From Brevinematales bacterium (lineage in GTDB: Bacteria; Spirochaetota; Brevinematia; DTOW01), in assembly GCA_026415355.1 (NCBI GenBank), contig JAOAHF010000009.1, forward strand, positions 1-64,000: 64,000 bases of DNA, given 5' to 3'. The notes beneath the pieces were generated by a model, which was not told the origin of the DNA, made no database searches, and saw only the letters and a list, made by a program, of their open reading frames with translations. The position numbers and the translations under genes were made by a program. Below are positions 1 to 64,000 of this stretch, piece after piece; the stretch's first letter is position 1, and each line of letters starts with the position of its first letter.

Positions 1-477
1 GATATTATTATGACTTGGTGCGGAGATTACACCTGTGAAATTTGAAAGAGAATAGAACTGAAAATTGTTTGAAAAACTATTGTTAGTAACGATGAGATAG
101 AATTTATCAACATCATTATACGAAAAGCCACCTTCTAATATCCCTTCAACTAAGTAATAAGGCTGGATTGTTACTGATTCTGTTATACCTACAAGTGAGA
201 AATAAACATTAGACTGTAGTCCATATACATAGTTTGTTTGTTGATAAGTATTAGTATAGTAATTAGTTAGTAGTACTGTGTATATGTTTGTGTTTGTTGT
301 GTAGTTGATGTTTGTTTCATAGATAGTGTTGGTATTGTTAATGTAGTTGGTTTGCAAAAATTGATTAGTTTGAGCTAAGCTAATTGTAGTTGTCTCGATG
401 GAAGGGTTTTGGGCACAAGAAAAAATTAAGAAAATTAAGAGTATTAGAAAACTTACAAAAATCTCTTTGAACTTCAT
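1..477 (-). CDS. Lipoprotein, partial (C-terminus beyond window)
   Basis: Open reading frame running off the left edge, 159 codons visible. The start ATG at 477 is preceded by an AGAGGT Shine-Dalgarno sequence. The N-terminus is a lipoprotein signal: MKFKE, a hydrophobic run, then FLIFSC, so the Cys near residue 21 would be lipidated and the protein membrane-anchored. Residues of about 35-85 form a low-complexity linker very rich in Asn, Thr and Tyr with repeated TN and NTN motifs, followed by a more ordinary segment. No known domain is recognised. It is divergent from the beta-helix lipoprotein at 723, and both are exported and Asn/Thr rich. The function is unknown; the lipoprotein call itself is secure. 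Confidence 0.8.
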   Translation of the reverse strand, partial: MKFKEIFVSFLILLIFLIFSCAQNPSIETTTISLAQTNQFLQTNYINNTNTIYETNINYTTNTNIYTVLLTNYYTNTYQQTNYVYGLQSNVYFSLVGITESVTIQPYYLVEGILEGGFSYNDVDKFYLIVTNNSFSNNFQFYSLSNFTGVISAPSHNNI

Positions 478-710
478 ACTATACCTCTTAACTGTTTGAT
501 GAAAACAAAGTATGTTATTTCTGGGTGTACTGGCATGTATAATAAAAGTATAACGGATTATACAAACTAAAAGTGACAATTTTTAATAGTATATAAATAA
601 TATATGTTAAAATTTAGAATTTCTGTAAGTTTTTTATCTAACTTTTAGTTAGAGATCCTGTACTTTTCTTAAGTGTTGTTACAGGACTTTATAGATTTGG
701 AAAATTTTTC

Positions 711-716
711 TATAAT
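711..716 (+). promoter_or_regulatory. -10 box of probable leaderless promoter (lipoprotein at 723)
   Basis: TATAAT lies 6 nt before the ATG at 723, so transcription would begin at or next to the start codon. There is no Shine-Dalgarno sequence. The -35 region is poor. Confidence 0.45.
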
Positions 717-722
717 ATTAAT

Positions 723-3467
723 ATGAAAAATTTTGTTAGATTTTTCTTATTAACTCTTTTTTCATATACTGTTTTTTTATCTTCTTGTCAGCAAGTACCA
801 ACATATAAAGATACTGTTCCTCCAAATATAATCATTTTTTCACCTATGAACTTTTATCTTCATTATTCTACTATTTATATTCATGTTCAAGTTAACGAAC
901 TAAACGAATATGGTAAAGTTAGTGGGATAAAGAGTGTTGAAATAGTGCTCGAACGATACTATAATGAAGAAGTTTTTAGGAAGAAATTTGAAGTTAATAG
1001 TAATGAGTTTATCTTCAAGAGTAACTTTTCTTTACATGTTTCGACGAATATTGATACTTATCGTTTTAAGGTATTTTCTGAAGATAATGAAGGTAATAGG
1101 TCATATAAATATGTTGAATTTTGGTTATCACAAACTCCTTTGCTTTTTGTAGATATTTATTCACCACCTAATATTTCTACGAATACTAATCGTTTAGGAT
1201 TCTCAGGTGTAATAAGGATAAGTACTAATGTTTATGGTAATGTTGAATGGGTCAAGCTAGTAGTTAGTAACTCTTACGGTGTTTTTAGTAATGATGTTGA
1301 TTATTTTAATGACAGTTATTGGAAGTTTCATCCGAAATCTCTAAGCTTAGAGGAGGATAGTTTTTCCGGTAATTCGAATAGGGTATATGTGGTTTTGAAA
1401 ACAACTTTGAGTTATTATTCTATTAGTCGTGAATCTTGGATTTGTTATGACACGAATCTACCATTTGTTAATATAATCAATTTGGATGACTACCAATCGG
1501 TTCCTAAGAATCTCTTAGTTATAGTATCAAATTACGATAATAGCCGAATGATCGAAGGTAGAATCTATGTTATTTCTGGTGTTTCTACTAATATTTTTAA
1601 TGATGTGTCTTGGATTTATAGGAGTGGGACAAGGGGTTACAATTTAATTTTTTCGAGTAATACTAACATTCTTATTCCATATGAGAGAGATGAAGCAGGA
1701 AATGAATATTATGGTAGTCCTATTACTGTGATATATAATCCGGTTATTCCTTCAATATCTCTACTGTTACCTACAGTTGATTATAGTTCACGTATAACTA
1801 ACAAGAATAAAGTTGTTTTCAACGGTAGAGCTTCTGTTGAGTTACCTTACAGAATTACTAATGTAGTTATTGAGGTTTACACAAACAATGTCTTCGTTTA
1901 TTCAGTTAGTAGATCGTATAATAATAGTAGTGTTGAATGGTCTTTTACAAACATTTTATACATGGGAACTAATCAAGTTAGATACTATGCTTTTTCTGAC
2001 AGTGGTAAGATTAGTCGAACTAATTATGTAAATATGGTGGTAGATTATGTGAGCCCAATTTTTAATCTTATTTATCCTACTAACGGTAGTACTTTTGATG
2101 TTGATGTGGTAAATTTGGTAGTAGAAATTATAGATACCAATTTCTCATTAGGTATTTGGGGAGGATATGTTTATGTAAACGGTGTTTACTGGGGTAACAT
2201 TGTATCTAATTTTGGTATTGTATCAGTGCCACTTTCTAGGGGGGTAAACTATATAGTAGTTGGTGCTCAAGATTTTGCTGGGAACATTGCTGTTAGGACC
2301 AACACTATCATCTACAATGATGATGTTGTGTATGTATCGTATAGTGGTAGTGATTATAATACTGGTTCAAAGAATAGACCACTTAGATCTATCCAAGCAG
2401 GAATAAATAAAGCAGTACAACTCGGTTTGAGAAAAGTCTATGTGTCTGAAGGGATATATTCTCCAGGATACGGGCTTAATGGATATGGTTCTGGTGTTGT
2501 TATAACAAATCACAATCTAATTATTATAGGAGGTTGGGATACTGACTTTAGTAGTATCTCTAGTTATAGTGAGTTAGATGGATATTATATTCTTTACAAT
2601 ATCATTTTTGCTAAGGATGTAACTAATTTAGTTTTAGGCAACTTTGTTACTAAAAATGGTAGAGCTGTTGGTGTTAGCCCGTATGGTAGTGGTGGGGGGA
2701 TATACTTTACAAACGTGTCGTTTAGCGTTTTGAGTAATATTGTTATTTCCAATAACAATGGTCGTTTTGGTAGTGGATTATGTTTGTATGATTCACATAA
2801 TAATATTATTTACAGTACGATCATGAGTAATTTAGCGTTGAATTATGGAGGGGGAATTTATTTTGAAAGATCCTACAGCAATAGGATTGGTGGGGTTATA
2901 TTGGGTAATATTTCTGGTAATAATGGAGGTGGTGTTTACATGATTGCTTCAAGATATAACATTATACAATCTTATGTTGGAGGCAATTGGGCTACTAATG
3001 GTGGAGGAGGTATTTATTTAAATAATTCTGATTCAAACATTATAAAGGCTAATATAAAAAATAATTTTGCCAATGGAGTAGGTGGTGCTTTATACATATC
3101 TGATTCAAAAGATGTCATCTTATCTGATTCATTTATTGTAGGTAACGGTTCTATTTCAACTACTAATACTGTTGTATATCTAAACAACACAGGAAATATT
3201 GTTAACCTTGTAATATCTAATTGTTTTATAGGTGGTAATAATGATATGGATTCCATTGGTATATATGAAGGAGGTAGTGTTGATACGGTAGGTCATGTGT
3301 TGAGAGATAATGTATTTATTACAAATAATCTTCGTTACTTATATCGTGAGTATAGTTATTTAGGAGTTCAAAGGTTGATAACAAATACTAGTACTGACTG
3401 GCATAGGATAAATAATCCTAGCATTATAGATGCTTCTTTAACTCATAACTCTGTTACTAATATGTAG
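723..3467 (+). CDS. Large surface lipoprotein with Ig-like repeats and a right-handed beta-helix
   Basis: 914 residues. The signal peptide ends in LSSC (Cys near 22), a lipobox. Residues of about 30-540 look like repeated bacterial Ig-like modules: segments opening with PxIxIxxP-type strands and recurring Asp-Glu-Ala-Gly-Asn-like turns (DEAGN, DFAGN). From about residue 545, VYVSYSGSDYNTGS followed by RPLRSIQAGINKA is the typical entry to a parallel beta-helix of the DUF1565/pectate-lyase-like type. It is followed by Gly-Gly-Gly-Ile-Tyr rungs with many SNxI turns. Such proteins are surface adhesins or polysaccharide-active enzymes; no catalytic site is identified, so the substrate is unknown. 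The gene overlaps the 3' end of the convergent gene at 3457 by 11 bp. No Shine-Dalgarno sequence is present; a TATAAT box is 6 nt upstream. Confidence 0.75.
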   Translation: MKNFVRFFLLTLFSYTVFLSSCQQVPTYKDTVPPNIIIFSPMNFYLHYSTIYIHVQVNELNEYGKVSGIKSVEIVLERYYNEEVFRKKFEVNSNEFIFKSNFSLHVSTNIDTYRFKVFSEDNEGNRSYKYVEFWLSQTPLLFVDIYSPPNISTNTNRLGFSGVIRISTNVYGNVEWVKLVVSNSYGVFSNDVDYFNDSYWKFHPKSLSLEEDSFSGNSNRVYVVLKTTLSYYSISRESWICYDTNLPFVNIINLDDYQSVPKNLLVIVSNYDNSRMIEGRIYVISGVSTNIFNDVSWIYRSGTRGYNLIFSSNTNILIPYERDEAGNEYYGSPITVIYNPVIPSISLLLPTVDYSSRITNKNKVVFNGRASVELPYRITNVVIEVYTNNVFVYSVSRSYNNSSVEWSFTNILYMGTNQVRYYAFSDSGKISRTNYVNMVVDYVSPIFNLIYPTNGSTFDVDVVNLVVEIIDTNFSLGIWGGYVYVNGVYWGNIVSNFGIVSVPLSRGVNYIVVGAQDFAGNIAVRTNTIIYNDDVVYVSYSGSDYNTGSKNRPLRSIQAGINKAVQLGLRKVYVSEGIYSPGYGLNGYGSGVVITNHNLIIIGGWDTDFSSISSYSELDGYYILYNIIFAKDVTNLVLGNFVTKNGRAVGVSPYGSGGGIYFTNVSFSVLSNIVISNNNGRFGSGLCLYDSHNNIIYSTIMSNLALNYGGGIYFERSYSNRIGGVILGNISGNNGGGVYMIASRYNIIQSYVGGNWATNGGGGIYLNNSDSNIIKANIKNNFANGVGGALYISDSKDVILSDSFIVGNGSISTTNTVVYLNNTGNIVNLVISNCFIGGNNDMDSIGIYEGGSVDTVGHVLRDNVFITNNLRYLYREYSYLGVQRLITNTSTDWHRINNPSIIDASLTHNSVTNM

Positions 3468-3978
3468 TTTGTGTTGTATGTATTGGTGTCTCTTGAGCAA
3501 AACTTGTTTTCTTGATTTTTTGCTCTAAAATATTTTCTGAAGATAGGTATTTGGTGAAATTTTTCTCAAAGATAACTATAATTCTATCGGGAAGTTTTAT
3601 TTCAATTCCTTCGCATCTATCGACTTTAAATACAATTTTATTTTGTTTATTTGAAACCCCATATGTGTATTCTCCGTTTTTGATTTTGTTTATCTCTTTG
3701 ATTTCAGTTTCGCTAAAAGTAGTTTCTGTGAATCCCATTCTTATGTGGAATTTACCGTTTTCGTACTTTACTCTGAAGGTTGTTAGAAAATATGTTATTG
3801 TTAATGAAAATAATAGAAATATTCCTAGAACAACTGATGGATCAATTTCCTCAAGGAATCTATTACCTATTGCTATTTGGTAAGCGAAGAAGAATAGTAT
3901 GATGATATTAAAAAGCTGTAAAGGAATAGTTCTTAAAAATATTATTCTGAGATATTTGATATCATTTAGGGTGTTCAT
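3457..3978 (-). CDS. Two-helix membrane protein with PH-like domain
   Basis: 173 residues. Two hydrophobic helices at about 15-37 and 48-67 are followed by a cytosolic beta-rich domain (FRVKYENGKFHIRMGF... through IVIFEKN), an arrangement resembling the bacterial PH-domain membrane proteins (YdbS/YdbT-like). An AGGAG Shine-Dalgarno sequence lies 8 nt before the ATG. The Gln/Thr-rich C-terminus overlaps the convergent lipoprotein gene by 11 bp. The domain assignment is by overall shape only; function is unknown. Confidence 0.6.
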   Translation of the reverse strand: MNTLNDIKYLRIIFLRTIPLQLFNIIILFFFAYQIAIGNRFLEEIDPSVVLGIFLLFSLTITYFLTTFRVKYENGKFHIRMGFTETTFSETEIKEINKIKNGEYTYGVSNKQNKIVFKVDRCEGIEIKLPDRIIVIFEKNFTKYLSSENILEQKIKKTSFAQETPIHTTQTTY

Positions 3979-4051
3979 TTTTATAACTCCTAAGTTTTAT
4001 ACTGAGTTTGTAACAATATAATCGTTTAAGTTTTAGAATTTCAAAGTAGTT

Positions 4052-5248
4052 TTACCTTATAAGTATTTGTTGTAGTGAGAACATAGGCATAAATAGAGAC
4101 AAAACAAGGAAAGCGACTATTAGGCCTACTATTACTATCATTATAGGTGATAGAGAAGATACTAGTGCTTCTGACTGTCTTTCAAGTTCGAAAGAATAAA
4201 ATTCTGCCATTTTGCTTAGTGTTTTGTCTAGTTCTCCTGTTTCTTCGCCTACTTTTATCATTTGGACAAAGATTGGTGGTAGAAACGAGTACTCTGAAAA
4301 CACTTCGGAGATTAATTTCCCTTTTTCTACTTCGGATATTGCAAACTCTATTGCTTCGCGTATGGATACTAAGTTTACAACTTTTGAAGAAGTGTTTAAT
4401 GCTTCAAGTATCATAACACCATTACTTATCATCATTCCAATGACTCTTGAAAATTTCTCAAGATCCCTTTTTATAAGGAAATTACCTAGAGGAGGTATTA
4501 ACGTTATAATCATGTCTTGTATAAGTTTCTTAAAGGCATTAAGCCTAAGGTATAAGTAGTTTAAAATGAAGACCAGTGATATTGTTGATAATAATATCCA
4601 AAGTATGTTGTCTTTGACAAAATTCCCTAATGTTATAGTGATTTGAGTTATTTGGGGTAATTCAGTTGAGTAAGATGAGTATATTTCAGAAAACTTTGGT
4701 ACTATTAAAGTAAGAAATAGAAGTACAACACCAATGGCAACAGATAATATTATTAAAGGGTAAATTAGTGCTGATTTTATTTTTGATGATATGTTAAAAG
4801 ATTTCTCTAAATATTTTGCTAGATTCTCTAGAGATTTGCCGAGTTTTCCTGATGCTTCTCCAGACTTAATGATTCCTATATAAAGTTCGTCAAATATACT
4901 TGGATGTACCATTATAGCTTCTGAGAGTAGGCTACCACTTCTTATTGAGGATATAACAAGGTTTAGTACTTCTTTAAAGTTTTTATTTTTTATATTTTCA
5001 CTTGCTAGTTCAAGGGATTTTATTATAGGTAATCCTGCGTTTATGCATATACTCATAATGTCGGTAAATGCTATTAATTCTCTTCTAGGAACTTTAGTAG
5101 TTTTTAGCTTTGTTTTTTTCTCTCCGAGAAATAGAATTATAGGAAATACTCTTTTGAGTTCTTCTATAGCTGATGCTTTGTCTTTTGCTTCAATTACTCC
5201 GGTAACTCTACTGCCATCTTGAGATAAACATTCATATTTGAAAAACAT
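4052..5248 (-). CDS. Type II secretion / type IV pilus inner-membrane platform protein (GspF/PilC family)
   Basis: 398 residues, the usual family length. The N-terminal MFFKYECLSQDG...VTGVIEA element and two repeated T2SSF domains (about 65-190 and 265-390) are present, each ending in hydrophobic helices, with the GEASGKL and GEETGEL motifs typical of the two halves. The protein sits in the inner membrane and organises pseudopilus or pilus assembly with the GspE/PilB ATPase. No ATPase, pilin or prepilin peptidase gene is adjacent, so it is an orphan here. There is no Shine-Dalgarno sequence; the start is preceded by a close promoter (5255-5284) suggesting a leaderless mRNA. Confidence 0.9.
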   Translation of the reverse strand: MFFKYECLSQDGSRVTGVIEAKDKASAIEELKRVFPIILFLGEKKTKLKTTKVPRRELIAFTDIMSICINAGLPIIKSLELASENIKNKNFKEVLNLVISSIRSGSLLSEAIMVHPSIFDELYIGIIKSGEASGKLGKSLENLAKYLEKSFNISSKIKSALIYPLIILSVAIGVVLLFLTLIVPKFSEIYSSYSTELPQITQITITLGNFVKDNILWILLSTISLVFILNYLYLRLNAFKKLIQDMIITLIPPLGNFLIKRDLEKFSRVIGMMISNGVMILEALNTSSKVVNLVSIREAIEFAISEVEKGKLISEVFSEYSFLPPIFVQMIKVGEETGELDKTLSKMAEFYSFELERQSEALVSSLSPIMIVIVGLIVAFLVLSLFMPMFSLQQILIR

Positions 5249-5254
5249 AGTTGA

Positions 5255-5284
5255 ATACTAGATGAAATATTTTTTTACTATCAA
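5255..5284 (-). promoter_or_regulatory. Leaderless-type promoter of gspF-like gene
   Basis: On the minus strand TTGATA (5279-5284), 18 nt, TAGTAT (5255-5260), then 6 nt to the ATG at 5248. The predicted transcription start coincides with the start codon. Confidence 0.6.
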
Positions 5285-5394
5285 GGATTAGTGAAAGAAA
5301 CTTATTGGGTTGTTGGATTTAAGAAAGTTATTTAACGCTAGAGTAGCTTGAGTTAACTTTAAAAACAAAGATTGTCTTAGTTATTATTCTTCGT

Positions 5395-6504
5395 ATGTTT
5401 AGAGGTACTTTTGCTGAGATAAATCTAGATATCTTGTATTCTAATTACCTTGAGTTGAAAAGGCTTAACAATAACCATCCTATAATCCCCGTGATAAAGG
5501 CTGATGCTTACGGTCATGGTGCTTTTAGAATATTTGAGTTTTTGTTTTCAAAGGGTATTAGACGGTTTGCTGTGGCAACTCTTGAGGAAGCTTTGGAACT
5601 TTCTTTAAGTAGCTACTTTATCAATTCTGAAATTTTAGTTTTTTGTCCTATTACATCAAAAGATATTATGGTGCTGAAGGAATATCAGAATATTATACCT
5701 ATAGTTAGTGAAATCAAGTTTATAGAGGAATTGGAGAGTATTTCTAAATATTACAATACAAAGTTAAAGTTTGGAATAGAAATAGACACAGGAATGGGAA
5801 GGTTAGGAATACATTACAGAGATTTGGATAACTTACTTGATGTTTTGAGTAGTATTAAAAATCTTGAGCTTACAGATCTTATGACACATTTCCCATCTTC
5901 TGATTTTGACAGGGATTTTTCCTTGTATCAAATCAATTTATTTGATGAAGTTGTACTAAAAGTTAAAAGTATGTTTTCAAATTTCAAAACACATGTGTCA
6001 AACAGTGGTGGGGTTTTGAACATTCCTGAGGCTAGTAGGTATGATTTCTCAAGATGTGGTCTTTCAGTGTATGGTTATTATCCTAATAAGAACCTTATGA
6101 GAATTGGAAGGATAAGGAATTCATTAACTTTGAAGTCTTATATTGCGTTGAGAAAGTTTTTTAAGAAAGGTGAAAGTATAAGCTACAATAGAACATATTT
6201 CCTTGAGGAAGATGGTTACATAGGTGTCGTACCATGTGGATATGCAGATGGTGTATCTACTCTGTTTTCAAATAATATGGAAGTAATCATAAACTCGAAG
6301 AAGTATAGGTTAGTAGGTAGGGTTACTATGGATTATTTGATGGTTAGAATCGATAATTCTGTTAAGGTGGGAGATGAAGTTGTTTTGTTTGGAGGAGATA
6401 TTGATCCTTTGCTGAGAATTGAAGAAGTTGCTAGTAGAGTTGGATTAATACCTTATGAAATTACCTGTGGTATCTCGAAAAGAGTTCCTAGAGTTTATGT
6501 GTAA
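5395..6504 (+). CDS. alr: Alanine racemase
   Basis: 369 residues, normal length. Converts L-alanine to D-alanine for peptidoglycan using PLP. The PLP-binding lysine is in PVIKADAYGHGA near residue 37, and the catalytic tyrosine lies in the SYNRTYF motif of the C-terminal beta domain. GRLGIH and CGYADG, with VGRVTMD, complete the family pattern. The gene has no Shine-Dalgarno sequence; TATTAT (5382-5387) lies 7 nt before the ATG with TTTAAA 18 nt further upstream, so the mRNA may be leaderless. It is not in an operon with other wall genes; downstream lies a terminator shared with the convergent hsp20. Confidence 0.95.
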   Translation: MFRGTFAEINLDILYSNYLELKRLNNNHPIIPVIKADAYGHGAFRIFEFLFSKGIRRFAVATLEEALELSLSSYFINSEILVFCPITSKDIMVLKEYQNIIPIVSEIKFIEELESISKYYNTKLKFGIEIDTGMGRLGIHYRDLDNLLDVLSSIKNLELTDLMTHFPSSDFDRDFSLYQINLFDEVVLKVKSMFSNFKTHVSNSGGVLNIPEASRYDFSRCGLSVYGYYPNKNLMRIGRIRNSLTLKSYIALRKFFKKGESISYNRTYFLEEDGYIGVVPCGYADGVSTLFSNNMEVIINSKKYRLVGRVTMDYLMVRIDNSVKVGDEVVLFGGDIDPLLRIEEVASRVGLIPYEITCGISKRVPRVYV

Positions 6505-6656
6505 CTTGGGACTTGAACTGAGTATCTAAAGTAGATAGATTTTTTTTTGATTTTAGTTCATATTGTTTAAAGGTTGAGTCGATAAAGATACGTGTTTTAT
6601 TTATTGTTCTAACTTTAGATAATTTGCGAGTTTAGAATTAAGTTGAATATAAAAAT

Positions 6657-6676
6657 AGGGACCTCAATGGGTCCCT
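6657..6676. terminator. Hairpin terminator between alr and hsp20
   Basis: AGGGACC (6657-6663) pairs with GGTCCCT (6670-6676) across a 6-nt loop. The plus strand is followed by TTTT, while the minus strand is followed by TATTTTTA, so it could serve both convergent genes. Confidence 0.7.
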
Positions 6677-6698
6677 TTTAAAAGGGTTTGCTTAAAAA

Positions 6699-7133
6699 TT
6701 ATGATATCTTTATCTTTGTTTCCTTAGAAGTTTTCTCCTTTGGTATTCTTATTTCAAGAACACCATCTTTGTACTCTGCTTTTGCTTCTTCACTTTTTAC
6801 ATCTACTGGTAGAGGTATGGTTCTTTCGACTCTACCGTAGAATCTTTCAATCTTGTGGATGTTTTCTTTTTTCTCTTCTTTCTCTTCTTTCTTTTCAGCC
6901 TTTATGTGTACAAAGTTATCTTTTACTGTTACTTCTATTTCATCTTTCTTAGCACCGGGGATTTCTGCTTTTATCACGATATCTTTATCTGTTTCATAAA
7001 CATCAACTGCAGGTGATAGTATATATTCTTCAACATTATCGATTCTTCCAAAGAATTCATCAAATATCCTATCAAATTCTCTTCTTACTTTTTCAATATG
7101 ATTTAATGGCCTCCAAACATTTAATCCTCTCAT
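6699..7133 (-). CDS. Hsp20 / alpha-crystallin small heat-shock protein
   Basis: 144 residues from the ATG at 7133, chosen because AGGAGGTGGGGT stands immediately upstream; an ATG 60 nt further out would put this Shine-Dalgarno sequence inside the gene. The alpha-crystallin domain spans about 35-140: PAVDVYETDKDIVIKAEIPG, a charged loop (KAEKKEEKEEKKEN), GRVERTIPLPVDV, then YKDGVLEIRIPK carrying the conserved G-x-L motif, and a C-terminal KIKIS tail. It is an ATP-independent holdase binding unfolding proteins as oligomers. A consensus promoter with an inverted repeat over its -35 box (7165-7196) suggests dedicated regulation. Confidence 0.95.
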   Translation of the reverse strand: MRGLNVWRPLNHIEKVRREFDRIFDEFFGRIDNVEEYILSPAVDVYETDKDIVIKAEIPGAKKDEIEVTVKDNFVHIKAEKKEEKEEKKENIHKIERFYGRVERTIPLPVDVKSEEAKAEYKDGVLEIRIPKEKTSKETKIKIS

Positions 7134-7394
7134 ACCCCACCTCCTACTAAGTTTTTTCAATTTAAATATAGCAAAATATTTCTGAATTGTCAATTCATAA
7201 ATGTTTTATTTCTATCTCTATAAAACTTTACATGAGTAGTTAGAATCTTGGATATTAAGCTTAGTTTGAGTAGTCCAGAAGATGATAAGGTTTAGAATTT
7301 GTATATCTAGGTAGTTAATTAACTTATTTTAGTTTTTGAAGGTTATTAGTTAGGAATGAATTGATATATATAATTTGCTCTTTTGTATGTAGTG
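7134..7394. other. Intergenic region between hsp20 and coaBC
   Basis: Apart from the hsp20 Shine-Dalgarno sequence and promoter (7165-7196), I see no gene or structured element; the part next to coaBC is plain AT-rich sequence. Confidence 0.5.
7165..7196 (-). promoter_or_regulatory. hsp20 promoter with palindrome over -35
   Basis: On the minus strand TTGACA (7188-7193), 17 nt, TATATT (7165-7170). The -35 box lies in the perfect inverted repeat GAATTG-A-CAATTC (7184-7196), a candidate repressor site. It is not the CIRCE element. Confidence 0.7.
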
Positions 7395-8594
7395 CTAAAT
7401 GTTGAAAGATTGATATATTTTTTCTATTATGAATTTAGCAACTTTGATTTTATTGCCTTCAAAGTGGTACTTTTGACCTGATTTTGAGATGAGTGTTATT
7501 TTATTTGTTTTACTTCCCATGGGATTGAATATGATTTTACCATCTTCTATTTCTATTTGATTTGCTACGATGTAGTCAACTCCTTTTAGAGATAGTTTAT
7601 TTTTTATATACTCTTCGATATTGCCATAACTATTGAGTGCAAAACCTACAACTATTTTATTACCTTTGTTTTGAGATATTGTTTTAAGAATATCTGGAGT
7701 TTTTTCAAGCTTTATTTCAGATATATTTTCTTTTGGTAATTTCCCTATTGTTTTGTTTATAGGTTTAAAATCTGCTACTGCTGAAGCCATAAAGAGTATA
7801 TCTACTCTTTCGAATTCTTTTTTTACGGCTTGTAGCATATCTTCTGTTGATATGACTTTAGTTGATTTTATAAATGTAATAGGTTTGTATTTCATTTCAC
7901 CGTATATGAGTGATACGTCAGCACCTTCTAAGTATGATGCTAATGCTAATGAGAGTCCCATAAGCCCTGATGAATCATTTGATATATACCTTACATTGTC
8001 TAGGTATTCTTTGGTAGCACCAGCAGTTACAAGTACTTTTTTACCTTTTAGCTTTCCGTTTGGGTTTCTCAGAAGATGGTACAAAATTGTTTTTTCATTA
8101 GGGAGTCTACCTTTACCAATTCCTTCGAGGGGAGATGCGAATGTACCTTCTTCAGGTTCGAGTATTTCCCATCCGTAGTTTTGGAGTTTCTTTAGATTGT
8201 CTTGTGTTAAAGGATTTGCCCACATTTCTTTATTCATTGCAGGTACTAATATTCTTCTTTTTGAGCTTGGAAAAGCTAAAGTAGTTGTAGTGAGTAAATT
8301 GTCACATATTCCATTTGCTATTTTACCTATTACGTTTGCTGTTGCTGGTATAATAACAAGGGTATCGGCCCATTTAGCGTTTGTTATATGTATGAGAGGA
8401 TCATCGTAGTTGAAGTTATCAACGTATACCTTATTTTGAGATATTGCTTCAAACAGTATAGGTGATATTAGTTTTGTTGCATTCTCTGTCATTATAACTT
8501 TAACTTCGTGTCCTCTCTTTAACATAAGTCTTATAACATTTGGTACTTTGTATATGCTTACACTACTACTTATACCGAAAAGAAATCTAGCCAT
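7395..8594 (-). CDS. coaBC: Bifunctional phosphopantothenoylcysteine decarboxylase / synthetase
   Basis: 399 residues from the ATG at 8594 (MARFLFGISSSVS), which matches the family N-terminus; the frame stays open for 24 more codons upstream but these look non-homologous. The N-terminal CoaC flavoprotein domain (about 1-170) has the active-site His in DPLIHITNAKWAD, PATANVIGKIANG, and the PAMN loop. The C-terminal CoaB domain (about 180-395) has GKKVLVTAGATKEYLD, SAVADFKP and the KTPDIL motif. It adds cysteine to phosphopantothenate and decarboxylates the product for coenzyme A synthesis. No clear Shine-Dalgarno sequence. It is transcribed divergently from the V-ATPase subunit gene. Confidence 0.93.
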   Translation of the reverse strand: MARFLFGISSSVSIYKVPNVIRLMLKRGHEVKVIMTENATKLISPILFEAISQNKVYVDNFNYDDPLIHITNAKWADTLVIIPATANVIGKIANGICDNLLTTTTLAFPSSKRRILVPAMNKEMWANPLTQDNLKKLQNYGWEILEPEEGTFASPLEGIGKGRLPNEKTILYHLLRNPNGKLKGKKVLVTAGATKEYLDNVRYISNDSSGLMGLSLALASYLEGADVSLIYGEMKYKPITFIKSTKVISTEDMLQAVKKEFERVDILFMASAVADFKPINKTIGKLPKENISEIKLEKTPDILKTISQNKGNKIVVGFALNSYGNIEEYIKNKLSLKGVDYIVANQIEIEDGKIIFNPMGSKTNKITLISKSGQKYHFEGNKIKVAKFIIEKIYQSFNI

Positions 8595-8708
8595 AAAGAT
8601 ATGGTAATTTTTTAGAATTTGTATTACTGTAATCAAGTAATTCATAGTTTTTCTAATTTGAAACACGAAGTTATATTTGATAAAAATTTAGAACAGCTGG
8701 GGTGAAAT

Positions 8709-10502
8709 ATGTCTCAAGTAGTATCTACGGATATTACTCAAAATATTGTAGGAGTTATTGAAGAAATTAATGGGCCTATTGCTGTAGTTAGAGATGTTAG
8801 AAACTTGAAGATGATGGAAGTTGTTAAGGTTTCTAAACATTTGCTCATAGGTGAAGTTATATCTGTTAGTGGTGAAAAGGCGACTATTCAAATTTATGAA
8901 AATACAGCAGGTGTGAGACCTGGAGATTATGTTTATGGTACAGGTGAACCTTTATCAGTTGAGTTAGGACCTGGACTTATATCAAAAATATATGATGGTA
9001 TCCAAAGGCCACTTGATGAAATATATGAGTATGGTATTTTTATTCCTAGAGGAGTTGATTTACCTTCTTTGAATAGAGAAAGAAGATGGTATTTTAAACC
9101 TTTAGTAAGAGAGAGGGAGAGCCTTCGGGGTGGTAGTGTAATAGGGGAAGTAGCTGAGACTACTAGAATAAGTCATAAAATATTAGTACCGCCTGATAAA
9201 GCGGGAACTGTTATATACATTGCAAATGAAGGTGAATATAAAGTTGATGATGTTATTTGTATATTGGAAGATCCTGTTAGGGGAAGACAAGAATTAAAAA
9301 TGTATCATAAATGGCCAGTTAAGATACCTAGACCTATAAACAACAAATATATACCTAATGAGGCTATGTTTACGGGTCAGAGAGTTATTGATTTCTTATT
9401 CCCTATAGCTAGAGGTGGTACTGCTTCCATACCCGGGGGTTTTGGAACTGGTAAAACTGTTACGCAGCATCAGCTTGCTAGATGGTCTGATGCTGATATA
9501 ATAATATATGTAGGATGTGGTGAGAGAGGAAATGAAATAACGGAGGTTTTAGAGGATTTTCCAAAACTTGTTGATCCTAAAACTGGTAGACCGTTAATGG
9601 AGAGAACAGTTATTATTGCTAACACTTCAAATATGCCTGTTACGGCAAGAGAGGCATCAATATACACTGGTATAACTATAGGCGAGTATTTTAGAGATAT
9701 GGGGTATAATGTTGCTCTTATGGCTGATTCTACTAGTAGATGGGCTGAAGCTTTGAGAGAATTATCAGGAAGACTTGAAGAGATGCCAGCAGAAGAAGGA
9801 TTTCCTGCTTATCTTGGTTCTAGATTAGCAGCATTTTATGAAAGAGCTGGTTTTGTTGAAACCTTAAATGGTGATAGAGGATCTTTGACTATTATTGGTG
9901 CTGTATCTCCAGCTGGTGGAGATTTCTCCGAGCCAGTAACACAAAATACTAAAAGGTTTACAAAGTGTTTTTGGGCTCTCGATAAATCTTTAGCAAGTCA
10001 AAGGCACTTTCCATCCATAAACTGGATGTTGAGTTATAGTTTTTATGTTGATATGGTCTCAGAATGGTGGAATAAAATTGATCCTGATTATAAAGAAGTT
10101 AGACAGAAAATAATGGATTTGTTGATAAGAGAAGATAGGTTGCAAAAAATTGTGAAAATAGTTGGTTTAGATGCATTGCCTCAATCCGAAAGACTTGTTC
10201 TTGAAGTAAGTAGAATTATAAGAGTAGGTTTCTTACAGCAAGTTGCTTATGATAAAGTTGATTCGTATTGTTCTCCTCAAAAACAAATTAAAATGGCTAA
10301 ACTCATACTCAAATTCTATGATTTGGCCCATGATTTAGTTGTTAACTATCGTGTTCCAGTTAGTGAAATACAAAATCTTAAATCCGTATCAGAGATAATA
10401 AGAATAAAAATAGAGATACCAAACGATCAGTTAGAAAAAATAGATGAGATCGAGAAGAATTTAATTTCAGAAATTGAAAAATTAAAAGATCGTTACTCCT
10501 AA
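8709..10502 (+). CDS. ntpA: V-type ATPase catalytic subunit A
   Basis: 597 residues, full family length. It has an N-terminal beta barrel ([13 protein letters not shown]), the A-subunit-specific non-homologous insertion at about 110-200, Walker A GGFGTGKT near 243-250, the [10 protein letters not shown] segment, and [14 protein letters not shown] with the catalytic Glu region. It is the nucleotide-hydrolysing subunit of the membrane ATPase coupling ATP to H+ or Na+ transport. A GGGGTGA Shine-Dalgarno sequence precedes the ATG. None of the other subunits (B, D, E, I, K) is adjacent, which is unusual because these genes normally form one operon. The next gene, mreD-like, starts 0-6 nt after its stop. 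Confidence 0.96.
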
Positions 10503-10508
10503 TTGATT

Positions 10509-11000
10509 ATGAGAAGACTTTGGGCTATTTTGATTATTTTGTTTATATCGATACTTCAAAGTATTCCACAACTTAAGGTTTTTGGTTTTTTCCCAGATCT
10601 TCTTCTAATACTAGTAATATACTACTCTTTTAAAGTGGGTACTTCTCAGGGTATAGTATTCGGAGCAATATTAGGAGTTTTTGTTGATATTTTGTCAGGT
10701 TCTACAATAGGTACGCATACTATAGTTTTTTCAACGGTTGCTTTGATGGTTGAATTTTTTAGGACTATATTCATATTTGAAATGGTTTTTACTCTACCTG
10801 TGGTTTCTTTTTTGTCCACGTTAATAAAATATATTATTTTGTTTTTGGTGAGTATTGTATTTAGTGCTGTATCGTTAGGTAACTGGTACTTAGTTATGTT
10901 TATTGAAGGAGTTATAAACTTTGTTTTTGCATTCCCTATGGCTTGGCTTTCTGGTAAGATTGTTTCCCTGCTACACAGAGGATATTCAATGGGTATTTGA
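10509..11000 (+). CDS. mreD: MreD-like rod-shape membrane protein
   Basis: 163 residues from the ATG at 10509; a TTG at 10503, directly after the ntpA stop codon, is an alternative. Five or so hydrophobic helices cover almost the whole protein. The N-terminus (RRLWAILIILFISILQSIP), FFPDLLLILVIYYSFKVG and GAILGVFVDILSG match the MreD pattern. MreD links MreB filaments to cell-wall synthesis in the inner membrane. MreB and MreC are not adjacent, so this is an isolated member, apparently co-transcribed with ntpA. ECF-transporter S components have a similar shape, but the motifs fit MreD better. Confidence 0.75.
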   Translation: MRRLWAILIILFISILQSIPQLKVFGFFPDLLLILVIYYSFKVGTSQGIVFGAILGVFVDILSGSTIGTHTIVFSTVALMVEFFRTIFIFEMVFTLPVVSFLSTLIKYIILFLVSIVFSAVSLGNWYLVMFIEGVINFVFAFPMAWLSGKIVSLLHRGYSMGI

Positions 11001-11033
11001 CAACTAGAAAGTTGGAGTTTGTTTAATTTTGAC

Positions 11034-11067
11034 TTGACATAGGTTCATTTAGAGTATATATTATAAT
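11034..11067 (+). promoter_or_regulatory. htpX promoter
   Basis: TTGACA (11034-11039), 17 nt, TATATT (11057-11062); a TATAAT at 11062-11067 overlaps at 22-nt spacing. It is close to the sigma-70 consensus. Confidence 0.7.
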
Positions 11068-11107
11068 ACTATTGATCGTAATGTTGAATTACTGAATGGA
11101 GGTGTTT

Positions 11108-12052
11108 ATGTTTTCTTTAACTATGAGAATGTTGTTTGTACTAGGTGCTTTATTTGGCATACTATACTTGGTTATAGCGATTATAGGACAGCAAGGTGTT
11201 ATTTTCAACATCATTTTAGCTAGCGTAATACTTCTTATACAATATCTAATAGCACCTAAAATTGTGGAATGGACTATGGGAGTTAGATATGTCTCGGAAA
11301 ATGAGTATCCGGAATTACATAGAATTGTTGAAGAAATGGCAGAAAGAGCAGGAATACCAAAACCAAAAGTTGGTATTTCAAGTATGCCCATAGCAAATGC
11401 TTTTGCATTTGGTAGGAGTATAAGAGATGGTAGAGTTGTAGTTACAGAAGAAATAATGAGGTTGCTTACTAAAGATGAACTAAGAGCAGTTATAGGGCAT
11501 GAAGTGTCTCATATAAAACATAGAGATATGCTAGTAACTACTTTGGTTTCTGTTATACCTATGGTTTTGTATAACTTAGCAATGTTTTTTATGTATTTTG
11601 GTGGTGGTAACAATAGGGAGAGTAATTTAGGAATTTTTGCAGGTATATTTCTGCTTTTGCTTTATTTTATTTCAAATCTTTTAGTTTTAGCAGTCTCAAG
11701 AATAAGAGAGTATTTGGCAGACTATGGTTCTGTTAAATTAGGTAATCCACCAGAGCATTTAGCGAGTGCTTTATATAAGTTAGTTTATTCTTCTGCAACT
11801 ACTTCAGAGGAAGAAAGAGCACAAGTTTCAGGAATTAAGGCGTTCTTTCTAAACGATCCAAATTCTGCTGAAAATGAAATAATGGAATTGGCACAGCTTG
11901 ATACGAATCGTAACTTTAAGATTGATAGGTCAGAATTGGAGCAACTCAGAGTAAGTAGAGTAAGGATCTCGGCGACAGAGAAAATTATGGAGTTGTTTAC
12001 AACACATCCAAATATGCTTAAGAGAATTAAAAAACTTTCAGAATATGTTTAA
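11108..12052 (+). CDS. htpX: HtpX-family M48 zinc metalloprotease with an EF-hand-like loop
   Basis: 314 residues. The ATG at 11108 is chosen over that at 11096 because GGAGGTG lies just before it. Two N-terminal membrane helices are followed by the zinc site HEVSH (in IGHEVSHIKHRD), two further hydrophobic stretches, and the third ligand in REYLADYGSVKL. It degrades misfolded membrane proteins at the inner membrane. Near the C-terminus (residues 265-276, coordinates 11900-11935) is DTNRNFKIDRSE, which fits a calcium EF-hand loop (acidic or Asn at 1, 3, 5, Ile at 8, Asp at 9, Glu at 12) except for Phe instead of Gly at 6. This is not a usual HtpX feature. ispD starts directly after its stop codon. 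Confidence 0.92.
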   Translation: MFSLTMRMLFVLGALFGILYLVIAIIGQQGVIFNIILASVILLIQYLIAPKIVEWTMGVRYVSENEYPELHRIVEEMAERAGIPKPKVGISSMPIANAFAFGRSIRDGRVVVTEEIMRLLTKDELRAVIGHEVSHIKHRDMLVTTLVSVIPMVLYNLAMFFMYFGGGNNRESNLGIFAGIFLLLLYFISNLLVLAVSRIREYLADYGSVKLGNPPEHLASALYKLVYSSATTSEEERAQVSGIKAFFLNDPNSAENEIMELAQLDTNRNFKIDRSELEQLRVSRVRISATEKIMELFTTHPNMLKRIKKLSEYV

Positions 12053-12742
12053 ATGTATAATTCAAGAAAAGTTGTGGCCATAGTTCTTGCTAGTGGTAAG
12101 GGAGAAAGGTTTGGACATCCACTACCAAAACAGTTTGTAGAATTCCGAGGTAGAAAAATTATTGAGTACTCGCTACAGCAATTTGAGTATAATAACTTTG
12201 TTGATGAGATAATTGTTGTATCTCATAGCGATTATACGCACATTGTTAAAGAAATAGGTGTTAGATTTAAAAAGTTTAGTGGTATAGCTATTGGAGGATC
12301 TACTAGGAGTATATCTTCAAAGAGTGGTGTTTTTAGTGTTAAGCATAAAGATTCTTATATTCTGATACACGATTCAGCAAGACCACTTTTTAGTCAGTAT
12401 CTTATAAATAATCTTCTTGAAAATGTTGAAGAAACAGGTGCGGTAATACCTGTCATAAGTTCTACTGATACGCTTGTTGAAGCAGAAGATGGATTTGTTA
12501 AATCTGTGCTTGATAGAAATAAGATACTCAGAGTTCAGACTCCTCAGTGTTTTAAATACGAAATAATATTTGAAGCATATAAAAAGTTTAAGGATGATAT
12601 CATAGATTTTCCTGATGATAGTTCAGTAGTCTTGTATACAGGATTGACAAAAATCAAATTGATCAAAGGTGAAACTACTAATTTAAAGATAACTAATTAT
12701 GAAGACATGAAGATTCTGGATGTTATATATAAATCAGAGTAA
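12053..12742 (+). CDS. ispD: 2-C-methyl-D-erythritol 4-phosphate cytidylyltransferase
   Basis: 229 residues. The nucleotide-binding N-terminus is VLASGKGERFGHPLPKQF, with LIHDSARPLF and RVQTPQCF as further family motifs. It couples CTP to MEP in the non-mevalonate isoprenoid pathway. The ATG follows the htpX stop codon without a gap, so the two are almost certainly co-transcribed and translationally coupled. The fused or neighbouring ispF seen in many genomes is absent. Confidence 0.95.
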   Translation: MYNSRKVVAIVLASGKGERFGHPLPKQFVEFRGRKIIEYSLQQFEYNNFVDEIIVVSHSDYTHIVKEIGVRFKKFSGIAIGGSTRSISSKSGVFSVKHKDSYILIHDSARPLFSQYLINNLLENVEETGAVIPVISSTDTLVEAEDGFVKSVLDRNKILRVQTPQCFKYEIIFEAYKKFKDDIIDFPDDSSVVLYTGLTKIKLIKGETTNLKITNYEDMKILDVIYKSE

Positions 12743-13044
12743 AAGTTGCTTAATTTTTGAAGATAAAATGAAGCTAAAGATATTTAGCACATTATATGTT
12801 TTAGTAAATTTAATCAATGGATTTTAGTTGGAGATAAATTTTAATAGTTTGCGCTTAAGAAATTCTTAGCTTAAGTTTGTATCTTTTTGGTAAAAAAATT
12901 ACTTTGTAGAGATTAGATAAGGCTGAATAAGATTGGTGATTTTTATGGTTGATTTAGAGCTGGTATTAACTTTTAGGAGGGTTTTTGAAGTGAATAGGTG
13001 GAATTAAGTTTTGATGATAAAGTTTGTGTAATTATTTAGAAGTC
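12743..13044. other. Intergenic region upstream of the RND pump gene
   Basis: No gene recognised. There is a pair of CTTAAG palindromes in CTTAAGAAATTCTTAG and its surroundings (about 12855-12878) that could form a small hairpin. A 20-codon frame at 12945 preceded by no good ribosome site is not credible as a gene. The acrB promoter lies at the right-hand end. Confidence 0.4.
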
Positions 13045-13105
13045 TTGACTGTTTATGTAATTTTTGTAAATTTATAAACTGACCGTTCAGTCATTAAGCT
13101 GAATG
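13045..13105 (+). promoter_or_regulatory. RND pump promoter and TetR-like operator
   Basis: TTGACT (13045-13050) is followed by candidate -10 boxes TAAATT (13067-13072, 16-nt spacing) and TATAAA (13073-13078). Overlapping and following this is ACTGA-CCGT-TCAGT (13078-13091), an inverted repeat of the kind bound by TetR-family repressors of efflux pumps, and a second pair, TTCAG (13086-13090) and CTGAA (13099-13103). The regulator itself is not in this window. Confidence 0.5.
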
Positions 13106-13120
13106 GTAAGGAGAAAAGTT

Positions 13121-16100
13121 ATGTGGGGACTTTTGAAAGGGCTTTTGGATAATATTCCTGCAGTTATTGTTATATTTGTAGCAGTTTTAGTTTTGGGATT
13201 TGTAGCTTTGACTAGATTACCTGTTGATTTATTTCCAGAAATTGAAGTTCCAGTTGTTGCCGTTAGGATAGATTACAGTGGTGCATCTCCTGAAGATGTT
13301 GAGAAGAATATTGCTAGGATTATAGAAGGACAATTTCTAACGATAAGTGGAGTTAGGAATGTTATAACTAGATGTTTTGAAGGATTTGCTTTTTTTGTAG
13401 TTCAATTCGATTATGGTGTTAATATAGATCTTGTTGCAAATGATGTTAGAGAGAGGATGGATCTTGTTTTTAGGTTGCTACCCGATGGTGTAGGTAAACC
13501 CCAGATATTTAAGTTTGATCCTAGTAGTCTCCCTATATTGAGTATTGGTATCACTGGTATTGATGATTTATCTGCTCTTAAGGAATTAGTTGATAATAAT
13601 ATTTCGAAGAGAATATATCAGGTTGATGGTGTTGCTAGTGTTTCTATAGAGGGAGGTTATGATAAAAAAGTTTTTGTTGAACTTGATAGTAAAAGATTGA
13701 ATGGTTTTTTACTGTCTCCTTCTGATGTTGTTCGAGCCATAGCGGGTGAGAATCAAAATTTCCCGGCAGGGTTTGTGATAGATGGATACAAGAAAGTTAA
13801 TTTGAGGTTTAGTAGTGAATTTAATAGTATTCAAGATATAGAGAATACAATAGTTGCTAATAGAGGTAGGTATGTAGTTAAGATCAAAGATGTTGCTAAT
13901 GTTTCATTTAAAGAGGATAGGGTTGATGCCCCTATAGTCAAGATTAATGGACAGGATGGAATTGTTTTGTCGATTAATAAAAAATCAGGTAGTAGTACTG
14001 TTGTTGTTTCAGAAGCAGTCAAGAAGAAATTAGAGGAAATAAAAAGACTATATCCTAATCTTAAGTTTAATATCATAAATGATCAAGGTGAATTTATTGT
14101 TTTCTCAATAAATAACGTCAGAAATAATGCTATAAATGGTGCACTACTAGCTATTATAATAGTTTTTATATTTTTGGTTAGATTAAAAGAAACTATACTT
14201 ATAGGTATCGCAATACCATTCTCTCTTATAATAACGTTTGTATTCATGTACTTTTTAGACATATCGCTTAATGTTGTTTCTTTGACAGGATTGGCTTTGG
14301 GTGTTGGATTAATGGTTGATAATTCAATAGTTGTGCTTGAAAGCATATATCTAAAGCTACGACAAGGTAAGAGGTTGGTGGATGCGACCTTTGAGGGTAC
14401 CAAAGAAGTTGGTACTGCTATACTAGCATCCACAATAACCACTGTTGTAGTGTTTGTTCCTGTTGTGTTTGCTCAAGGTATCGCAGGGCAGCTATTTAGA
14501 GATTTGGCATTAACCGTTAGTATATCTGTTTTTTCTTCTCTTTTTGTTGCTATATTTATAGTTCCACCTCTTGCTTCAAGGTATTGGTATGTAATTGAAG
14601 AACTGGATGCAAAGATCCAGTCAAATTACTATCTATCTTGGTTTTCTAACTTTATAGATAGGGTTAGAGATGGTATTTATGAAAAAAGCTTAAACGCTTT
14701 TTTGAATCTAAAAAAGACCACTCTTGTTTTTACAGTTGTGTTTATTATTTTGGGATTTGTTTCTTTTGTATTTGTAGGAAAGGAGTTTTTACCAATTGTT
14801 GATACAGGAAATTTAAATGTTAGAATTGATTTACCAACAGGGACATATAAAGATATAACTTCATCTTATGCTGAGAAAATTAGTGAGTATCTTCTGAGTA
14901 ACCAGAATGTTGATTATTTTTACTATGTTATTGCTAGTGTTGGTACTGGTAATCTGGGTTTTTTGGTCGGTAGAGGTAATGAAAATACTATAAATATGTT
15001 TATAAAACTCAAGCCTAAAGAGCAGAGAAACATATCTTCTGAAGAGTTTGCATCTCAGTTGAGGAAATTTATTTCAACAATACCTGGTAGATATAGAGTA
15101 AATGTCGTTAATGGAGTTGGTTTTGCTGAAGGTGGAGGTGCTAATGTTGATGTTAAACTTTTTGGAGAGAATCTACTAGAACTTGAAGAAATATCAAAGA
15201 GAATAAAAGAAGTTGCTACAAAAGTTGAAGGGATACAGGAAATTAACTCTTCTTTTGATGATGAATCAGAAGAATATTCTATACTTTTTGATAGGAATAA
15301 GTTAGGTTTTTATGGAGTTTCAAGTGGAATACTTGGTAATATTATAAGGACTAGTTTTTCAGGAGCTATTCCTACCTTCTATAGAGTTGAAGGTAAACAG
15401 TATCAAGTAGTTGTTAAGTTGAGAGAGGATGAGAGAAGATTTTTAGAAAATGTTTTGTTTAAGTATATTCCTACTCCAACGGGAGTAGTACCATTGGTTG
15501 ATCTTATTGAAGTTAAGAAAATAACATCTCCAAGAATGATAATGAGAGAAAACAACAGTAGACAAGTTTCTCTATCAGTAGTTGGTTTTGGTGTTGCTCA
15601 AAGTAAACTTGTTGAAAATCTCGCTGAGGTTATTAAGAAAGAAGTATATATTCCACCTGATGTTGTAATTGAATATGGTGGAAGTTTTAGAGATTTGCAA
15701 GATACTTTTAGGGACTTGATACTTGTGTTTATACTTGCGTTTACTTTGGTGTATTCTGTAATGGTTATACTGTTTAGGTCTTTCAAAGATCCTTTTATAA
15801 TACTCTTTACAATTCCTTATGGTATTTTCGCTGTTTTGATAGGTTTCTTTATTCTTGGGCTTAAGATAAATGTCATATCTGGCATAGGAGTAGTATTGCT
15901 TCTTGGTATAATCGTTAATAATGGTATAGTTATGGTTGACTATATGAATCAGTTGTTGGATAAAGGATACCGCTTAAGAGATGCAGTTATTGATGGGGCT
16001 AAAAGGAGATTTAGGCCTATACTTATGACTACATTAACTACGGTTTTTGGAGTTTTGCCATTAGCACTTGGTATAGGTGCTAGTTCAGAGATTTTTCAAC

Positions 16101-16204
16101 CACTTGGACAAGTTATAGCAGTGGGTTTGACTATGGGTACTATTTTTACTTTGTTTGTTATACCTACAATATTTGAATACTTCAATAGAAAGAGATTTGC
16201 TTAG
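13121..16204 (+). CDS. RND-family efflux transporter (AcrB-like inner-membrane pump)
   Basis: 1027 residues from the ATG at 13121, which has AAGGAG 7 nt upstream; the ATG at 13103 would swallow that site. Twelve membrane helices lie in two repeats with two large periplasmic loops. TM4 carries GLALGVGLMVDNSIVVLE, retaining the first Asp of the AcrB Asp407-Asp408 pair and having Asn at the second. TM10 has GIIVNNGIVMVDY, where AcrB has the proton-relay Lys940. It exports drugs, metals or lipids using the proton or sodium gradient. There is no membrane-fusion protein or TolC gene beside it. Substrate is unknown. Confidence 0.9.
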   Translation: MWGLLKGLLDNIPAVIVIFVAVLVLGFVALTRLPVDLFPEIEVPVVAVRIDYSGASPEDVEKNIARIIEGQFLTISGVRNVITRCFEGFAFFVVQFDYGVNIDLVANDVRERMDLVFRLLPDGVGKPQIFKFDPSSLPILSIGITGIDDLSALKELVDNNISKRIYQVDGVASVSIEGGYDKKVFVELDSKRLNGFLLSPSDVVRAIAGENQNFPAGFVIDGYKKVNLRFSSEFNSIQDIENTIVANRGRYVVKIKDVANVSFKEDRVDAPIVKINGQDGIVLSINKKSGSSTVVVSEAVKKKLEEIKRLYPNLKFNIINDQGEFIVFSINNVRNNAINGALLAIIIVFIFLVRLKETILIGIAIPFSLIITFVFMYFLDISLNVVSLTGLALGVGLMVDNSIVVLESIYLKLRQGKRLVDATFEGTKEVGTAILASTITTVVVFVPVVFAQGIAGQLFRDLALTVSISVFSSLFVAIFIVPPLASRYWYVIEELDAKIQSNYYLSWFSNFIDRVRDGIYEKSLNAFLNLKKTTLVFTVVFIILGFVSFVFVGKEFLPIVDTGNLNVRIDLPTGTYKDITSSYAEKISEYLLSNQNVDYFYYVIASVGTGNLGFLVGRGNENTINMFIKLKPKEQRNISSEEFASQLRKFISTIPGRYRVNVVNGVGFAEGGGANVDVKLFGENLLELEEISKRIKEVATKVEGIQEINSSFDDESEEYSILFDRNKLGFYGVSSGILGNIIRTSFSGAIPTFYRVEGKQYQVVVKLREDERRFLENVLFKYIPTPTGVVPLVDLIEVKKITSPRMIMRENNSRQVSLSVVGFGVAQSKLVENLAEVIKKEVYIPPDVVIEYGGSFRDLQDTFRDLILVFILAFTLVYSVMVILFRSFKDPFIILFTIPYGIFAVLIGFFILGLKINVISGIGVVLLLGIIVNNGIVMVDYMNQLLDKGYRLRDAVIDGAKRRFRPILMTTLTTVFGVLPLALGIGASSEIFQPLGQVIAVGLTMGTIFTLFVIPTIFEYFNRKRFA

Positions 16205-16323
16205 TTTGTTTATCATTATGGTTTAGATTTTTTGATCAGAAGACTAAAGATAAAACTATAAAACACTTCTAAGTTTAAAACTTTATAACCTAGTTGTGGT
16301 ACTTTTATAATAGTTGTAGTAGT

Positions 16324-17289
16324 ATGAATATGAGTGATGTTGTATTGTTAAGTGGTAGATCAAATGTTCGATTAGCTAGGAGAATAGCAGATTATCTAGG
16401 ACTTGAACTTGGTAAATGCACTATTAGTGAATTTGCTGATGGAGAGATAATAGTTAAGATAGAGGAAAGTATAAGAGGTAGTGATATTTTTGTTGTTCAA
16501 TCAACTTGTAATCCTTCTAATCAAAACTTAATGGAACTTCTTATAATGATAGATGCTATAAAGAGAGCATCTGCTGAAAGAATTACTGCTGTTATACCTT
16601 ATTTCGGGTATGCTAGACAAGACAGAAAAGCTGAACCTAGAGTCCCGATTACAGCTAAATTGGTTGCTAACCTTATAACAACTGCCGGAGCTAACAGAGT
16701 GTTAACTATGGATTTACACGCAGATCAGATCCAGGGTTTTTTTGATATACCTGTTGATCATCTTTATGCTTTTCCAGTTTTCATTGATTATTTGAAAGAT
16801 AGTTATGAAAGTTTGAGTGATTTTGTTGTTGTATCTCCTGATACTGGTGGGGTCAAAAGAGCTAGATATTTAGCATCTTTTCTTGACTTGAATATAGCAA
16901 TTATTGATAAAAGAAGAACTGGATATAATGTAGCTGAGGTAATGAATTTAGTTGGTGATGTAAATGGCAAAAATGCTGTTTTGATTGATGATATTATTGA
17001 CACGGGAGGTACCATATCAAAAGCAGCAAAAAAACTTAAAGAAGAAGGAGCTAAGAAAGTAATTGTGATGGCTACACATCCTGTACTTTCGAGCAATGCT
17101 AAAGAAAAGTTATCTGATGATGCTATAGATGAGATCGTAGTTACTGATACTATTCCTATACCAGAAGAAAAAATGTTGCCGAAAATAAAAGTTCTAAGTG
17201 TTTATAAACTTTTTGCCGAAGCAATTGCAAGAATACATACAAATAGTTCTGTTAGTTCTCTTTTTGTTAAGAGTAGTTCAAATCTATAG
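16324..17289 (+). CDS. prs: Ribose-phosphate pyrophosphokinase
   Basis: About 321 residues from the ATG at 16324 (ATG at 16330 is also possible); the frame extends to a TTG at 16294 but those residues do not match the family. It makes PRPP from ribose 5-phosphate and ATP for nucleotide, His and Trp synthesis. Motifs: SEFADGEI, the ATP-binding YFGYARQDRK, TMDLHADQIQGFFDIPVDHL, and the PRPP-binding loop VLIDDIIDTGGTI. TATAAT (16306-16311) lies 12 nt before the ATG and there is no Shine-Dalgarno sequence, so the leader is very short. Confidence 0.95.
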   Translation: MNMSDVVLLSGRSNVRLARRIADYLGLELGKCTISEFADGEIIVKIEESIRGSDIFVVQSTCNPSNQNLMELLIMIDAIKRASAERITAVIPYFGYARQDRKAEPRVPITAKLVANLITTAGANRVLTMDLHADQIQGFFDIPVDHLYAFPVFIDYLKDSYESLSDFVVVSPDTGGVKRARYLASFLDLNIAIIDKRRTGYNVAEVMNLVGDVNGKNAVLIDDIIDTGGTISKAAKKLKEEGAKKVIVMATHPVLSSNAKEKLSDDAIDEIVVTDTIPIPEEKMLPKIKVLSVYKLFAEAIARIHTNSSVSSLFVKSSSNL

Positions 17290-17323
17290 CTTTTGCACAA
17301 TCTACACGGTTTATAGATTTTTA
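17281..17323 (+). terminator. Candidate terminator of prs
   Basis: AATCTATA (17281-17288) pairs with TATAGATT (17312-17319), followed by TTTTA. The loop is long (23 nt), the stem is AT-rich and it overlaps the prs stop codon, so this is tentative. Confidence 0.35.
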
Positions 17324-17331
17324 TCTTGCTC

Positions 17332-18765
17332 TTATTTGTCGTAGAATACTATGGGTTTACTGTATTTACTATAGTTTTTCAGTACTTCTATTGATTTCTT
17401 TACATAATCATCTTCTATGTCAAAGGTTTGTATAGATGGTATTTCTCTCTTCGCAAGAATTCTTATTATTTTCTTATCAAGAGTTATTCCATTTCCCTTG
17501 AGTATTTTGTCTATGTTATTTATATCTTCTTCTTTGAGTTCGATTTTATTTTTCATGTATTCCTTGATGTATCCTTCTTTCTCGATTCTTGATATGAGAT
17601 CTTCCAACTCTTTCGATAATTTGATTGCTTCTATTTCAATGTCTGGTTTTATTCCCTCCTTATCTGGTGTTCTACCTGATGGTAAGTAATACCTTGCTAT
17701 TGTTATTCTAAGTCCTGTACCATCGGGTAACTGTCTTATAGTTTGTACTGATCCTTTACCGAAAGTTTTATTTCCTACTACTACTGCTCTATGAGTGTCT
17801 TGCAGTACTCCGGCAAATATTTCTGAAGCTGAAGCTGATCCTTCATTTACTATGACGACCATTGGAACATCTATGGGTATTATAGGTTTTCGCCCTGAAG
17901 CATAATTTTTTGAATCACTGCTGGGTATTCTACCTTTTGTTTCAAGTATAAGCCCTTCAGGTATAAGTACATCAAGCATCTTTATAACTTCATCTAGTAA
18001 TCCACCGGGGTTGTATCTTAGGTCAAATATTATTCCATTAAGTTTAATGCCTTCTTTTCTTATTTTCTCTATTGCACTTATGAATGAGTCATAAGTAGTG
18101 GCAGAAAACTGAAGTATTCTAATAAACGCTATACCATCTTCTTTTGATATCCATCCCCATCTTATAGTTGGTATATTTATGATTTCTCTTGTTAAAGTTT
18201 TCTCAAATATTTCATCATTTCTTTTTATCGTTATAGTGACCTTTGTACCAGGAGTTCCTCGTAGCAATTTAACTGCTCTTTCTACGCTCATTCCTTTGGT
18301 ACTTTCTCCATTTATAGAGATTATGTAATCTCCAGGTTTAATACCTTCTCTAAATGCTGGAGTATCTTCAATTGGTGATATTATGTATATGTAGCCATCT
18401 TTCGATGATATATGTATTCCAAGGCCACCAAACTTACCACTAGTTTCTACTGTTAGTTCTTTAAAATCATCTATACTCAAAAAAGCTGTGTGAGGATCTC
18501 CCAAACTCTCAAGCATTCCTTTTATAGCTCCGTGAAATAGCTTTTTTGCGTCAACTTTGTCACCGTCTACATATCCTTCTTTTATAAGGTTATAGACTGA
18601 ATTAAATATCTCAAGGTAGTAATAGTAATCATCATCTCTAGAAGTTGGAGAAGAAAATAATCCTCTATCACCGAATATCTGAGAATAGGATAGAAACAGT
18701 ATTGTAAACAAAACTAGTATAACTATTGATACTACTACTGCCTTGGAATATTTTTTGACAAACAT
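17332..18765 (-). CDS. ctpA: Carboxyl-terminal processing protease (S41, PDZ domain)
   Basis: 477 residues from the ATG at 18765, preceded by AGAGGT; an ATG 18 nt upstream is the alternative. One N-terminal membrane helix (about 8-32) exports the enzyme. A PDZ domain (about 90-180, GGLGIHISSKDGYIYIISPI, GDYIISING) is followed by the S41 catalytic domain. The nucleophilic Ser is in NEGSASASEIFAGVLQD and the general-base Lys in GNKTFGKGSVQT. It trims exported proteins at their C-termini in the periplasm. The gene stands alone, tail to tail with prs. Confidence 0.93.
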   Translation of the reverse strand: MFVKKYSKAVVVSIVILVLFTILFLSYSQIFGDRGLFSSPTSRDDDYYYYLEIFNSVYNLIKEGYVDGDKVDAKKLFHGAIKGMLESLGDPHTAFLSIDDFKELTVETSGKFGGLGIHISSKDGYIYIISPIEDTPAFREGIKPGDYIISINGESTKGMSVERAVKLLRGTPGTKVTITIKRNDEIFEKTLTREIINIPTIRWGWISKEDGIAFIRILQFSATTYDSFISAIEKIRKEGIKLNGIIFDLRYNPGGLLDEVIKMLDVLIPEGLILETKGRIPSSDSKNYASGRKPIIPIDVPMVVIVNEGSASASEIFAGVLQDTHRAVVVGNKTFGKGSVQTIRQLPDGTGLRITIARYYLPSGRTPDKEGIKPDIEIEAIKLSKELEDLISRIEKEGYIKEYMKNKIELKEEDINNIDKILKGNGITLDKKIIRILAKREIPSIQTFDIEDDYVKKSIEVLKNYSKYSKPIVFYDK

Positions 18766-18947
18766 AATTATACCTCTTATCATTAAGTTAAATATAAATA
18801 ATTAGAGAGATGATTACAAGTTATAAATCTAAGATTAAGCGAATATTGTACATCTAGGAATTATATCTTGTTAACAATGCTTCTTAAATACTTTACAAAA
18901 ATGAGGTAATTTTGAGATTTTTTGTTATATGTGAATATATAATTAGA

Positions 18948-19703
18948 TTATCTTATGGATGGATATTTGTCTTTGAAGTTTCCAAGAGGGAAGTACTTTG
19001 TCATTTCTGTTTCTATCCATTTATTTGCTTCAACAGGGTTTACATGCCATTCATTAGGGCATCCACTCAGGACTTCTACGAAAGTATATCCTTTGTTTTC
19101 TATTTGTAGTTTGAATGCTTTTTTTATAGCTTGTTTAGTTTTAGCTATGGTTTCTGTCGAAACTACCGCTGTTCTTTCGACGTAAACAGGTGCTTCTAGC
19201 ATTGCTATGATTTCTGAAATTCTCATAGGATATCCTTCTTTAGAAGGATCTCTACCATTTGGTGATGTTCTTGTAATCTGCCCTGGTAGAGTTGTTGGTG
19301 CGGTTTGTCCGCCTGTCATTCCGTAAGTTGCGTTGTTTACGAATATTATTGTTATATTTTCACCTCTATTTGCAGCATGTAATGTTTCGGCTAATCCTAT
19401 TGCTGCTAGATCTCCGTCTCCTTGGTATCCGAATACTATTAATTCGGGTCTGGATCTTTTTATACCTGTTGCTACTGCTCCGACTCTACCGTGCGCTGCT
19501 TCGCACATATCTATATCCCAGTATTCATAAGCATTTACAGCACATCCGACAGGTGCTATACCTACAGTTCTTTCTCTAATACCTAGTTCATCTATAACTT
19601 CTGCTAAAATCCTATGTATTACACCATGACCACATCCTGGACAATAATGAGTTTTAGCATCAGTCATTGTTTTTGGTTTATCAAAAATAAGTTTTAGTTC
19701 CAT
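18948..19703 (-). CDS. korB: 2-oxoacid:ferredoxin oxidoreductase, beta subunit (KorB type)
   Basis: 251 residues. The thiamine-diphosphate subunit has CPGCGHG near residue 21, APVGCAVN, the TPP/Mg motif GDGDLAAIG with NNATYGMTGGQ, and CPNEWHVNP near the end. Together with KorA it oxidatively decarboxylates a 2-oxoacid, most likely 2-oxoglutarate, to an acyl-CoA, passing electrons to ferredoxin. This is typical of anaerobes with a partial or reductive TCA cycle. AGGAGG precedes the ATG. It lies 10 nt after korA in the operon order D-A-B. No gamma subunit gene follows; ctpA does. A branched-chain oxoacid substrate is possible. Confidence 0.88.
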   Translation of the reverse strand: MELKLIFDKPKTMTDAKTHYCPGCGHGVIHRILAEVIDELGIRERTVGIAPVGCAVNAYEYWDIDMCEAAHGRVGAVATGIKRSRPELIVFGYQGDGDLAAIGLAETLHAANRGENITIIFVNNATYGMTGGQTAPTTLPGQITRTSPNGRDPSKEGYPMRISEIIAMLEAPVYVERTAVVSTETIAKTKQAIKKAFKLQIENKGYTFVEVLSGCPNEWHVNPVEANKWIETEMTKYFPLGNFKDKYPSIR

Positions 19704-19713
19704 AGATTACCTC

Positions 19714-20775
19714 CTATACTTTTGATGTTAATAATTCAAAAATATTTTCTGCTATCCTTTTTTCTTCAGGTAACATACCTCCCATTCTTCCGTAAAAATT
19801 TACAGGTTTATAATCTTTGACTGATAATCTCACATCTTCTACCATTTGTCCTGCACTCATCTCTACTACTAAGAATCCTTTTAAGTGCTTTTGTAATGCT
19901 AGTTCCATAAGTCTGTACTCTGGAAATGGAAATGCGCTTTGAATTCTGAATGTTCCTATTTTATAGCCTTCTTTTCTCATCTTTTTGGTTATCGCTTTAC
20001 AAATTCTTGCTGGGGTTCCATAGGCTACTAATATAACCTCAGCATCTTCAATCATGTATTCTTCGTACATTACGAATTCTGATTTTATCTTGGAATATTT
20101 TTGTTGTAGTTTTATGTTGTTTAGTTCAACTCCATTATCATCTAACCATAGTGTCCTAATTACATTTTTAGGTCTTCCTTTTGCACCTGTTAGAGCCCAA
20201 GGTTTTTCATAGGTTTTTGGTGTGTAGTTTTGTGGAAACTCTGCTGGTTCTACCATTTGTCCTACTATTCCGTCAACTAGTATTAGGACAGGGATAAGGT
20301 ATTTATCTGCAAGATCAAAACCAAGGATAGTAAAGTCTATCATTTCTTGAACATATGCAGGGGTCAAAACTATTAGTTTATAGTCACCATGTCCTCCCCC
20401 TTTGACTGCTTGAAAGTAGTCTCCTTGAGCACCTGCTATGTTACCTAGGCCAGGGCCTCCTCTCATTATATTTGCGACAACGCAAGGTAAATGTCCTGCT
20501 GCTAAGTAGGACATGCCTTCTTGCATAAGGCTAAAACCAGGCGATGATGTAGTAGTCATAACTCTAACTCCTGTTGCCGCTGCTCCAAAAACCATGTTTA
20601 TAGCAGCAGTTTCACTCTCTGCTTGGACAAAAACACCTCCGACTTCAGGCATCCTTTTAGCCATATATGCTGTTATTTCATTTTGGGGAGTTATTGGATA
20701 TCCAAAGTAATGTCTACACCCAGCTATTATTGCTGCTTCAGATAGTGCATCATTTCCCTTCAAAAATTGTTTCAT
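19714..20775 (-). CDS. korA: 2-oxoacid:ferredoxin oxidoreductase, alpha subunit (KorA type)
   Basis: 353 residues. Pyrimidine-binding domain: MKQFLKGNDALSEAAIIAGCRHYFGYPITPQNEI, with QAESETAAINMVFGAAATG and TTTSSPGFSLMQEGMSYLAAG. The C-terminal domain (VILVAYGTPARICKAI, FRIQSAFPFP) is the transketolase C-like part. It pairs with KorB to form the active site. A strong AGGAGG Shine-Dalgarno sequence lies 5 nt before the ATG, and the gene is 13 nt downstream of the ferredoxin subunit gene, so the three genes form one operon. Confidence 0.9.
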   Translation of the reverse strand: MKQFLKGNDALSEAAIIAGCRHYFGYPITPQNEITAYMAKRMPEVGGVFVQAESETAAINMVFGAAATGVRVMTTTSSPGFSLMQEGMSYLAAGHLPCVVANIMRGGPGLGNIAGAQGDYFQAVKGGGHGDYKLIVLTPAYVQEMIDFTILGFDLADKYLIPVLILVDGIVGQMVEPAEFPQNYTPKTYEKPWALTGAKGRPKNVIRTLWLDDNGVELNNIKLQQKYSKIKSEFVMYEEYMIEDAEVILVAYGTPARICKAITKKMRKEGYKIGTFRIQSAFPFPEYRLMELALQKHLKGFLVVEMSAGQMVEDVRLSVKDYKPVNFYGRMGGMLPEEKRIAENIFELLTSKV

Positions 20776-20788
20776 ATATACCTCCTAG

Positions 20789-21052
20789 TTATGATGAAGG
20801 ACCTGCTATGAGTTCTTGTCCCATATAAACTTTTATTGCTAAATCAGGACAAACAGATGCGCACTTTTTGCATCCGGTGCATTTTTCGTTGAATGTTGGT
20901 TCGACGTATATCCAACCTTTTGAATTAAACTTACCACTTGTGTCTATCACATTTTCAGGGCATTCATATACACACAACATACATCCTTTACATCTTTCAG
21001 GATCAACTTCTATAAAAGTTGATATTATTTTGTCTTTTACTATTCTTTCCAT
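20789..21052 (-). CDS. korD: Ferredoxin-type delta subunit of 2-oxoacid oxidoreductase
   Basis: 87 residues with two [4Fe-4S] motifs: CKGCMLCVYECP and CTGCKKCASVCP, the CxxCxxCxxxCP signature. It carries electrons from the KorAB active site to soluble ferredoxin. AAGGAG lies before the ATG. It is the first gene of the korDAB operon, whose promoter has a palindrome over the -35 box. Confidence 0.9.
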   Translation of the reverse strand: MERIVKDKIISTFIEVDPERCKGCMLCVYECPENVIDTSGKFNSKGWIYVEPTFNEKCTGCKKCASVCPDLAIKVYMGQELIAGPSS

Positions 21053-21130
21053 AAAAATCTCCTTTTATACATTTCATTATAGTTAGGTGGAGTTACTTCT
21101 ATGAAGTTTACAAACCTTCAATGATATGAT

Positions 21131-21160
21131 ATGATAAACTAGTTGACTTTTTAAAGTCAA
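21131..21160 (-). promoter_or_regulatory. korDAB promoter with perfect palindromic operator
   Basis: On the minus strand TTGACT (21155-21160), 18 nt, TATCAT (21131-21136). The -35 box is one arm of TTGACTTT-TT-AAAGTCAA (21143-21160), an inverted repeat with perfect 8-bp arms. The position suggests a repressor or redox/metabolite sensor site. Confidence 0.65.
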
Positions 21161-21248
21161 TAAGCAAGGAGATTATGAATATATAAGTTAGTTACATCAA
21201 ATAAATCTTACAAATATAAACTTTCGTGATTATGAAATAGTAGTGAGT

Positions 21249-22217
21249 TTAGTTGGTAAATGTTCTAGTAGGCAATTTGTAAAACCTGTTTCCGTTTAAT
21301 ATTACTTCTTCTATTTTATTTTGGTTGAGAAGTTTGTTTACTATTTCTTTCGCTTTGAAAAATTCGATACCTTCCGAAATTACTATATCTAGTACTGTTA
21401 GTGGTCTTCTTTTTAGTATACTCAGAATATCTTCTGATATCTCTTCTTCTGACTTTTTTATGGGTTCTGGATTGGAGTAGTGTCTACTTAATACTTCAAC
21501 TTTAGGATAGAAAGATGATATTATTTGTTTTGCTTTTTGTAATTCTTCAGAAGATAGTGGTATTGCTGAAGAATATGCTCCAGGTCTGTCTACAGTGTTT
21601 ATTTGAACCATATCTGGTCTTATAAGGCTACAGGTTTTACCTATTTTTTGCAATTCATCTTCTGTGTCGTTTATACCTTTGACTAATAGTATTTCAAGTA
21701 GAATCTTGCCTTTAAATTCTTCTCTAAACTTTATTAATCCTTCTATAACATTTTGAATTTTTATTGTTTTGTCAGGTCTGTTGATTTTCTCGAATATTTC
21801 TTGACTTGCGGCATCCAGGGAGGGACATACAACATCAGCAAAACTAAGCCCTTTTCTAACTTCTTCTTCATATATATTACCTGAGTGGGTTAATACTGCT
21901 ATTGGATATTTGAATGTGGATTTTATCTCTGCTATTATCTCGGAGAGTTTTGAATTGAGAGTTGTTTCTCCTGCCCCTGTTAGAGTTATGTGATCTATCT
22001 TCCCTACAAAGTTATCAAAAAATACCTTAAGTTCATTTATTATTGTTTCTTTTTTAACGTATTCTTTTCTAACGGTGACTGTTCTTTTAGTTATTCCAAC
22101 TTCGCAGAATACACAATCGTAGTTACATATCTTATGTGGTACCAAATCTACTCCTAGGGACATTCCTAGTCTCCTTGAGGGTATTGGACCAAATACATAC
22201 TTCAATTTAGTATTCAT
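21249..22217 (-). CDS. Radical SAM protein with C-terminal winged-helix-like domain
   Basis: 322 residues. The radical SAM cluster motif is CNYDCVFC near residue 32, preceded by the FGPIPSRRLGMSLGVDLVP segment found in the COG0731 family. A TIM-barrel core follows (ITLTGAGETTLNS, LLVKGINDTEDEL, VQINTVDRPG). Residues of about 255-320 look like a winged helix (EDILSILKRRPLTVLDIV... NRFYKL). It would cleave S-adenosylmethionine to a radical; the substrate of this family is not established. No Shine-Dalgarno sequence is present; a close promoter (22224-22252) suggests a leaderless mRNA. Confidence 0.85.
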   Translation of the reverse strand: MNTKLKYVFGPIPSRRLGMSLGVDLVPHKICNYDCVFCEVGITKRTVTVRKEYVKKETIINELKVFFDNFVGKIDHITLTGAGETTLNSKLSEIIAEIKSTFKYPIAVLTHSGNIYEEEVRKGLSFADVVCPSLDAASQEIFEKINRPDKTIKIQNVIEGLIKFREEFKGKILLEILLVKGINDTEDELQKIGKTCSLIRPDMVQINTVDRPGAYSSAIPLSSEELQKAKQIISSFYPKVEVLSRHYSNPEPIKKSEEEISEDILSILKRRPLTVLDIVISEGIEFFKAKEIVNKLLNQNKIEEVILNGNRFYKLPTRTFTN

Positions 22218-22223
22218 AGTATA

Positions 22224-22252
22224 AATCTACAAACTTATGGTTTTTTCTTCAA
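22224..22252 (-). promoter_or_regulatory. Leaderless-type promoter of radical SAM gene
   Basis: On the minus strand TTGAAG (22247-22252), 17 nt, TAGATT (22224-22229), then 6 nt to the ATG at 22217. Confidence 0.5.
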
Positions 22253-22534
22253 GATGTTATTCATTACATTTGAATGCTATACTTAAAAACAAAAACTTCA
22301 TAACCTTAAACTACACCTTAGCATACTCATACTCTTCATTCTCATGTTTTTTATTAAGATCTCAGATATTCTCAAATTGCTAGATAGTGATCAGGATAAA
22401 ATCTTAATGTTTTAATATTAAGTCAAGGGCTAAATAGAGAGCTTTTGATAAAATGATTTATGGTTTTTTGATAGTTACTTCTTTTATCGTTAATTTTTAC
22501 TAAGCTCTTTAGCAAGCTTCGGATTTCTTTGAGT
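22253..22534. other. Intergenic region before rplM
   Basis: No gene, tRNA or riboswitch-like element is recognised in this AT-rich stretch between the divergent radical SAM gene and the ribosomal protein operon. Confidence 0.4.
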
Positions 22535-22564
22535 TTGAAATAGTTATTGTTTTGAGTTTATAAT
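22535..22564 (+). promoter_or_regulatory. rplM-rpsI operon promoter
   Basis: TTGAAA (22535-22540), 18 nt, TATAAT (22559-22564). The predicted leader is about 15 nt and contains the GAGGG ribosome site. Confidence 0.7.
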
Positions 22565-22586
22565 TATGTGAAATGAGGGTTTGATT

Positions 22587-23012
22587 ATGGAAACTATAAT
22601 GATAAAAAGTAGCCAAGTTAATAGGAAGTATTATGTAATAGATGCAGCTGGTAAACCTTTAGGAAGGCTTGGAGTTATAATTGCTAGACTTCTTATGGGT
22701 AAGCATAAGGTTGATTATACTCCACATATTGACAATGGAGACTATGTTATAGTAAAAAATGCTTCAAAGGCTATAATGACAGGTAAAAAGATGGATTATA
22801 AAGTTTTCTTCTGGCATTCTGGATATCCAGGTGGGTTAAAGCATATACATTTCAAGGAAGCAATTGAAAAAAATCCTAGATTTGTTTTTGAGAGAGTAGT
22901 TAGAGGAATGTTACCCAAGAATAGACTTAGAAAACATAGGCTAAGAAGGCTTATAGTTTTTAAAGATGAAAATGCTAAGATCCCATCTGGGGCTATTGAG
23001 TATAAAGTGTAG
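22587..23012 (+). CDS. rplM: Ribosomal protein uL13
   Basis: 141 residues from the ATG at 22587, with GAGGG a few nt upstream; the TTG at 22581 is inside that spacing. Family motifs: YYVIDAAGKPLGRLGVIIARLLMGKHK, the GDYVIVKNA strand, and MLPKNRLRKHRLRRL. It is an assembly-initiating protein of the large subunit. It heads the conserved rplM-rpsI pair, with nadK added downstream. Confidence 0.97.
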   Translation: METIMIKSSQVNRKYYVIDAAGKPLGRLGVIIARLLMGKHKVDYTPHIDNGDYVIVKNASKAIMTGKKMDYKVFFWHSGYPGGLKHIHFKEAIEKNPRFVFERVVRGMLPKNRLRKHRLRRLIVFKDENAKIPSGAIEYKV

Positions 23013-23023
23013 AGAGGTGGATT

Positions 23024-23425
23024 ATGGCGAGTAAAGTTGTAGTTGCGAGAGGTGCTAGAAAAACTTCTGTAGCAAGGGTATTTCTTAAACCAGGAGGTAA
23101 GGGAAATGTATCTATAAACGGTTTAGATGTTAAGGATTACTTTAGAGGTATAAGTGAGCATATAGATACTGTTTTGGAACCTTTCAAAGTTACTAACACG
23201 CTTGGTAAATTTGATGTTTATATAAATATTTCAGGTGGTGGTATTTCATCTCAGGCGCAAGCTATTAGACATGGTATATCTCTTGCTTTGTCGAAGTATG
23301 ATCCTCAGACACTTAGGCCAACTTTGAGAGAGTTAAATCTTGTTAGGAGAGATCCAAGAGCAGTTGAAAGAAAGAAGTATGGTAAAGTCAAGGCTAGAAA
23401 GTCGAAACAGTACTCAAAGAGATAA
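23024..23425 (+). CDS. rpsI: Ribosomal protein uS9
   Basis: 133 residues. GARKTSVARVFLKPGGKG, the SSQAQAIRHGISLAL core and the basic tail KARKSKQYSKR, whose C-terminal Lys-Arg contacts P-site tRNA, identify S9. AGAGGTGG precedes the ATG, 11 nt after rplM. Confidence 0.97.
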   Translation: MASKVVVARGARKTSVARVFLKPGGKGNVSINGLDVKDYFRGISEHIDTVLEPFKVTNTLGKFDVYINISGGGISSQAQAIRHGISLALSKYDPQTLRPTLRELNLVRRDPRAVERKKYGKVKARKSKQYSKR

Positions 23426-24267
23426 TGTTCCATTTTGTTGCAATAGTTTATAACCCAGTAAAAGAGGAAGTAAAGAAAGTTTTAGATGCACTTAAGGATT
23501 CTTTATACAAACAAAACATAGATTTTTTCCTAATCAAATCGGATTTTTCTAATTACTCCGCTAACTTAAAGCAGTACTGGGATATTAAGAAGCCAGATTA
23601 TGTTATAAGTGTTGGTGGAGATGGAACTATACTTTACTCTGCTAGACTTTTTGCTAAATTTGATGTACCAATAATAGGACTAGATGTAGGTAAGTTAGGA
23701 TTCCTTATGCAATTTTCTGAAATTGAGATACCTAAAGTTGTTGAGATGATAGTAAAAGGTGAGTTTGAAGTTGAGAATAGGATGATGTTAAAAGTTTTTG
23801 CTAAGTTTATAAGTGGGGGGAAATATGTCAATAATGCTCTCAACGAGATTGTTGTTTCAAGGGGTAAATTCCATAGGTTGCTTGATATAGATGTTTTTGT
23901 GAATGGAGAATTTTTGAACAGATATAGAGCAGATGGAATTATTGTTTCTACACCTACAGGATCAACTGCTTATTCGCTATCTGCTTTTGGACCTATAGTA
24001 ATGCCAAGCCTAGAAAATATTGTTATAACTCCTATATGTCCCCATACACTATCGGCAAGATCAATAGTACTTGATAGTAATAGCGTTGTCAATCTAAAGA
24101 TAAAACACCAGGAACCATCGCCTGTAATAGTTATTGATGGACAGGAATATATTGATATATACGAAGATGTTGAAATAGACGTTAGTAAGTGTGATTTTTA
24201 TGCTAAATTGGTCTTGAATCAATCAAGAAACTTTTTTGATGTTCTAAGAGCAAAGTTAAACTGGTAG
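23425..24267 (+). CDS. nadK: NAD kinase
   Basis: 280 residues. Phosphorylates NAD to NADP. The GGDGTIL motif near residue 70 is the ATP/NAD-binding signature. It is followed by GLDVGKLGFLMQF, NEIVVSRG, and the glycine-rich TPTGSTAYSLSAFGPIV. The start codon overlaps the rpsI stop (TAATG), so translation is coupled to the ribosomal protein genes. Confidence 0.96.
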   Translation: MFHFVAIVYNPVKEEVKKVLDALKDSLYKQNIDFFLIKSDFSNYSANLKQYWDIKKPDYVISVGGDGTILYSARLFAKFDVPIIGLDVGKLGFLMQFSEIEIPKVVEMIVKGEFEVENRMMLKVFAKFISGGKYVNNALNEIVVSRGKFHRLLDIDVFVNGEFLNRYRADGIIVSTPTGSTAYSLSAFGPIVMPSLENIVITPICPHTLSARSIVLDSNSVVNLKIKHQEPSPVIVIDGQEYIDIYEDVEIDVSKCDFYAKLVLNQSRNFFDVLRAKLNW

Positions 24268-24290
24268 TTGATAATCTTTTCTAGTAAGAA

Positions 24291-24320
24291 TTGAAAACTG
24301 AATTAAGTTTTTTCTAAACT
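24291..24320 (+). promoter_or_regulatory. Leaderless-type promoter of the HhH-GPD glycosylase gene
   Basis: TTGAAA (24291-24296), 18 nt, TAAACT (24315-24320), then 7 nt to a GTG start at 24328. Confidence 0.5.
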
Positions 24321-24327
24321 TCATTAA

Positions 24328-25158
24328 GTGTCATTATTTAACCTTATTTTTAGAATATCAAAATATTATAGGAACTGTACAAACTGGTGGCCGTATTATT
24401 CTGACAAAAGTGAGATAGTAATCTCTTCAATTCTTGCTCAGAATACTAAATGGAGTAATGTATTGAAGTCTCTGAATAACATAAAAGAATACCTATGTTT
24501 AACAAGTTTAGATGCGTTGAAGGGAATCAAGATTGAAGTTTTGGAAGAATTGATAAAGCCATCTGGTTTTTACAGAAGCAAAGCTAGTACTATACTTTCG
24601 GTTTTAGAATATATGGAATTAACAGGAGGTTACTCTAAACTCAAGAAGAGTTTGTTTTCTAGAGTTTTTAAGAGTGCTTCTATGAAAGAAGTGTTTAATG
24701 TGGTTGATCAATTTAGGAGAGAACTTATTAGTATAAAGGGTATAGGTAAGGAAACAGCGGATAGTATTATACTTTATTCTTTTGACTTACCTTCTTTTGT
24801 TGTGGATAACTATACTATTAGAGTTACAAACAGATTTCTTGGTAAGAACTTTTGTAAGATCAAAGATTATGATTTTTTTAAGCTAGAAGTTGAGAAAGTT
24901 ATTGTTTCTGACTTTGTTTGGTTTAGAAGGATTAGCAAGTGTTTTAATAATAAAAATAATACTTTCACTTTCTATTGTGATTATGGTGGGTTACTTTTAG
25001 GTGAATTAGTTTGTATTTTAACGTGTGTTTACAAGGTTATACACGCAGGTTTTGTAGAAATTGGTAAGAATTTTTGTACTAAGTCAAAGGTGAGGTGTAA
25101 TATTTGTCTTTTGTCGGAAGGTTGTAGATTTTACGAGTATATTGTCAAATTTTCTTGA
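24328..25158 (+). CDS. HhH-GPD DNA glycosylase with [4Fe-4S] cluster (endonuclease III superfamily)
   Basis: 276 residues with a GTG start. The helix-hairpin-helix is IKGIGKETADSI, followed by the catalytic Asp in VVDNYTIRV. The C-terminus has C-x6-C-x2-C-x5-C (C TKSKVR C NI C LLSEG C), exactly the Nth/MutY iron-sulfur spacing. In E. coli Nth the hairpin reads GVGRKTA with the lyase Lys120; here the aligned residue is Glu (GIGKETA), as in 3-methyladenine glycosylases of the MagIII group. A monofunctional glycosylase for alkylated bases is therefore more likely than an AP-lyase. No Shine-Dalgarno sequence. Confidence 0.85.
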   Translation: MSLFNLIFRISKYYRNCTNWWPYYSDKSEIVISSILAQNTKWSNVLKSLNNIKEYLCLTSLDALKGIKIEVLEELIKPSGFYRSKASTILSVLEYMELTGGYSKLKKSLFSRVFKSASMKEVFNVVDQFRRELISIKGIGKETADSIILYSFDLPSFVVDNYTIRVTNRFLGKNFCKIKDYDFFKLEVEKVIVSDFVWFRRISKCFNNKNNTFTFYCDYGGLLLGELVCILTCVYKVIHAGFVEIGKNFCTKSKVRCNICLLSEGCRFYEYIVKFS

Positions 25159-25183
25159 CAAAGAAATACAATTAATGTATCAT
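25155..25183 (+). promoter_or_regulatory. Promoter of the repeat-protein operon
   Basis: TTGACA (25155-25160), 17 nt, TATCAT (25178-25183). It overlaps the end of the glycosylase gene and is followed by an AAGGGG ribosome site. Confidence 0.65.
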
Positions 25184-25207
25184 TAATAATGAGAAGGGGT
25201 TTTGAAT

Positions 25208-26122
25208 ATGACTAATAGGTATTTGTTTTCTTTAGGTACTATAGAGGGCTTTAATACGTCAATAAGACATTTTTACAAAACTAGTGGTGTTAAAAATGCT
25301 ATAGAGTCTGGTCAAAATCCTGCTGATCAAATGAATTACTATTTAGATTCTGGTGAAATTGAGCCTATACAAATAATACCTATATCTTATGCTATTTTGG
25401 TTCAGAAGTTTGGATATAGATATAAGTCTTATAACCTTTCTAGATCTCTTGATAGTTTTAATGAGATTGTAGCAAGAGTATCTTCATGGGATAAAGTGGA
25501 TATGGTTATTATATATCATAATCCAGCTGTAGGTTGTATGGCTATTAATCCTAAATCCATTAAACATTTCAATAAGGTGGGATTCTTGGTGAAGAATTTT
25601 TTGGTTGTTATATATGCTAAATATATAGGTAGAGACAAAAATGAAACTAGCGAGGTTGAAGATAAAGCTATATCTCTTTTAATAAAATTACTAAATGGTG
25701 TTGATATAGGAGATGAGGATAAGGTGCTAAAAACGAAGGATTTAGAGATTAAAAAAGTTGAAAAAAAGGAAGAGGAATTAAGCGATGATTCATTTCAAAT
25801 TACTCCTAAATATGGTGTTGAAGTGACAAACGAGCTTTTCCATAATGGTAATGTTGAAGCTTGGAAGAATGTTATTGAGTCTTACAATGTTAAGTATCCT
25901 CATCTTAAAGTTATGGTTTTTCATGGTGGTGAACAGATAAATGATCTTAATGCTCTTTTTAAATGGGGTAAAGTTAAGCATGGTGATACGATTTTCTTCT
26001 GTGTTGCTGGTAGAGGTATAAAAGACATAAGCAAACTAAGGAAATATCTCTTCGAGGCAGCGAGTAATAGATTTCATACCTTTCTCAAGAAGGATGTTAA
26101 TAAACCGTTAGAGTTATTTTAG
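25208..26122 (+). CDS. Protein of unknown function, two domains
   Basis: 304 residues from the ATG at 25208, 8 nt after AAGGGG. I do not recognise the family. An N-terminal domain (about 1-150) is predicted alpha/beta and soluble, with an aromatic-rich start and a WDKVDMVIIYHNPAVGCMAINP segment. A charged Lys/Glu linker follows (about 170-200). The C-terminal domain (about 205-304) contains YGVEVTNELFHNGNVEAWKN, HLKVMVFHGGEQINDLNALF and a mixed alpha/beta pattern. There is no signal peptide or membrane helix, so it is probably cytoplasmic. It has its own consensus promoter and is followed 14 nt later by the coiled-coil repeat gene, implying joint function. Confidence 0.75.
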   Translation: MTNRYLFSLGTIEGFNTSIRHFYKTSGVKNAIESGQNPADQMNYYLDSGEIEPIQIIPISYAILVQKFGYRYKSYNLSRSLDSFNEIVARVSSWDKVDMVIIYHNPAVGCMAINPKSIKHFNKVGFLVKNFLVVIYAKYIGRDKNETSEVEDKAISLLIKLLNGVDIGDEDKVLKTKDLEIKKVEKKEEELSDDSFQITPKYGVEVTNELFHNGNVEAWKNVIESYNVKYPHLKVMVFHGGEQINDLNALFKWGKVKHGDTIFFCVAGRGIKDISKLRKYLFEAASNRFHTFLKKDVNKPLELF

Positions 26123-26136
26123 GGTAGGGGGGGTAC

Positions 26137-27465
26137 ATGAAAAAGGGAGAAGAATCTTTAGAGACTCTTAGAAAGAAGTTAGAGGAAAAAGATAGGTTGA
26201 TTAAAGAGCTTGAAAAGATAATAAAAGCTTATGAAGCGGTTTCTGAAATAAGTAGAAATGAACTTATAGATGCTTACAAAACTATTGATGCACAGGAAAA
26301 AGTTCAGCTATTGACACAGTCTGAACTCAGAGAGAAGGATGATATAATTGAGGCTGAAGAGAGAATACTTGAAATGACTGCTGACGAACTTAAACAAGCT
26401 AGAAAAGAGCTTATAGCAAGAGAGATAGTCGAAGAACTTGCAAGAAAAGAACTTCTTGATAAAGAAAAAGTCATAAAGGCTATGGAAGTAGTTTCTGATA
26501 TGATGGCTAAAGATATTAAAGAAAGAGATAAAATAATACAAGCTTTTGAAATAGCAGAGAATTTAGCTAGAGAAGAGATGATGTCTCTAAGAAAGGAATC
26601 TGAGGCTAAAGATGGTGTAATTCATCTAGCGGAGGAAGAAAGAAAAGAAACTGATAATATATTAAAAGCATATGAAAGTCTTGAAGATTTCGCTAGAATT
26701 GAGAGAGAATCTATGATGAAAACAACTGAATATCTTTTTAATACCTTTGTAGATATGATAGTTGGTATGGGATTAGTTGATAAGTCAAATGAGAAAGATT
26801 TAAGAGATGTAGCTAAAAGATTAATTTCTGAGAAATGGTATCTTGCTGTACCTAAGGTAGGTGCTATGGATTTACCAACTGCTCTGAAAATAATAGAAGC
26901 TCATGAAATAATTGAAGAAGTCATGAGAAAAGAAAAGTTAGAAATGGATAATATTTTGAGAGCTTATGAAATACTCGATGAGGTTAAAAGAAAACAGTTT
27001 GTAGAGTTATATAGTATCCTATCTGCTTATGAAAGTCTTCAAGGTTATATCTCAAGGAACAGGGAGTTTTTCGATAAATTGTTTAAAGCTTATGATAGTG
27101 TACAAGAGCTTGATAGAAAAGAAAAGATAGAAATGGATAAAACAATAAAAGCATACGAAGTTGTTGAAGAACTTGCTAGGCAAGAACTTATAGAAAGAGA
27201 TAAAATTACCAAAGCTTATGAGATAGTTGAAGATATGGCAAGAAAAGAGCTTATTGATAGGGATAGAATAATTCAGGCTCATGAGATAGTAGAAGAGCTT
27301 GCTAGACAGGAAATAATACAACTAAAAGAGATAACGAGAGCTCACGAAATAGTTGAAGAAATGGCTAGGAGAGAGTTGATTGATAGAGACAGGATAATAG
27401 AGGCGTATGATAAGCTTTCGGATTTTACCTCGGAAGAAATAAGGAAACTCAAGGAACAGAAATAA
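26137..27465 (+). CDS. Coiled-coil protein of 21-residue tandem repeats
   Basis: 442 residues, nearly all heptad-patterned and highly charged. After a 30-residue lead, residues 31-198 are eight consecutive 21-residue units, each starting A-(Y/H/x)-E. Residues 199-254 are a 56-residue non-repeat insert (YLFNTFVDMIVGMGLVDKSN..., PTALKIIE). Residues 255-422 are eight more units, and 423-442 a partial one. The best units read A(Y/H)E(I/V)VEE(L/M)AR then x-ELI-x-RD-x-II. The unit length equals three heptads, so the phase is kept throughout. No signal peptide. A filament-former or scaffold is an inference; no function is known. A G-rich Shine-Dalgarno sequence (AGGGTAGGGGGG) precedes the ATG. Confidence 0.85.
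   Translation: MKKGEESLETLRKKLEEKDRLIKELEKIIKAYEAVSEISRNELIDAYKTIDAQEKVQLLTQSELREKDDIIEAEERILEMTADELKQARKELIAREIVEELARKELLDKEKVIKAMEVVSDMMAKDIKERDKIIQAFEIAENLAREEMMSLRKESEAKDGVIHLAEEERKETDNILKAYESLEDFARIERESMMKTTEYLFNTFVDMIVGMGLVDKSNEKDLRDVAKRLISEKWYLAVPKVGAMDLPTALKIIEAHEIIEEVMRKEKLEMDNILRAYEILDEVKRKQFVELYSILSAYESLQGYISRNREFFDKLFKAYDSVQELDRKEKIEMDKTIKAYEVVEELARQELIERDKITKAYEIVEDMARKELIDRDRIIQAHEIVEELARQEIIQLKEITRAHEIVEEMARRELIDRDRIIEAYDKLSDFTSEEIRKLKEQK
26227..27402 (+). repeat. Coding tandem repeat, 63-bp unit in two blocks of eight
   Basis: Units of 63 bp cover 26227-26730 and 26899-27402, separated by 168 bp of non-repeat coding sequence. The last four units of the second block (27151-27402) are the most alike; the first block is more diverged. 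Confidence 0.85.
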
Positions 27466-27472
27466 ATTTTAC

Positions 27473-30355
27473 TTATTGCTGCTGCTCTCTATACTTTTCG
27501 TATATTTCTTCGAATTTTGTGTTTAATTCTTTAAATGCTTGTAGTATATCTGGATCGAAATGTTGTGGTTTGGTTCTACCATCTCCTTCGGTTATTATCC
27601 TTACAACTTTGTCGTGAGGTAATTCTGGTTTGTATATCCTTGGAGACCTCAAAGCGTCATAGATATCTGCTATTGCTACTATTCTAGCACTTACTGGAAT
27701 TTGATTCTCTTTTAATCCATAAGGATATCCACTACTATCCCACTTCTCGTGATGTGATAGTGCTATTTCTCTAGCCATACTTAGTTTTGGATGGTCTCCT
27801 AATATTATTGCTCCTGCTATTGTGTGTTCTTTCATTATTTCAAACTCTTCTGATGTTAGTGTACCTGGTTTTCTAAGTATTTCCCTAGGTATTTTAAGTT
27901 TTCCTATATCATGCATTTGTGATGCGTAATATATTGAATTACAAAATTCATTACTGAATCCTAGAAAACTTGCTATTAGTTTTGAATATTCTCCTACTCT
28001 GTATATGTGTACTCCTGTTTCTTCATCCATTTCTTCTGCTGCTCTTGCTAGTGACTGCATAGTGTAAATAAAAGCATTATCTACTTCTTTTACTTCTTCG
28101 AATATTGTTTTCATAAGTAAATAATTAACTATTATAGATTCAAGCATGTTAATATCCCAGTGTGATACCTTTGATGAATAGTTGAAACCTATAATTAGGT
28201 AGTTCTCAGAGTGGATTGCTAGAAAGTTGTAAATAGGATTAATAACACTTGTTACTTCATTTGAAAAGAACTTTGAAAATTCTTGAGGTGATATACCTTC
28301 TTCTGTGTGATCTGCCCATATTACCTTGGTTTTGTTGATTTTCTTCCTCGAATAGAAGTTGATAGGAATGTTTATTGTATCGATATATAGTATTTGTTTT
28401 TCTTGAATTATAGCAAACAGTTTTGAATTTATTAGTGTACTATTTAATTTCCCTAATAGCAAGAATGAAGGTAGATTTACACTGGATTGTAGAAGTATCT
28501 TCGATATTATATCCATTTCTATTTCATCAAATGAAGTTGTTTTGTACCCTAGTATTTTATTTAACAAAATGGTTGAATATGATTCTAGAGTTGTTATGTT
28601 TTTGAATGTTGTTTCAAGTTTCTTCTTACTCATTAGTATCTGCGTTAAATATGATACTGTGTTATTTATGTGTAAAAAGTCATCCTTAAGAAGGATTTGA
28701 ACATCCGCTAGTGATTCTAGAAATTCTCTCGAAGTTTCTTCTGCTGTTTCATAAAATCCTAGTACTGAAAATATATGCGAGTTAAGGGGGTTAGATTTTA
28801 TGTTTCTTATCAAGTTTATTCCTGACATGTTATCTGCTTCGTTGTCGCATATTAGCATTTCGACATTTGTTTTGTTTATCAATGTCATAACTTCTTGATA
28901 CGTGTTGGCGCTGAATATGTTAAAATTTGACATTATAAGAGAAGTTGTTATCTCCTGTCTTATGTCAGGATTTTTTATTAACAAAACTACATTGTTTTGA
29001 GGAAATTTTGATAGTTCCTTTGTTATTATAGTTTGTGTTTCGAGTAGCAATATATAAAATACTTCAGATATAAATATGTCTATTGGCTCGTTCAGTGAAA
29101 AGTTATCAGAGGTCTTTATGGTAACTATAAACTTTATTTCATTTTGGTGAGTTATAGGTATAATAATATCAACATCTAATTTTGTAAATAGCTCAAGCGA
29201 AGATTTGTTGTGTTTTTCCAAAAACTTATAAGATTTTGATAAAATGTTATTTATATCTCCATCAGATAGTTTATATTCTTTTAATTTGTCAATAAATCCC
29301 TTATCTCCATCTATTGCTAGAAAAATGTCAATGACTTTTTTTGAGTTGTTGAAAGTATATAGTTCTATTATGTTTGTACCTAGAAATTGTGTTATCGAGT
29401 TGTGTAATTTGCTTATTATTATTCCGATATTCAGAGATGATATATCCTCATCAGTTATGTTGCTTATAAAGCTTTTTACAAGTTGTTTTATTATCTTATC
29501 AGATCTTTGTTTTATTACTTTGTACAATAGCAATGATATTGGTATTGATGATAGAGCTACAAAAATAGTTACTATGTCTGATGGTGTCATACTGTTAGCT
29601 GTTTTAAGTATCTGTTTATCGTAGATTAGTGTTAATGCTAAATAGAATTGAGGTAATATAGCAAACATGGTAATAATAAGTTTTATAGCGTCCTTTAAGA
29701 TATCTCTTTGATTTGTTACAAATGGAGATATTGAATAAACTAAACTGCTTAGTATCGAAGATATACCCAACGGTAGGAACGACGTATATACATATTGTGG
29801 AGTGCTATAAATTAGAATCGACACAGCTAGAGGAAGGGTTAATACAATTTCTTCAAATATTTTTATTTGTGAAGTTTCGTTTATAACTTTCATGTAAACC
29901 ACTGAAATGGTATTTATCAGAATGTTAATTAGAGAGATCAATTTTGTATATAATATGAAATGATTATTGTCTATAAGTCCTAGAAGATTTGTAGAAATTA
30001 TTGCTAGGAAGGTTATTAATGAGAATATGTTAGAAGTATAGAGAATCAACTTTATTATTTTTATGGTCCTGTGTTTATAAAATCTTTTTTCTCTGATATA
30101 TCTTGCTAATAGAATGTTAATTATCAATGTGAATATAAACACATTTGTAAAAAGTGCTTTTATGAGTACCTCACTGTTAATCTTCATCTCTTCAAGTATT
30201 GTTATTGCTAACAAAGTCAAGAAGATAAGCGATAGTATAATGCTTTTAATTCCATACCTTGTCCTTATGTTTAACTTTATACTATTAAAGATTGTATAGG
30301 CTGTTAAAACTACGTATATTAGAAAATACCCTATTAGTATGTTTGCTTTTTCCAT
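27473..30355 (-). CDS. Membrane-anchored HD-GYP cyclic-di-GMP phosphodiesterase with receiver-like domain
   Basis: 960 residues from the ATG at 30355. The frame extends to a TTG at 30391, but that codon lies within the -35 box of a good promoter. About eight N-terminal membrane helices (1-300) form a sensor region. A GAF-like segment follows, then a receiver-like domain near 460-580 whose CDNEADNMSG retains the phospho-Asp position, then a further sensor region. The C-terminal HD-GYP domain has HDIGK near 815 and HHEKWDSSGYP, and IADIYDALRSP. It probably hydrolyses cyclic di-GMP in response to a membrane or phosphorelay signal. It is convergent with the repeat-protein gene, 7 bp apart. Confidence 0.88.
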   Translation of the reverse strand: MEKANILIGYFLIYVVLTAYTIFNSIKLNIRTRYGIKSIILSLIFLTLLAITILEEMKINSEVLIKALFTNVFIFTLIINILLARYIREKRFYKHRTIKIIKLILYTSNIFSLITFLAIISTNLLGLIDNNHFILYTKLISLINILINTISVVYMKVINETSQIKIFEEIVLTLPLAVSILIYSTPQYVYTSFLPLGISSILSSLVYSISPFVTNQRDILKDAIKLIITMFAILPQFYLALTLIYDKQILKTANSMTPSDIVTIFVALSSIPISLLLYKVIKQRSDKIIKQLVKSFISNITDEDISSLNIGIIISKLHNSITQFLGTNIIELYTFNNSKKVIDIFLAIDGDKGFIDKLKEYKLSDGDINNILSKSYKFLEKHNKSSLELFTKLDVDIIIPITHQNEIKFIVTIKTSDNFSLNEPIDIFISEVFYILLLETQTIITKELSKFPQNNVVLLIKNPDIRQEITTSLIMSNFNIFSANTYQEVMTLINKTNVEMLICDNEADNMSGINLIRNIKSNPLNSHIFSVLGFYETAEETSREFLESLADVQILLKDDFLHINNTVSYLTQILMSKKKLETTFKNITTLESYSTILLNKILGYKTTSFDEIEMDIISKILLQSSVNLPSFLLLGKLNSTLINSKLFAIIQEKQILYIDTINIPINFYSRKKINKTKVIWADHTEEGISPQEFSKFFSNEVTSVINPIYNFLAIHSENYLIIGFNYSSKVSHWDINMLESIIVNYLLMKTIFEEVKEVDNAFIYTMQSLARAAEEMDEETGVHIYRVGEYSKLIASFLGFSNEFCNSIYYASQMHDIGKLKIPREILRKPGTLTSEEFEIMKEHTIAGAIILGDHPKLSMAREIALSHHEKWDSSGYPYGLKENQIPVSARIVAIADIYDALRSPRIYKPELPHDKVVRIITEGDGRTKPQHFDPDILQAFKELNTKFEEIYEKYREQQQ

Positions 30356-30361
30356 GCTAAA

Positions 30362-30391
30362 AATATAACTTAGCTGTGTATCTGGATTCAA
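30362..30391 (-). promoter_or_regulatory. Leaderless-type promoter of the large HD-GYP gene
   Basis: On the minus strand TTGAAT (30386-30391), 18 nt, TATATT (30362-30367), then 6 nt to the ATG at 30355. Confidence 0.6.
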
Positions 30392-30465
30392 GAGAATATA
30401 AATGATTTTCTGAGATTACAGTATTTCTGGAAAGATAAAACAAAAGTAAGAGGTAGTTTATGGGA

Positions 30466-30490
30466 GTGTATATAAATACACCTATATAGG
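30466..30490. promoter_or_regulatory. Two abutting palindromes in a divergent intergenic region
   Basis: GTGTAT-ATAA-ATACAC (30466-30481) and CCTATATAGG shifted to share its last C (30481-30490). Both are perfect inverted repeats, lying between the HD-GYP gene and the small ORF at 30559; candidate operators. Confidence 0.4.
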
Positions 30491-30558
30491 ATATTTAATA
30501 TTTACCGTTGTTGATACATGTTTTGGTAATCTACATAGGATATAAGAGGCAATCGGTA

Positions 30559-30771
30559 ATGATTAGAGTTTGTTGGGAAGGTTCATCAATAAGGGAATCG
30601 AATATTGATGATGAAGTATATAAGTTGTACACGTTACCGGTTAATGCTAAATTTAGTGGTGTTGTATTTTTTTTTCTACGGTATTTAGTACTTGAGGTAG
30701 AAATAACGGGAGTGATTACTAGTTTGAATGAAAATGATCAGAAAATAATTTTGTTACTAAGGGGAGGTTGA
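30559..30771 (+). CDS. Small hypothetical protein
   Basis: 70 residues from an ATG at 30559, with AGAGGC about 10 nt upstream; the frame is open further upstream. Sequence starts MIRVCWEGSSIRESNIDDEV and contains alternating hydrophobic strands (VLEVEITGVITSLN, KIILLLR) suggesting a small beta barrel. No family is recognised and no neighbour explains it. It could be a real small protein or a chance frame. Confidence 0.35.
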   Translation: MIRVCWEGSSIRESNIDDEVYKLYTLPVNAKFSGVVFFFLRYLVLEVEITGVITSLNENDQKIILLLRGG

Positions 30772-31069
30772 TTGTTGGGGTTAACATTATAAAAAACTAT
30801 CTTTGGAATTTGATTTTAAGCTGCAGACATAAGAGTTAGAATTTAGAGAATGATTAATACTCTTGCTGCTAATTTGATGTTGTAATATCAAAGGAGATGG
30901 TATTTCTTAATTTGTGAACAATTTTAGTATTTTTAACGAATTCTATTTTTGAAGACCTGTGATTTTCTGTAGATTCGAATTTTTTTGAAATTTTCTGATA
31001 GTAAATAAGTGGATAAGGATAGTGGTATTATTTAGAATTATGACGCTTAGTGATAATGGAGGATATGTT
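30772..31069. other. Intergenic region before the ROK kinase
   Basis: No gene or RNA element is recognised. A TTTGAAA sequence near 30990 could be part of the kinase promoter, but no convincing -10 box is found. Confidence 0.35.
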
Positions 31070-32008
31070 ATGTATTTAGGAGTTGATTTAGGCGGAACTA
31101 ACATAAAAGCTGGTATAATTGACGATGATGGAAAGATTGTATCAAGCTTGAGTATTCCTACCGAGGCGAATCAAGGGTGGAATAGAGTTTTGGATAACAT
31201 AAAAAAAGTTATCACTAACCTTATCTCTGATAAAGAGATAAAAGCTATAGGTATAGGAGTGCCAGGTCCTGTTGATTTTGAAAGAGGTGTTATAAAAGAT
31301 ATGCCTGCTATAAGTGGTGCAAAGAATGTTAACATAGTTGAAGAGATTAGGAAAACATTTGGTAAACCAACTTTTGTTGATAATGATGCCAATAACTTTG
31401 CTTTAGGAGAGATAGTTTTTGGTGTTGCTAGAGGTAGAAAATATGTAGTTGGTATAACTATTGGTACTGGTATAGGTGGTGGAATAGTTGTTGATGGTAA
31501 GATATACAGGGGAGCTAGGAATTATGCTGGTGAGGTTGGACATATGGTAGTTGTACCAAATGGTTTGCAATGTAACTGTGGTAAATTTGGATGTTGGGAG
31601 GCATATGGTTCAGCAACTGCTATCATAAGGAATGCGCTTTCATATAAGAAAAGAGATATTCAGACAAAGCTTTCAACAATTTCTGATGAAAGAATAGATG
31701 CTAAGGTAGTTTTTGATTTAGCAAGAGAAGGAGATGAATTCTGTAATGGAATATTGCAGAGTGCTTTTTTTTACATAGGAATAGGAATAGCATCTATTGT
31801 TAACATACTGAATCCAGAAATAGTTGTTATAGGTGGAGGAGTATCAACAGCAGGGGATTTTCTACTTGATCCTGTCAAAAAAGTAGCATTTGAAAATATG
31901 TTACCGCCTCTAAGAGAGAATATTGAGATTGTTTTGTCTAGATTTGGTAACAATGCAGGTATGCTTGGTGCTGCAGGACTTGCTAAAACAGAGTATAAGG
32001 GTTATTGA
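31070..32008 (+). CDS. glk: ROK-family sugar kinase (probable glucokinase)
   Basis: 312 residues from the ATG at 31070, with GGAGG 7 nt upstream. N-terminal ATP motif LGVDLGGTNIKAGI, catalytic Asp in VDNDANNFALGE, GTGIGGGIVVDGKIYRG, and the ROK zinc site CNCGKFGCWEAYGS with the upstream His (GEVGHMVV). Phosphorylates glucose or a related hexose. Its 3' end overlaps the convergent dapF by 7 bp. Confidence 0.9.
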   Translation: MYLGVDLGGTNIKAGIIDDDGKIVSSLSIPTEANQGWNRVLDNIKKVITNLISDKEIKAIGIGVPGPVDFERGVIKDMPAISGAKNVNIVEEIRKTFGKPTFVDNDANNFALGEIVFGVARGRKYVVGITIGTGIGGGIVVDGKIYRGARNYAGEVGHMVVVPNGLQCNCGKFGCWEAYGSATAIIRNALSYKKRDIQTKLSTISDERIDAKVVFDLAREGDEFCNGILQSAFFYIGIGIASIVNILNPEIVVIGGGVSTAGDFLLDPVKKVAFENMLPPLRENIEIVLSRFGNNAGMLGAAGLAKTEYKGY

Positions 32009-32862
32009 AGTTTAAATTTGATAAACGTGCCATTATATACTAGGTTTGCACCACCAGTCATATATACATTACCGTCTTCTCCGAGTTCAACATCTAAATA
32101 TCCACCGAGGAGATGGACTCTTAGTTTTCTAGAATTTACGTAATTGTTTAAGATTGTTGCAACAGCTGATGCACATGCTCCAGTACCGCAAGCCATAGTT
32201 TCTCCGCTACCGCGTTCCCAGACTCTCATTGAAATTTCTTCGTTATTTATTATCTTTACAAATTCAACATTTACTCTATTAGGAAACAAAGGATGATTTT
32301 CTATTTTGGGTCCTATCTCACTTAGATCTAAGTTGGATATGTCTTCTTTAAATATAACGCAGTGTGGGTTTCCCATGGAAATAACGTTTATCTTGAATTT
32401 ATCAAATCCAAAATCAAATTCTTCATTTATAACTTTGTTTTTGTTTACTATTGATTTATCGATTGGTACTTTGTCTGCTTCTAAAATAGGTCTACCCATG
32501 TTTACCCTAAAGAGAGTTTCTTTACTTTCTATTACTTCTATCGTTTTAAGTCCTGCCTTAGTCATTACGTTAATTTTATTTTTTTTGTTTACGTATTCGT
32601 AGAAGTATTTTGCTACTTGTCTTATTCCATTTCCACACATTTCTGCTTCACTACCGTCTGCATTGAATATTCTCATTTCACAGTCGTATTCTTTATTAGG
32701 AATTATGAATATAATACCATCTCCTCCTATACCAAAATGTCTATCACACAGACTGGATGCTAATTCTTTCACCTTGTCAACTAAGTTATAGTAGTCATTA
32801 TTGAAAAGGTCTATTAGTATGTAATCATTCCCTAATGCTTCTGCTTTTGTGAACCTTATCAT
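32002..32862 (-). CDS. dapF: Diaminopimelate epimerase
   Basis: 286 residues. The two catalytic cysteines are in DGSEAEMCGNGIRQVAKY and ETMACGTGACASAVA. Converts LL- to meso-diaminopimelate for lysine and peptidoglycan. GGAGGG lies before the ATG. No other dap gene is adjacent. Confidence 0.96.
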   Translation of the reverse strand: MIRFTKAEALGNDYILIDLFNNDYYNLVDKVKELASSLCDRHFGIGGDGIIFIIPNKEYDCEMRIFNADGSEAEMCGNGIRQVAKYFYEYVNKKNKINVMTKAGLKTIEVIESKETLFRVNMGRPILEADKVPIDKSIVNKNKVINEEFDFGFDKFKINVISMGNPHCVIFKEDISNLDLSEIGPKIENHPLFPNRVNVEFVKIINNEEISMRVWERGSGETMACGTGACASAVATILNNYVNSRKLRVHLLGGYLDVELGEDGNVYMTGGANLVYNGTFIKFKLQ

Positions 32863-33072
32863 TTTTACCCTCCAATTTATTGTTGTTTAGAGTACTATTT
32901 TCTAGTATCATTGATTATAATCAATTTAAATGTATAAAGTAAACAACGATTTTTAGAGTGCTTTTAAATTGTTACATTGGCATCTAGTAAATTGCTAATA
33001 TATAAGTTGAATACCTTACACTAAGGAATGTAAAGCTAGATCGCATTATTACTTTAAGATTAAGAATTCCCA

Positions 33073-33110
33073 ACTTACCTTCGGTGGTTGATCTTTTAGG
33101 GAAGGTAAGT
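33073..33110. other. 10-bp inverted repeat between dapF and dps
   Basis: ACTTACCTTC (33073-33082) and GAAGGTAAGT (33101-33110) can form a perfect 10-bp stem with an 18-nt loop. There is no T-tract on either side, so it is not a standard terminator. It lies downstream of dps and upstream of dapF, both on the minus strand. Confidence 0.5.
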
Positions 33111-33128
33111 CAGGATAGTAAAAGAAAT

Positions 33129-33617
33129 TTACTTTTCTAGAGTTGCTCTTATCATCCAGGCAATTTTTTCTTTCTTTTCTAAGATACCTGCTAAGAAGTT
33201 TGTTGTTGCTTCGTCTTTGTTTGAGGATGAAATCTCTATGTATTTTCTTATGTCTTTGATTATTATTTCATGATCTTTAAGTAAATTCTCTAACATTTGT
33301 TTGTCGGTTATAAACTCGTTGTTTTCTTCTAATTTTGTCTCTGAAAGAAAATTTTTCAGAGATGCTGGAACTTTTAATCCTAGTGCTCTAATTCTTTCTG
33401 CTATGTCGTCAATCTCTTCGAATATCTCTTCGTAGATTTTTTGGAAGAATTCGTGTAACTCTTTAAAGTGGGGACCTACTACATTCCAATGATAATTCCT
33501 TGCTTTGACATATAGCACAAACTCGTCTGAAAGAAGCTTAAATAGCAATGATGATATTTGCTCTCTGACTTTTTCTGATAGACCTGTATCTATCTTTTCT
33601 ACATCAACTTTTATCAT
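33129..33617 (-). CDS. dps: Dps-like ferritin (DNA-binding, iron-storage)
   Basis: 162 residues. The inter-subunit ferroxidase ligands are in NYHWNVVGPHFKELHEFFQKIYEEI followed by EEIDDIAERIRALG, the Dps pattern. It forms a 12-mer that oxidises and stores iron and protects DNA from peroxide. AAGGAGG lies before the ATG; a strong promoter lies at 33639-33667. The N-terminus lacks a long basic tail, so direct DNA binding is not certain. Confidence 0.93.
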   Translation of the reverse strand: MIKVDVEKIDTGLSEKVREQISSLLFKLLSDEFVLYVKARNYHWNVVGPHFKELHEFFQKIYEEIFEEIDDIAERIRALGLKVPASLKNFLSETKLEENNEFITDKQMLENLLKDHEIIIKDIRKYIEISSSNKDEATTNFLAGILEKKEKIAWMIRATLEK

Positions 33618-33638
33618 ATAATCCTCCTTATTTGTTTT

Positions 33639-33667
33639 ATAATACTAACTTTTATCTATTAAGTCAA
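33639..33667 (-). promoter_or_regulatory. dps promoter
   Basis: On the minus strand TTGACT (33662-33667), 17 nt, TATTAT (33639-33644), with the ribosome site about 15 nt downstream. Confidence 0.7.
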
Positions 33668-33717
33668 GAGAGTTTAAGTTATGGTAATTTTGTTCAATTT
33701 TAGTTGTGAATTTCGTT

Positions 33718-33723
33718 TATAAT
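33718..33723 (+). promoter_or_regulatory. -10 box of probable near-leaderless promoter
   Basis: TATAAT 10 nt before the ATG at 33734; no Shine-Dalgarno sequence; -35 region weak. Confidence 0.4.
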
Positions 33724-33733
33724 TACTCTTCTT

Positions 33734-35005
33734 ATGTCTGAACTTCATATTTCTCTTTTAATATTTATTTTTGTTTACGTCGTTATATCTGCTAGGCAAA
33801 CGACAATATTTAATCTTGATAGTACTTCTGTTGTATTAGTAGGCTCTTTATTTATGATTTTATTTGGTGTTATGACTCTCGAGGAGGCATTTCATTCAAT
33901 TGACCCTAATACGATATTTCTACTGATTGGTACTATGATATTTTCTGCTTATCTTGAGAGAACTAGATTTTTTGAATTTACGTCTATTTGGTTTATAAAA
34001 AAATCTAAAGTACCTAGTATTATGCTATTAGTTATAATGATTTTGTCTGCTTTTTTATCAGCATTTTTTGTTAATGACACTGTGTGTCTTCTTATGACAC
34101 CACTTGTTATTGCAATAACTAGAAGGTCAAATTTAAATCCTGTTCCGTTTTTACTTGGGTTGGTTATGTCTTCAAATGTAGGTAGTGCTATGACTCTTAT
34201 AGGTAATCCTCAGAATATGATAATAGCAGTTAGTTCAGGACTTGAATTCTCAAGATATTTTTTCTATGTTTTCCCGCTGGTTATCGTATGTTTGTTTGTT
34301 ATCTATTTCTTTATATTGCTTTTGTTTAAAAAGGATATAAGTAACAGTAAACTTGATCTCAATCTGCCTATTTACAGAGTCCCTCAACCCTATGTCAGGA
34401 TACTATACAGACTTGGAGTTTTGTTTGTGTTATTCGTTATGCTACTTTTTCTACCCATAGAAAGTTACTTAGGTATTTCTAGAAGCGATAAACTTCCTTT
34501 GGTTGCTATGATGATAGGATCTTTGGCAATAATGTTAGGTAGGTTTAGACCTGATGAGACTCTTAAGATGGTTGATTGGACCTTAATACTGTTCTTTTCG
34601 GGACTTTTTATGGTTGTTGAGGGGGTTAGAAAAGGTGGTGTTATAGAGTTAATGTATTCACTTTTGTCACCATATTTCGGTAATACTGAACTTAAACAGT
34701 ATCTTTCTTTTTCGTTTCTAACGCTTATAGGTTCTAATATAGTTTCAAATGTACCTTATGTAGTTTTGGCAAAATCTTGGGTATCAAATTTCGTGAATCC
34801 TGATAAGGTTTGGGTTTTACTAGCAGTTATAAGTACCTTTGCAGGTAACCTTACAGTAATAGGTTCTGTTGCTAATATAATAGTGCTTGAAAAGTCAAAA
34901 AGATTCGCGAATATAAATTTCTGGACGTATTCGAAGGTTGGTGTTCCTATAACTATCATAACTTCTACACTTGCTGTAGTATATTTAATACTTATGCCTT
35001 TTTGA
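33734..35005 (+). CDS. ArsB/CitMHS-family ion or dicarboxylate transporter
   Basis: 423 residues with about 11-12 membrane helices. The two inverted-repeat signature segments are NDTVCLLMTPLVIAIT followed by GSAMTLIGNPQNMII, and LIGSNIVSNVPYVVLA followed by GNLTVIGSVANIIVLE. This places it in the ion-transporter (IT) superfamily with ArsB, NhaD and citrate carriers. Substrate (arsenite, Na+/H+ or an organic acid) cannot be told. No arsC or arsR is nearby, which makes arsenite less likely. Confidence 0.85.
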   Translation: MSELHISLLIFIFVYVVISARQTTIFNLDSTSVVLVGSLFMILFGVMTLEEAFHSIDPNTIFLLIGTMIFSAYLERTRFFEFTSIWFIKKSKVPSIMLLVIMILSAFLSAFFVNDTVCLLMTPLVIAITRRSNLNPVPFLLGLVMSSNVGSAMTLIGNPQNMIIAVSSGLEFSRYFFYVFPLVIVCLFVIYFFILLLFKKDISNSKLDLNLPIYRVPQPYVRILYRLGVLFVLFVMLLFLPIESYLGISRSDKLPLVAMMIGSLAIMLGRFRPDETLKMVDWTLILFFSGLFMVVEGVRKGGVIELMYSLLSPYFGNTELKQYLSFSFLTLIGSNIVSNVPYVVLAKSWVSNFVNPDKVWVLLAVISTFAGNLTVIGSVANIIVLEKSKRFANINFWTYSKVGVPITIITSTLAVVYLILMPF

Positions 35006-35130
35006 GAGGTTATATTTTTGTTTGATCTTTTATCATGTTTGTTAACAGTCTTTGGGTAGTGTAAAATTTTTTTAGAGTTTGTGGTAAAATATTTAACATT
35101 TCCTTGGAATTAATTTTATGTAATTTAGTT

Positions 35131-36919
35131 TGTAAGTCTATTTTTAGTGTTCTTTTAGCTTGCAGAAATTTTGGTACGAAACTTGCTCAACCGAATATGT
35201 ATTAGAATTTTGTTGTCTGAGGGAGGTTTCAGGGGTAAGATATGTTTTTGAAGTTGGTATTTACTGAGGAATTTGTAGTGGTTCTTATATGAGTGGTACT
35301 TCATCGAATTTAACTAATGGAGTTTTAGAGGTTGGTTATCCTGATGTTGCTTCTTTATATCAATGGAATTTGGAGTTGAGAGATTTTGAGTACTATAATG
35401 TATACTTTTATGTAGTTTAGGTGGATAGTAGATATGAAGGGGTACCGCAGGTATTTCTGACTAAAATTGATACTTATGGCAATATTATTTACTCGACGGA
35501 TATGGAAGTGTCTTTAATTGCTCTTACAAGTAGTAACTATCAAGATTTTGCTATGAGGCCAACAATCTCTGAGTGGAATGAGAATAACATATATGTATCG
35601 TTTGGTTTTTGTATCAGAGGTAATACGTGCGGGACATGTACTAGTAAGTGGTGAGATACAGGAAACAGTTTTATCTTTTTATGGGCCAGAAGAATAGATA
35701 ATAGATTTGGTGATCAATGAGCTATACTCTTGTTATTTGGAAAATTTCTTCTGCTGTAGATGCTAACGTTATGGATGTAGGAGTGGAGAAAAGATCCTAT
35801 GTTATTGTGAAGAACATGTGGGAGGTGAGGTAATTACGGTAAGAGGAACTAGGAGGTGATGATAACTGGAGTGTGAGGTATTTTACAAAATGTTGGTGGT
35901 ACATTTGTTATAAAGAGTGATGGTAACAAGGATCAGTGGGATATTACATATTACTCAAGTGCTACAAATGACATAACATCATATAGGGTTGGTTCAGGGT
36001 ACTATTTGTCATTTAATCCTTATTTCTATAACAGTACAGCTTGATTCTATTTACGATAGTGGTTTTTCTTTCAAGGTAGGATCTGAGTATATTTGGATGC
36101 TTACGTTTTGGGATGGTATAGTGAGAGTTGGATTAGGATATGATACTCTGCTATCAAAAGATTTAGGAATTCTTTCAGGTCTTGGAGGAGGATTTGATGT
36201 AACTTGGTATGGTGCAACGGTAAAGTACTTCCGACTATATCGTTAATACTAATACCTAAAGATGATACTAAAAGATAGTAAGGACTATAAGTTTATTAAC
36301 ATAAAGATAAATGTAGCTGACAACGTAGGAATAAAGCATTGGAGTTATGGGATAGTTGATAACAGTGATAATGTTGTTTATGGATATGGTATAACAAATG
36401 CAAAATCTCTACCTAAAGTGTCGAAAACTATAGAATGGGATGGTAAATCTCTAGTAGGATCACCTTATGTATGATGACATATATAAGTTAAAAGTTGTTG
36501 CTGTTGATGATGCTGAAAATCGATCTGAGAGACTTGAAAAAACATAATAATAAGCCCTTATCCTAGAAACATAATAGTTGGTTGTCGATAAACAAATTGT
36601 TACATCTCCTACCGATAAGGTTACTATTTCATCTTTTAGGGAGATTATAGATAATCTTTTGTCTTACAGGATAGTTATTATCTCTGATAAAACTGGGCGA
36701 ATAATAAGAGAGTTTAAGGAAATTGCTAATGTTAAGTTAACAAAAGATGGTAAAATTGCCAGAGGTAAGCCTCTTGAGTTTAGGAATATAGTATGTAACT
36801 TGAAAGATAACAGTGATGAATTAGTAGAGAAAGGAACATACATAATTCAAGAAGAATTTGAATTTGTTGATAATGTTTTAAGAAAGTCATTCTCTACTGA
36901 AATAAGAATGGAATATTAA
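35131..36919 (+). pseudogene. Decayed gene for a large exported protein
   Basis: Coding-like fragments continue in one direction through several frames. A lipobox-like start (FSVLLAC, near 35161) hits stops. SGTSSNLTNG...YFYVV runs into TAG at 35418 and resumes in the same frame with VDSRYEGVPQVFLTKIDTYGN. A shift follows 35640. A further fragment (NSTA/IYDSGFSFKV) breaks near 36040. ADNVGIKHWSYGIVD...GSPYV ends at 36472 but continues one base over as DDIYKLKVVAVDDAENRSERLE. The last fragment (36578-36919) has a FlgD/Ig-like ending, KGTYIIQEEFEF. At least five lesions, too many for sequencing error. The 5' limit is uncertain. The end overlaps the convergent rsbW-like gene by 4 bp. Confidence 0.75.
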
Positions 36920-37305
36920 TCATCAATGAATATCAGTATCTTTACGCATCTATTACTGTATTTGTACATAATAGATGAGGATATGTTATGACACATTCTT
37001 ACACCTAATCCTCTATATCTTTTATCGTGGTTACTGAAGTAAATTCTGGGATTTTTGATTTTTTGTATTAGGACTTCGAAATTTTTTGTATTAAATATGA
37101 GTAAAATTGATACTCTATTGGATCTTTTTCTTATACTTAGCTTTATATTTTTTGCGCTTGAGTGGTGATTTATGTTCTCAAAAATTTCAGTTAGTACTAT
37201 TGTTACTCTTCTTCTAGTTTTAGGTTTTAGCTTTATGTGATTTATTATATCGCTTATGCTATAGATTGATTCTGGCTTGTTAGGTATAGAAACATAGTAT
37301 TTCAT
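36916..37305 (-). CDS. RsbW/SpoIIAB-like HATPase (anti-sigma or switch kinase)
   Basis: 129 residues. N-box LTEIFENINHHS and G-box YRGLGVRMCHNISSSI of the GHKL ATPase fold. Such kinases phosphorylate a STAS antagonist on Ser and sequester a sigma factor or other partner. Start codon overlaps the stop of the STAS gene (ATGA), so the pair is translationally coupled and encodes binding partners. No sigma factor gene is adjacent. Confidence 0.8.
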   Translation of the reverse strand: MKYYVSIPNKPESIYSISDIINHIKLKPKTRRRVTIVLTEIFENINHHSSAKNIKLSIRKRSNRVSILLIFNTKNFEVLIQKIKNPRIYFSNHDKRYRGLGVRMCHNISSSIMYKYSNRCVKILIFIDD

Positions 37306-37631
37306 TTTATTTCTGATAATGAGGAGATTATGTTAAACATACTTTTGAATCCTGTGGAATTTATTGCTTCTAATACTATTGGTGAAGGAGATAGAATGTA
37401 TACTTTGAAATTTTTCTCTTCAGCTTTTTCAATAGCATACATTATAGTTCCAAGCCCTGCTGAAGATAAATTGTCAACCTCGCTTAAATCTATACAAACA
37501 CTTTTCTTTTCGATACTTTCGTATAACTGTTTTTGAAAATCATCGTAAGTGTAGGAGTTAATACTACCTTTGACCTTTATTACGTAATAGTTACCCTTAT
37601 CAGATATGTCCATAATTAGTTTCTTTTCCAT
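37302..37631 (-). CDS. STAS-domain anti-anti-sigma factor (RsbV-like)
   Basis: 109 residues forming a single STAS domain. The phospho-acceptor Ser is in DNLSSAGLGTIM. When dephosphorylated it would bind the HATPase encoded downstream. AAGGAGG precedes the ATG. It lies 23 nt downstream of the SpoIIE-type phosphatase that probably dephosphorylates it. Confidence 0.88.
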   Translation of the reverse strand: MEKKLIMDISDKGNYYVIKVKGSINSYTYDDFQKQLYESIEKKSVCIDLSEVDNLSSAGLGTIMYAIEKAEEKNFKVYILSPSPIVLEAINSTGFKSMFNIISSLSEIK

Positions 37632-37654
37632 AAAATACCTCCTTATATATTTTT

Positions 37655-39793
37655 TTATGGCATTCTAAAAATAAGTAAACTAATGTCATCTTTTATTTGT
37701 CTATTTGAGAACTCATACCAAGTATCAAATATCTTCGTAAGTATTTCGCTAGAGTATTTTTCACTGTTTTGTTTTATTATTTTTTCAACAGCAGATAGAT
37801 CAAATTGAGTGCCATCTATTGATGTAGCTTCTGTGAAGCCGTCTGTTGCTACTGCTATGATGTCACCTTTTTCAAGTGATACTTTTTTTACTTCAATTAG
37901 TTTTGATATGTCCTTAACAAAACCTAGCACTTTGCCTTCTCCTTGTATTTGTGCTACAGTACGGTTTTTTGAAGAGTAATACCAGATCACTGGTATTCCA
38001 TTGTTTATAAAGAACATACTCTTTTGAGAAATATCGACTATCATGAAAACTCCACTAAAGAAAGTACCTTTAGGTAAGTTTTCTTTTATTATCTTATTGA
38101 GTTCCGAGACAAGACTTTTGAAATTTATTTTTCTCCTTATAAGTGTTTGGATGGATGATTTTATAACAACCATTGACATACTTGCTGTTAGTCCTTTACC
38201 TGATATATCTCCTACTACTATTAAGTATTTGTCTTTTGAAAGTGCTATTATATCAACAAAATCTCCACCTAAACCACTACTCGACTTTGTTAGAAATTCC
38301 AAGTCTAGGATATTTCTATTGGGTTTGTTTATGTTTGAAACAAGGTTTTCTATTATGAATTTACTCATTTCTATTTCTCTTTTTACTGTTGTTGTTGTCT
38401 TTTGTTTTCTTTGATTTTTTAGGATATATCCGATGGTGAATAAATTTATATAGATTTCATTAAGGGTTTGATAGTCATAGTTATCATAAGGTGTACCGTT
38501 TTCTTTTTCACCGAGTGATATTACCATTATAATATGTTCTCCATCTTTTGCTAGTATTATTACCTCTGCATTTAGATCTTTAAAAAAGTTCAGAATTAAA
38601 TCTTCGTGTTGTTTTAGGAATGGATCAGAAATTACCTCTGATAGGAAAAAGATATTCTTATTCTTATAAGATGATAAAATATCAAATGCTTTATCACCTT
38701 TTTCGAGGTTCTTTAGAATATTGTTTTCAGAAAATATGTTTTCTAGTATTCCTACTTCGTTTTCGATAAAGATATTTATTTTAGATGATGATATATTCTC
38801 TTTGAGTGATTTGACTAAATGATTTACTATTTCGTGTTCTGACTTGTTTAGTTCCAAAGATGAAAGATCTTTTCTCAGTGTTTCTAAATAGTGTGATTTA
38901 AACTTTAGGATCTTCCTGATAAGTGTATCAATATATCTACTTACAAGTAGGATACTAGAAAATAAAATTAGTTCTATTATAGGAGTCATGTTTGAGGATA
39001 TAATGTTTTGCTTTGATAATGTGTTGAAAAGTGTACCACCTATTGTTCCAACTATTACTGTGAGCGTGATTATAGCTGCGGTATTATAGATTCCTGAAGA
39101 TATGTTGAAGAGTTTAGTTCTTGTTATAGCGTAAATGAGAGTACCGGCTAAAACAAAACTCGTTAATGGGGATAGATAGTAGAATTTGAATGTCTTAAAT
39201 ACCAATGGTATTATCATGGCAATTAGTACTGCTATTAGTAGTGATAAGGAAGTGCCGATAACTATCATGATCATTTGTAGTTTGTGTATTCTTTCTTTCA
39301 TTTTGAAAGCTCTGATAATACCTATTATTGATGATGCCATCAATAATGAAGAAGCTAATACCGAAGAAAGAGAATAGTACTTTCCTTCAATTCTAAATAG
39401 AACTCCTTCTTTTAGTGTTGCTCCTATGAATATCAAGTTTGTGAAGAATGTAAAGTATATTGCTATTATAGCTACTATTACCAGTAGTATATCAATTATT
39501 GGGAGATTGCGTTCTTTTGGAAAAGTTAAAATTAATCTAAAGATTGCTAGATTGTCTAAGACCATAAAGGTAAACGTCACTCGAAGTGATATGTTAGTTA
39601 TATCAAATAACTCGAGTTTGGCCGTATCCCAGGATACTGATACAAATAGAGTTATGAATGAAGAAAAGAGTACAATTAACAAAATTAGCCTTGTGTTGAT
39701 GAATTTTAATATAGCTGGTGTTTTGATAATAAGGTACCATATCATTATTTGGAGAATTATGAAAGTTGTGTAACCTACTAATGATTCGCTCAT
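37655..39793 (-). CDS. Membrane SpoIIE/PP2C phosphatase with 7TM-like sensor and GAF region
   Basis: 712 residues. About nine hydrophobic helices (1-300) are followed by a GAF-like domain (about 310-460) and a C-terminal PP2C/SpoIIE domain (about 490-710). The metal-binding motifs are GGDFVDIIAL and VVGDISGKGLTASMSM, then ATDGFTEA near the end. It would dephosphorylate the STAS protein in response to a membrane signal. Four nt after the preceding SpoIIE gene; part of the partner-switching operon. Confidence 0.88.
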   Translation of the reverse strand: MSESLVGYTTFIILQIMIWYLIIKTPAILKFINTRLILLIVLFSSFITLFVSVSWDTAKLELFDITNISLRVTFTFMVLDNLAIFRLILTFPKERNLPIIDILLVIVAIIAIYFTFFTNLIFIGATLKEGVLFRIEGKYYSLSSVLASSLLMASSIIGIIRAFKMKERIHKLQMIMIVIGTSLSLLIAVLIAMIIPLVFKTFKFYYLSPLTSFVLAGTLIYAITRTKLFNISSGIYNTAAIITLTVIVGTIGGTLFNTLSKQNIISSNMTPIIELILFSSILLVSRYIDTLIRKILKFKSHYLETLRKDLSSLELNKSEHEIVNHLVKSLKENISSSKINIFIENEVGILENIFSENNILKNLEKGDKAFDILSSYKNKNIFFLSEVISDPFLKQHEDLILNFFKDLNAEVIILAKDGEHIIMVISLGEKENGTPYDNYDYQTLNEIYINLFTIGYILKNQRKQKTTTTVKREIEMSKFIIENLVSNINKPNRNILDLEFLTKSSSGLGGDFVDIIALSKDKYLIVVGDISGKGLTASMSMVVIKSSIQTLIRRKINFKSLVSELNKIIKENLPKGTFFSGVFMIVDISQKSMFFINNGIPVIWYYSSKNRTVAQIQGEGKVLGFVKDISKLIEVKKVSLEKGDIIAVATDGFTEATSIDGTQFDLSAVEKIIKQNSEKYSSEILTKIFDTWYEFSNRQIKDDISLLIFRMP

Positions 39794-39797
39794 ACCT

Positions 39798-41153
39798 CTA
39801 CTCCTTTTTTAATATAACGTATGTTATATCGTCAGATTGTTTTGTACCGGAGATAAATTCTTCAACATCTTTAGCAATTCTGTTTACTATTTCACCTGAT
39901 TTTAGTTCTTTTGAGTTTAGTAAGATTTCTTTTAATCTATCTGTATCTTGGTATTCGACATCTTTCTTGTCTCTAGCTTCTGTCAGACCATCAGATGTTA
40001 TTAGTAATAAATCTCCTTTCTTTAGCTCAATTTTAGTAGTTTCAAACTCTGGTAGCTCTATTATACCTACTATAGGTGCATTTGATGGGAAGGTTGTAAT
40101 TTGATTTTCTCTTACAAGTATTGCTTTTGGCATGGCACAGTTTATAAATTCAAATGTATTATTGTGAATATCATACTTTCCAAGAAATATTGTTGTGTAT
40201 TTACCTTCGAAGTTCAGTACCTTTATGACCTTATCTACTTCGTATAGTATATCCTTTAAAGAGTTTTCTTTATTTATTTTTATTGTGTTTATTATCACTG
40301 CCATAAGTAATGATGCATTAAGCCCTTTACCTGCTACATCACCTATGACAAATAAATACTCTTTTCCTTCTTTGGTAGGTAGTATGTAATAATAGTCACC
40401 ACTTACGTTTACAAGAGGTTTGAAAAAAACGCTTACATCTAGTCCATCTATTTGTGGTAGTTTGTCGGGTAAGAAGAATTTTTGAATTTGAGATAATAAT
40501 TCCCATTCATGTGTTAGAGCCGATACTTCGAACATTTTTTCGACTATGTCTCTTCTTTTTGTGAAGTCTCTTAATCTATTGTATATTTCTGTTATTAGGG
40601 TTTTGTTTATGAGTGAAATGTATTTTGAAATAATGTAGATAGTAGTTTGATTGTTTGTTATGGAAACTGCTATTTCGTATCGAGGTGCGTTTTCTTTTAT
40701 CTCGTTATATGTTATAATTTTTATACCCTCTGTTTTGTCTATCGAAGTTATTGATTTTAGTATTTTTTCATCTTCTAGAAACCTAGAATGAGTTTTGTAG
40801 ACTATTCTGCCTTTGTCTTCTAAGATAACGGAAAACCCAGCTTCTGCTTCAAGATATGTCTTTATATTTTCAACTAGTGTATCATTCGATATTGTTAGCT
40901 CTAGGTATGTAAGGAATCTTGAAACAGGTTCATTCCACTTATTGTTTACTATTGTATTTAGAAGAGTATTGAAAATTAAAGATGATATGTAGTTGGAGAT
41001 AAAGTACAAGGTTGTAATTGATAAACCGTTTACAATAATAAATTGAAGAGTATTTAGTTGTGTAGTGTAGTTTAGTATTATGTAGAAAATTAAGAACGTT
41101 ACTATTATTGATAGCCCTAATGAGAAATATTTTAGAGTCTTGAAACCATCCAT
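39798..41153 (-). CDS. Membrane SpoIIE/PP2C phosphatase
   Basis: 451 residues. Two N-terminal membrane helices (about 10-60), a GAF-like middle (about 90-200), and a C-terminal SpoIIE domain with VSGDYYYIL, VIGDVAGKGLNASLLMAV and TSDGLTEARD. First gene of the four-gene signalling operon. Two phosphatases would let two stimuli feed the same STAS/kinase pair. No clear Shine-Dalgarno sequence or consensus promoter was found upstream. Confidence 0.88.
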   Translation of the reverse strand: MDGFKTLKYFSLGLSIIVTFLIFYIILNYTTQLNTLQFIIVNGLSITTLYFISNYISSLIFNTLLNTIVNNKWNEPVSRFLTYLELTISNDTLVENIKTYLEAEAGFSVILEDKGRIVYKTHSRFLEDEKILKSITSIDKTEGIKIITYNEIKENAPRYEIAVSITNNQTTIYIISKYISLINKTLITEIYNRLRDFTKRRDIVEKMFEVSALTHEWELLSQIQKFFLPDKLPQIDGLDVSVFFKPLVNVSGDYYYILPTKEGKEYLFVIGDVAGKGLNASLLMAVIINTIKINKENSLKDILYEVDKVIKVLNFEGKYTTIFLGKYDIHNNTFEFINCAMPKAILVRENQITTFPSNAPIVGIIELPEFETTKIELKKGDLLLITSDGLTEARDKKDVEYQDTDRLKEILLNSKELKSGEIVNRIAKDVEEFISGTKQSDDITYVILKKE

Positions 41154-41463
41154 TGTAATACGTTTTGATTGTATAAGTTTTTGCTTAAAATTTCAACAAA
41201 AGATCTGAAGTTTTTAGTAAAGTTTAGTAGGAATTGATGAGGATAAGTTTTTATTGCTTTGTAAAGTAGAGACAGAAGATTACAAGCAGGAAAGATATAA
41301 ATTACTCTGTCAAAGAAACTTTTACTTGATCTTTCACATAAGGTTATAAGAGAGGTAAAAGAAGTAGTTCTTTCAATCATTACTATGACCAAACTCTATT
41401 ATTGATCTCTTACTGAAGATTCAGGTAGAATGATATTCAGGATGTTATTTATAATTTCCGAAT
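41154..41463. other. Divergent intergenic region between spoIIE-like gene and prfB
   Basis: Only the prfB -10 box (TATAAT, 41450-41455) is recognised. An open minus-strand frame of 86 codons here is not credible (see rejected items). Confidence 0.4.
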
Positions 41464-42567
41464 ATGGGTTTGATTGAAAGATCTAAGGAGGTAGTGGATA
41501 GAGTTAACAAGAACATCGAGATATTGAAGATAGATAGAAAGATTGAGAGGATAGAAGAGATATCATCATTACTCTCTGATGCTTATTCTAAAAATGATAT
41601 TCAGACAGCTTCGAATCTTTTGATAGAGCAGACAAATTTAAAACGAGAGGTTGATAAGTGGATTAACTTAAGGAAGGAAGCTGAGGATATACTTAATATC
41701 TCTAAGGAAGCTGATAATATGAATGATGAGTCACTTTTGAAGGAAATAGAGAAAAGTATTCTGTTGATTGAGAGAAAACTTGATGAATATGAAGTTGAGA
41801 AGTTTTTTGATAAAGACATTGATAATAGTAATTGCTTTTTAAACATACATCCTGGTGCCGGAGGAGTTGAGTCTTGTGATTGGGCTTCAATGCTTTATAG
41901 GATGTATGTGAGGTTTTTAACAAGAAAGGGATTTAGTTTTGAGGTTGTTGATTTTTTGCCAGATGATGTGGCGGGAATAAAAGATGTTACTATATACGTC
42001 AAGGGAGAATATGCTTTTGGTTATCTTAAATCAGAAACAGGGATACACAGACTTGTTAGAATATCACCGTTTGATGCTTCGAAAAGGAGACATACTTCTT
42101 TTGCTTCTGTTCATGTGATACCAGAGTTAAAGGATGATACTAAAATTGTAATAGATCCTTCAGAGTTGAAAATAGAAACATTTAGAGCAAGTGGTAAAGG
42201 TGGTCAACATGTTAACAAAACAGAATCTGCAGTAAGAATAACCCATATTCCTACAGGTATAGTTGTTTCAATACAAAGTGAAAGATCTCAGTTACAAAAC
42301 AAAGAAATTGCTCTTAAGATACTAAAGTCAAAGCTTTATGAGTTGAGAGAAAAAGAGATAAAGGAAAGGCAAGAAGAAGTATCTGGTGAAAAAAAGAATA
42401 TATCATGGGGTAATCAAATAAGAAGTTATATACTTCATCCGTATAATTCTGTAAAGGATCATAGGACTGGAGTTGAAACATCAAATACATCAGCAGTTTT
42501 GGATGGAGAAATAGATGAGTTTATAAGCTCCTACATAAAGTGGTCTTACTTAAATAAGGTAAAATAA
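41464..42567 (+). CDS. prfB: Peptide chain release factor 2
   Basis: 367 residues. The class-2 tripeptide SPF ([15 protein letters not shown]) recognises UGA/UAA, and [16 protein letters not shown] holds the GGQ peptidyl-tRNA hydrolysis motif. The early region that carries the programmed frameshift in many bacteria is continuous here. TATAAT lies 8 nt before the ATG without a Shine-Dalgarno sequence, so the mRNA may be leaderless. Followed after 2 nt by the TRIC-family gene. Confidence 0.95.
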
Positions 42568-42569
42568 AT

Positions 42570-43169
42570 ATGAACACTTTGTATTTTTTTGATCTTTTTG
42601 GAACTTTTGTTTTTTCTGCAACGGGTGCTATAAGGGGTATTGAAAAAAAACTGGATTTGTTTGGCATTTTTGTTGTTAGTTTTCTTACAGCAGTTGGGGG
42701 TGGTACAATAAGGGATATAATTATAAACAAAATCCCCTTCTATTTCTATGACCTTAACTATACTGTGTTTATACTGCTTGGAATGGTTTCCGTAATAGTT
42801 TTTAGAAATGTTGTTGAGAGGTATAGAAGTATATTGGTTTATCTTGATGCTATTGGTTTGGGGGTATTTAGTGTAATAGGTGCAGAAAAAGGTATGACTT
42901 CTAATCTTCCAGAGGTAGGCGTTATTATAGTTGGTTTGATAACAGGTATAGGTGGTGGAATACTTAGAGATGTTTTAGTGAAGGAAATACCGTTTGTGTT
43001 GGAAAAAGAGATATATGCAACAGCAAGTATACTAGGACTTGTATTGTTTGTATTACTTGTAAAATTTTCTACTATACCTTTCATATTTATTGTTTGGATT
43101 AGTATAGGGGTTATTGTTGGAGTAAGAATAATGTCTTATTTGCTTAATATTAACCTTCCAAAGGTTTAG
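42570..43169 (+). CDS. TRIC-family (UPF0126/YicG) membrane channel
   Basis: 199 residues, seven hydrophobic helices. Two repeated halves with FVFSATGAIRG and the glycine-rich GGGTIRDIIINKIPF, repeated as GIGGGILRDVLVKEIPF. Family members are trimeric cation channels related to eukaryotic TRIC; some have been linked to glycine transport. It starts 2 nt after prfB and is probably co-transcribed. Confidence 0.9.
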   Translation: MNTLYFFDLFGTFVFSATGAIRGIEKKLDLFGIFVVSFLTAVGGGTIRDIIINKIPFYFYDLNYTVFILLGMVSVIVFRNVVERYRSILVYLDAIGLGVFSVIGAEKGMTSNLPEVGVIIVGLITGIGGGILRDVLVKEIPFVLEKEIYATASILGLVLFVLLVKFSTIPFIFIVWISIGVIVGVRIMSYLLNINLPKV

Positions 43170-43470
43170 GTTGCTTTTGAAAGATTCCTTTATGATGCTT
43201 ATAAGTGTGTTGATAAGGTACAAAGGTAGTTTTTCTAGTTAAGTTGAATTATTTGTGGAATTAAACTTTTTTCTAACCAAAATATATTGTCTGTTAAGTT
43301 TTAGAATTAATTAAATCTGAAATGTCAATTTGAATATTTGCTCAGATTTAGGGTTTAATTTTATTCCAAACGTTTAGGATGATGTGAATTTATTTTTTGG
43401 ATTTTGGGTATAGATCTCAGTTTTACTTTTTGTTTTTCTTTATTTAAAATAATATATCCTAGGAGGACTT
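43170..43470. other. Intergenic region before cimA
   Basis: T-rich sequence with a TTGAATATTT near 43331 and TAATATAT boxes near 43451-43457, but no promoter of convincing spacing and no attenuator or T-box structure that I can identify. Confidence 0.35.
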
Positions 43471-45051
43471 ATGGAAGATAAGGTAATATACATCTACGAT
43501 ACGACAATGAGAGATGGTAGGCAAGGAGAGAGTGTTGATTTTTCTGTTATGGATATGCTTACTCTTACGAAGGTATTGGATGATTTTGGTGTTGATTATA
43601 TAGAGGGAGGATGGCCTGCGTCTAATCCGAAAGATAGAACATTTTTTGAAGAGGTTAGAAAGCTTGAACTGAAAAATGCTAAAATATGTGCTTTTGGGAG
43701 TACAAGACATGCTAAGAATTCTGTTAAAGAAGATACTAATGTAAGAGAGCTCATAAATTCGCAGACTCCAGTTGTAACTATATTTGGAAAATCTTGGGAT
43801 TTACATGTTTATAAAGTTTTTAACATAAGTCTTGAGCAAAACTTAGAAATGATATACGACACTATAGCGTATTTAAAAGATAGTGGTAAAGAAGTTATAT
43901 ACGATGCGGAACATTTCTTTGATGGTTTTAAGGATAACCCTGATTATGCCCTTAAGACTTTGATGATGGCTGAAAAAGCAGGAGCTGATAATATATCTCT
44001 GGCTGATACCAATGGAGGTACTTTGCCTTCAGAGATTAGAGAGATTATTAAATCTGTTAGAGAGGTTATAAAGACACCTTTAGGCATACACGCGCATAAT
44101 GATAGTGAGTTAGGAGTTGCGAATTCTCTGCAGGCCGTTGAAAGTGGAGTAGTATTGGTGCAAGGTACTATAAATGGATTTGGAGAGAGATGTGGTAATG
44201 CTAATCTTATCTCAATAATACCATCTTTGATACTCAAGATGGGTAAGAAATTGAATAAAGTCGATAAAGAGAAATTGAAGAAGTTAAGAGATATATCAAT
44301 GTTTGTTTATGATCTAGTTAATCTACCGCCAAACGAAAGACAACCTTTTGTGGGAGCTAGTGCTTTTGCCCATAAGGGTGGGGTTCATGTAAATGCTGTT
44401 CAAAAGGATCCTAGGACCTATGAGCATATTGATCCAGAGTTAGTTGGTAATGTAAGAAGAATACTTATATCAGAGCAGGCAGGTAGAAGTAATGTATTAA
44501 CAAAAATAAAAAATATAGAAGATCTAAAACACATAGCGGACGATGATGGAATGTTAAAATTAGTTTTGGAGAAGGTTAAAAACCTTGAAAGTCAGGGGTA
44601 TAGTTTTGAAAGTTCAGAGGCATCTTTTGAATTGCTCGTTAGAGATACAATAGGTAGCAGAGTTGAATTTTTTGAATGTGTTAGTTTTACTGTTAACGTT
44701 TTGAAGAATGGCGATAACTTTATAAATGATGCACTTGTCAAAATAAGGGTTAAAGATAATCTTGAAATAACAGCAGATGAAGGGGATGGACCTGTCAATG
44801 CTCTTGATAGAGCATTAAGAAAGGGTCTTGTAAAATTCTATCCAAATATCAACAATCTTATGCTTATAGACTATAAGGTTAGGATAATAAATCCAAAAGA
44901 AGGATCTGCTGCTAAAATAAGGGTTTTGACGGAGTTTAAATATGATAACACTACTTTCACTACTATAGGTGTTTCTGAAAATATAATAGATGCTAGTTTC
45001 CAAGCAATAACCGATGCTTTTAGATATTTCTTACTAAAACATTCTTCCTGA
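43471..45051 (+). CDS. cimA: (R)-citramalate synthase
   Basis: 526 residues. HMGL-type TIM barrel with the catalytic YDTTMRDGRQGE, GGWPASNPKD, the metal-binding GIHAHNDSELGVANS, and GTINGFGERCGNANL. The C-terminal LeuA-dimer regulatory domain spans about 390-525. It condenses pyruvate and acetyl-CoA to citramalate, the threonine-independent route to isoleucine. The YDTTMRDG and long barrel fit CimA better than LeuA. AGGAGG is upstream. Confidence 0.92.
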   Translation: MEDKVIYIYDTTMRDGRQGESVDFSVMDMLTLTKVLDDFGVDYIEGGWPASNPKDRTFFEEVRKLELKNAKICAFGSTRHAKNSVKEDTNVRELINSQTPVVTIFGKSWDLHVYKVFNISLEQNLEMIYDTIAYLKDSGKEVIYDAEHFFDGFKDNPDYALKTLMMAEKAGADNISLADTNGGTLPSEIREIIKSVREVIKTPLGIHAHNDSELGVANSLQAVESGVVLVQGTINGFGERCGNANLISIIPSLILKMGKKLNKVDKEKLKKLRDISMFVYDLVNLPPNERQPFVGASAFAHKGGVHVNAVQKDPRTYEHIDPELVGNVRRILISEQAGRSNVLTKIKNIEDLKHIADDDGMLKLVLEKVKNLESQGYSFESSEASFELLVRDTIGSRVEFFECVSFTVNVLKNGDNFINDALVKIRVKDNLEITADEGDGPVNALDRALRKGLVKFYPNINNLMLIDYKVRIINPKEGSAAKIRVLTEFKYDNTTFTTIGVSENIIDASFQAITDAFRYFLLKHSS

Positions 45052-45057
45052 CATGTT

Positions 45058-45774
45058 CTAGATAGTTGTTCTTTTGAATAATTCATACATAGCAATTCCA
45101 GATGCTACAGCGACGTTTAGCGAGTCAATTTTATTGGTTGTTTCTATTCTGCATAGAGCATTACACTTTTTCTTTATGAGTTCTCTTAATCCTTTTCCTT
45201 CTGCTCCTAAAACCAAGCCGACTAATCCTTTTGTAACTAGTTCTGAGATTTCTTTTTGTCCGTTTACGTCAAGTCCTATTATGTAGTATCCTTCTTCTTT
45301 CAGTAGTTCAATTGTTCTTCCGAGGTTTACAATTTTGACAATATCTAAATGAAATAATGCACCTGATGAAACTTTCGCAACAGTAGGTGTTATGTCAATA
45401 CTTCTATCTTTTGTTATTACAATTGTGTTAAAACCAAAGAGAATAGCGTTCCTCATTATGCTACCTAGATTGTTAGGATCTGTTATAGAGTCGCATAATA
45501 CTATATTATTTCTTTTTTTTATAGCTTCTTCAATATCGGTATATTGAAAGTTCCTGAGATCGAAAGCGATTCCTTGATGGGATGAAGTTTTTGCTATGTT
45601 TTTTAGGACGTTTTTGTTAACGGATCGTATTTTTATACCTAATCTTGAAGAAATTTCAATAATTCTTTGGATTCTAGGACTCCTTTTAACGTCTTCTACT
45701 ATTATTTCTTTGATGTTTCTTGAATGTTTTGAATTAAGTGCTTCGATAGTAGAGTTGATACCAAAGAATATCAT
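45058..45774 (-). CDS. rlmB: SpoU/TrmH-family 23S rRNA 2'-O-methyltransferase (RlmB-like)
   Basis: 238 residues from the ATG at 45774 (MIFFGINSTIEAL), 4 nt after the stop of the upstream esterase gene; an upstream in-frame start would overlap that gene. N-terminal substrate-binding domain (GINSTIEALNS, TSSHQGIAF) and C-terminal SPOUT knot: DPNNLGSIMRNAILFG, GLVLGAEGKGLRELI, and SLNVAVASGIAMYE. Methylates a ribose in rRNA using SAM. Tail to tail with cimA, 6 bp apart. Confidence 0.92.
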   Translation of the reverse strand: MIFFGINSTIEALNSKHSRNIKEIIVEDVKRSPRIQRIIEISSRLGIKIRSVNKNVLKNIAKTSSHQGIAFDLRNFQYTDIEEAIKKRNNIVLCDSITDPNNLGSIMRNAILFGFNTIVITKDRSIDITPTVAKVSSGALFHLDIVKIVNLGRTIELLKEEGYYIIGLDVNGQKEISELVTKGLVGLVLGAEGKGLRELIKKKCNALCRIETTNKIDSLNVAVASGIAMYELFKRTTI

Positions 45775-45778
45775 AGTG

Positions 45779-47068
45779 TTATTTACCAAAGAAGAATATG
45801 AGCATCTCTGGTAATTGTTCTGCCCAGGTTCGTTCATTATGTCCTTTATTTGTAGATATTAGGTAGTACAGGTTTTTACCATCAACCCATTCTTTCTCTT
45901 TCAGTTTTTCGTACATTTTTCTAGTTTCGACTAAAAAAATTGCATCTATGTCTGTTGTTCCACAAGATAGAAATATTTTAAAGTTTGGTTTTTCAGGAAG
46001 TTCTTTGTCAATTATGTAATCAAACACTTTATATGGTTTTTCTCTAAACTGCTGAGAGTTTGTAGAATAGTGTCCTCCAGATAATGATCCAATAAGGCCA
46101 AACTTTGATGGATTGTTAAAAGCTATATGTAAGGATACCCCTGCTCCAAAACTTGCTCCTGCTATTCCTGTGTTTTCCCGTCCTTTTTTAACCCTGAAGT
46201 TTTTTTCGACGAAAGGCATAACTTCGTTTACAACAAAATCCATATATGCAAGAGATTTTTTACTGTTTTCTTCAATTAGCTTTATACCATCTTCATTAGT
46301 TTGTAATCCATAAAGTGTTGAAAAACCTACATATTCTTTTGGCCTTTCTCCTGAATTTGCTATTCCTACAACTATTACAGGTTCTACTTTGTTACTTCTG
46401 ATGAGGGTATCTAGTATCGTGTTTACTTTCCAACCTCCGAAAGGTAATACTTCTCCATCCCATAAGTTTTGCCCATCATGCATATAAAGTACTGGATAGA
46501 AGGATTTTGAGGTGTCATACCCTGGTGGTAAGTATATCCATAACTTTCTCTTCTCTATTCTTGAGATCTTTGTTTGTGGCTCAATGTCGTAAGTTAAAAT
46601 GTAGCTACCCGAGTAGCTATTACTTGTGACTTTGCTCATGATCAAATTACCTCTAAATGATACTTTTCTATTCTGGGGATCGTTAAAAAATCTTTTGGAA
46701 ATATCTGAAAATTTTACCCTAAACGTATAGTCTACGAAATCAGAATTGCCAAAATTTGTTTTGAATACAAACAAATCACTTACACCAACTCTTTCCATGG
46801 TATTGGTTACAAGTTTGTTGTCAAGGTATAATATAATTTCAACTTCTTCTGGTGATTTACCTCTTGCCTGAAAATATAGAAATGTTATTTGATTATCCTT
46901 TACTATTGGTAATTCTAAAGATAGTATTGTGTTGCTTACTAGGGTGTTGGCCTGTAATTTATCATTTATGTTTCGTATATCGTTTAGTGTTTTCTCTATG
47001 TTCTGTGCCCAAGACAGTTGAGTGGATGTTAAGACAAAAAATACAAAAATAACTAATAAGTTTCTCAT
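45779..47068 (-). CDS. Secreted alpha/beta-hydrolase esterase (enterochelin-esterase/esterase-D-like)
   Basis: 429 residues with a signal peptide (MRNLLVIFVFFVLTSTQLSWAQ) lacking a lipobox. Residues of about 40-150 form a beta-sandwich like the CBM48-type N-domain. The hydrolase domain follows: KLWIYLPPGYD, YMHDGQNLWD, nucleophile in GASFGAG, and a C-terminal His in KGHNERTWAEQLP. It would cleave an ester outside the cytoplasm (carbohydrate ester or siderophore; not decidable). It is in an operon with rlmB. Confidence 0.85.
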   Translation of the reverse strand: MRNLLVIFVFFVLTSTQLSWAQNIEKTLNDIRNINDKLQANTLVSNTILSLELPIVKDNQITFLYFQARGKSPEEVEIILYLDNKLVTNTMERVGVSDLFVFKTNFGNSDFVDYTFRVKFSDISKRFFNDPQNRKVSFRGNLIMSKVTSNSYSGSYILTYDIEPQTKISRIEKRKLWIYLPPGYDTSKSFYPVLYMHDGQNLWDGEVLPFGGWKVNTILDTLIRSNKVEPVIVVGIANSGERPKEYVGFSTLYGLQTNEDGIKLIEENSKKSLAYMDFVVNEVMPFVEKNFRVKKGRENTGIAGASFGAGVSLHIAFNNPSKFGLIGSLSGGHYSTNSQQFREKPYKVFDYIIDKELPEKPNFKIFLSCGTTDIDAIFLVETRKMYEKLKEKEWVDGKNLYYLISTNKGHNERTWAEQLPEMLIFFFGK

Positions 47069-47155
47069 GGATTAATTGTCTATGTATAACTTTCCGAGAA
47101 TCAAATTGCAGTTTTTTAAACTCAAGTATTTGGCTTATTAGACGAAAGTATATAC

Positions 47156-47857
47156 ATGGGTAGATCAATTCTATCTCTGATAATCTGTCTTTTAGTTTTG
47201 AATAGTACTTTTGGTACTAACTATATCATTTTGTCGTTGGATTATAGTGTGTTGGTTGATGGTAAATACAGATATCTTACTTCTGTTAGGTACAATTACG
47301 ATGAATATCCTAGATATTTAACTTCTGAAGTTTTGACGAAAACTCTCAAGGGAGTTCCTGCAAGGTATCAAATTACATCAACTGTTACTTCAAAGTACTC
47401 TTTGGGAAACACTACAAATGTCTTAGAGCAGGAGTTCTCGTTAGAGTTTGGCGATAGAGAAATATTTGGCTTTTTAACAAATAATAATCGTGAAGGATTT
47501 CGTTTAGATATGTTTATGAATGCTGACGATACGACTTATGTGATTTCAATTTCAACAAATTATATGAATTTTTTTGATATTCCGCTTTTTATGTTTTTTA
47601 TCAGTGATAAGGATTTGTCAAAATTGTCTGATTTTTTGGTATTATATAACCTCTCGTTTACAAATATTTCTTTAAAGAAACACATGCAGTTTGATAGTGC
47701 TTCAATTTCTAAAAGAAACTTTGTAAAGTTTAAGAAAATATCAGGATTTAATGTTATTGATAGGTTTAGTTTTGATAAAATTACTTTAGGCCTTTTTACC
47801 AATATTTTTGTAGAAGGTAGATTAGTAGACGCTAGGATATCAGTTCTATCAAACTGA
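47156..47857 (+). CDS. Exported protein of unknown function
   Basis: 233 residues with a signal peptide of about 20 (MGRSILSLIICLLVLNSTFG). The rest is predicted beta-rich (YIILSLDYSVLVDGKYRYLTSVRYNY...), resembling small outer-membrane or periplasmic beta proteins, but no family is recognised. No clear Shine-Dalgarno sequence. Divergent from the esterase gene. Confidence 0.7.
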   Translation: MGRSILSLIICLLVLNSTFGTNYIILSLDYSVLVDGKYRYLTSVRYNYDEYPRYLTSEVLTKTLKGVPARYQITSTVTSKYSLGNTTNVLEQEFSLEFGDREIFGFLTNNNREGFRLDMFMNADDTTYVISISTNYMNFFDIPLFMFFISDKDLSKLSDFLVLYNLSFTNISLKKHMQFDSASISKRNFVKFKKISGFNVIDRFSFDKITLGLFTNIFVEGRLVDARISVLSN

Positions 47858-47951
47858 GTTTGGTTAGTGTTTTGATATATTAGTTTCTAAAAATCTTGAA
47901 AATCTATACCCAAACATTTTTAATTTATAATAAACAATCTGGAGGAGTAAT

Positions 47952-49526
47952 ATGGATAAGCTTGCTAGAAGGATAAAAAGGGAGAAAGCCATAAAAGAAT
48001 TTCTTACTGCTTTTGCTTTTCTAACACCTAACTTTTTTGGTTTTTTGCTTATAACTGCGTTTCCTGTAGTTGCGGTATTTTTTCTTGCTTTAGCAAAGTG
48101 GGATGGTATAAGTTACCCCTCTAAGGCAAAAGGAGAAATCTATTTTATTACAACTTCGCCTGCTCGAGAGGATATATATATACCTAAAGGTACCATTATA
48201 GAGTCAGACGTTGAAGTTACTAAGAAGTTTTCTGCTAGAATTGATCAATCTATACTGCAATCATCTGTTTATAAACTACCTAAATTAGGTGAGACAACCG
48301 TATTACCTATGTCTGTTAGAGGTAAAGAGGAGTTTACTTTTAATTTTCCTGCTAATAGTGAATTTTTAGTTGAGTTTATTGTTAAATATACAGATGAGAA
48401 TGGAGAACCTATAACAACCAATGTTATTGTAAGTTTTGTTAATGAAAGTGAATTTGAAGTATCTGTTGGAGCTTCATTTGAGGTTTACGGTAAGTTTAGT
48501 AAAGTTGTGAGTGGTGTCTACAAAGAAGGTCTAGAAGTTGAGGCGTCCAGTATATCTATCAAGGCGAATTATTCAAAGAGTATTACTTTTGTTGGAATAA
48601 CTGAAGAATCTGTTACTATCCTTAAGGGAGCAACAAACTCTGAGTACCCTGTTAAAATATCTTCTTTGAAGACAGGGGATGAATATAATCTTCAAGAAGG
48701 GACTATACTTATTCCCAAGAATGATTTACCTGTAAAGGATGTTAGAGGTTATATTGATACTTCTTTAGTAGGAGGTAAGACTGGTATACAGTTTATAGGA
48801 CTTGATAATTTTGAGAGGTTATTTACTAGAGATAAGGATTTCTGGAGGTATTTTATAAATACTCTTATATTTATGTTACAGATACCTCTTGGTATGGCAT
48901 TTGCCATAATTTTGGCACTTGCTCTAAATCAGAAACTCAAGGGTATAACATTCTTTAGAACGCTTTATTTCTTACCCTACATATCGAATCTAGTTGCGGT
49001 TGCTATGTTGTGGAGATGGATATATAATGATCAAGGGTTACTTAATGAGTTGTTAAAAAGTATAGGTGTTATAAATCCACCTAGCTGGCTAGGAGATGGT
49101 AATTGGGCTAAAGTTGCTATAATAGTAATGGATGTTTGGAAGAATGTTGGTTATACTATGTTAGTATATCTTGCTTCTTTACAGCAGATACCATCGTTCC
49201 TATATGAAGCTGCTGATATAGATGGTGCTAATGAGTTGCAGAAGTTTGCCTACATAACCTGGCCTATGCTTGCACCTACTAACTTCTTCATAGTAATAAT
49301 AGGTGTTATAAATGGTTTTCAAGCTTTTGGTTCTCAATATGTTCTAACAGGTGGTGGTCCTGCCGGTGCTACTAAAACAATAGTCTACTACATCTATAAT
49401 AATGCATTCCAGTGGTTCCAAATGGGGTATGCTGCTGCGCTTTCTGTATTTCTTTTCTTTGTCATGATGATATTTACTATCATTCAGTGGAGAATGGGTA
49501 GAGAATCTACCTCTTCTTCTTGGTAA
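47952..49526 (+). CDS. Sugar ABC transporter permease (MalF-like) with large inserted domain
   Basis: 524 residues against about 290 for ordinary relatives. TM1 is at about 20-48, then roughly 225 extra residues (about 52-277) before the normal GLDNFERLF...FWRYFINTL segment and five more helices. The ATPase-docking EAA loop is EAADIDGANELQKFAYITWP. The insert is beta-rich and contains YIPKGTIIES and VTILKGATNSEYPVKI... LQEGTILIP. These resemble strands of baseplate-J-like domains; this is a visual impression only. GGAGGAG lies before the ATG. It is followed by the partner permease; no binding protein or ATPase is nearby. Confidence 0.88.
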   Translation: MDKLARRIKREKAIKEFLTAFAFLTPNFFGFLLITAFPVVAVFFLALAKWDGISYPSKAKGEIYFITTSPAREDIYIPKGTIIESDVEVTKKFSARIDQSILQSSVYKLPKLGETTVLPMSVRGKEEFTFNFPANSEFLVEFIVKYTDENGEPITTNVIVSFVNESEFEVSVGASFEVYGKFSKVVSGVYKEGLEVEASSISIKANYSKSITFVGITEESVTILKGATNSEYPVKISSLKTGDEYNLQEGTILIPKNDLPVKDVRGYIDTSLVGGKTGIQFIGLDNFERLFTRDKDFWRYFINTLIFMLQIPLGMAFAIILALALNQKLKGITFFRTLYFLPYISNLVAVAMLWRWIYNDQGLLNELLKSIGVINPPSWLGDGNWAKVAIIVMDVWKNVGYTMLVYLASLQQIPSFLYEAADIDGANELQKFAYITWPMLAPTNFFIVIIGVINGFQAFGSQYVLTGGGPAGATKTIVYYIYNNAFQWFQMGYAAALSVFLFFVMMIFTIIQWRMGRESTSSSW

Positions 49527-49546
49527 GAATTTAAAGGAGGTTTTGT

Positions 49547-50491
49547 ATGGCCACTAGAGAGGCTTTTTATGGTCAAAGTTTAGTTGAAGAAAGAAAAAGG
49601 AAAGAAAGAATAAGAAACTTTTTTGCGTACATAATTTTGTCAATAGGTGCTTTGACAATGGTTCTTCCTTTTCTATGGACTATATCGACATCATTAAAGG
49701 ATCCTGAGGATATATATGATAAGAGGTTTATTCCCCAAAGGTTTGGGTATATTTATGTTGACAAAAACAACAATTTTGTGGTAGGTGGGTATAAAGAAGG
49801 ATATACTGAAGTTAGAGCTTGGTGGGCTAATTTTGTTAAAGCATGGATATCAGTTCCTTTTGATAAGTATTATAGAAATAGTTTACTGGTTGCTACGGTG
49901 ACTACTTTTGGACAGCTTGTTACTTGTACTTTAGCTGCTTATGCGTTTGCTAGACTTAGATGGTTTGGTAGGGATGCTATATTCTTACTCTACCTAGGTA
50001 CCCTTATGATACCTTTTACAGTTACAATGATACCTGTTTATATACTGTTTAAGGCATTGGGACTTGTGAATACTCTAACTGCGGTTATATTACCTGCTTT
50101 GTTCTCAGCGTTTGGTACATTTTTGCTTAGACAATTTTTTGTATCTATACCTTATGATTTAGAAGAAGCTGCTTTTATTGATGGTGCTAGTAGATTGCAG
50201 ATACTTTGGCATGTTATCTTACCGTTGTCAAAAGGTGCTTTAGCTACATTAGGTACTTTCACATTTCTGTTCCAATGGAATGATTTCTTATGGCCTCTTG
50301 TAGTTTTGAACTCTGAGGAGATAAAAACCATACCTGTCGGATTAACAGCATTCCAGACAGCTTATGGGTCTCAGTGGGAGCTTGTAATGGCTGCATCTCT
50401 TATAGCACTCGTACCCGTAATTATAATATACATCTTTAACCAGAGATTCTTTACAGAAAGTATAATGTTGTCAGGATTTGGTGGAAGATAG
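49547..50491 (+). CDS. Sugar ABC transporter permease (MalG-like)
   Basis: 314 residues, six helices. The EAA loop is EEAAFIDGASRLQILWHVILPLSKGA. N-terminal TM with LPFLWTISTSLKDPEDIY, then an extra extracytoplasmic stretch (FGYIYVDKNNNFVVGGYKEGY) before TM2, so both permeases of this pair have enlarged outer loops. It forms the channel with the upstream MalF-like subunit. AAAGGAGG is before the ATG. Confidence 0.9.
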   Translation: MATREAFYGQSLVEERKRKERIRNFFAYIILSIGALTMVLPFLWTISTSLKDPEDIYDKRFIPQRFGYIYVDKNNNFVVGGYKEGYTEVRAWWANFVKAWISVPFDKYYRNSLLVATVTTFGQLVTCTLAAYAFARLRWFGRDAIFLLYLGTLMIPFTVTMIPVYILFKALGLVNTLTAVILPALFSAFGTFLLRQFFVSIPYDLEEAAFIDGASRLQILWHVILPLSKGALATLGTFTFLFQWNDFLWPLVVLNSEEIKTIPVGLTAFQTAYGSQWELVMAASLIALVPVIIIYIFNQRFFTESIMLSGFGGR

Positions 50492-50494
50492 TTT

Positions 50495-50767
50495 ATGGAT
50501 GAAATGGGTTTGATTATAAGGCTTCTTAATGAAACTTTAGTTCAAACGGCAGTTCTTTCGCTGCCGTTTCTTATTGTATCGCTATTAGTTGGGCTTGTAA
50601 TAAGTATATTCCAAGCAACTACTTCTATACAAGAGCAAACTCTTACATTTGTACCTAAATTCATAGCGGTTGGGATACTTATACTGATATTGGGGCCAAT
50701 ACTCATAAGAATTTTTACAGATTTCACTTTGAGACTTTTCGATCTTATGGTTACGGCGATAAAGTAA
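50495..50767 (+). CDS. fliQ: Flagellar export apparatus protein FliQ
   Basis: 90 residues, two membrane helices. LLNETLVQTAVLSLPFLIVSLLVGLVISIFQATTSIQEQTLTFVPK is divided over the two halves typical of FliQ, with the conserved QATTSIQEQTL turn. It is part of the FliPQR core gate of the flagellar secretion system. It begins 3 nt after the permease stop codon, away from fliP and fliR, which is an unusual location. Confidence 0.92.
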   Translation: MDEMGLIIRLLNETLVQTAVLSLPFLIVSLLVGLVISIFQATTSIQEQTLTFVPKFIAVGILILILGPILIRIFTDFTLRLFDLMVTAIK

Positions 50768-50992
50768 TAGTGTATTTTAGAAATGCATCTTCATGACAAT
50801 AAAGTAAGTTCATCCATAAAACCGATAAATTGTATGTGTAACGAAGTCGAGGAAAATGTGTTTAAGTTTTAGGTGAAAGTTTATTGCTTTTAGGTTAGTC
50901 GTTAGAAAATAAGTAGTAGTTTATTGAAAGTTATGATTTGGTTTTTTATACTTTGAGTGTAATATATATTTGTCTTGATTTGGAGGTTTGTT

Positions 50993-51331
50993 ATGGAAAT
51001 TTCGAGGAGAGAAATAGGAGATGTTGTTGTTTTTGATGTTAATGGTGAAATTGATCTTTATAATGCTCCCCAGATAAAGGAGCTTGTAAGACAGGAAATT
51101 GAAAAAGGGAAGGTTAATATTGTTGTTAACCTTGATAAGGTTAGTTATATTGATTCCTCTGGTATAGGTGTCTTAATATCAAGTCTTTCAAATCTTAAGA
51201 AAGTAGGTGGGGGGCTTAAGCTCGCTAATGTTTATGCTTCTGTAAGGAAAGTTTTTGAACTTACGAAGTTAACGGGGTTTTTTGATATATACGATTCCGT
51301 CGATAACGCTGTTAGTTCTTTTAATCAATAA
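50993..51331 (+). CDS. STAS-domain anti-sigma-factor antagonist
   Basis: 112 residues from the ATG at 50993, directly after GGAGGT. Single STAS domain with EIDLYNAPQIKELV and the phospho-acceptor Ser in SYIDSSGIGVLISSL. A second RsbV-like protein, separate from the 37-kb partner-switching operon, and with no kinase beside it. It may be controlled by the same or another HATPase. Confidence 0.93.
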   Translation: MEISRREIGDVVVFDVNGEIDLYNAPQIKELVRQEIEKGKVNIVVNLDKVSYIDSSGIGVLISSLSNLKKVGGGLKLANVYASVRKVFELTKLTGFFDIYDSVDNAVSSFNQ

Positions 51332-51338
51332 ATTGTCG

Positions 51339-51362
51339 GTGAAGGGCTTGAGGCCCTTTCAC
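51339..51362 (+). terminator. Terminator after STAS gene
   Basis: GTGAAGGGC (from 51339) pairs with GCCCTTTCAC (to 51362) around a TTGAG loop with one bulged T; followed by TTTAG. The T-tract is short. Confidence 0.55.
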
Positions 51363-51397
51363 TTTAGAAGTATTTAATACTAAACGATATTTCTTTT

Positions 51398-52186
51398 ATG
51401 AGGTTTCTTTTATTATTACTGATACCGCTTTTTCTTATTGTTTTATCCTGCAGACAGGAGGAAAATAATACTTCTCAGATAATATCAGAAGTAGAGCAGA
51501 AAGAAACAGAGCTTAAAGATATTGGTGTTCCTAAGTTTTTGCAAGAGGAGCAGAAGATGTTGGAAACTAATACAAATCAAATGTCTCTACCTCCTGATAC
51601 TGATGAATTTTTTGGAACAAAAACAAAGAAGACGAATGTTGATAAAAACATCATTGTAGAAGAAAAGGTTATGCCTCGAGAAGTGGTTACTGAGGAAGTT
51701 AAACAGGAATTTATACCGAAACCTGTAAATGTAAAAACTCAAAAATTAAGTCGTAAACCAGGGAATGATTCTAAAAAACCTAGAATGGATCTTAAGTTAT
51801 TTTTCTCTTACTTTTCAAAGAACAGAAAATTTGTTGACTTTAACAATCCTGGTAAAATAACATCTGTAGTTTACGTGGGTAATAAAAATATTTGGTATGT
51901 TGATTATAGCGTTTATGTTATACCTTACAAGAATGTTAGTAATTATAAAGTGTTTTTAGTAAAAAAGAATTTAATAGGAATTGGTAGAAAGATAAGCGTA
52001 GTAGACGGTAGAAGTCAGCTTACTGTATATTGGAGAGGTAAAAACCTTGATAACAAATTATTGCCTAATGGAAAATATTCAATAGTTGTTAAAGCTCAAT
52101 TTAGAAATAGTAATAATAAAATTGTATCTTCTTATACAAAGATTTTGGGTGGTAGAAACCCAGTTATAGTAGTGTTAGCTAACTAG
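51398..52186 (+). CDS. Lipoprotein of unknown function
   Basis: 262 residues. Signal peptide with lipobox IVLSC (Cys near 18). Residues of about 20-130 are a hydrophilic, Lys/Glu/Thr-rich linker; residues of about 130-262 form a beta-rich domain (NIWYVDYSVYVIPYKNVSNYK, GKYSIVVKAQFRN) resembling a FlgD/Ig-like fold. Overlaps the convergent IscA-like gene by 4 bp. Confidence 0.75.
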   Translation: MRFLLLLLIPLFLIVLSCRQEENNTSQIISEVEQKETELKDIGVPKFLQEEQKMLETNTNQMSLPPDTDEFFGTKTKKTNVDKNIIVEEKVMPREVVTEEVKQEFIPKPVNVKTQKLSRKPGNDSKKPRMDLKLFFSYFSKNRKFVDFNNPGKITSVVYVGNKNIWYVDYSVYVIPYKNVSNYKVFLVKKNLIGIGRKISVVDGRSQLTVYWRGKNLDNKLLPNGKYSIVVKAQFRNSNNKIVSSYTKILGGRNPVIVVLAN

Positions 52187-52515
52187 TTTTGTTTGCAGCT
52201 ACCGGTATCACATCCACAACTATCATTAGGATTTATAACTTTAAACCCTTCTCCAAATATTTCGTCTTTTACATAATCGATTGTGGATCCCTTTGCTTCT
52301 TCGTAGCTTATAGGATCTACTACTATTGTCAATCCATTGCTTTCAAAAACTAAGTCATCATTCTGTTTTTTGTCATCAATGTAAAGTCCATATTTTTGTC
52401 CTGAGCATCCACAACCGTTTGCCATTACTATGAATCTTAGAAAACCATTAGTTATGTTATTATCTTCAAATATTTTCTTCAGTACACTTGCTGCTTTCTC
52501 TGTAAGATTTATCAT
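52183..52515 (-). CDS. HesB/IscA/ErpA-type iron-sulfur cluster protein
   Basis: 110 residues. A-type carrier fold with cysteines at NGCGCSGQKYG and at DSCGCDTGSCKQN. Canonical carriers have one Cys near residue 35 and a C-terminal CGC; here the first site also reads CGC and a fourth C-terminal Cys is present. It would carry Fe-S clusters to apoproteins. GGAGGT lies before the ATG. Confidence 0.88.
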   Translation of the reverse strand: MINLTEKAASVLKKIFEDNNITNGFLRFIVMANGCGCSGQKYGLYIDDKKQNDDLVFESNGLTIVVDPISYEEAKGSTIDYVKDEIFGEGFKVINPNDSCGCDTGSCKQN

Positions 52516-52845
52516 AAAAGACCTCCATTTTCTTAGAATATAATTAAATTTTTTTTGAAATCAATATTAGTTTTCATAATCTATATGTTTCGCCTAGGTT
52601 ATAGATTGATTTATTGTTTTCTTCTTCGAAGAATTGTATTTCCCTATAGAGTGAATAATATAATTTCATTTTAGAATAGAATATTTAGTTTTCTAATTGT
52701 TTTCAAGATAAAAACTGATGAGATATTTTAATGTTTATGTCAATTACTCTGTTTGTTGAGCTATGTTTGAGTTTGAATGCAAAATGTTGAAGTTAGAACG
52801 GAGTTGTTCTGATTGTTTCCGTAAGGTTGTTTTGTTGATGTTAGT
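52516..52845. other. Intergenic region between iscA-like gene and mutL
   Basis: No gene is recognised. AATCTATA (52578-52585) and TATAGATT (52600-52607) form an inverted repeat with a 14-nt loop; the same 8-bp arms occur in the candidate prs terminator at 17281. No T-tract follows here. Confidence 0.4.
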
Positions 52846-54645
52846 TTATTTTCTTGAGAATATCTTTTCTAGTGTCTTTTTAGATATGTAAACCATAGTT
52901 GGTCTTCCGTGTGGGCAAGAATATTTATCTTCTATTGACATAACATCTTCTAGTAGCTTGTATGCCTCAATTGGGGATATTATATCACCTGCTTTTATTG
53001 AACTTCTGCAAGAAATAATTGATAGTATCTCTAAGATATTTTCTAGGCTAGGTTCTATTCCTTCTTGTAGTTTTTCGCAAATTTCGATTATGCTACTAGT
53101 TGGATCTATGTTTTTACTAAAGAATGAAGGTACAGTATATATGTAAAGTTTATCTTGAATTTTTATTTCAAACCCTAGTTTTTCAAAAGTTTTGATTTTC
53201 TCTTTTACTATGTTTGTACATATAGATGATACTTCTATCGTTATTGGTGATATTAAGATTTGTTTTGATAGAGATTTATTTTCGATTATCTGTTTGTATA
53301 GTTTTGAAAATGTAAGTCTTTCATCTGAGGCGTGCTGATCTAGGATTAATAATCTGTCTGTGCCTAATTCTTCGAATATTAGGTAGGTTTTAAAAGCAAT
53401 TCCGATGAATCTATATTTTTGTGAAATTCTGGTTTGGAGTTGATTGATTTCTGATTTGTTGATAGAAGTAGGTGGGTACGTATTTTCTGGGGTTGTAATC
53501 GGAGTAAGTGTTGTTAAAAGCGTATTACCTTGGTTTTTTGATTCTTTGATTTTTTGGATTTCATATTCTTTTTCCTTTGATTTTAGAAAACTTTCCAGTG
53601 AGGATTTGATACTTTGTTCTATAGGGTTGAATTTAAGAGATTCTTCAATATCTAGTGTTTGATTGGATTCAGATAATCCTTCTTTTATTGTAGATATTAT
53701 GTAGTGAAATAGTTTACCTTCGTTTTTGAATTTTATTTCTTTTTTGGCAGGATGTATGTTAACATCGATAAGCGACGGATCTACTTTTACAAAACAGAAT
53801 ACTATTGGAAAATTACCTTTTGGAACTAAATTTGAGTAGGCATTTGAGACGGCTGTTAAAAATGTTTTTGATTCAACGAATCTGCTATTAACATATATGT
53901 GTTGTAAGTTTCTAGTTTGTCTTGTAACTGAAGGTTTTGAGAATAGTATTTCAATTTCCATGTCTTCGAAAGTTTTTTTGATGTAAGTAAGTTGTTTTAT
54001 TTCTGGGAAGATGGACATTATTCTTTCTAAGTATGAATTTGTTTTGGGTAAGATGAGTTCTTTTTTTAGGTTATGATATAGTTCAAAGTTTATTTGTGGT
54101 AACGGAATTGCTTTCTTTATGAAAATATCCAAAATGTTTTTAAATTCTGTGGTAGTGCTTTTCAAGAATTCTCTTCTTGGCGGCATGTTGAAAAATAGGT
54201 TTTTTACTTTTACAGTAGTACCGTCTTTTGATGGGTGTGGTATGAGTGATTCAAATTTGCCTCCTTTGACTGAAAGTTTGTACCCTTCGTTTGTTTCTCT
54301 TCTTTTTGATATTATTTCTAGTTCTGAAACTTCTGCTATGCTTGCTAGTGCTTCTCCCCTAAATCCCATTGTTGTAATGCTATATATGTTGTCAAACTTT
54401 TCTATTTTACTTGTTGAGTGTCTTAGGTAACATTTTTCTAGGTCTTCTTTATCCATTCCTTCACCATCATCTAATACTTCTATGAGCTTTTTACCTCCTT
54501 CTAACACGTTTACTATTATTCTAGTACTTCCTGCATCAATTGAGTTGTCAACTAGTTCTCTTACTACTGAATAAGGGCTGTCAATTACTTCGCCAGCTGA
54601 TATTTTAGATATAGTATCTTCGTCGAGTATTCTTATTTTCCCCAT
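52846..54645 (-). CDS. mutL: DNA mismatch repair protein MutL
   Basis: 599 residues. GHKL ATPase N-terminus: IAGEVI-like ISAGEVIDSPYSVVRELVDNSIDAG, DDGEGM, STSKI, TMGFRGEALASI. The C-terminal endonuclease site is largely present: DQHASDE, SCRSSIKAGD and CPHGRP. The last Glu of DQHA-x2-E-x4-E is Ser here (DQHASDERLTFS). It links MutS recognition to strand nicking. Starts 6 nt after the nucleotidyltransferase gene. Confidence 0.95.
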   Translation of the reverse strand: MGKIRILDEDTISKISAGEVIDSPYSVVRELVDNSIDAGSTRIIVNVLEGGKKLIEVLDDGEGMDKEDLEKCYLRHSTSKIEKFDNIYSITTMGFRGEALASIAEVSELEIISKRRETNEGYKLSVKGGKFESLIPHPSKDGTTVKVKNLFFNMPPRREFLKSTTTEFKNILDIFIKKAIPLPQINFELYHNLKKELILPKTNSYLERIMSIFPEIKQLTYIKKTFEDMEIEILFSKPSVTRQTRNLQHIYVNSRFVESKTFLTAVSNAYSNLVPKGNFPIVFCFVKVDPSLIDVNIHPAKKEIKFKNEGKLFHYIISTIKEGLSESNQTLDIEESLKFNPIEQSIKSSLESFLKSKEKEYEIQKIKESKNQGNTLLTTLTPITTPENTYPPTSINKSEINQLQTRISQKYRFIGIAFKTYLIFEELGTDRLLILDQHASDERLTFSKLYKQIIENKSLSKQILISPITIEVSSICTNIVKEKIKTFEKLGFEIKIQDKLYIYTVPSFFSKNIDPTSSIIEICEKLQEGIEPSLENILEILSIISCRSSIKAGDIISPIEAYKLLEDVMSIEDKYSCPHGRPTMVYISKKTLEKIFSRK

Positions 54646-54651
54646 AGTGAG

Positions 54652-55671
54652 TTAGAAACCTTTTTTCTTATACTCTGAATGGGGACCTATATTAAGCTCT
54701 CTGAAACTTTCTTCGACTATGCTATCCTGTCCTATTAAGCTTCTTTCTATTATCATACCTTCGACTTTTGCTCTTTCTTCTACTATACTTTCTCTTATTA
54801 TTGAATTTTTTACGGTAGCACCTTCGTGGATTGATACAAAAGGTCCTATTACAGAATCTTCAACTAAGGCGTTTGGACTTATATAAACAGGTGGTATTAC
54901 TATGGAGTTTTTTACATTTATACCTATTGTGCTTTCATTGTGAAACTTTGTTAGAAGTTTATTGTTTGCTTCGATGAGTTTTTCTTTGCTACCACAGTCA
55001 TATACTTCTGAAGTCTCAAATATACTTATTTTGTGTCCCCTTTTTATCATATCCATCATTGCATCTGTTAGTTGGTATTCATTTTTTGTTCTTATATCGT
55101 TTTCGATAATATAATCTATTGCATTTAGTAAAGGTTCTGCTTCGGTAAAGTAGTATATGCCTGATATTGCTAGATTTGAAATAGGTTTTGAAGGTTTTTC
55201 TACCATTTCTTTTATATATTTACCATCTCTTCCTAATACTACAACACCATATTTGTGTGGATCTTCAACATTAACGACTCCTATGCTATGTTCTCCTTGG
55301 GGAGTTTGTTGAAGTACTTTTTTAACATCTGTGAAAAATATTAGATCTCCTAGTATTATGAGCAATTTGTCTTTTGGTGATATGAAATCTTTTGTTATGC
55401 TTATAGCATGAGCTAAACCTTTTGGATTTTCTTGGATTACAAATGTCTTTCTTATTTTCGGATATGCTTTTTTGACATATTCTTCTATTTGTTCGCCTAG
55501 ATACCCTATTACGAATATGTACTCTTCAACTTCAACATTACTAGTCATATACATTATGTAGTCTATAATCTTTCTATCTGCTACGTTTATGAGAGTTTTT
55601 GGTATTAGTAGAGTATGTGGCCTTAATCTGGTTCCCTTACCTGCAACAGGTATTATTACTTTCAACCCCAT
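54652..55671 (-). CDS. Sugar-phosphate nucleotidyltransferase with left-handed beta-helix tail
   Basis: 339 residues. N-terminal pyrophosphorylase domain (PVAGKGTRLRPHTLLIPKTLI, LIILGDLIFF, VEKPSKPISNLAISGIYYF). C-terminal hexapeptide repeats (about 255-330: VYISPNALVEDSVIGPFVSI..., SIIRESIVEE). It activates a hexose 1-phosphate with a nucleoside triphosphate (RmlA/GlmU-like), probably for a surface sugar. The exact sugar is unknown. It lies between the vwa gene and mutL in an operon. Confidence 0.88.
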   Translation of the reverse strand: MGLKVIIPVAGKGTRLRPHTLLIPKTLINVADRKIIDYIMYMTSNVEVEEYIFVIGYLGEQIEEYVKKAYPKIRKTFVIQENPKGLAHAISITKDFISPKDKLLIILGDLIFFTDVKKVLQQTPQGEHSIGVVNVEDPHKYGVVVLGRDGKYIKEMVEKPSKPISNLAISGIYYFTEAEPLLNAIDYIIENDIRTKNEYQLTDAMMDMIKRGHKISIFETSEVYDCGSKEKLIEANNKLLTKFHNESTIGINVKNSIVIPPVYISPNALVEDSVIGPFVSIHEGATVKNSIIRESIVEERAKVEGMIIERSLIGQDSIVEESFRELNIGPHSEYKKKGF

Positions 55672-55685
55672 TTTATCCTCCGAAT

Positions 55686-56711
55686 TTAATCAACTTCAAA
55701 TATATAGTTACCTGCTGCAAATCTCATTCCTTTGAAAAGGAAGGTTCCATTAGGTATTGTGACATTATCTTTTTTAGAAAAGAAGATTCTATAACCTTTT
55801 CTAGTTGCTCTTATTGTAATATATCCATTATATGTCCAGTTAGGTAGCGTTACCTTACCTTTAGAAGAAGATATGACGATTTTGTATCCTTTTATAGTGA
55901 TATCCTTCTTGAATTTATCTGATGAACATTTTAGTACACTGATGTTTGATACTTTTTTAGATTTGTTTACTATGTATATTTTTGGCATAGTGAGAAGGAG
56001 TAGTAGTAGTAATATAAGTAATATTGGTATTATAAGGTATAATGTAACATTCTTTCCTAAAACTGTTTCTGTTATCAAAGTTTCGGTGTGGTTTGTTAGA
56101 TCTACTTCGATAAATTTTACTTGTTCTACTTCTTTGAGTGCTTTTGATAGTTGTGATTCTTTTTTTTGAGGTGTTTTGGAAATAAGTTTCTCGAGGGATA
56201 TGAAATACACTAGTTGTTGTGGTTCAAATAATGTTGATAATTTTTCCAAGTCAACTATGTATTTTTTTGTTTTTATAGGTGGATCATCGATACCGTCTGA
56301 TATTATTATGACTTTTGTATTTTGGGATGACATATTGCTGACTTTTATGAGATTTGCTACTTCTTCTAGCATCTTGTATGTGAAGGTCCATTTACCATAG
56401 GGTTGTGTACCGCTCATCACTTTGTAAATAACTTCTTTGTTGTATTCATCTTTTATTTCAATAGGAGGACGTATATTTACTATTTCATTAAAGTCAACAA
56501 TATATACAATATCACCATTTTTTAGGGAAAATATGAAGTTTGATAAAGATCTCAAAGCTACATCATATACTCTTACTCCATCAATGACCTTTCTGTTCAT
56601 ACTTAGCGAAGTATCGATTACTATTATGTAATTTTCAGAATATGCTTGTTTACTAAAGAACGTAAGTATCATCAAAACTAGTATTACTACAAAAAAAGGA
56701 ATTCTTTTCAT
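55686..56711 (-). CDS. Von Willebrand factor A domain membrane protein
   Basis: 341 residues. Signal peptide or anchor at the N-terminus (about 5-25), then a VWA domain with the MIDAS motif DTSLS (VIDTSLSMNR) and IIISDGIDDPP. A single membrane helix lies at about 225-247, then a C-terminal beta-rich domain (ITIRATRKGYRIFF). The metal-dependent adhesion site is probably extracytoplasmic. Partner unknown. First gene of the vwa-nucleotidyltransferase-mutL operon. Confidence 0.82.
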   Translation of the reverse strand: MKRIPFFVVILVLMILTFFSKQAYSENYIIVIDTSLSMNRKVIDGVRVYDVALRSLSNFIFSLKNGDIVYIVDFNEIVNIRPPIEIKDEYNKEVIYKVMSGTQPYGKWTFTYKMLEEVANLIKVSNMSSQNTKVIIISDGIDDPPIKTKKYIVDLEKLSTLFEPQQLVYFISLEKLISKTPQKKESQLSKALKEVEQVKFIEVDLTNHTETLITETVLGKNVTLYLIIPILLILLLLLLLTMPKIYIVNKSKKVSNISVLKCSSDKFKKDITIKGYKIVISSSKGKVTLPNWTYNGYITIRATRKGYRIFFSKKDNVTIPNGTFLFKGMRFAAGNYIFEVD

Positions 56712-56718
56712 ATTAGTT

Positions 56719-56748
56719 ATACTAAACTGAGATAGTACTATTTTTCAA
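56719..56748 (-). promoter_or_regulatory. Leaderless-type promoter of the vwa-mutL operon
   Basis: On the minus strand TTGAAA (56743-56748), 18 nt, TAGTAT (56719-56724), then 7 nt to the ATG at 56711. Confidence 0.6.
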
Positions 56749-56885
56749 TAATTTTAGAAATTGGTGAAATTTAAAAAATGTTCCAACAGTGGATTAATTA
56801 TCTTTTGATAAAAGAATCAAGTTGTTTGATTATGGAATGAGATTTTTGGGTTTAGTGTAGTGATTAATTTTTGTTGTTTTATCCT

Positions 56886-56913
56886 TAAGTCATTATAGGA
56901 CTTTCCGAAATAA
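56886..56913 (+). promoter_or_regulatory. Possible sigma-28-like promoter of flgE
   Basis: TAAG (56886-56889), 15 nt, CCGAAATAA (56905-56913), which loosely resembles the flagellar consensus TAAA-N15-GCCGATAA. It is only a partial match. Confidence 0.3.
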
Positions 56914-56939
56914 TAATTGTAATGTAGGAGATAGGCATT

Positions 56940-58295
56940 ATGATGAGGTCTTTGTATTCTGGTGTATCTGGGTTGGTTAACCATCAGGTTAGGATGGATG
57001 TTTTGGGTAATAACATTTCAAATGTTAATACTTATGGTTTTAAGAGAGAGAGAGTTACGTTTCAAGATATAATCTCACAAATGGTAGAAGCATCAGCTAA
57101 ACCTACTGATGAGAGGGGTGGTATAAATTCAAAGCAAATAGGACTTGGTATGACAGTTGCTAGCATAGACAAGATCATGACTCAAGGTAGCATACAGACA
57201 ACTGGTATAAATACTGATCTTTCTATAGCGGGTGAGGGATTTTTTGTTCTTAAAAAGGGTGATCAACTTTTCTACTCAAGGGCTGGTAATTTTTATATAG
57301 ATAAAAATGGTACTTTGGTTAACTCAAGTGGTTTTAAAGTTCAAGGTTGGAAGGCACAAAAATTAGAAACTGGTGAGATAATAATAAATCCTTCAGGTCA
57401 AATTGAAGATCTTGTTATTCCTAGAGGAGCAAAAAGTCCAGCAGCGGCTACGACTGTGGTCAAGTATAGGTCTAATTTGGATGGTAGAACACCAGTACTA
57501 ACACCACAGTCCAGTCTTTTAGATAGAGAGAAGTACACTCACAAAACTAGTGTGGATATCTTTGATTCGTATGGGAATAGATATAGAATGTTTATTGATT
57601 TTGTAAGAACAGATCTAAATACTTGGGTTGCTACTGTTAATGTCGAAAATTCTAGTGGAGTTGTTGTGAGTGTTGGTGAAGAAAAAGTTGATAATAATAA
57701 TCAGTTTACTATTGTTTTTGATAATAAGGGCACTTTAAGAAGTATTTCTGATAATAGTGTTAATCCTACGGTTATGGATTCTGGTACTCTCATGGCTAAT
57801 GTGAGTTTTACTCTACCAGATGGTACTAGACAGACTGTTAAAGTAGAATTAGGTGTTGTAGGTAGTATTGAAAATAGTATTACTCAGTTTTCTTCTCCTT
57901 CAACTGCTTCAGTTTATGATCAAGATGGACATGCTATGGGGTATCTTGAGAGCTTTAAGATAGACAGTTCGGGAACTATAATAGGTGTTTTTACTAACGG
58001 TCTTCAAGAACCTTTAGGACAAGTAGCTTTGGCTGGATTTACTAATCCTCAAGGTCTTGAGAAGGTTGGTGAAAATTTGTACATTGAAACCATGAACTCA
58101 GGACTTGCAGATATAAGTCCAGCGGAGATAAAAGGTAAAGGTAAGATATACTCAGGAGCATTGGAAATGTCTAATGTTGATTTATCTGATGCTTTTGTTG
58201 ATATGATCGTTACACAAAGAGGATTCCAAGCAAATTCGAGAACAATAACAACGACGGATCAGATGCTACAAGAAATACTGAATCTCAAGAGATAA
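56940..58295 (+). CDS. flgE: Flagellar hook protein
   Basis: 451 residues (ATG at 56940 or 56943, AGGAG upstream). N-terminal rod motif SLYSGVSGLVNHQVRMDVLGNNISNVNTYGFK, IAGEGFFVL, and C-terminal EMSNVDLSDAFVDMIVTQRGFQANSRTITT. It forms the curved hook of the periplasmic flagellum. In spirochaetes, hook subunits are covalently cross-linked by lysinoalanine between Lys165 and Cys178 with Asn179 assisting. Here residues 165 and 179 are Lys and Asn, but 178 is Ser (KYRSNLD), and the protein has no cysteine. Confidence 0.96.
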   Translation: MMRSLYSGVSGLVNHQVRMDVLGNNISNVNTYGFKRERVTFQDIISQMVEASAKPTDERGGINSKQIGLGMTVASIDKIMTQGSIQTTGINTDLSIAGEGFFVLKKGDQLFYSRAGNFYIDKNGTLVNSSGFKVQGWKAQKLETGEIIINPSGQIEDLVIPRGAKSPAAATTVVKYRSNLDGRTPVLTPQSSLLDREKYTHKTSVDIFDSYGNRYRMFIDFVRTDLNTWVATVNVENSSGVVVSVGEEKVDNNNQFTIVFDNKGTLRSISDNSVNPTVMDSGTLMANVSFTLPDGTRQTVKVELGVVGSIENSITQFSSPSTASVYDQDGHAMGYLESFKIDSSGTIIGVFTNGLQEPLGQVALAGFTNPQGLEKVGENLYIETMNSGLADISPAEIKGKGKIYSGALEMSNVDLSDAFVDMIVTQRGFQANSRTITTTDQMLQEILNLKR

Positions 58296-58321
58296 TAGGT
58301 ATCGCACCACCTATTTTCTAG

Positions 58322-58350
58322 GGGAGGGCCAAAAGTAGGTTCTCCCTTTT
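58322..58350 (+). terminator. flgE terminator
   Basis: GGGAGGGCC (58322-58330) pairs with GGTTCTCCC (58338-58346), nine pairs including two G-T, loop AAAAGTA, followed by TTTT. Confidence 0.75.
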
Positions 58351-58353
58351 CAT

Positions 58354-59499
58354 TCACATTATTAATATCTTTAACCTTTCAACTTCGTCGATGTCTGTTA
58401 TTACCTTTACTATATATCGGTGTGGATCTAGTTGTAAATTTACTTTTATTTTGCTCGTTACCTTACCGAGAGAATTTTCAATAAGTAGTATTGTGGGTTT
58501 TATAGAGTATTCACTGTCTTTGTGTATTATTATTCCTTTTTCACCAGTATTCAGTAATACAAATGATCCTACGGTATATGGTGATGGTAAATTGTATAAC
58601 TTAGCCATTTCTATTACAAATCTTTGGGCTAACATTGGCTCAAAGTGTGTACCTGATCTTTTCATTATTATATCTAGCGCTTGTGCTATGGTCATTCCTT
58701 GTTTGTAAGGTCTTTCTGAAGTAAGAGCGTCAAATACGTCTGCTAAACTAACAATTTGAGGATATCTCCCTATTCTATCGAACTTTATTCCCAAAGGATA
58801 TCCATTGCCGTCGTATCTCTCGTGATGAAAGAGTACTATCTTCTTAGCGTATGTGCTTACTGTAGGTTCATCTTTTATCGCGAAATATCCTATTATTGGA
58901 TGCTTTTTAATTATCGTTAATTCTTCTTCTGTGAGTTCTCCAGGTTTGTAAAGTATAGATGTTGGTATTTTTACCTTACCTATGTCATGTAGTATTGCTC
59001 CTGTTCCTATTTCTTTTGTTACAAAATCACTAGCACCTAAAAATTTGGAGAAAAACATTGAAAGTATTGTTACGTTCACAGAATGTACGTAAGTGTATTC
59101 ATCATAGTTTTTTACAATAGAAAGGTTTATTACTGCCTTTCCGAGTTTTTGAATCATTTCTTTAAATAGCTGTTCTATTATCCTTTTTACTTCTGATATT
59201 TCTATTTTATTGTCTTCTTTGAGTTGGTGTAAAACATTGTTTATAACTTCTTTTGCTTTTTCTTTGACTTCTTCTGAAAACATCGGAGGATATATTTCCG
59301 AAAGATCTTTTTTTATCTCTTTGGTGTAGTATAATTCTTTTATACCTTGGGTTTTGAGTTGATTAATTATGTTGGGAGTTAGAGGCTTTTTAGCAGGCCA
59401 TATAAAGATACCTTCTTTTGAAAATAAATCTCCTGATAGCACCATGCCGGGTTTTAGAAAATCAACTAGTATGTCGTATTTTATTTCACCTGTTCCCAT
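58354..59499 (-). CDS. HD-GYP domain phosphodiesterase
   Basis: 381 residues. A leading domain of about 125 residues (VDFLKPGMVLSGDLFSKEG) of the kind found before many HD-GYP modules. The HD-GYP domain has HS near 139, HDIGK at 171-175, HHERYDGNGYP and LADVFDALTSERPYK. The C-terminus is a small beta domain. It would hydrolyse cyclic di-GMP; no receiver or membrane helix is present. Convergent with flgE, suggesting but not proving a link to motility. Promoter and palindrome lie at 59513-59552. Confidence 0.92.
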   Translation of the reverse strand: MGTGEIKYDILVDFLKPGMVLSGDLFSKEGIFIWPAKKPLTPNIINQLKTQGIKELYYTKEIKKDLSEIYPPMFSEEVKEKAKEVINNVLHQLKEDNKIEISEVKRIIEQLFKEMIQKLGKAVINLSIVKNYDEYTYVHSVNVTILSMFFSKFLGASDFVTKEIGTGAILHDIGKVKIPTSILYKPGELTEEELTIIKKHPIIGYFAIKDEPTVSTYAKKIVLFHHERYDGNGYPLGIKFDRIGRYPQIVSLADVFDALTSERPYKQGMTIAQALDIIMKRSGTHFEPMLAQRFVIEMAKLYNLPSPYTVGSFVLLNTGEKGIIIHKDSEYSIKPTILLIENSLGKVTSKIKVNLQLDPHRYIVKVITDIDEVERLKILIM

Positions 59500-59512
59500 G
59501 ATTTATGACGTA

Positions 59513-59552
59513 ATTATACTACTAATATATGATCTGTTTCAATAGAAACAGA
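59513..59552 (-). promoter_or_regulatory. HD-GYP gene promoter with palindrome over -35
   Basis: On the minus strand TTGAAA (59537-59542), 18 nt, TATAAT (59513-59518). The -35 box lies inside TCTGTTTC-AATA-GAAACAGA (59533-59552), an inverted repeat with perfect 8-bp arms. The leader before the ATG would be about 7 nt, without a Shine-Dalgarno sequence. Confidence 0.6.
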
Positions 59553-59663
59553 GATTTGATCTTAGTTATAATTACAGGAATATATAGTATCTTATATATT
59601 CGCATAGGAAATTGTGAGGGTGATATTTAGTAATTATATTTTAGCTAAATTTTGAGGATCTTT

Positions 59664-59692
59664 TTGAAAAAAATATTTGTGAAAGTTATAAT
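59664..59692 (+). promoter_or_regulatory. Promoter of fecR-like/nadD operon
   Basis: TTGAAA (59664-59669), 17 nt, TATAAT (59687-59692), then GGAGGT at 59700. Confidence 0.7.
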
Positions 59693-59709
59693 ATTGTTTG
59701 GAGGTAGGT

Positions 59710-60471
59710 ATGAGAAGAATTATATTTTCGATTCTTGTAATTATGATATCTAGTTTTGTTTATGGGCAGAAATATGTTGTTGATACTTCAATAGGTGATG
59801 TTTATGTTTTAAACAAGGGGAAGAGTTCAATAGTAGAAGTTGGGTATATCATAAAGCAAGGGGATACTATAAAAACTGGTAGGGATTCTGAATGTTACAT
59901 ATCAGTTGATAGAAGAGGATATATAAAAGTTGAACCAAATACTTCGGTTAAATTTGAAGAGATTGAAAGTATTGCTAAGGAGAGCAAGAGAGACAAATTG
60001 AGTGTTAATGGTAATATAATACTATCAGTTAAAGGTATATTTTCTCAAAATAGCTCTTTGAGCATTAAAACATCAACGGCTTTTGCTACTGTTAGGGGTA
60101 CAGAGTTTGTGATAGAAGTTGCTGATATGACAACAAGGGTTTACGTTCTTGAGGGTAAAGTAGAAGTTGCTCCGCTTGTTTCACAGGTAGAAAGTGATCT
60201 TTTGATGTTTTCGACTTTACTTAATGCAGGGGAGAAGATAGAAATATCAGAAATAGATGTGATAAATGCTACTTCTTTTTTAAGGAAAGGTAAAGAAGGT
60301 GAGTATGGCGTTTTTTTGAATAGTAAAAAGAAATCTATTATTGCTTCTGAAAGAGAGAGATTTTCGCAAAGGATGAAAATGTTAAGAGATTTACAGAAAA
60401 AGAGAAAAGAAGAGCTTGAGAGAAAGAAAAAAGAATATCTTAAGGATCCATCAAAAATGTTTGAAGAATAA
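59710..60471 (+). CDS. Exported FecR-domain protein
   Basis: 253 residues from the ATG at 59710, just after GGAGGTAGGT. Signal peptide of about 20 residues ending VYGQ. FecR fold at about 25-165: GDTIKTGRDSECYISVDRRG, VEPNTSVKFEEI, and TSTAFATVRGTEFVIE with the typical VRGT turn, followed by VLEGKVEV. C-terminal tail (about 200-253) is a Lys/Arg/Glu helix (QKKRKEELERKKKEY). Probably periplasmic; role unknown. Three nt before nadD. Confidence 0.85.
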   Translation: MRRIIFSILVIMISSFVYGQKYVVDTSIGDVYVLNKGKSSIVEVGYIIKQGDTIKTGRDSECYISVDRRGYIKVEPNTSVKFEEIESIAKESKRDKLSVNGNIILSVKGIFSQNSSLSIKTSTAFATVRGTEFVIEVADMTTRVYVLEGKVEVAPLVSQVESDLLMFSTLLNAGEKIEISEIDVINATSFLRKGKEGEYGVFLNSKKKSIIASERERFSQRMKMLRDLQKKRKEELERKKKEYLKDPSKMFEE

Positions 60472-60474
60472 TAG

Positions 60475-61053
60475 ATGAAAATAGGTCTTTTTGGCGGTAC
60501 CTTTGATCCTATACATATAGGACATTTAATAGTTGCTAATACTGCTTTGGTTAGATTTACATTAGATAAAGTTGTCTTTGTACCAGCAAAGGTGTCTCCA
60601 TTTAAGCTTGGCCGTCAAAAAATGTTTACAGATAAGCAAATAATTGAGATGATAAATCTCTCAATACTAGATAACGAGAAATTTGAGTTATCGGATTTTG
60701 AGATTTTATCTGAAAGTGTTTCTTATACATATCTTACTGTAGATTATTTTAGTAATCTCTATAATGGTGCAGATATTTACCTAGTACTTGGTAGTGATAG
60801 TTTTGAAAGTTTTTGTAAGTGGAAAAATTATGAGCAGATAATTCAGAAATGCAAAATAATTGTTTATCCTAGATTGGGAAGTAGTTTGGAATTGCCTAAG
60901 TGTTTGGAAAGTTTTAAGCATAAAGTTTTTGTTTTACAGTCTCCTGTTATCGAAATAAGCTCAACTATTATAAGAAAGATGATAGTTAGAAAGGAAGATT
61001 TTAGGTATCTAGTTCACGATAGAGTTTATGAGTACATAAAAAGTTTGATGTAA
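60475..61053 (+). CDS. nadD: Nicotinate-nucleotide adenylyltransferase
   Basis: 192 residues. GLFGGTFDPIHIGHL holds the nucleotidyltransferase HxGH motif, and VIEISSTIIRKMI the C-terminal ISSTxxR motif. Adenylates nicotinate mononucleotide in NAD synthesis. Translated immediately after the FecR-like gene. Confidence 0.95.
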   Translation: MKIGLFGGTFDPIHIGHLIVANTALVRFTLDKVVFVPAKVSPFKLGRQKMFTDKQIIEMINLSILDNEKFELSDFEILSESVSYTYLTVDYFSNLYNGADIYLVLGSDSFESFCKWKNYEQIIQKCKIIVYPRLGSSLELPKCLESFKHKVFVLQSPVIEISSTIIRKMIVRKEDFRYLVHDRVYEYIKSLM

Positions 61054-61154
61054 TTTTGATTAGAATTATCTGCTTTTTAGTAACTTAAATGATATTTTTA
61101 TAGACTATATATTTTGTTTGTATGTGACTTTTTAATCAAAGATGTTTAGGTTTA

Positions 61155-64000
61155 CTAGTAATACCAGAATGATTTTACACCTTTTATGGTTCGGAGTTTT
61201 ATTGAAACTTCTGATGAGGGTTTTACCCCATAAATTGGTGAGGTTCTAAAGTATTTTATGCCACCATTACCAACAATTCCTATGTATGTGATACATTTTC
61301 CATTTTTTTCTTTAAGGATGTTCCTTATTTTATCGAGTTCATCTTTGGAAGTATCTTGAGATATAATTATGTGAAGTTCTGTGACTTTATCTTTGCCATA
61401 TTCTGATATTCCCAATATTTTAGATACTTTTGGGAATGATTTACCTAAGGTATTCTTTGTTATAACTCCTTTGAATAGCAGAATTTTACCTTGCTGTAGT
61501 AGATTTTCATAAGTTTTGGTTGCTTCTACGGATAAGTACAGTGTTATCTTCTTGCTATAGTAATCCGATATTCTTATGTTTGCTATTTTTCCTTTTATTG
61601 TTTCTTTTCTTTCTATTTCTGTTATCATACCCATTACAGTGAAGGGACAACCTTCTGGTAGGATGTCAATATAATCAGCCTCAAAGTTTGTATAGTTTTT
61701 TATTTCTTTCCAATATTCTTTTAGCGGATTATGCGATAGGAAGACACCCAATACTTCTTTTTCATAGTTTAGTATGGTATCTTTTGGAATTTCTCCATTT
61801 TCAAAAAGCGATGTTATTCTAAGTTCTGTTTGGGTTTTAGGATCTTTGAGAATAAATAAGTTGTTTTGTCCTAATTCGTTGTCTTTTGAAACAGATGAGA
61901 AAAAGCTTATTATCTTATCCAGATTTGAGATTAATTTATCTCTTTTTTCTAGAATTGGATCTAATGCTCCAGCTTTGATTAATGGTTCGTATGAATTTTT
62001 CTTGAGAAATTTGGAAGTTCTTTCAAAGAATTCTTCAATACTTTTGTATTCTCCGTACTTTTCTCTGTCGTTCAGTATATCATCTGCTGAAGATTCACCA
62101 AACCCTTTTATGCCTAGAAATCCATATCTTATTCCTAGTCCATTGTTTGTTTCTTCGATCGAGAAGAACTTTTTGCTTTTATTTATATGTGGTGGTAGTA
62201 TTTTTATATTCATTCTGATTGCTTCTGAGACATAATGTACCATTTTTTCGAATTTACCAACCTCTGAGTTTATCAGTGCAGTCATATACTCAAGTGGATA
62301 ATGAGCTTTGAGATATGCTGTTTGATAAGTTATTATAGCATATGCTGCGCTATGGGATTTGTTAAAACCATATTCGGCAAACTTTTCTATGGTGTCAAAT
62401 AACTCTTTTGCAAAGTTTTCATCATACCCATTAGAAATTGCTCCTCTGACAAAATCATTTTTCATCTGTTCCATTATCTCTTTTTTCTTTTTACCTATAG
62501 CTCTTCTTAGGTTATCTGCCTGGCCTAGTGTAAACCCGCATATTCTCTGTGCTATTTTCATTATTTGCTCTTGGTAAAGTATAACTCCATAAGTTTCCTT
62601 GAGTATATCTTCCAAATCTTTATGAGGATACTCTACTTTTTCTTTCCCGTGTTTTCTATTTATGTACTGTTTGTCCATACCTGATCCTAATGGACCTGGT
62701 CGGTATAATGCAAGTGCTGCTATTATGTCTTCTATACAAGATGGTTTCATATTTTTAAGCATTTCTTTCATACCATCTGACTCAACTTGAAATATACCAT
62801 CAGTTTCTCCTGAAGATAGCAGTTGATATGTTTTCTTATCATCTAGAGGAATGGATGAAATATCTATTTGAATCCCTTTAGTTTCCTCTATTAGTTTTAA
62901 TGTGTCTTGTATAACAGAAAGGTTAGCAAGACCAAGTATATCCATTTTAAGGAAGCCTAATTCTTCAAGATATTGTGCGGATATTTGTGTTGATATTGTG
63001 CCTTCTTTAGGATCTCTATATAGTGCTATGTATTCGTATATTGGTACTGACGAGATCACTATTCCTGAAGCGTGTATTGATGCGTGTCTAACTATACCTT
63101 CAAGTTTTTCTGCTGTCTCAATCCATTCTTTTTCTATATCTGTACCGTTGTTATAGATTTCTCTTACCTCAGACACTACAGTCTTAGCCTCAGATATACT
63201 ATCAACATCTGACAAAGATTTAGCAATAGTATCAACTTTTTGTTGAGGTATTCCTAGTACTCTTCCAACATCTCTAATCGCTGCTTTGGTTTGTAGTGTT
63301 CCAAAAGTTATTATATTTGCAGTATTATCTTTACCATACTTGTTGACTAAGTATTGTATTACTTTGTCTCTATCCCTATCTGCTACATCAACATCTATAT
63401 CTGGCATTGTAACTCTTTCTGGGTTTAAAAATCTTTCAAAGAGTAGATTATACTTAATGGGATCGATTTGAGTTATACCTGTTGCATAGGTAATTAGTGC
63501 TCCTGCTGCAGATCCTCTACCGGGTCCTACAGGTATACCGTTATTTTTAGCCCAGTTTACAAAGTCCTGAACTACTAGAAAATAGTTGCTGAAACCCATA
63601 TTTCTTATAACTTCAAGTTCGTAATTTGCTCTTTCTTTATACTCTTCTGGTATTTTCCCCCCGAACATTTTGTTGAGATTATCTAATACCATTTCTCTTA
63701 ATACTTTATCTGCATCATCTATTTGCCCATAATTTGGCATTAACTCCTTGTTGTTGAATGGTATTTCAAGATTACACTTTTCACTTATTTCAACAGTATT
63801 CTTTATAGCTTCGGGTATTTCTCCAAAATCTTTCTCAATTTCGTGGATAGACTTTAGGTAGAATGAATTATTCGAAAACCTAAATCTTTTTTCGTCTGAT
63901 TTTTTGCTTCCAGTTTGAATACACAATAGAACATCATGTATATCGGCATCTTCTTTTGTAAGATAGTGGGAATCACCTGTTGCAACAATTTTTAGTCCCA
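61155..64000 (-). CDS. dnaE: DNA polymerase III alpha subunit, partial (N-terminus beyond window)
   Basis: The frame stays open to the window edge, 948 codons visible; the first visible residues (GLKIVATGDSHYLTKEDADIHDVLLCIQTG) are the end of the PHP domain, so about 200 residues are missing. The palm has GRGSAAGALITYATG and the catalytic Asp pair in MPDIDVDVADRDRD, with a third acidic site near LKMDILGLANL. GIRYGFLGIKGFG (helix-hairpin-helix region) and a C-terminal OB fold (VMGMITEIERKETIKGK) follow. DnaE type rather than PolC, since no exonuclease insertion is seen. It is the replicative polymerase. Confidence 0.97.
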   Translation of the reverse strand, partial: GLKIVATGDSHYLTKEDADIHDVLLCIQTGSKKSDEKRFRFSNNSFYLKSIHEIEKDFGEIPEAIKNTVEISEKCNLEIPFNNKELMPNYGQIDDADKVLREMVLDNLNKMFGGKIPEEYKERANYELEVIRNMGFSNYFLVVQDFVNWAKNNGIPVGPGRGSAAGALITYATGITQIDPIKYNLLFERFLNPERVTMPDIDVDVADRDRDKVIQYLVNKYGKDNTANIITFGTLQTKAAIRDVGRVLGIPQQKVDTIAKSLSDVDSISEAKTVVSEVREIYNNGTDIEKEWIETAEKLEGIVRHASIHASGIVISSVPIYEYIALYRDPKEGTISTQISAQYLEELGFLKMDILGLANLSVIQDTLKLIEETKGIQIDISSIPLDDKKTYQLLSSGETDGIFQVESDGMKEMLKNMKPSCIEDIIAALALYRPGPLGSGMDKQYINRKHGKEKVEYPHKDLEDILKETYGVILYQEQIMKIAQRICGFTLGQADNLRRAIGKKKKEIMEQMKNDFVRGAISNGYDENFAKELFDTIEKFAEYGFNKSHSAAYAIITYQTAYLKAHYPLEYMTALINSEVGKFEKMVHYVSEAIRMNIKILPPHINKSKKFFSIEETNNGLGIRYGFLGIKGFGESSADDILNDREKYGEYKSIEEFFERTSKFLKKNSYEPLIKAGALDPILEKRDKLISNLDKIISFFSSVSKDNELGQNNLFILKDPKTQTELRITSLFENGEIPKDTILNYEKEVLGVFLSHNPLKEYWKEIKNYTNFEADYIDILPEGCPFTVMGMITEIERKETIKGKIANIRISDYYSKKITLYLSVEATKTYENLLQQGKILLFKGVITKNTLGKSFPKVSKILGISEYGKDKVTELHIIISQDTSKDELDKIRNILKEKNGKCITYIGIVGNGGIKYFRTSPIYGVKPSSEVSIKLRTIKGVKSFWYY

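Follow-up and report, generated by a model that had tools for sequence, protein, structure and literature searches.

Ser178 of the flagellar hook protein FlgE in a Brevinematales bacterium and a Cys-or-Ser rule at this position across the spirochaetes

The window, the whole stretch of 64,000 nucleotides analyzed here, carries on its forward strand the gene of a flagellar hook protein, FlgE. The gene and the residues discussed below are located as follows.

56926–56930, + strand: AGGAG, nine bases before the ATG, read from the sequence as the likely ribosome-binding site of flgE
56940–58295, + strand: flgE, flagellar hook protein of 451 residues without Cys (open reading frame translation and homology)
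57351–57362, + strand: Lys138 and Lys141, in the vicinity of the alternative Leptospira lysines K145 and K148 without being homologous to them
57432–57434, + strand: Lys165 (AAA), lysine partner of the predicted cross-link, placed by alignment
57471–57473, + strand: Ser178 (TCT), homologous to Cys178 of Treponema denticola and to Ser179 of Leptospira; predicted source of dehydroalanine
57474–57476, + strand: Asn179 (AAT), invariant in spirochaetes and usual in FlgE from elsewhere
57903–57905, + strand: Thr322, equivalent to T. denticola Thr334 by alignment; Thr or Ser in all 206 spirochaete FlgE compared
57909–57911, + strand: Ser324, equivalent to T. denticola Lys336; non-basic here, basic in 194 of the 206

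The best PDB match of the window FlgE is T. denticola FlgE, and its identity with other spirochaete FlgE ranges from 47 to 95%. An earlier note had described a spirochaete-type hook protein with Lys, Ser and Asn at residues 165, 178 and 179 and Cys nowhere in its 451 residues. Translation confirms these residues, and the homologous numbering is borne out by an alignment to T. denticola FlgE that is gapless at all three positions. In the phmmer alignment, VVKYRSNLDGR of the window runs without gaps against ..VNYACNLDKR of the wild-type T. denticola D2 domain (6ndw), which pairs Ser178 with Cys178 and Asn179 with Asn; Lys165 pairs with the Lys of 6ndx. The AlphaFold2 model of the window protein is confident for D1–D2 (approximately residues 90–405) but not for the terminal helices. 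The predicted D2 matches T. denticola 6ndw, 6ndt and 6ndv with a TM score of 0.83 (2.1–2.3 Å), and the lysinoalanine cross-linked dimer 6ndx with a TM score of 0.81, so that the modeled D2 fold is equivalent to that of T. denticola. A misalignment at 178, which the note had itself raised as an objection, is rejected by the two PDB alignments, the fold match and the phylum alignment.

The note had also allowed for a second FlgE that retains the Cys. None was found in the assembly (1.76 Mb, 97% complete, 32% G+C), which has one FlgE, the single protein match at E≤1e-30. Two further matches to the hook/rod D1 domain fall in frames of only 273 and 312 residues, the shorter length expected of FlgG/FlgF. 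Chance or a sequencing error at Ser178 is likewise rejected, as all five members of the window's family have Ser178. An estimate of growth temperature from amino-acid composition was set aside, being judged unreliable at 32% G+C.

Among the features of lysinoalanine-forming FlgE, Lys165 and Asn179 are both present in the window protein, and a β-eliminable residue at 178 (Cys or Ser) is provided by Ser178. The Cys178 of the Cys-type found in Treponema and Borrelia is absent, TCT encoding Ser. Also lacking is the possibly defining basic residue that would correspond to Lys336. Compared with T. denticola FlgE, in which Cys178 and Lys165 are joined (6ndx, 6ndw, 6ndt, 6ndv), the window FlgE is thus alike in Lys165, Asn179, the Thr334 equivalent, the D1–D2 architecture and the D2 fold, and unlike in having Ser in place of Cys178 and Ser324 in place of Lys336. 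The second of these departures was overlooked in the earlier note, according to which only the Cys is replaced.

FlgE was sampled from genomes across the whole spirochaete phylum. The first set comprised 137 rows from 136 genomes in 56 families. Cys occupies position 178 in 69 of these rows and Ser in the other 68, and Lys165 and Asn179 do not vary; 29 families have Ser only, 26 have Cys only and one is mixed. A second batch brings the sample to 206 FlgE, taken from 204 spirochaete genomes. At position 178, 111 of these have Cys and 95 have Ser, and no other residue occurs; Lys165 and Asn179 are each found in 206 of 206. This position is the sole alignment column in which more than three sequences have Cys. 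All six Ser codons are in use among the Ser-type families, which suggests that the residue is under selection and not the product of recent mutation. In 11 FlgE from outside the spirochaetes the residues at this position are G, G, F, A, V, L, A, A, G, L and F, which argues against a general structural need for either Ser or Cys. These eleven usually have no Lys at 165, and most have Asn179. As Asn179 is common outside the phylum, it is not a mark of cross-linking; the combination of Lys165 with Cys or Ser at 178 is. The window FlgE is a normal representative of a known Ser-type, found in about half of the sampled spirochaete families.

Two genomes in the survey, G120 (L162, L210) and G201 (L187, L218), have two full-length Ser-type FlgE genes each; these could be genuine second hook genes or could stem from mixed assemblies. 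The FlgE of Leptospira borgpetersenii, with Lys and Ser in the 165 and 178 columns, comes from a 65-kb record labeled plasmid lbp1, in which fliK, flgD and flgE are consecutive (NZ_CP012031.1:24723-32114); by that label, the annotation places hook genes on an extrachromosomal element.

Ser-type chemistry has been described for Leptospira, where Ser replaces the Cys of FlgE and lysinoalanine is still formed in flagella from cells; in Leptospira interrogans, the link is a Ser179–Lys166 lysinoalanine (PMC10691653). Purified recombinant Leptospira FlgE from E. coli forms lysinoalanine autocatalytically in vitro at pH 11; it needs pH 10–11 and reacts more slowly. The C178S variant of T. denticola FlgE forms lysinoalanine in vitro too (PMC10691653). 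The L. interrogans protein resembles the window FlgE in having Ser at the homologous position, the Lys partner, Asn as the next residue and no cross-linking Cys, but the Lys336 position is still basic in Leptospira FlgE and is Ser324 in the window FlgE. Overall identity with L. borgpetersenii FlgE is ∼49%. The same study noted Brevinema andersonii FlgE (A0A1I1E638) with K165, S178 and T328 (PMC10691653). Compared by these published residues, its Ser178 and Lys165 have the same numbering as in the window FlgE, and B. andersonii is probably in the same class as the window organism. The Ser form is therefore not the anomaly for which the earlier note took it: the observation is confirmed and its interpretation partly supported, and most of its novelty is removed by this 2023 paper.

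We regard the window FlgE, with a probability of about 0.77, as an ordinary Ser-type hook protein in which Ser178 and Lys165 would be joined as lysinoalanine via dehydroalanine, with no dedicated enzyme. The hook subunits would assemble first. Ser178, at the D1–D2 junction, would then lose water to give dehydroalanine, to which Lys165 of a neighboring subunit would add, forming the covalent lysinoalanine bond; an enzyme dedicated to this reaction would not be needed. Counted against this reading are the slower reaction of Leptospira FlgE and its need for high pH, and the Ser or Gly that occupies the Lys336 position in the window's family, so that a residue marked as important for cross-linking is lost.

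The alternative that survives best, although we consider it unlikely, is that no covalent cross-links join the hook subunits in this lineage and that Ser178 is a harmless substitute for a lost Cys. The window FlgE without any Cys and the loss of the Lys336 equivalent would both agree with this, as would the poorer leaving group that Ser offers compared with Cys (PMC10691653). However, relaxed constraint would allow Ala, Thr or Gly at 178, none of which is seen in any of the 206 sequences, and Lys165 and Asn179 are retained throughout; moreover, the Ser form is functional in Leptospira (PMC10691653). The uncross-linked hook that the earlier note had put forward is thus a poor fit with the invariant Lys165 and the strict choice of Cys or Ser.

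Somewhat less likely again is a requirement for an unknown enzyme or cofactor that activates the Ser hydroxyl, so that dehydroalanine would arise from Ser178 only with its help. The alkaline conditions required by Leptospira FlgE in vitro speak for such a factor, and the authors of that work suggest that unknown cellular factors may compensate for the less reactive Ser (PMC10691653). Against it, the reaction proceeds unaided in recombinant Leptospira FlgE as well as in T. denticola C178S (PMC10691653), and no LANC_like protein was found in the genome by a search that was positive in one control. A search of the genome for DUF4135, the LanM-type dehydratase domain, gave no match, but had no positive control and is hence uninformative. 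Dehydroalanine from Ser had been listed in the earlier note as one option, by a lanthipeptide-like dehydration; the origin from Ser stands, whereas an enzyme of that kind is not required in principle, since recombinant Leptospira FlgE reacts alone.

Another covalent bond, either of a different Lys with Ser178 or of a non-lysinoalanine kind, is very improbable: Leptospira does make several isoforms through the extra reactive lysines K145 and K148 (PMC10691653), and Lys138 and Lys141 lie nearby in the window FlgE, but the equivalents of K145 and K148 are T144 and I147 and Lys165 is invariant. With these alternative lysines absent, we infer that Ser178–Lys165 cross-linking in the window organism would give mostly one isoform, with Lys165.

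The Cys/Ser history was traced on a FlgE tree, a single-gene tree built without column 178. The tree implies about six interchanges of Cys and Ser (a parsimony minimum of six), at least four of which are forced by well-supported branches. Cys- and Ser-type FlgE are mixed in family f14 (L041, L054, L086, L105, L106, L217) and also in family f38. Within f14, a single genus (g41) has Ser in one genome (G043) and Cys in another (G051), a recent swap that is useful for experiments. Rooted with two non-spirochaete FlgE on long branches, the tree requires six changes from a Ser ancestor and seven from a Cys ancestor. Ser is weakly favored as the ancestral residue, by one or two parsimony steps in a one-gene tree with long outgroup branches. 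The statement that only the Cys is replaced presumes Cys to be the norm, when the Ser-type accounts for about half of the families sampled, and with Ser favored as the ancestor it may run in the reverse direction. A fuller scenario can be offered tentatively, as one that we hold to be possible but would not expect to be right: Ser would be ancestral and used in about half of the families, Cys would have been gained repeatedly as a faster variant and sometimes lost, and in the window's class Ser chemistry would proceed with position 336 non-basic, in an active site unlike both studied types.

The Lys336 position, which is marked in the published alignment (Fig. 1F of PMC10691653), holds a basic residue (Lys, Arg or His) in 194 of the 206 FlgE; among the Cys-type FlgE of the first set, this residue is always Lys or Arg. 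PDB entry 6ndv is the T. denticola K336A variant, which shows only that its authors probed Lys336. All 12 FlgE with a non-basic residue belong to three families of the window's class (f1, f2 and f5): the residue is Ser in the window and Gly in a sister genus; f2 has Tyr and f5 has Glu. The class itself, by inference the Brevinema group, has Ser178 in 18 of 18 genomes from five families, one genome being read via a matching public contig (L005). No 16S rRNA gene was found in the window's assembly. A contig scan with a single sequence gave only two close MAG relatives.

The surroundings of the gene differ as well. In the window's family (L006–L009), flgE lies apart from flgD, which in the window genome is on another contig (G000:C5:44948), whereas flgD adjoins flgE in all other flanked loci examined, save three with short contigs. 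The neighbors of the window flgE are the genes of a von Willebrand-type protein and an HD-GYP-like protein, both on the minus strand. The non-basic Lys336 equivalent and the separation of flgE from flgD look particular to the window's lineage. Elsewhere in the genome there are four FlaA-family matches (G000:C9:78507, C11:24840, C3:107037 and C3:106397; L155–L158), and FlaA sheath proteins fit periplasmic flagella. Two of the four are side by side on C3, and several flagellar sheath proteins are thus present in a small genome.

In the published account, Cys is the rule and Ser the exception of Leptospira, whereas our survey finds a strict two-letter rule throughout the phylum, with repeated swaps between Cys and Ser, one of them inside a single genus. 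Three findings are worth keeping: this strict rule, how widely the Ser-type occurs, and the loss, in the window's class, of the basic residue at 336. The rule and the repeated swaps together offer a clean natural experiment in the unassisted dehydration of an unactivated Ser at cellular pH. Proposed anti-spirochaete drugs directed at the cross-linking reaction are affected as well, because Ser-type sites may respond unlike Cys-type sites.
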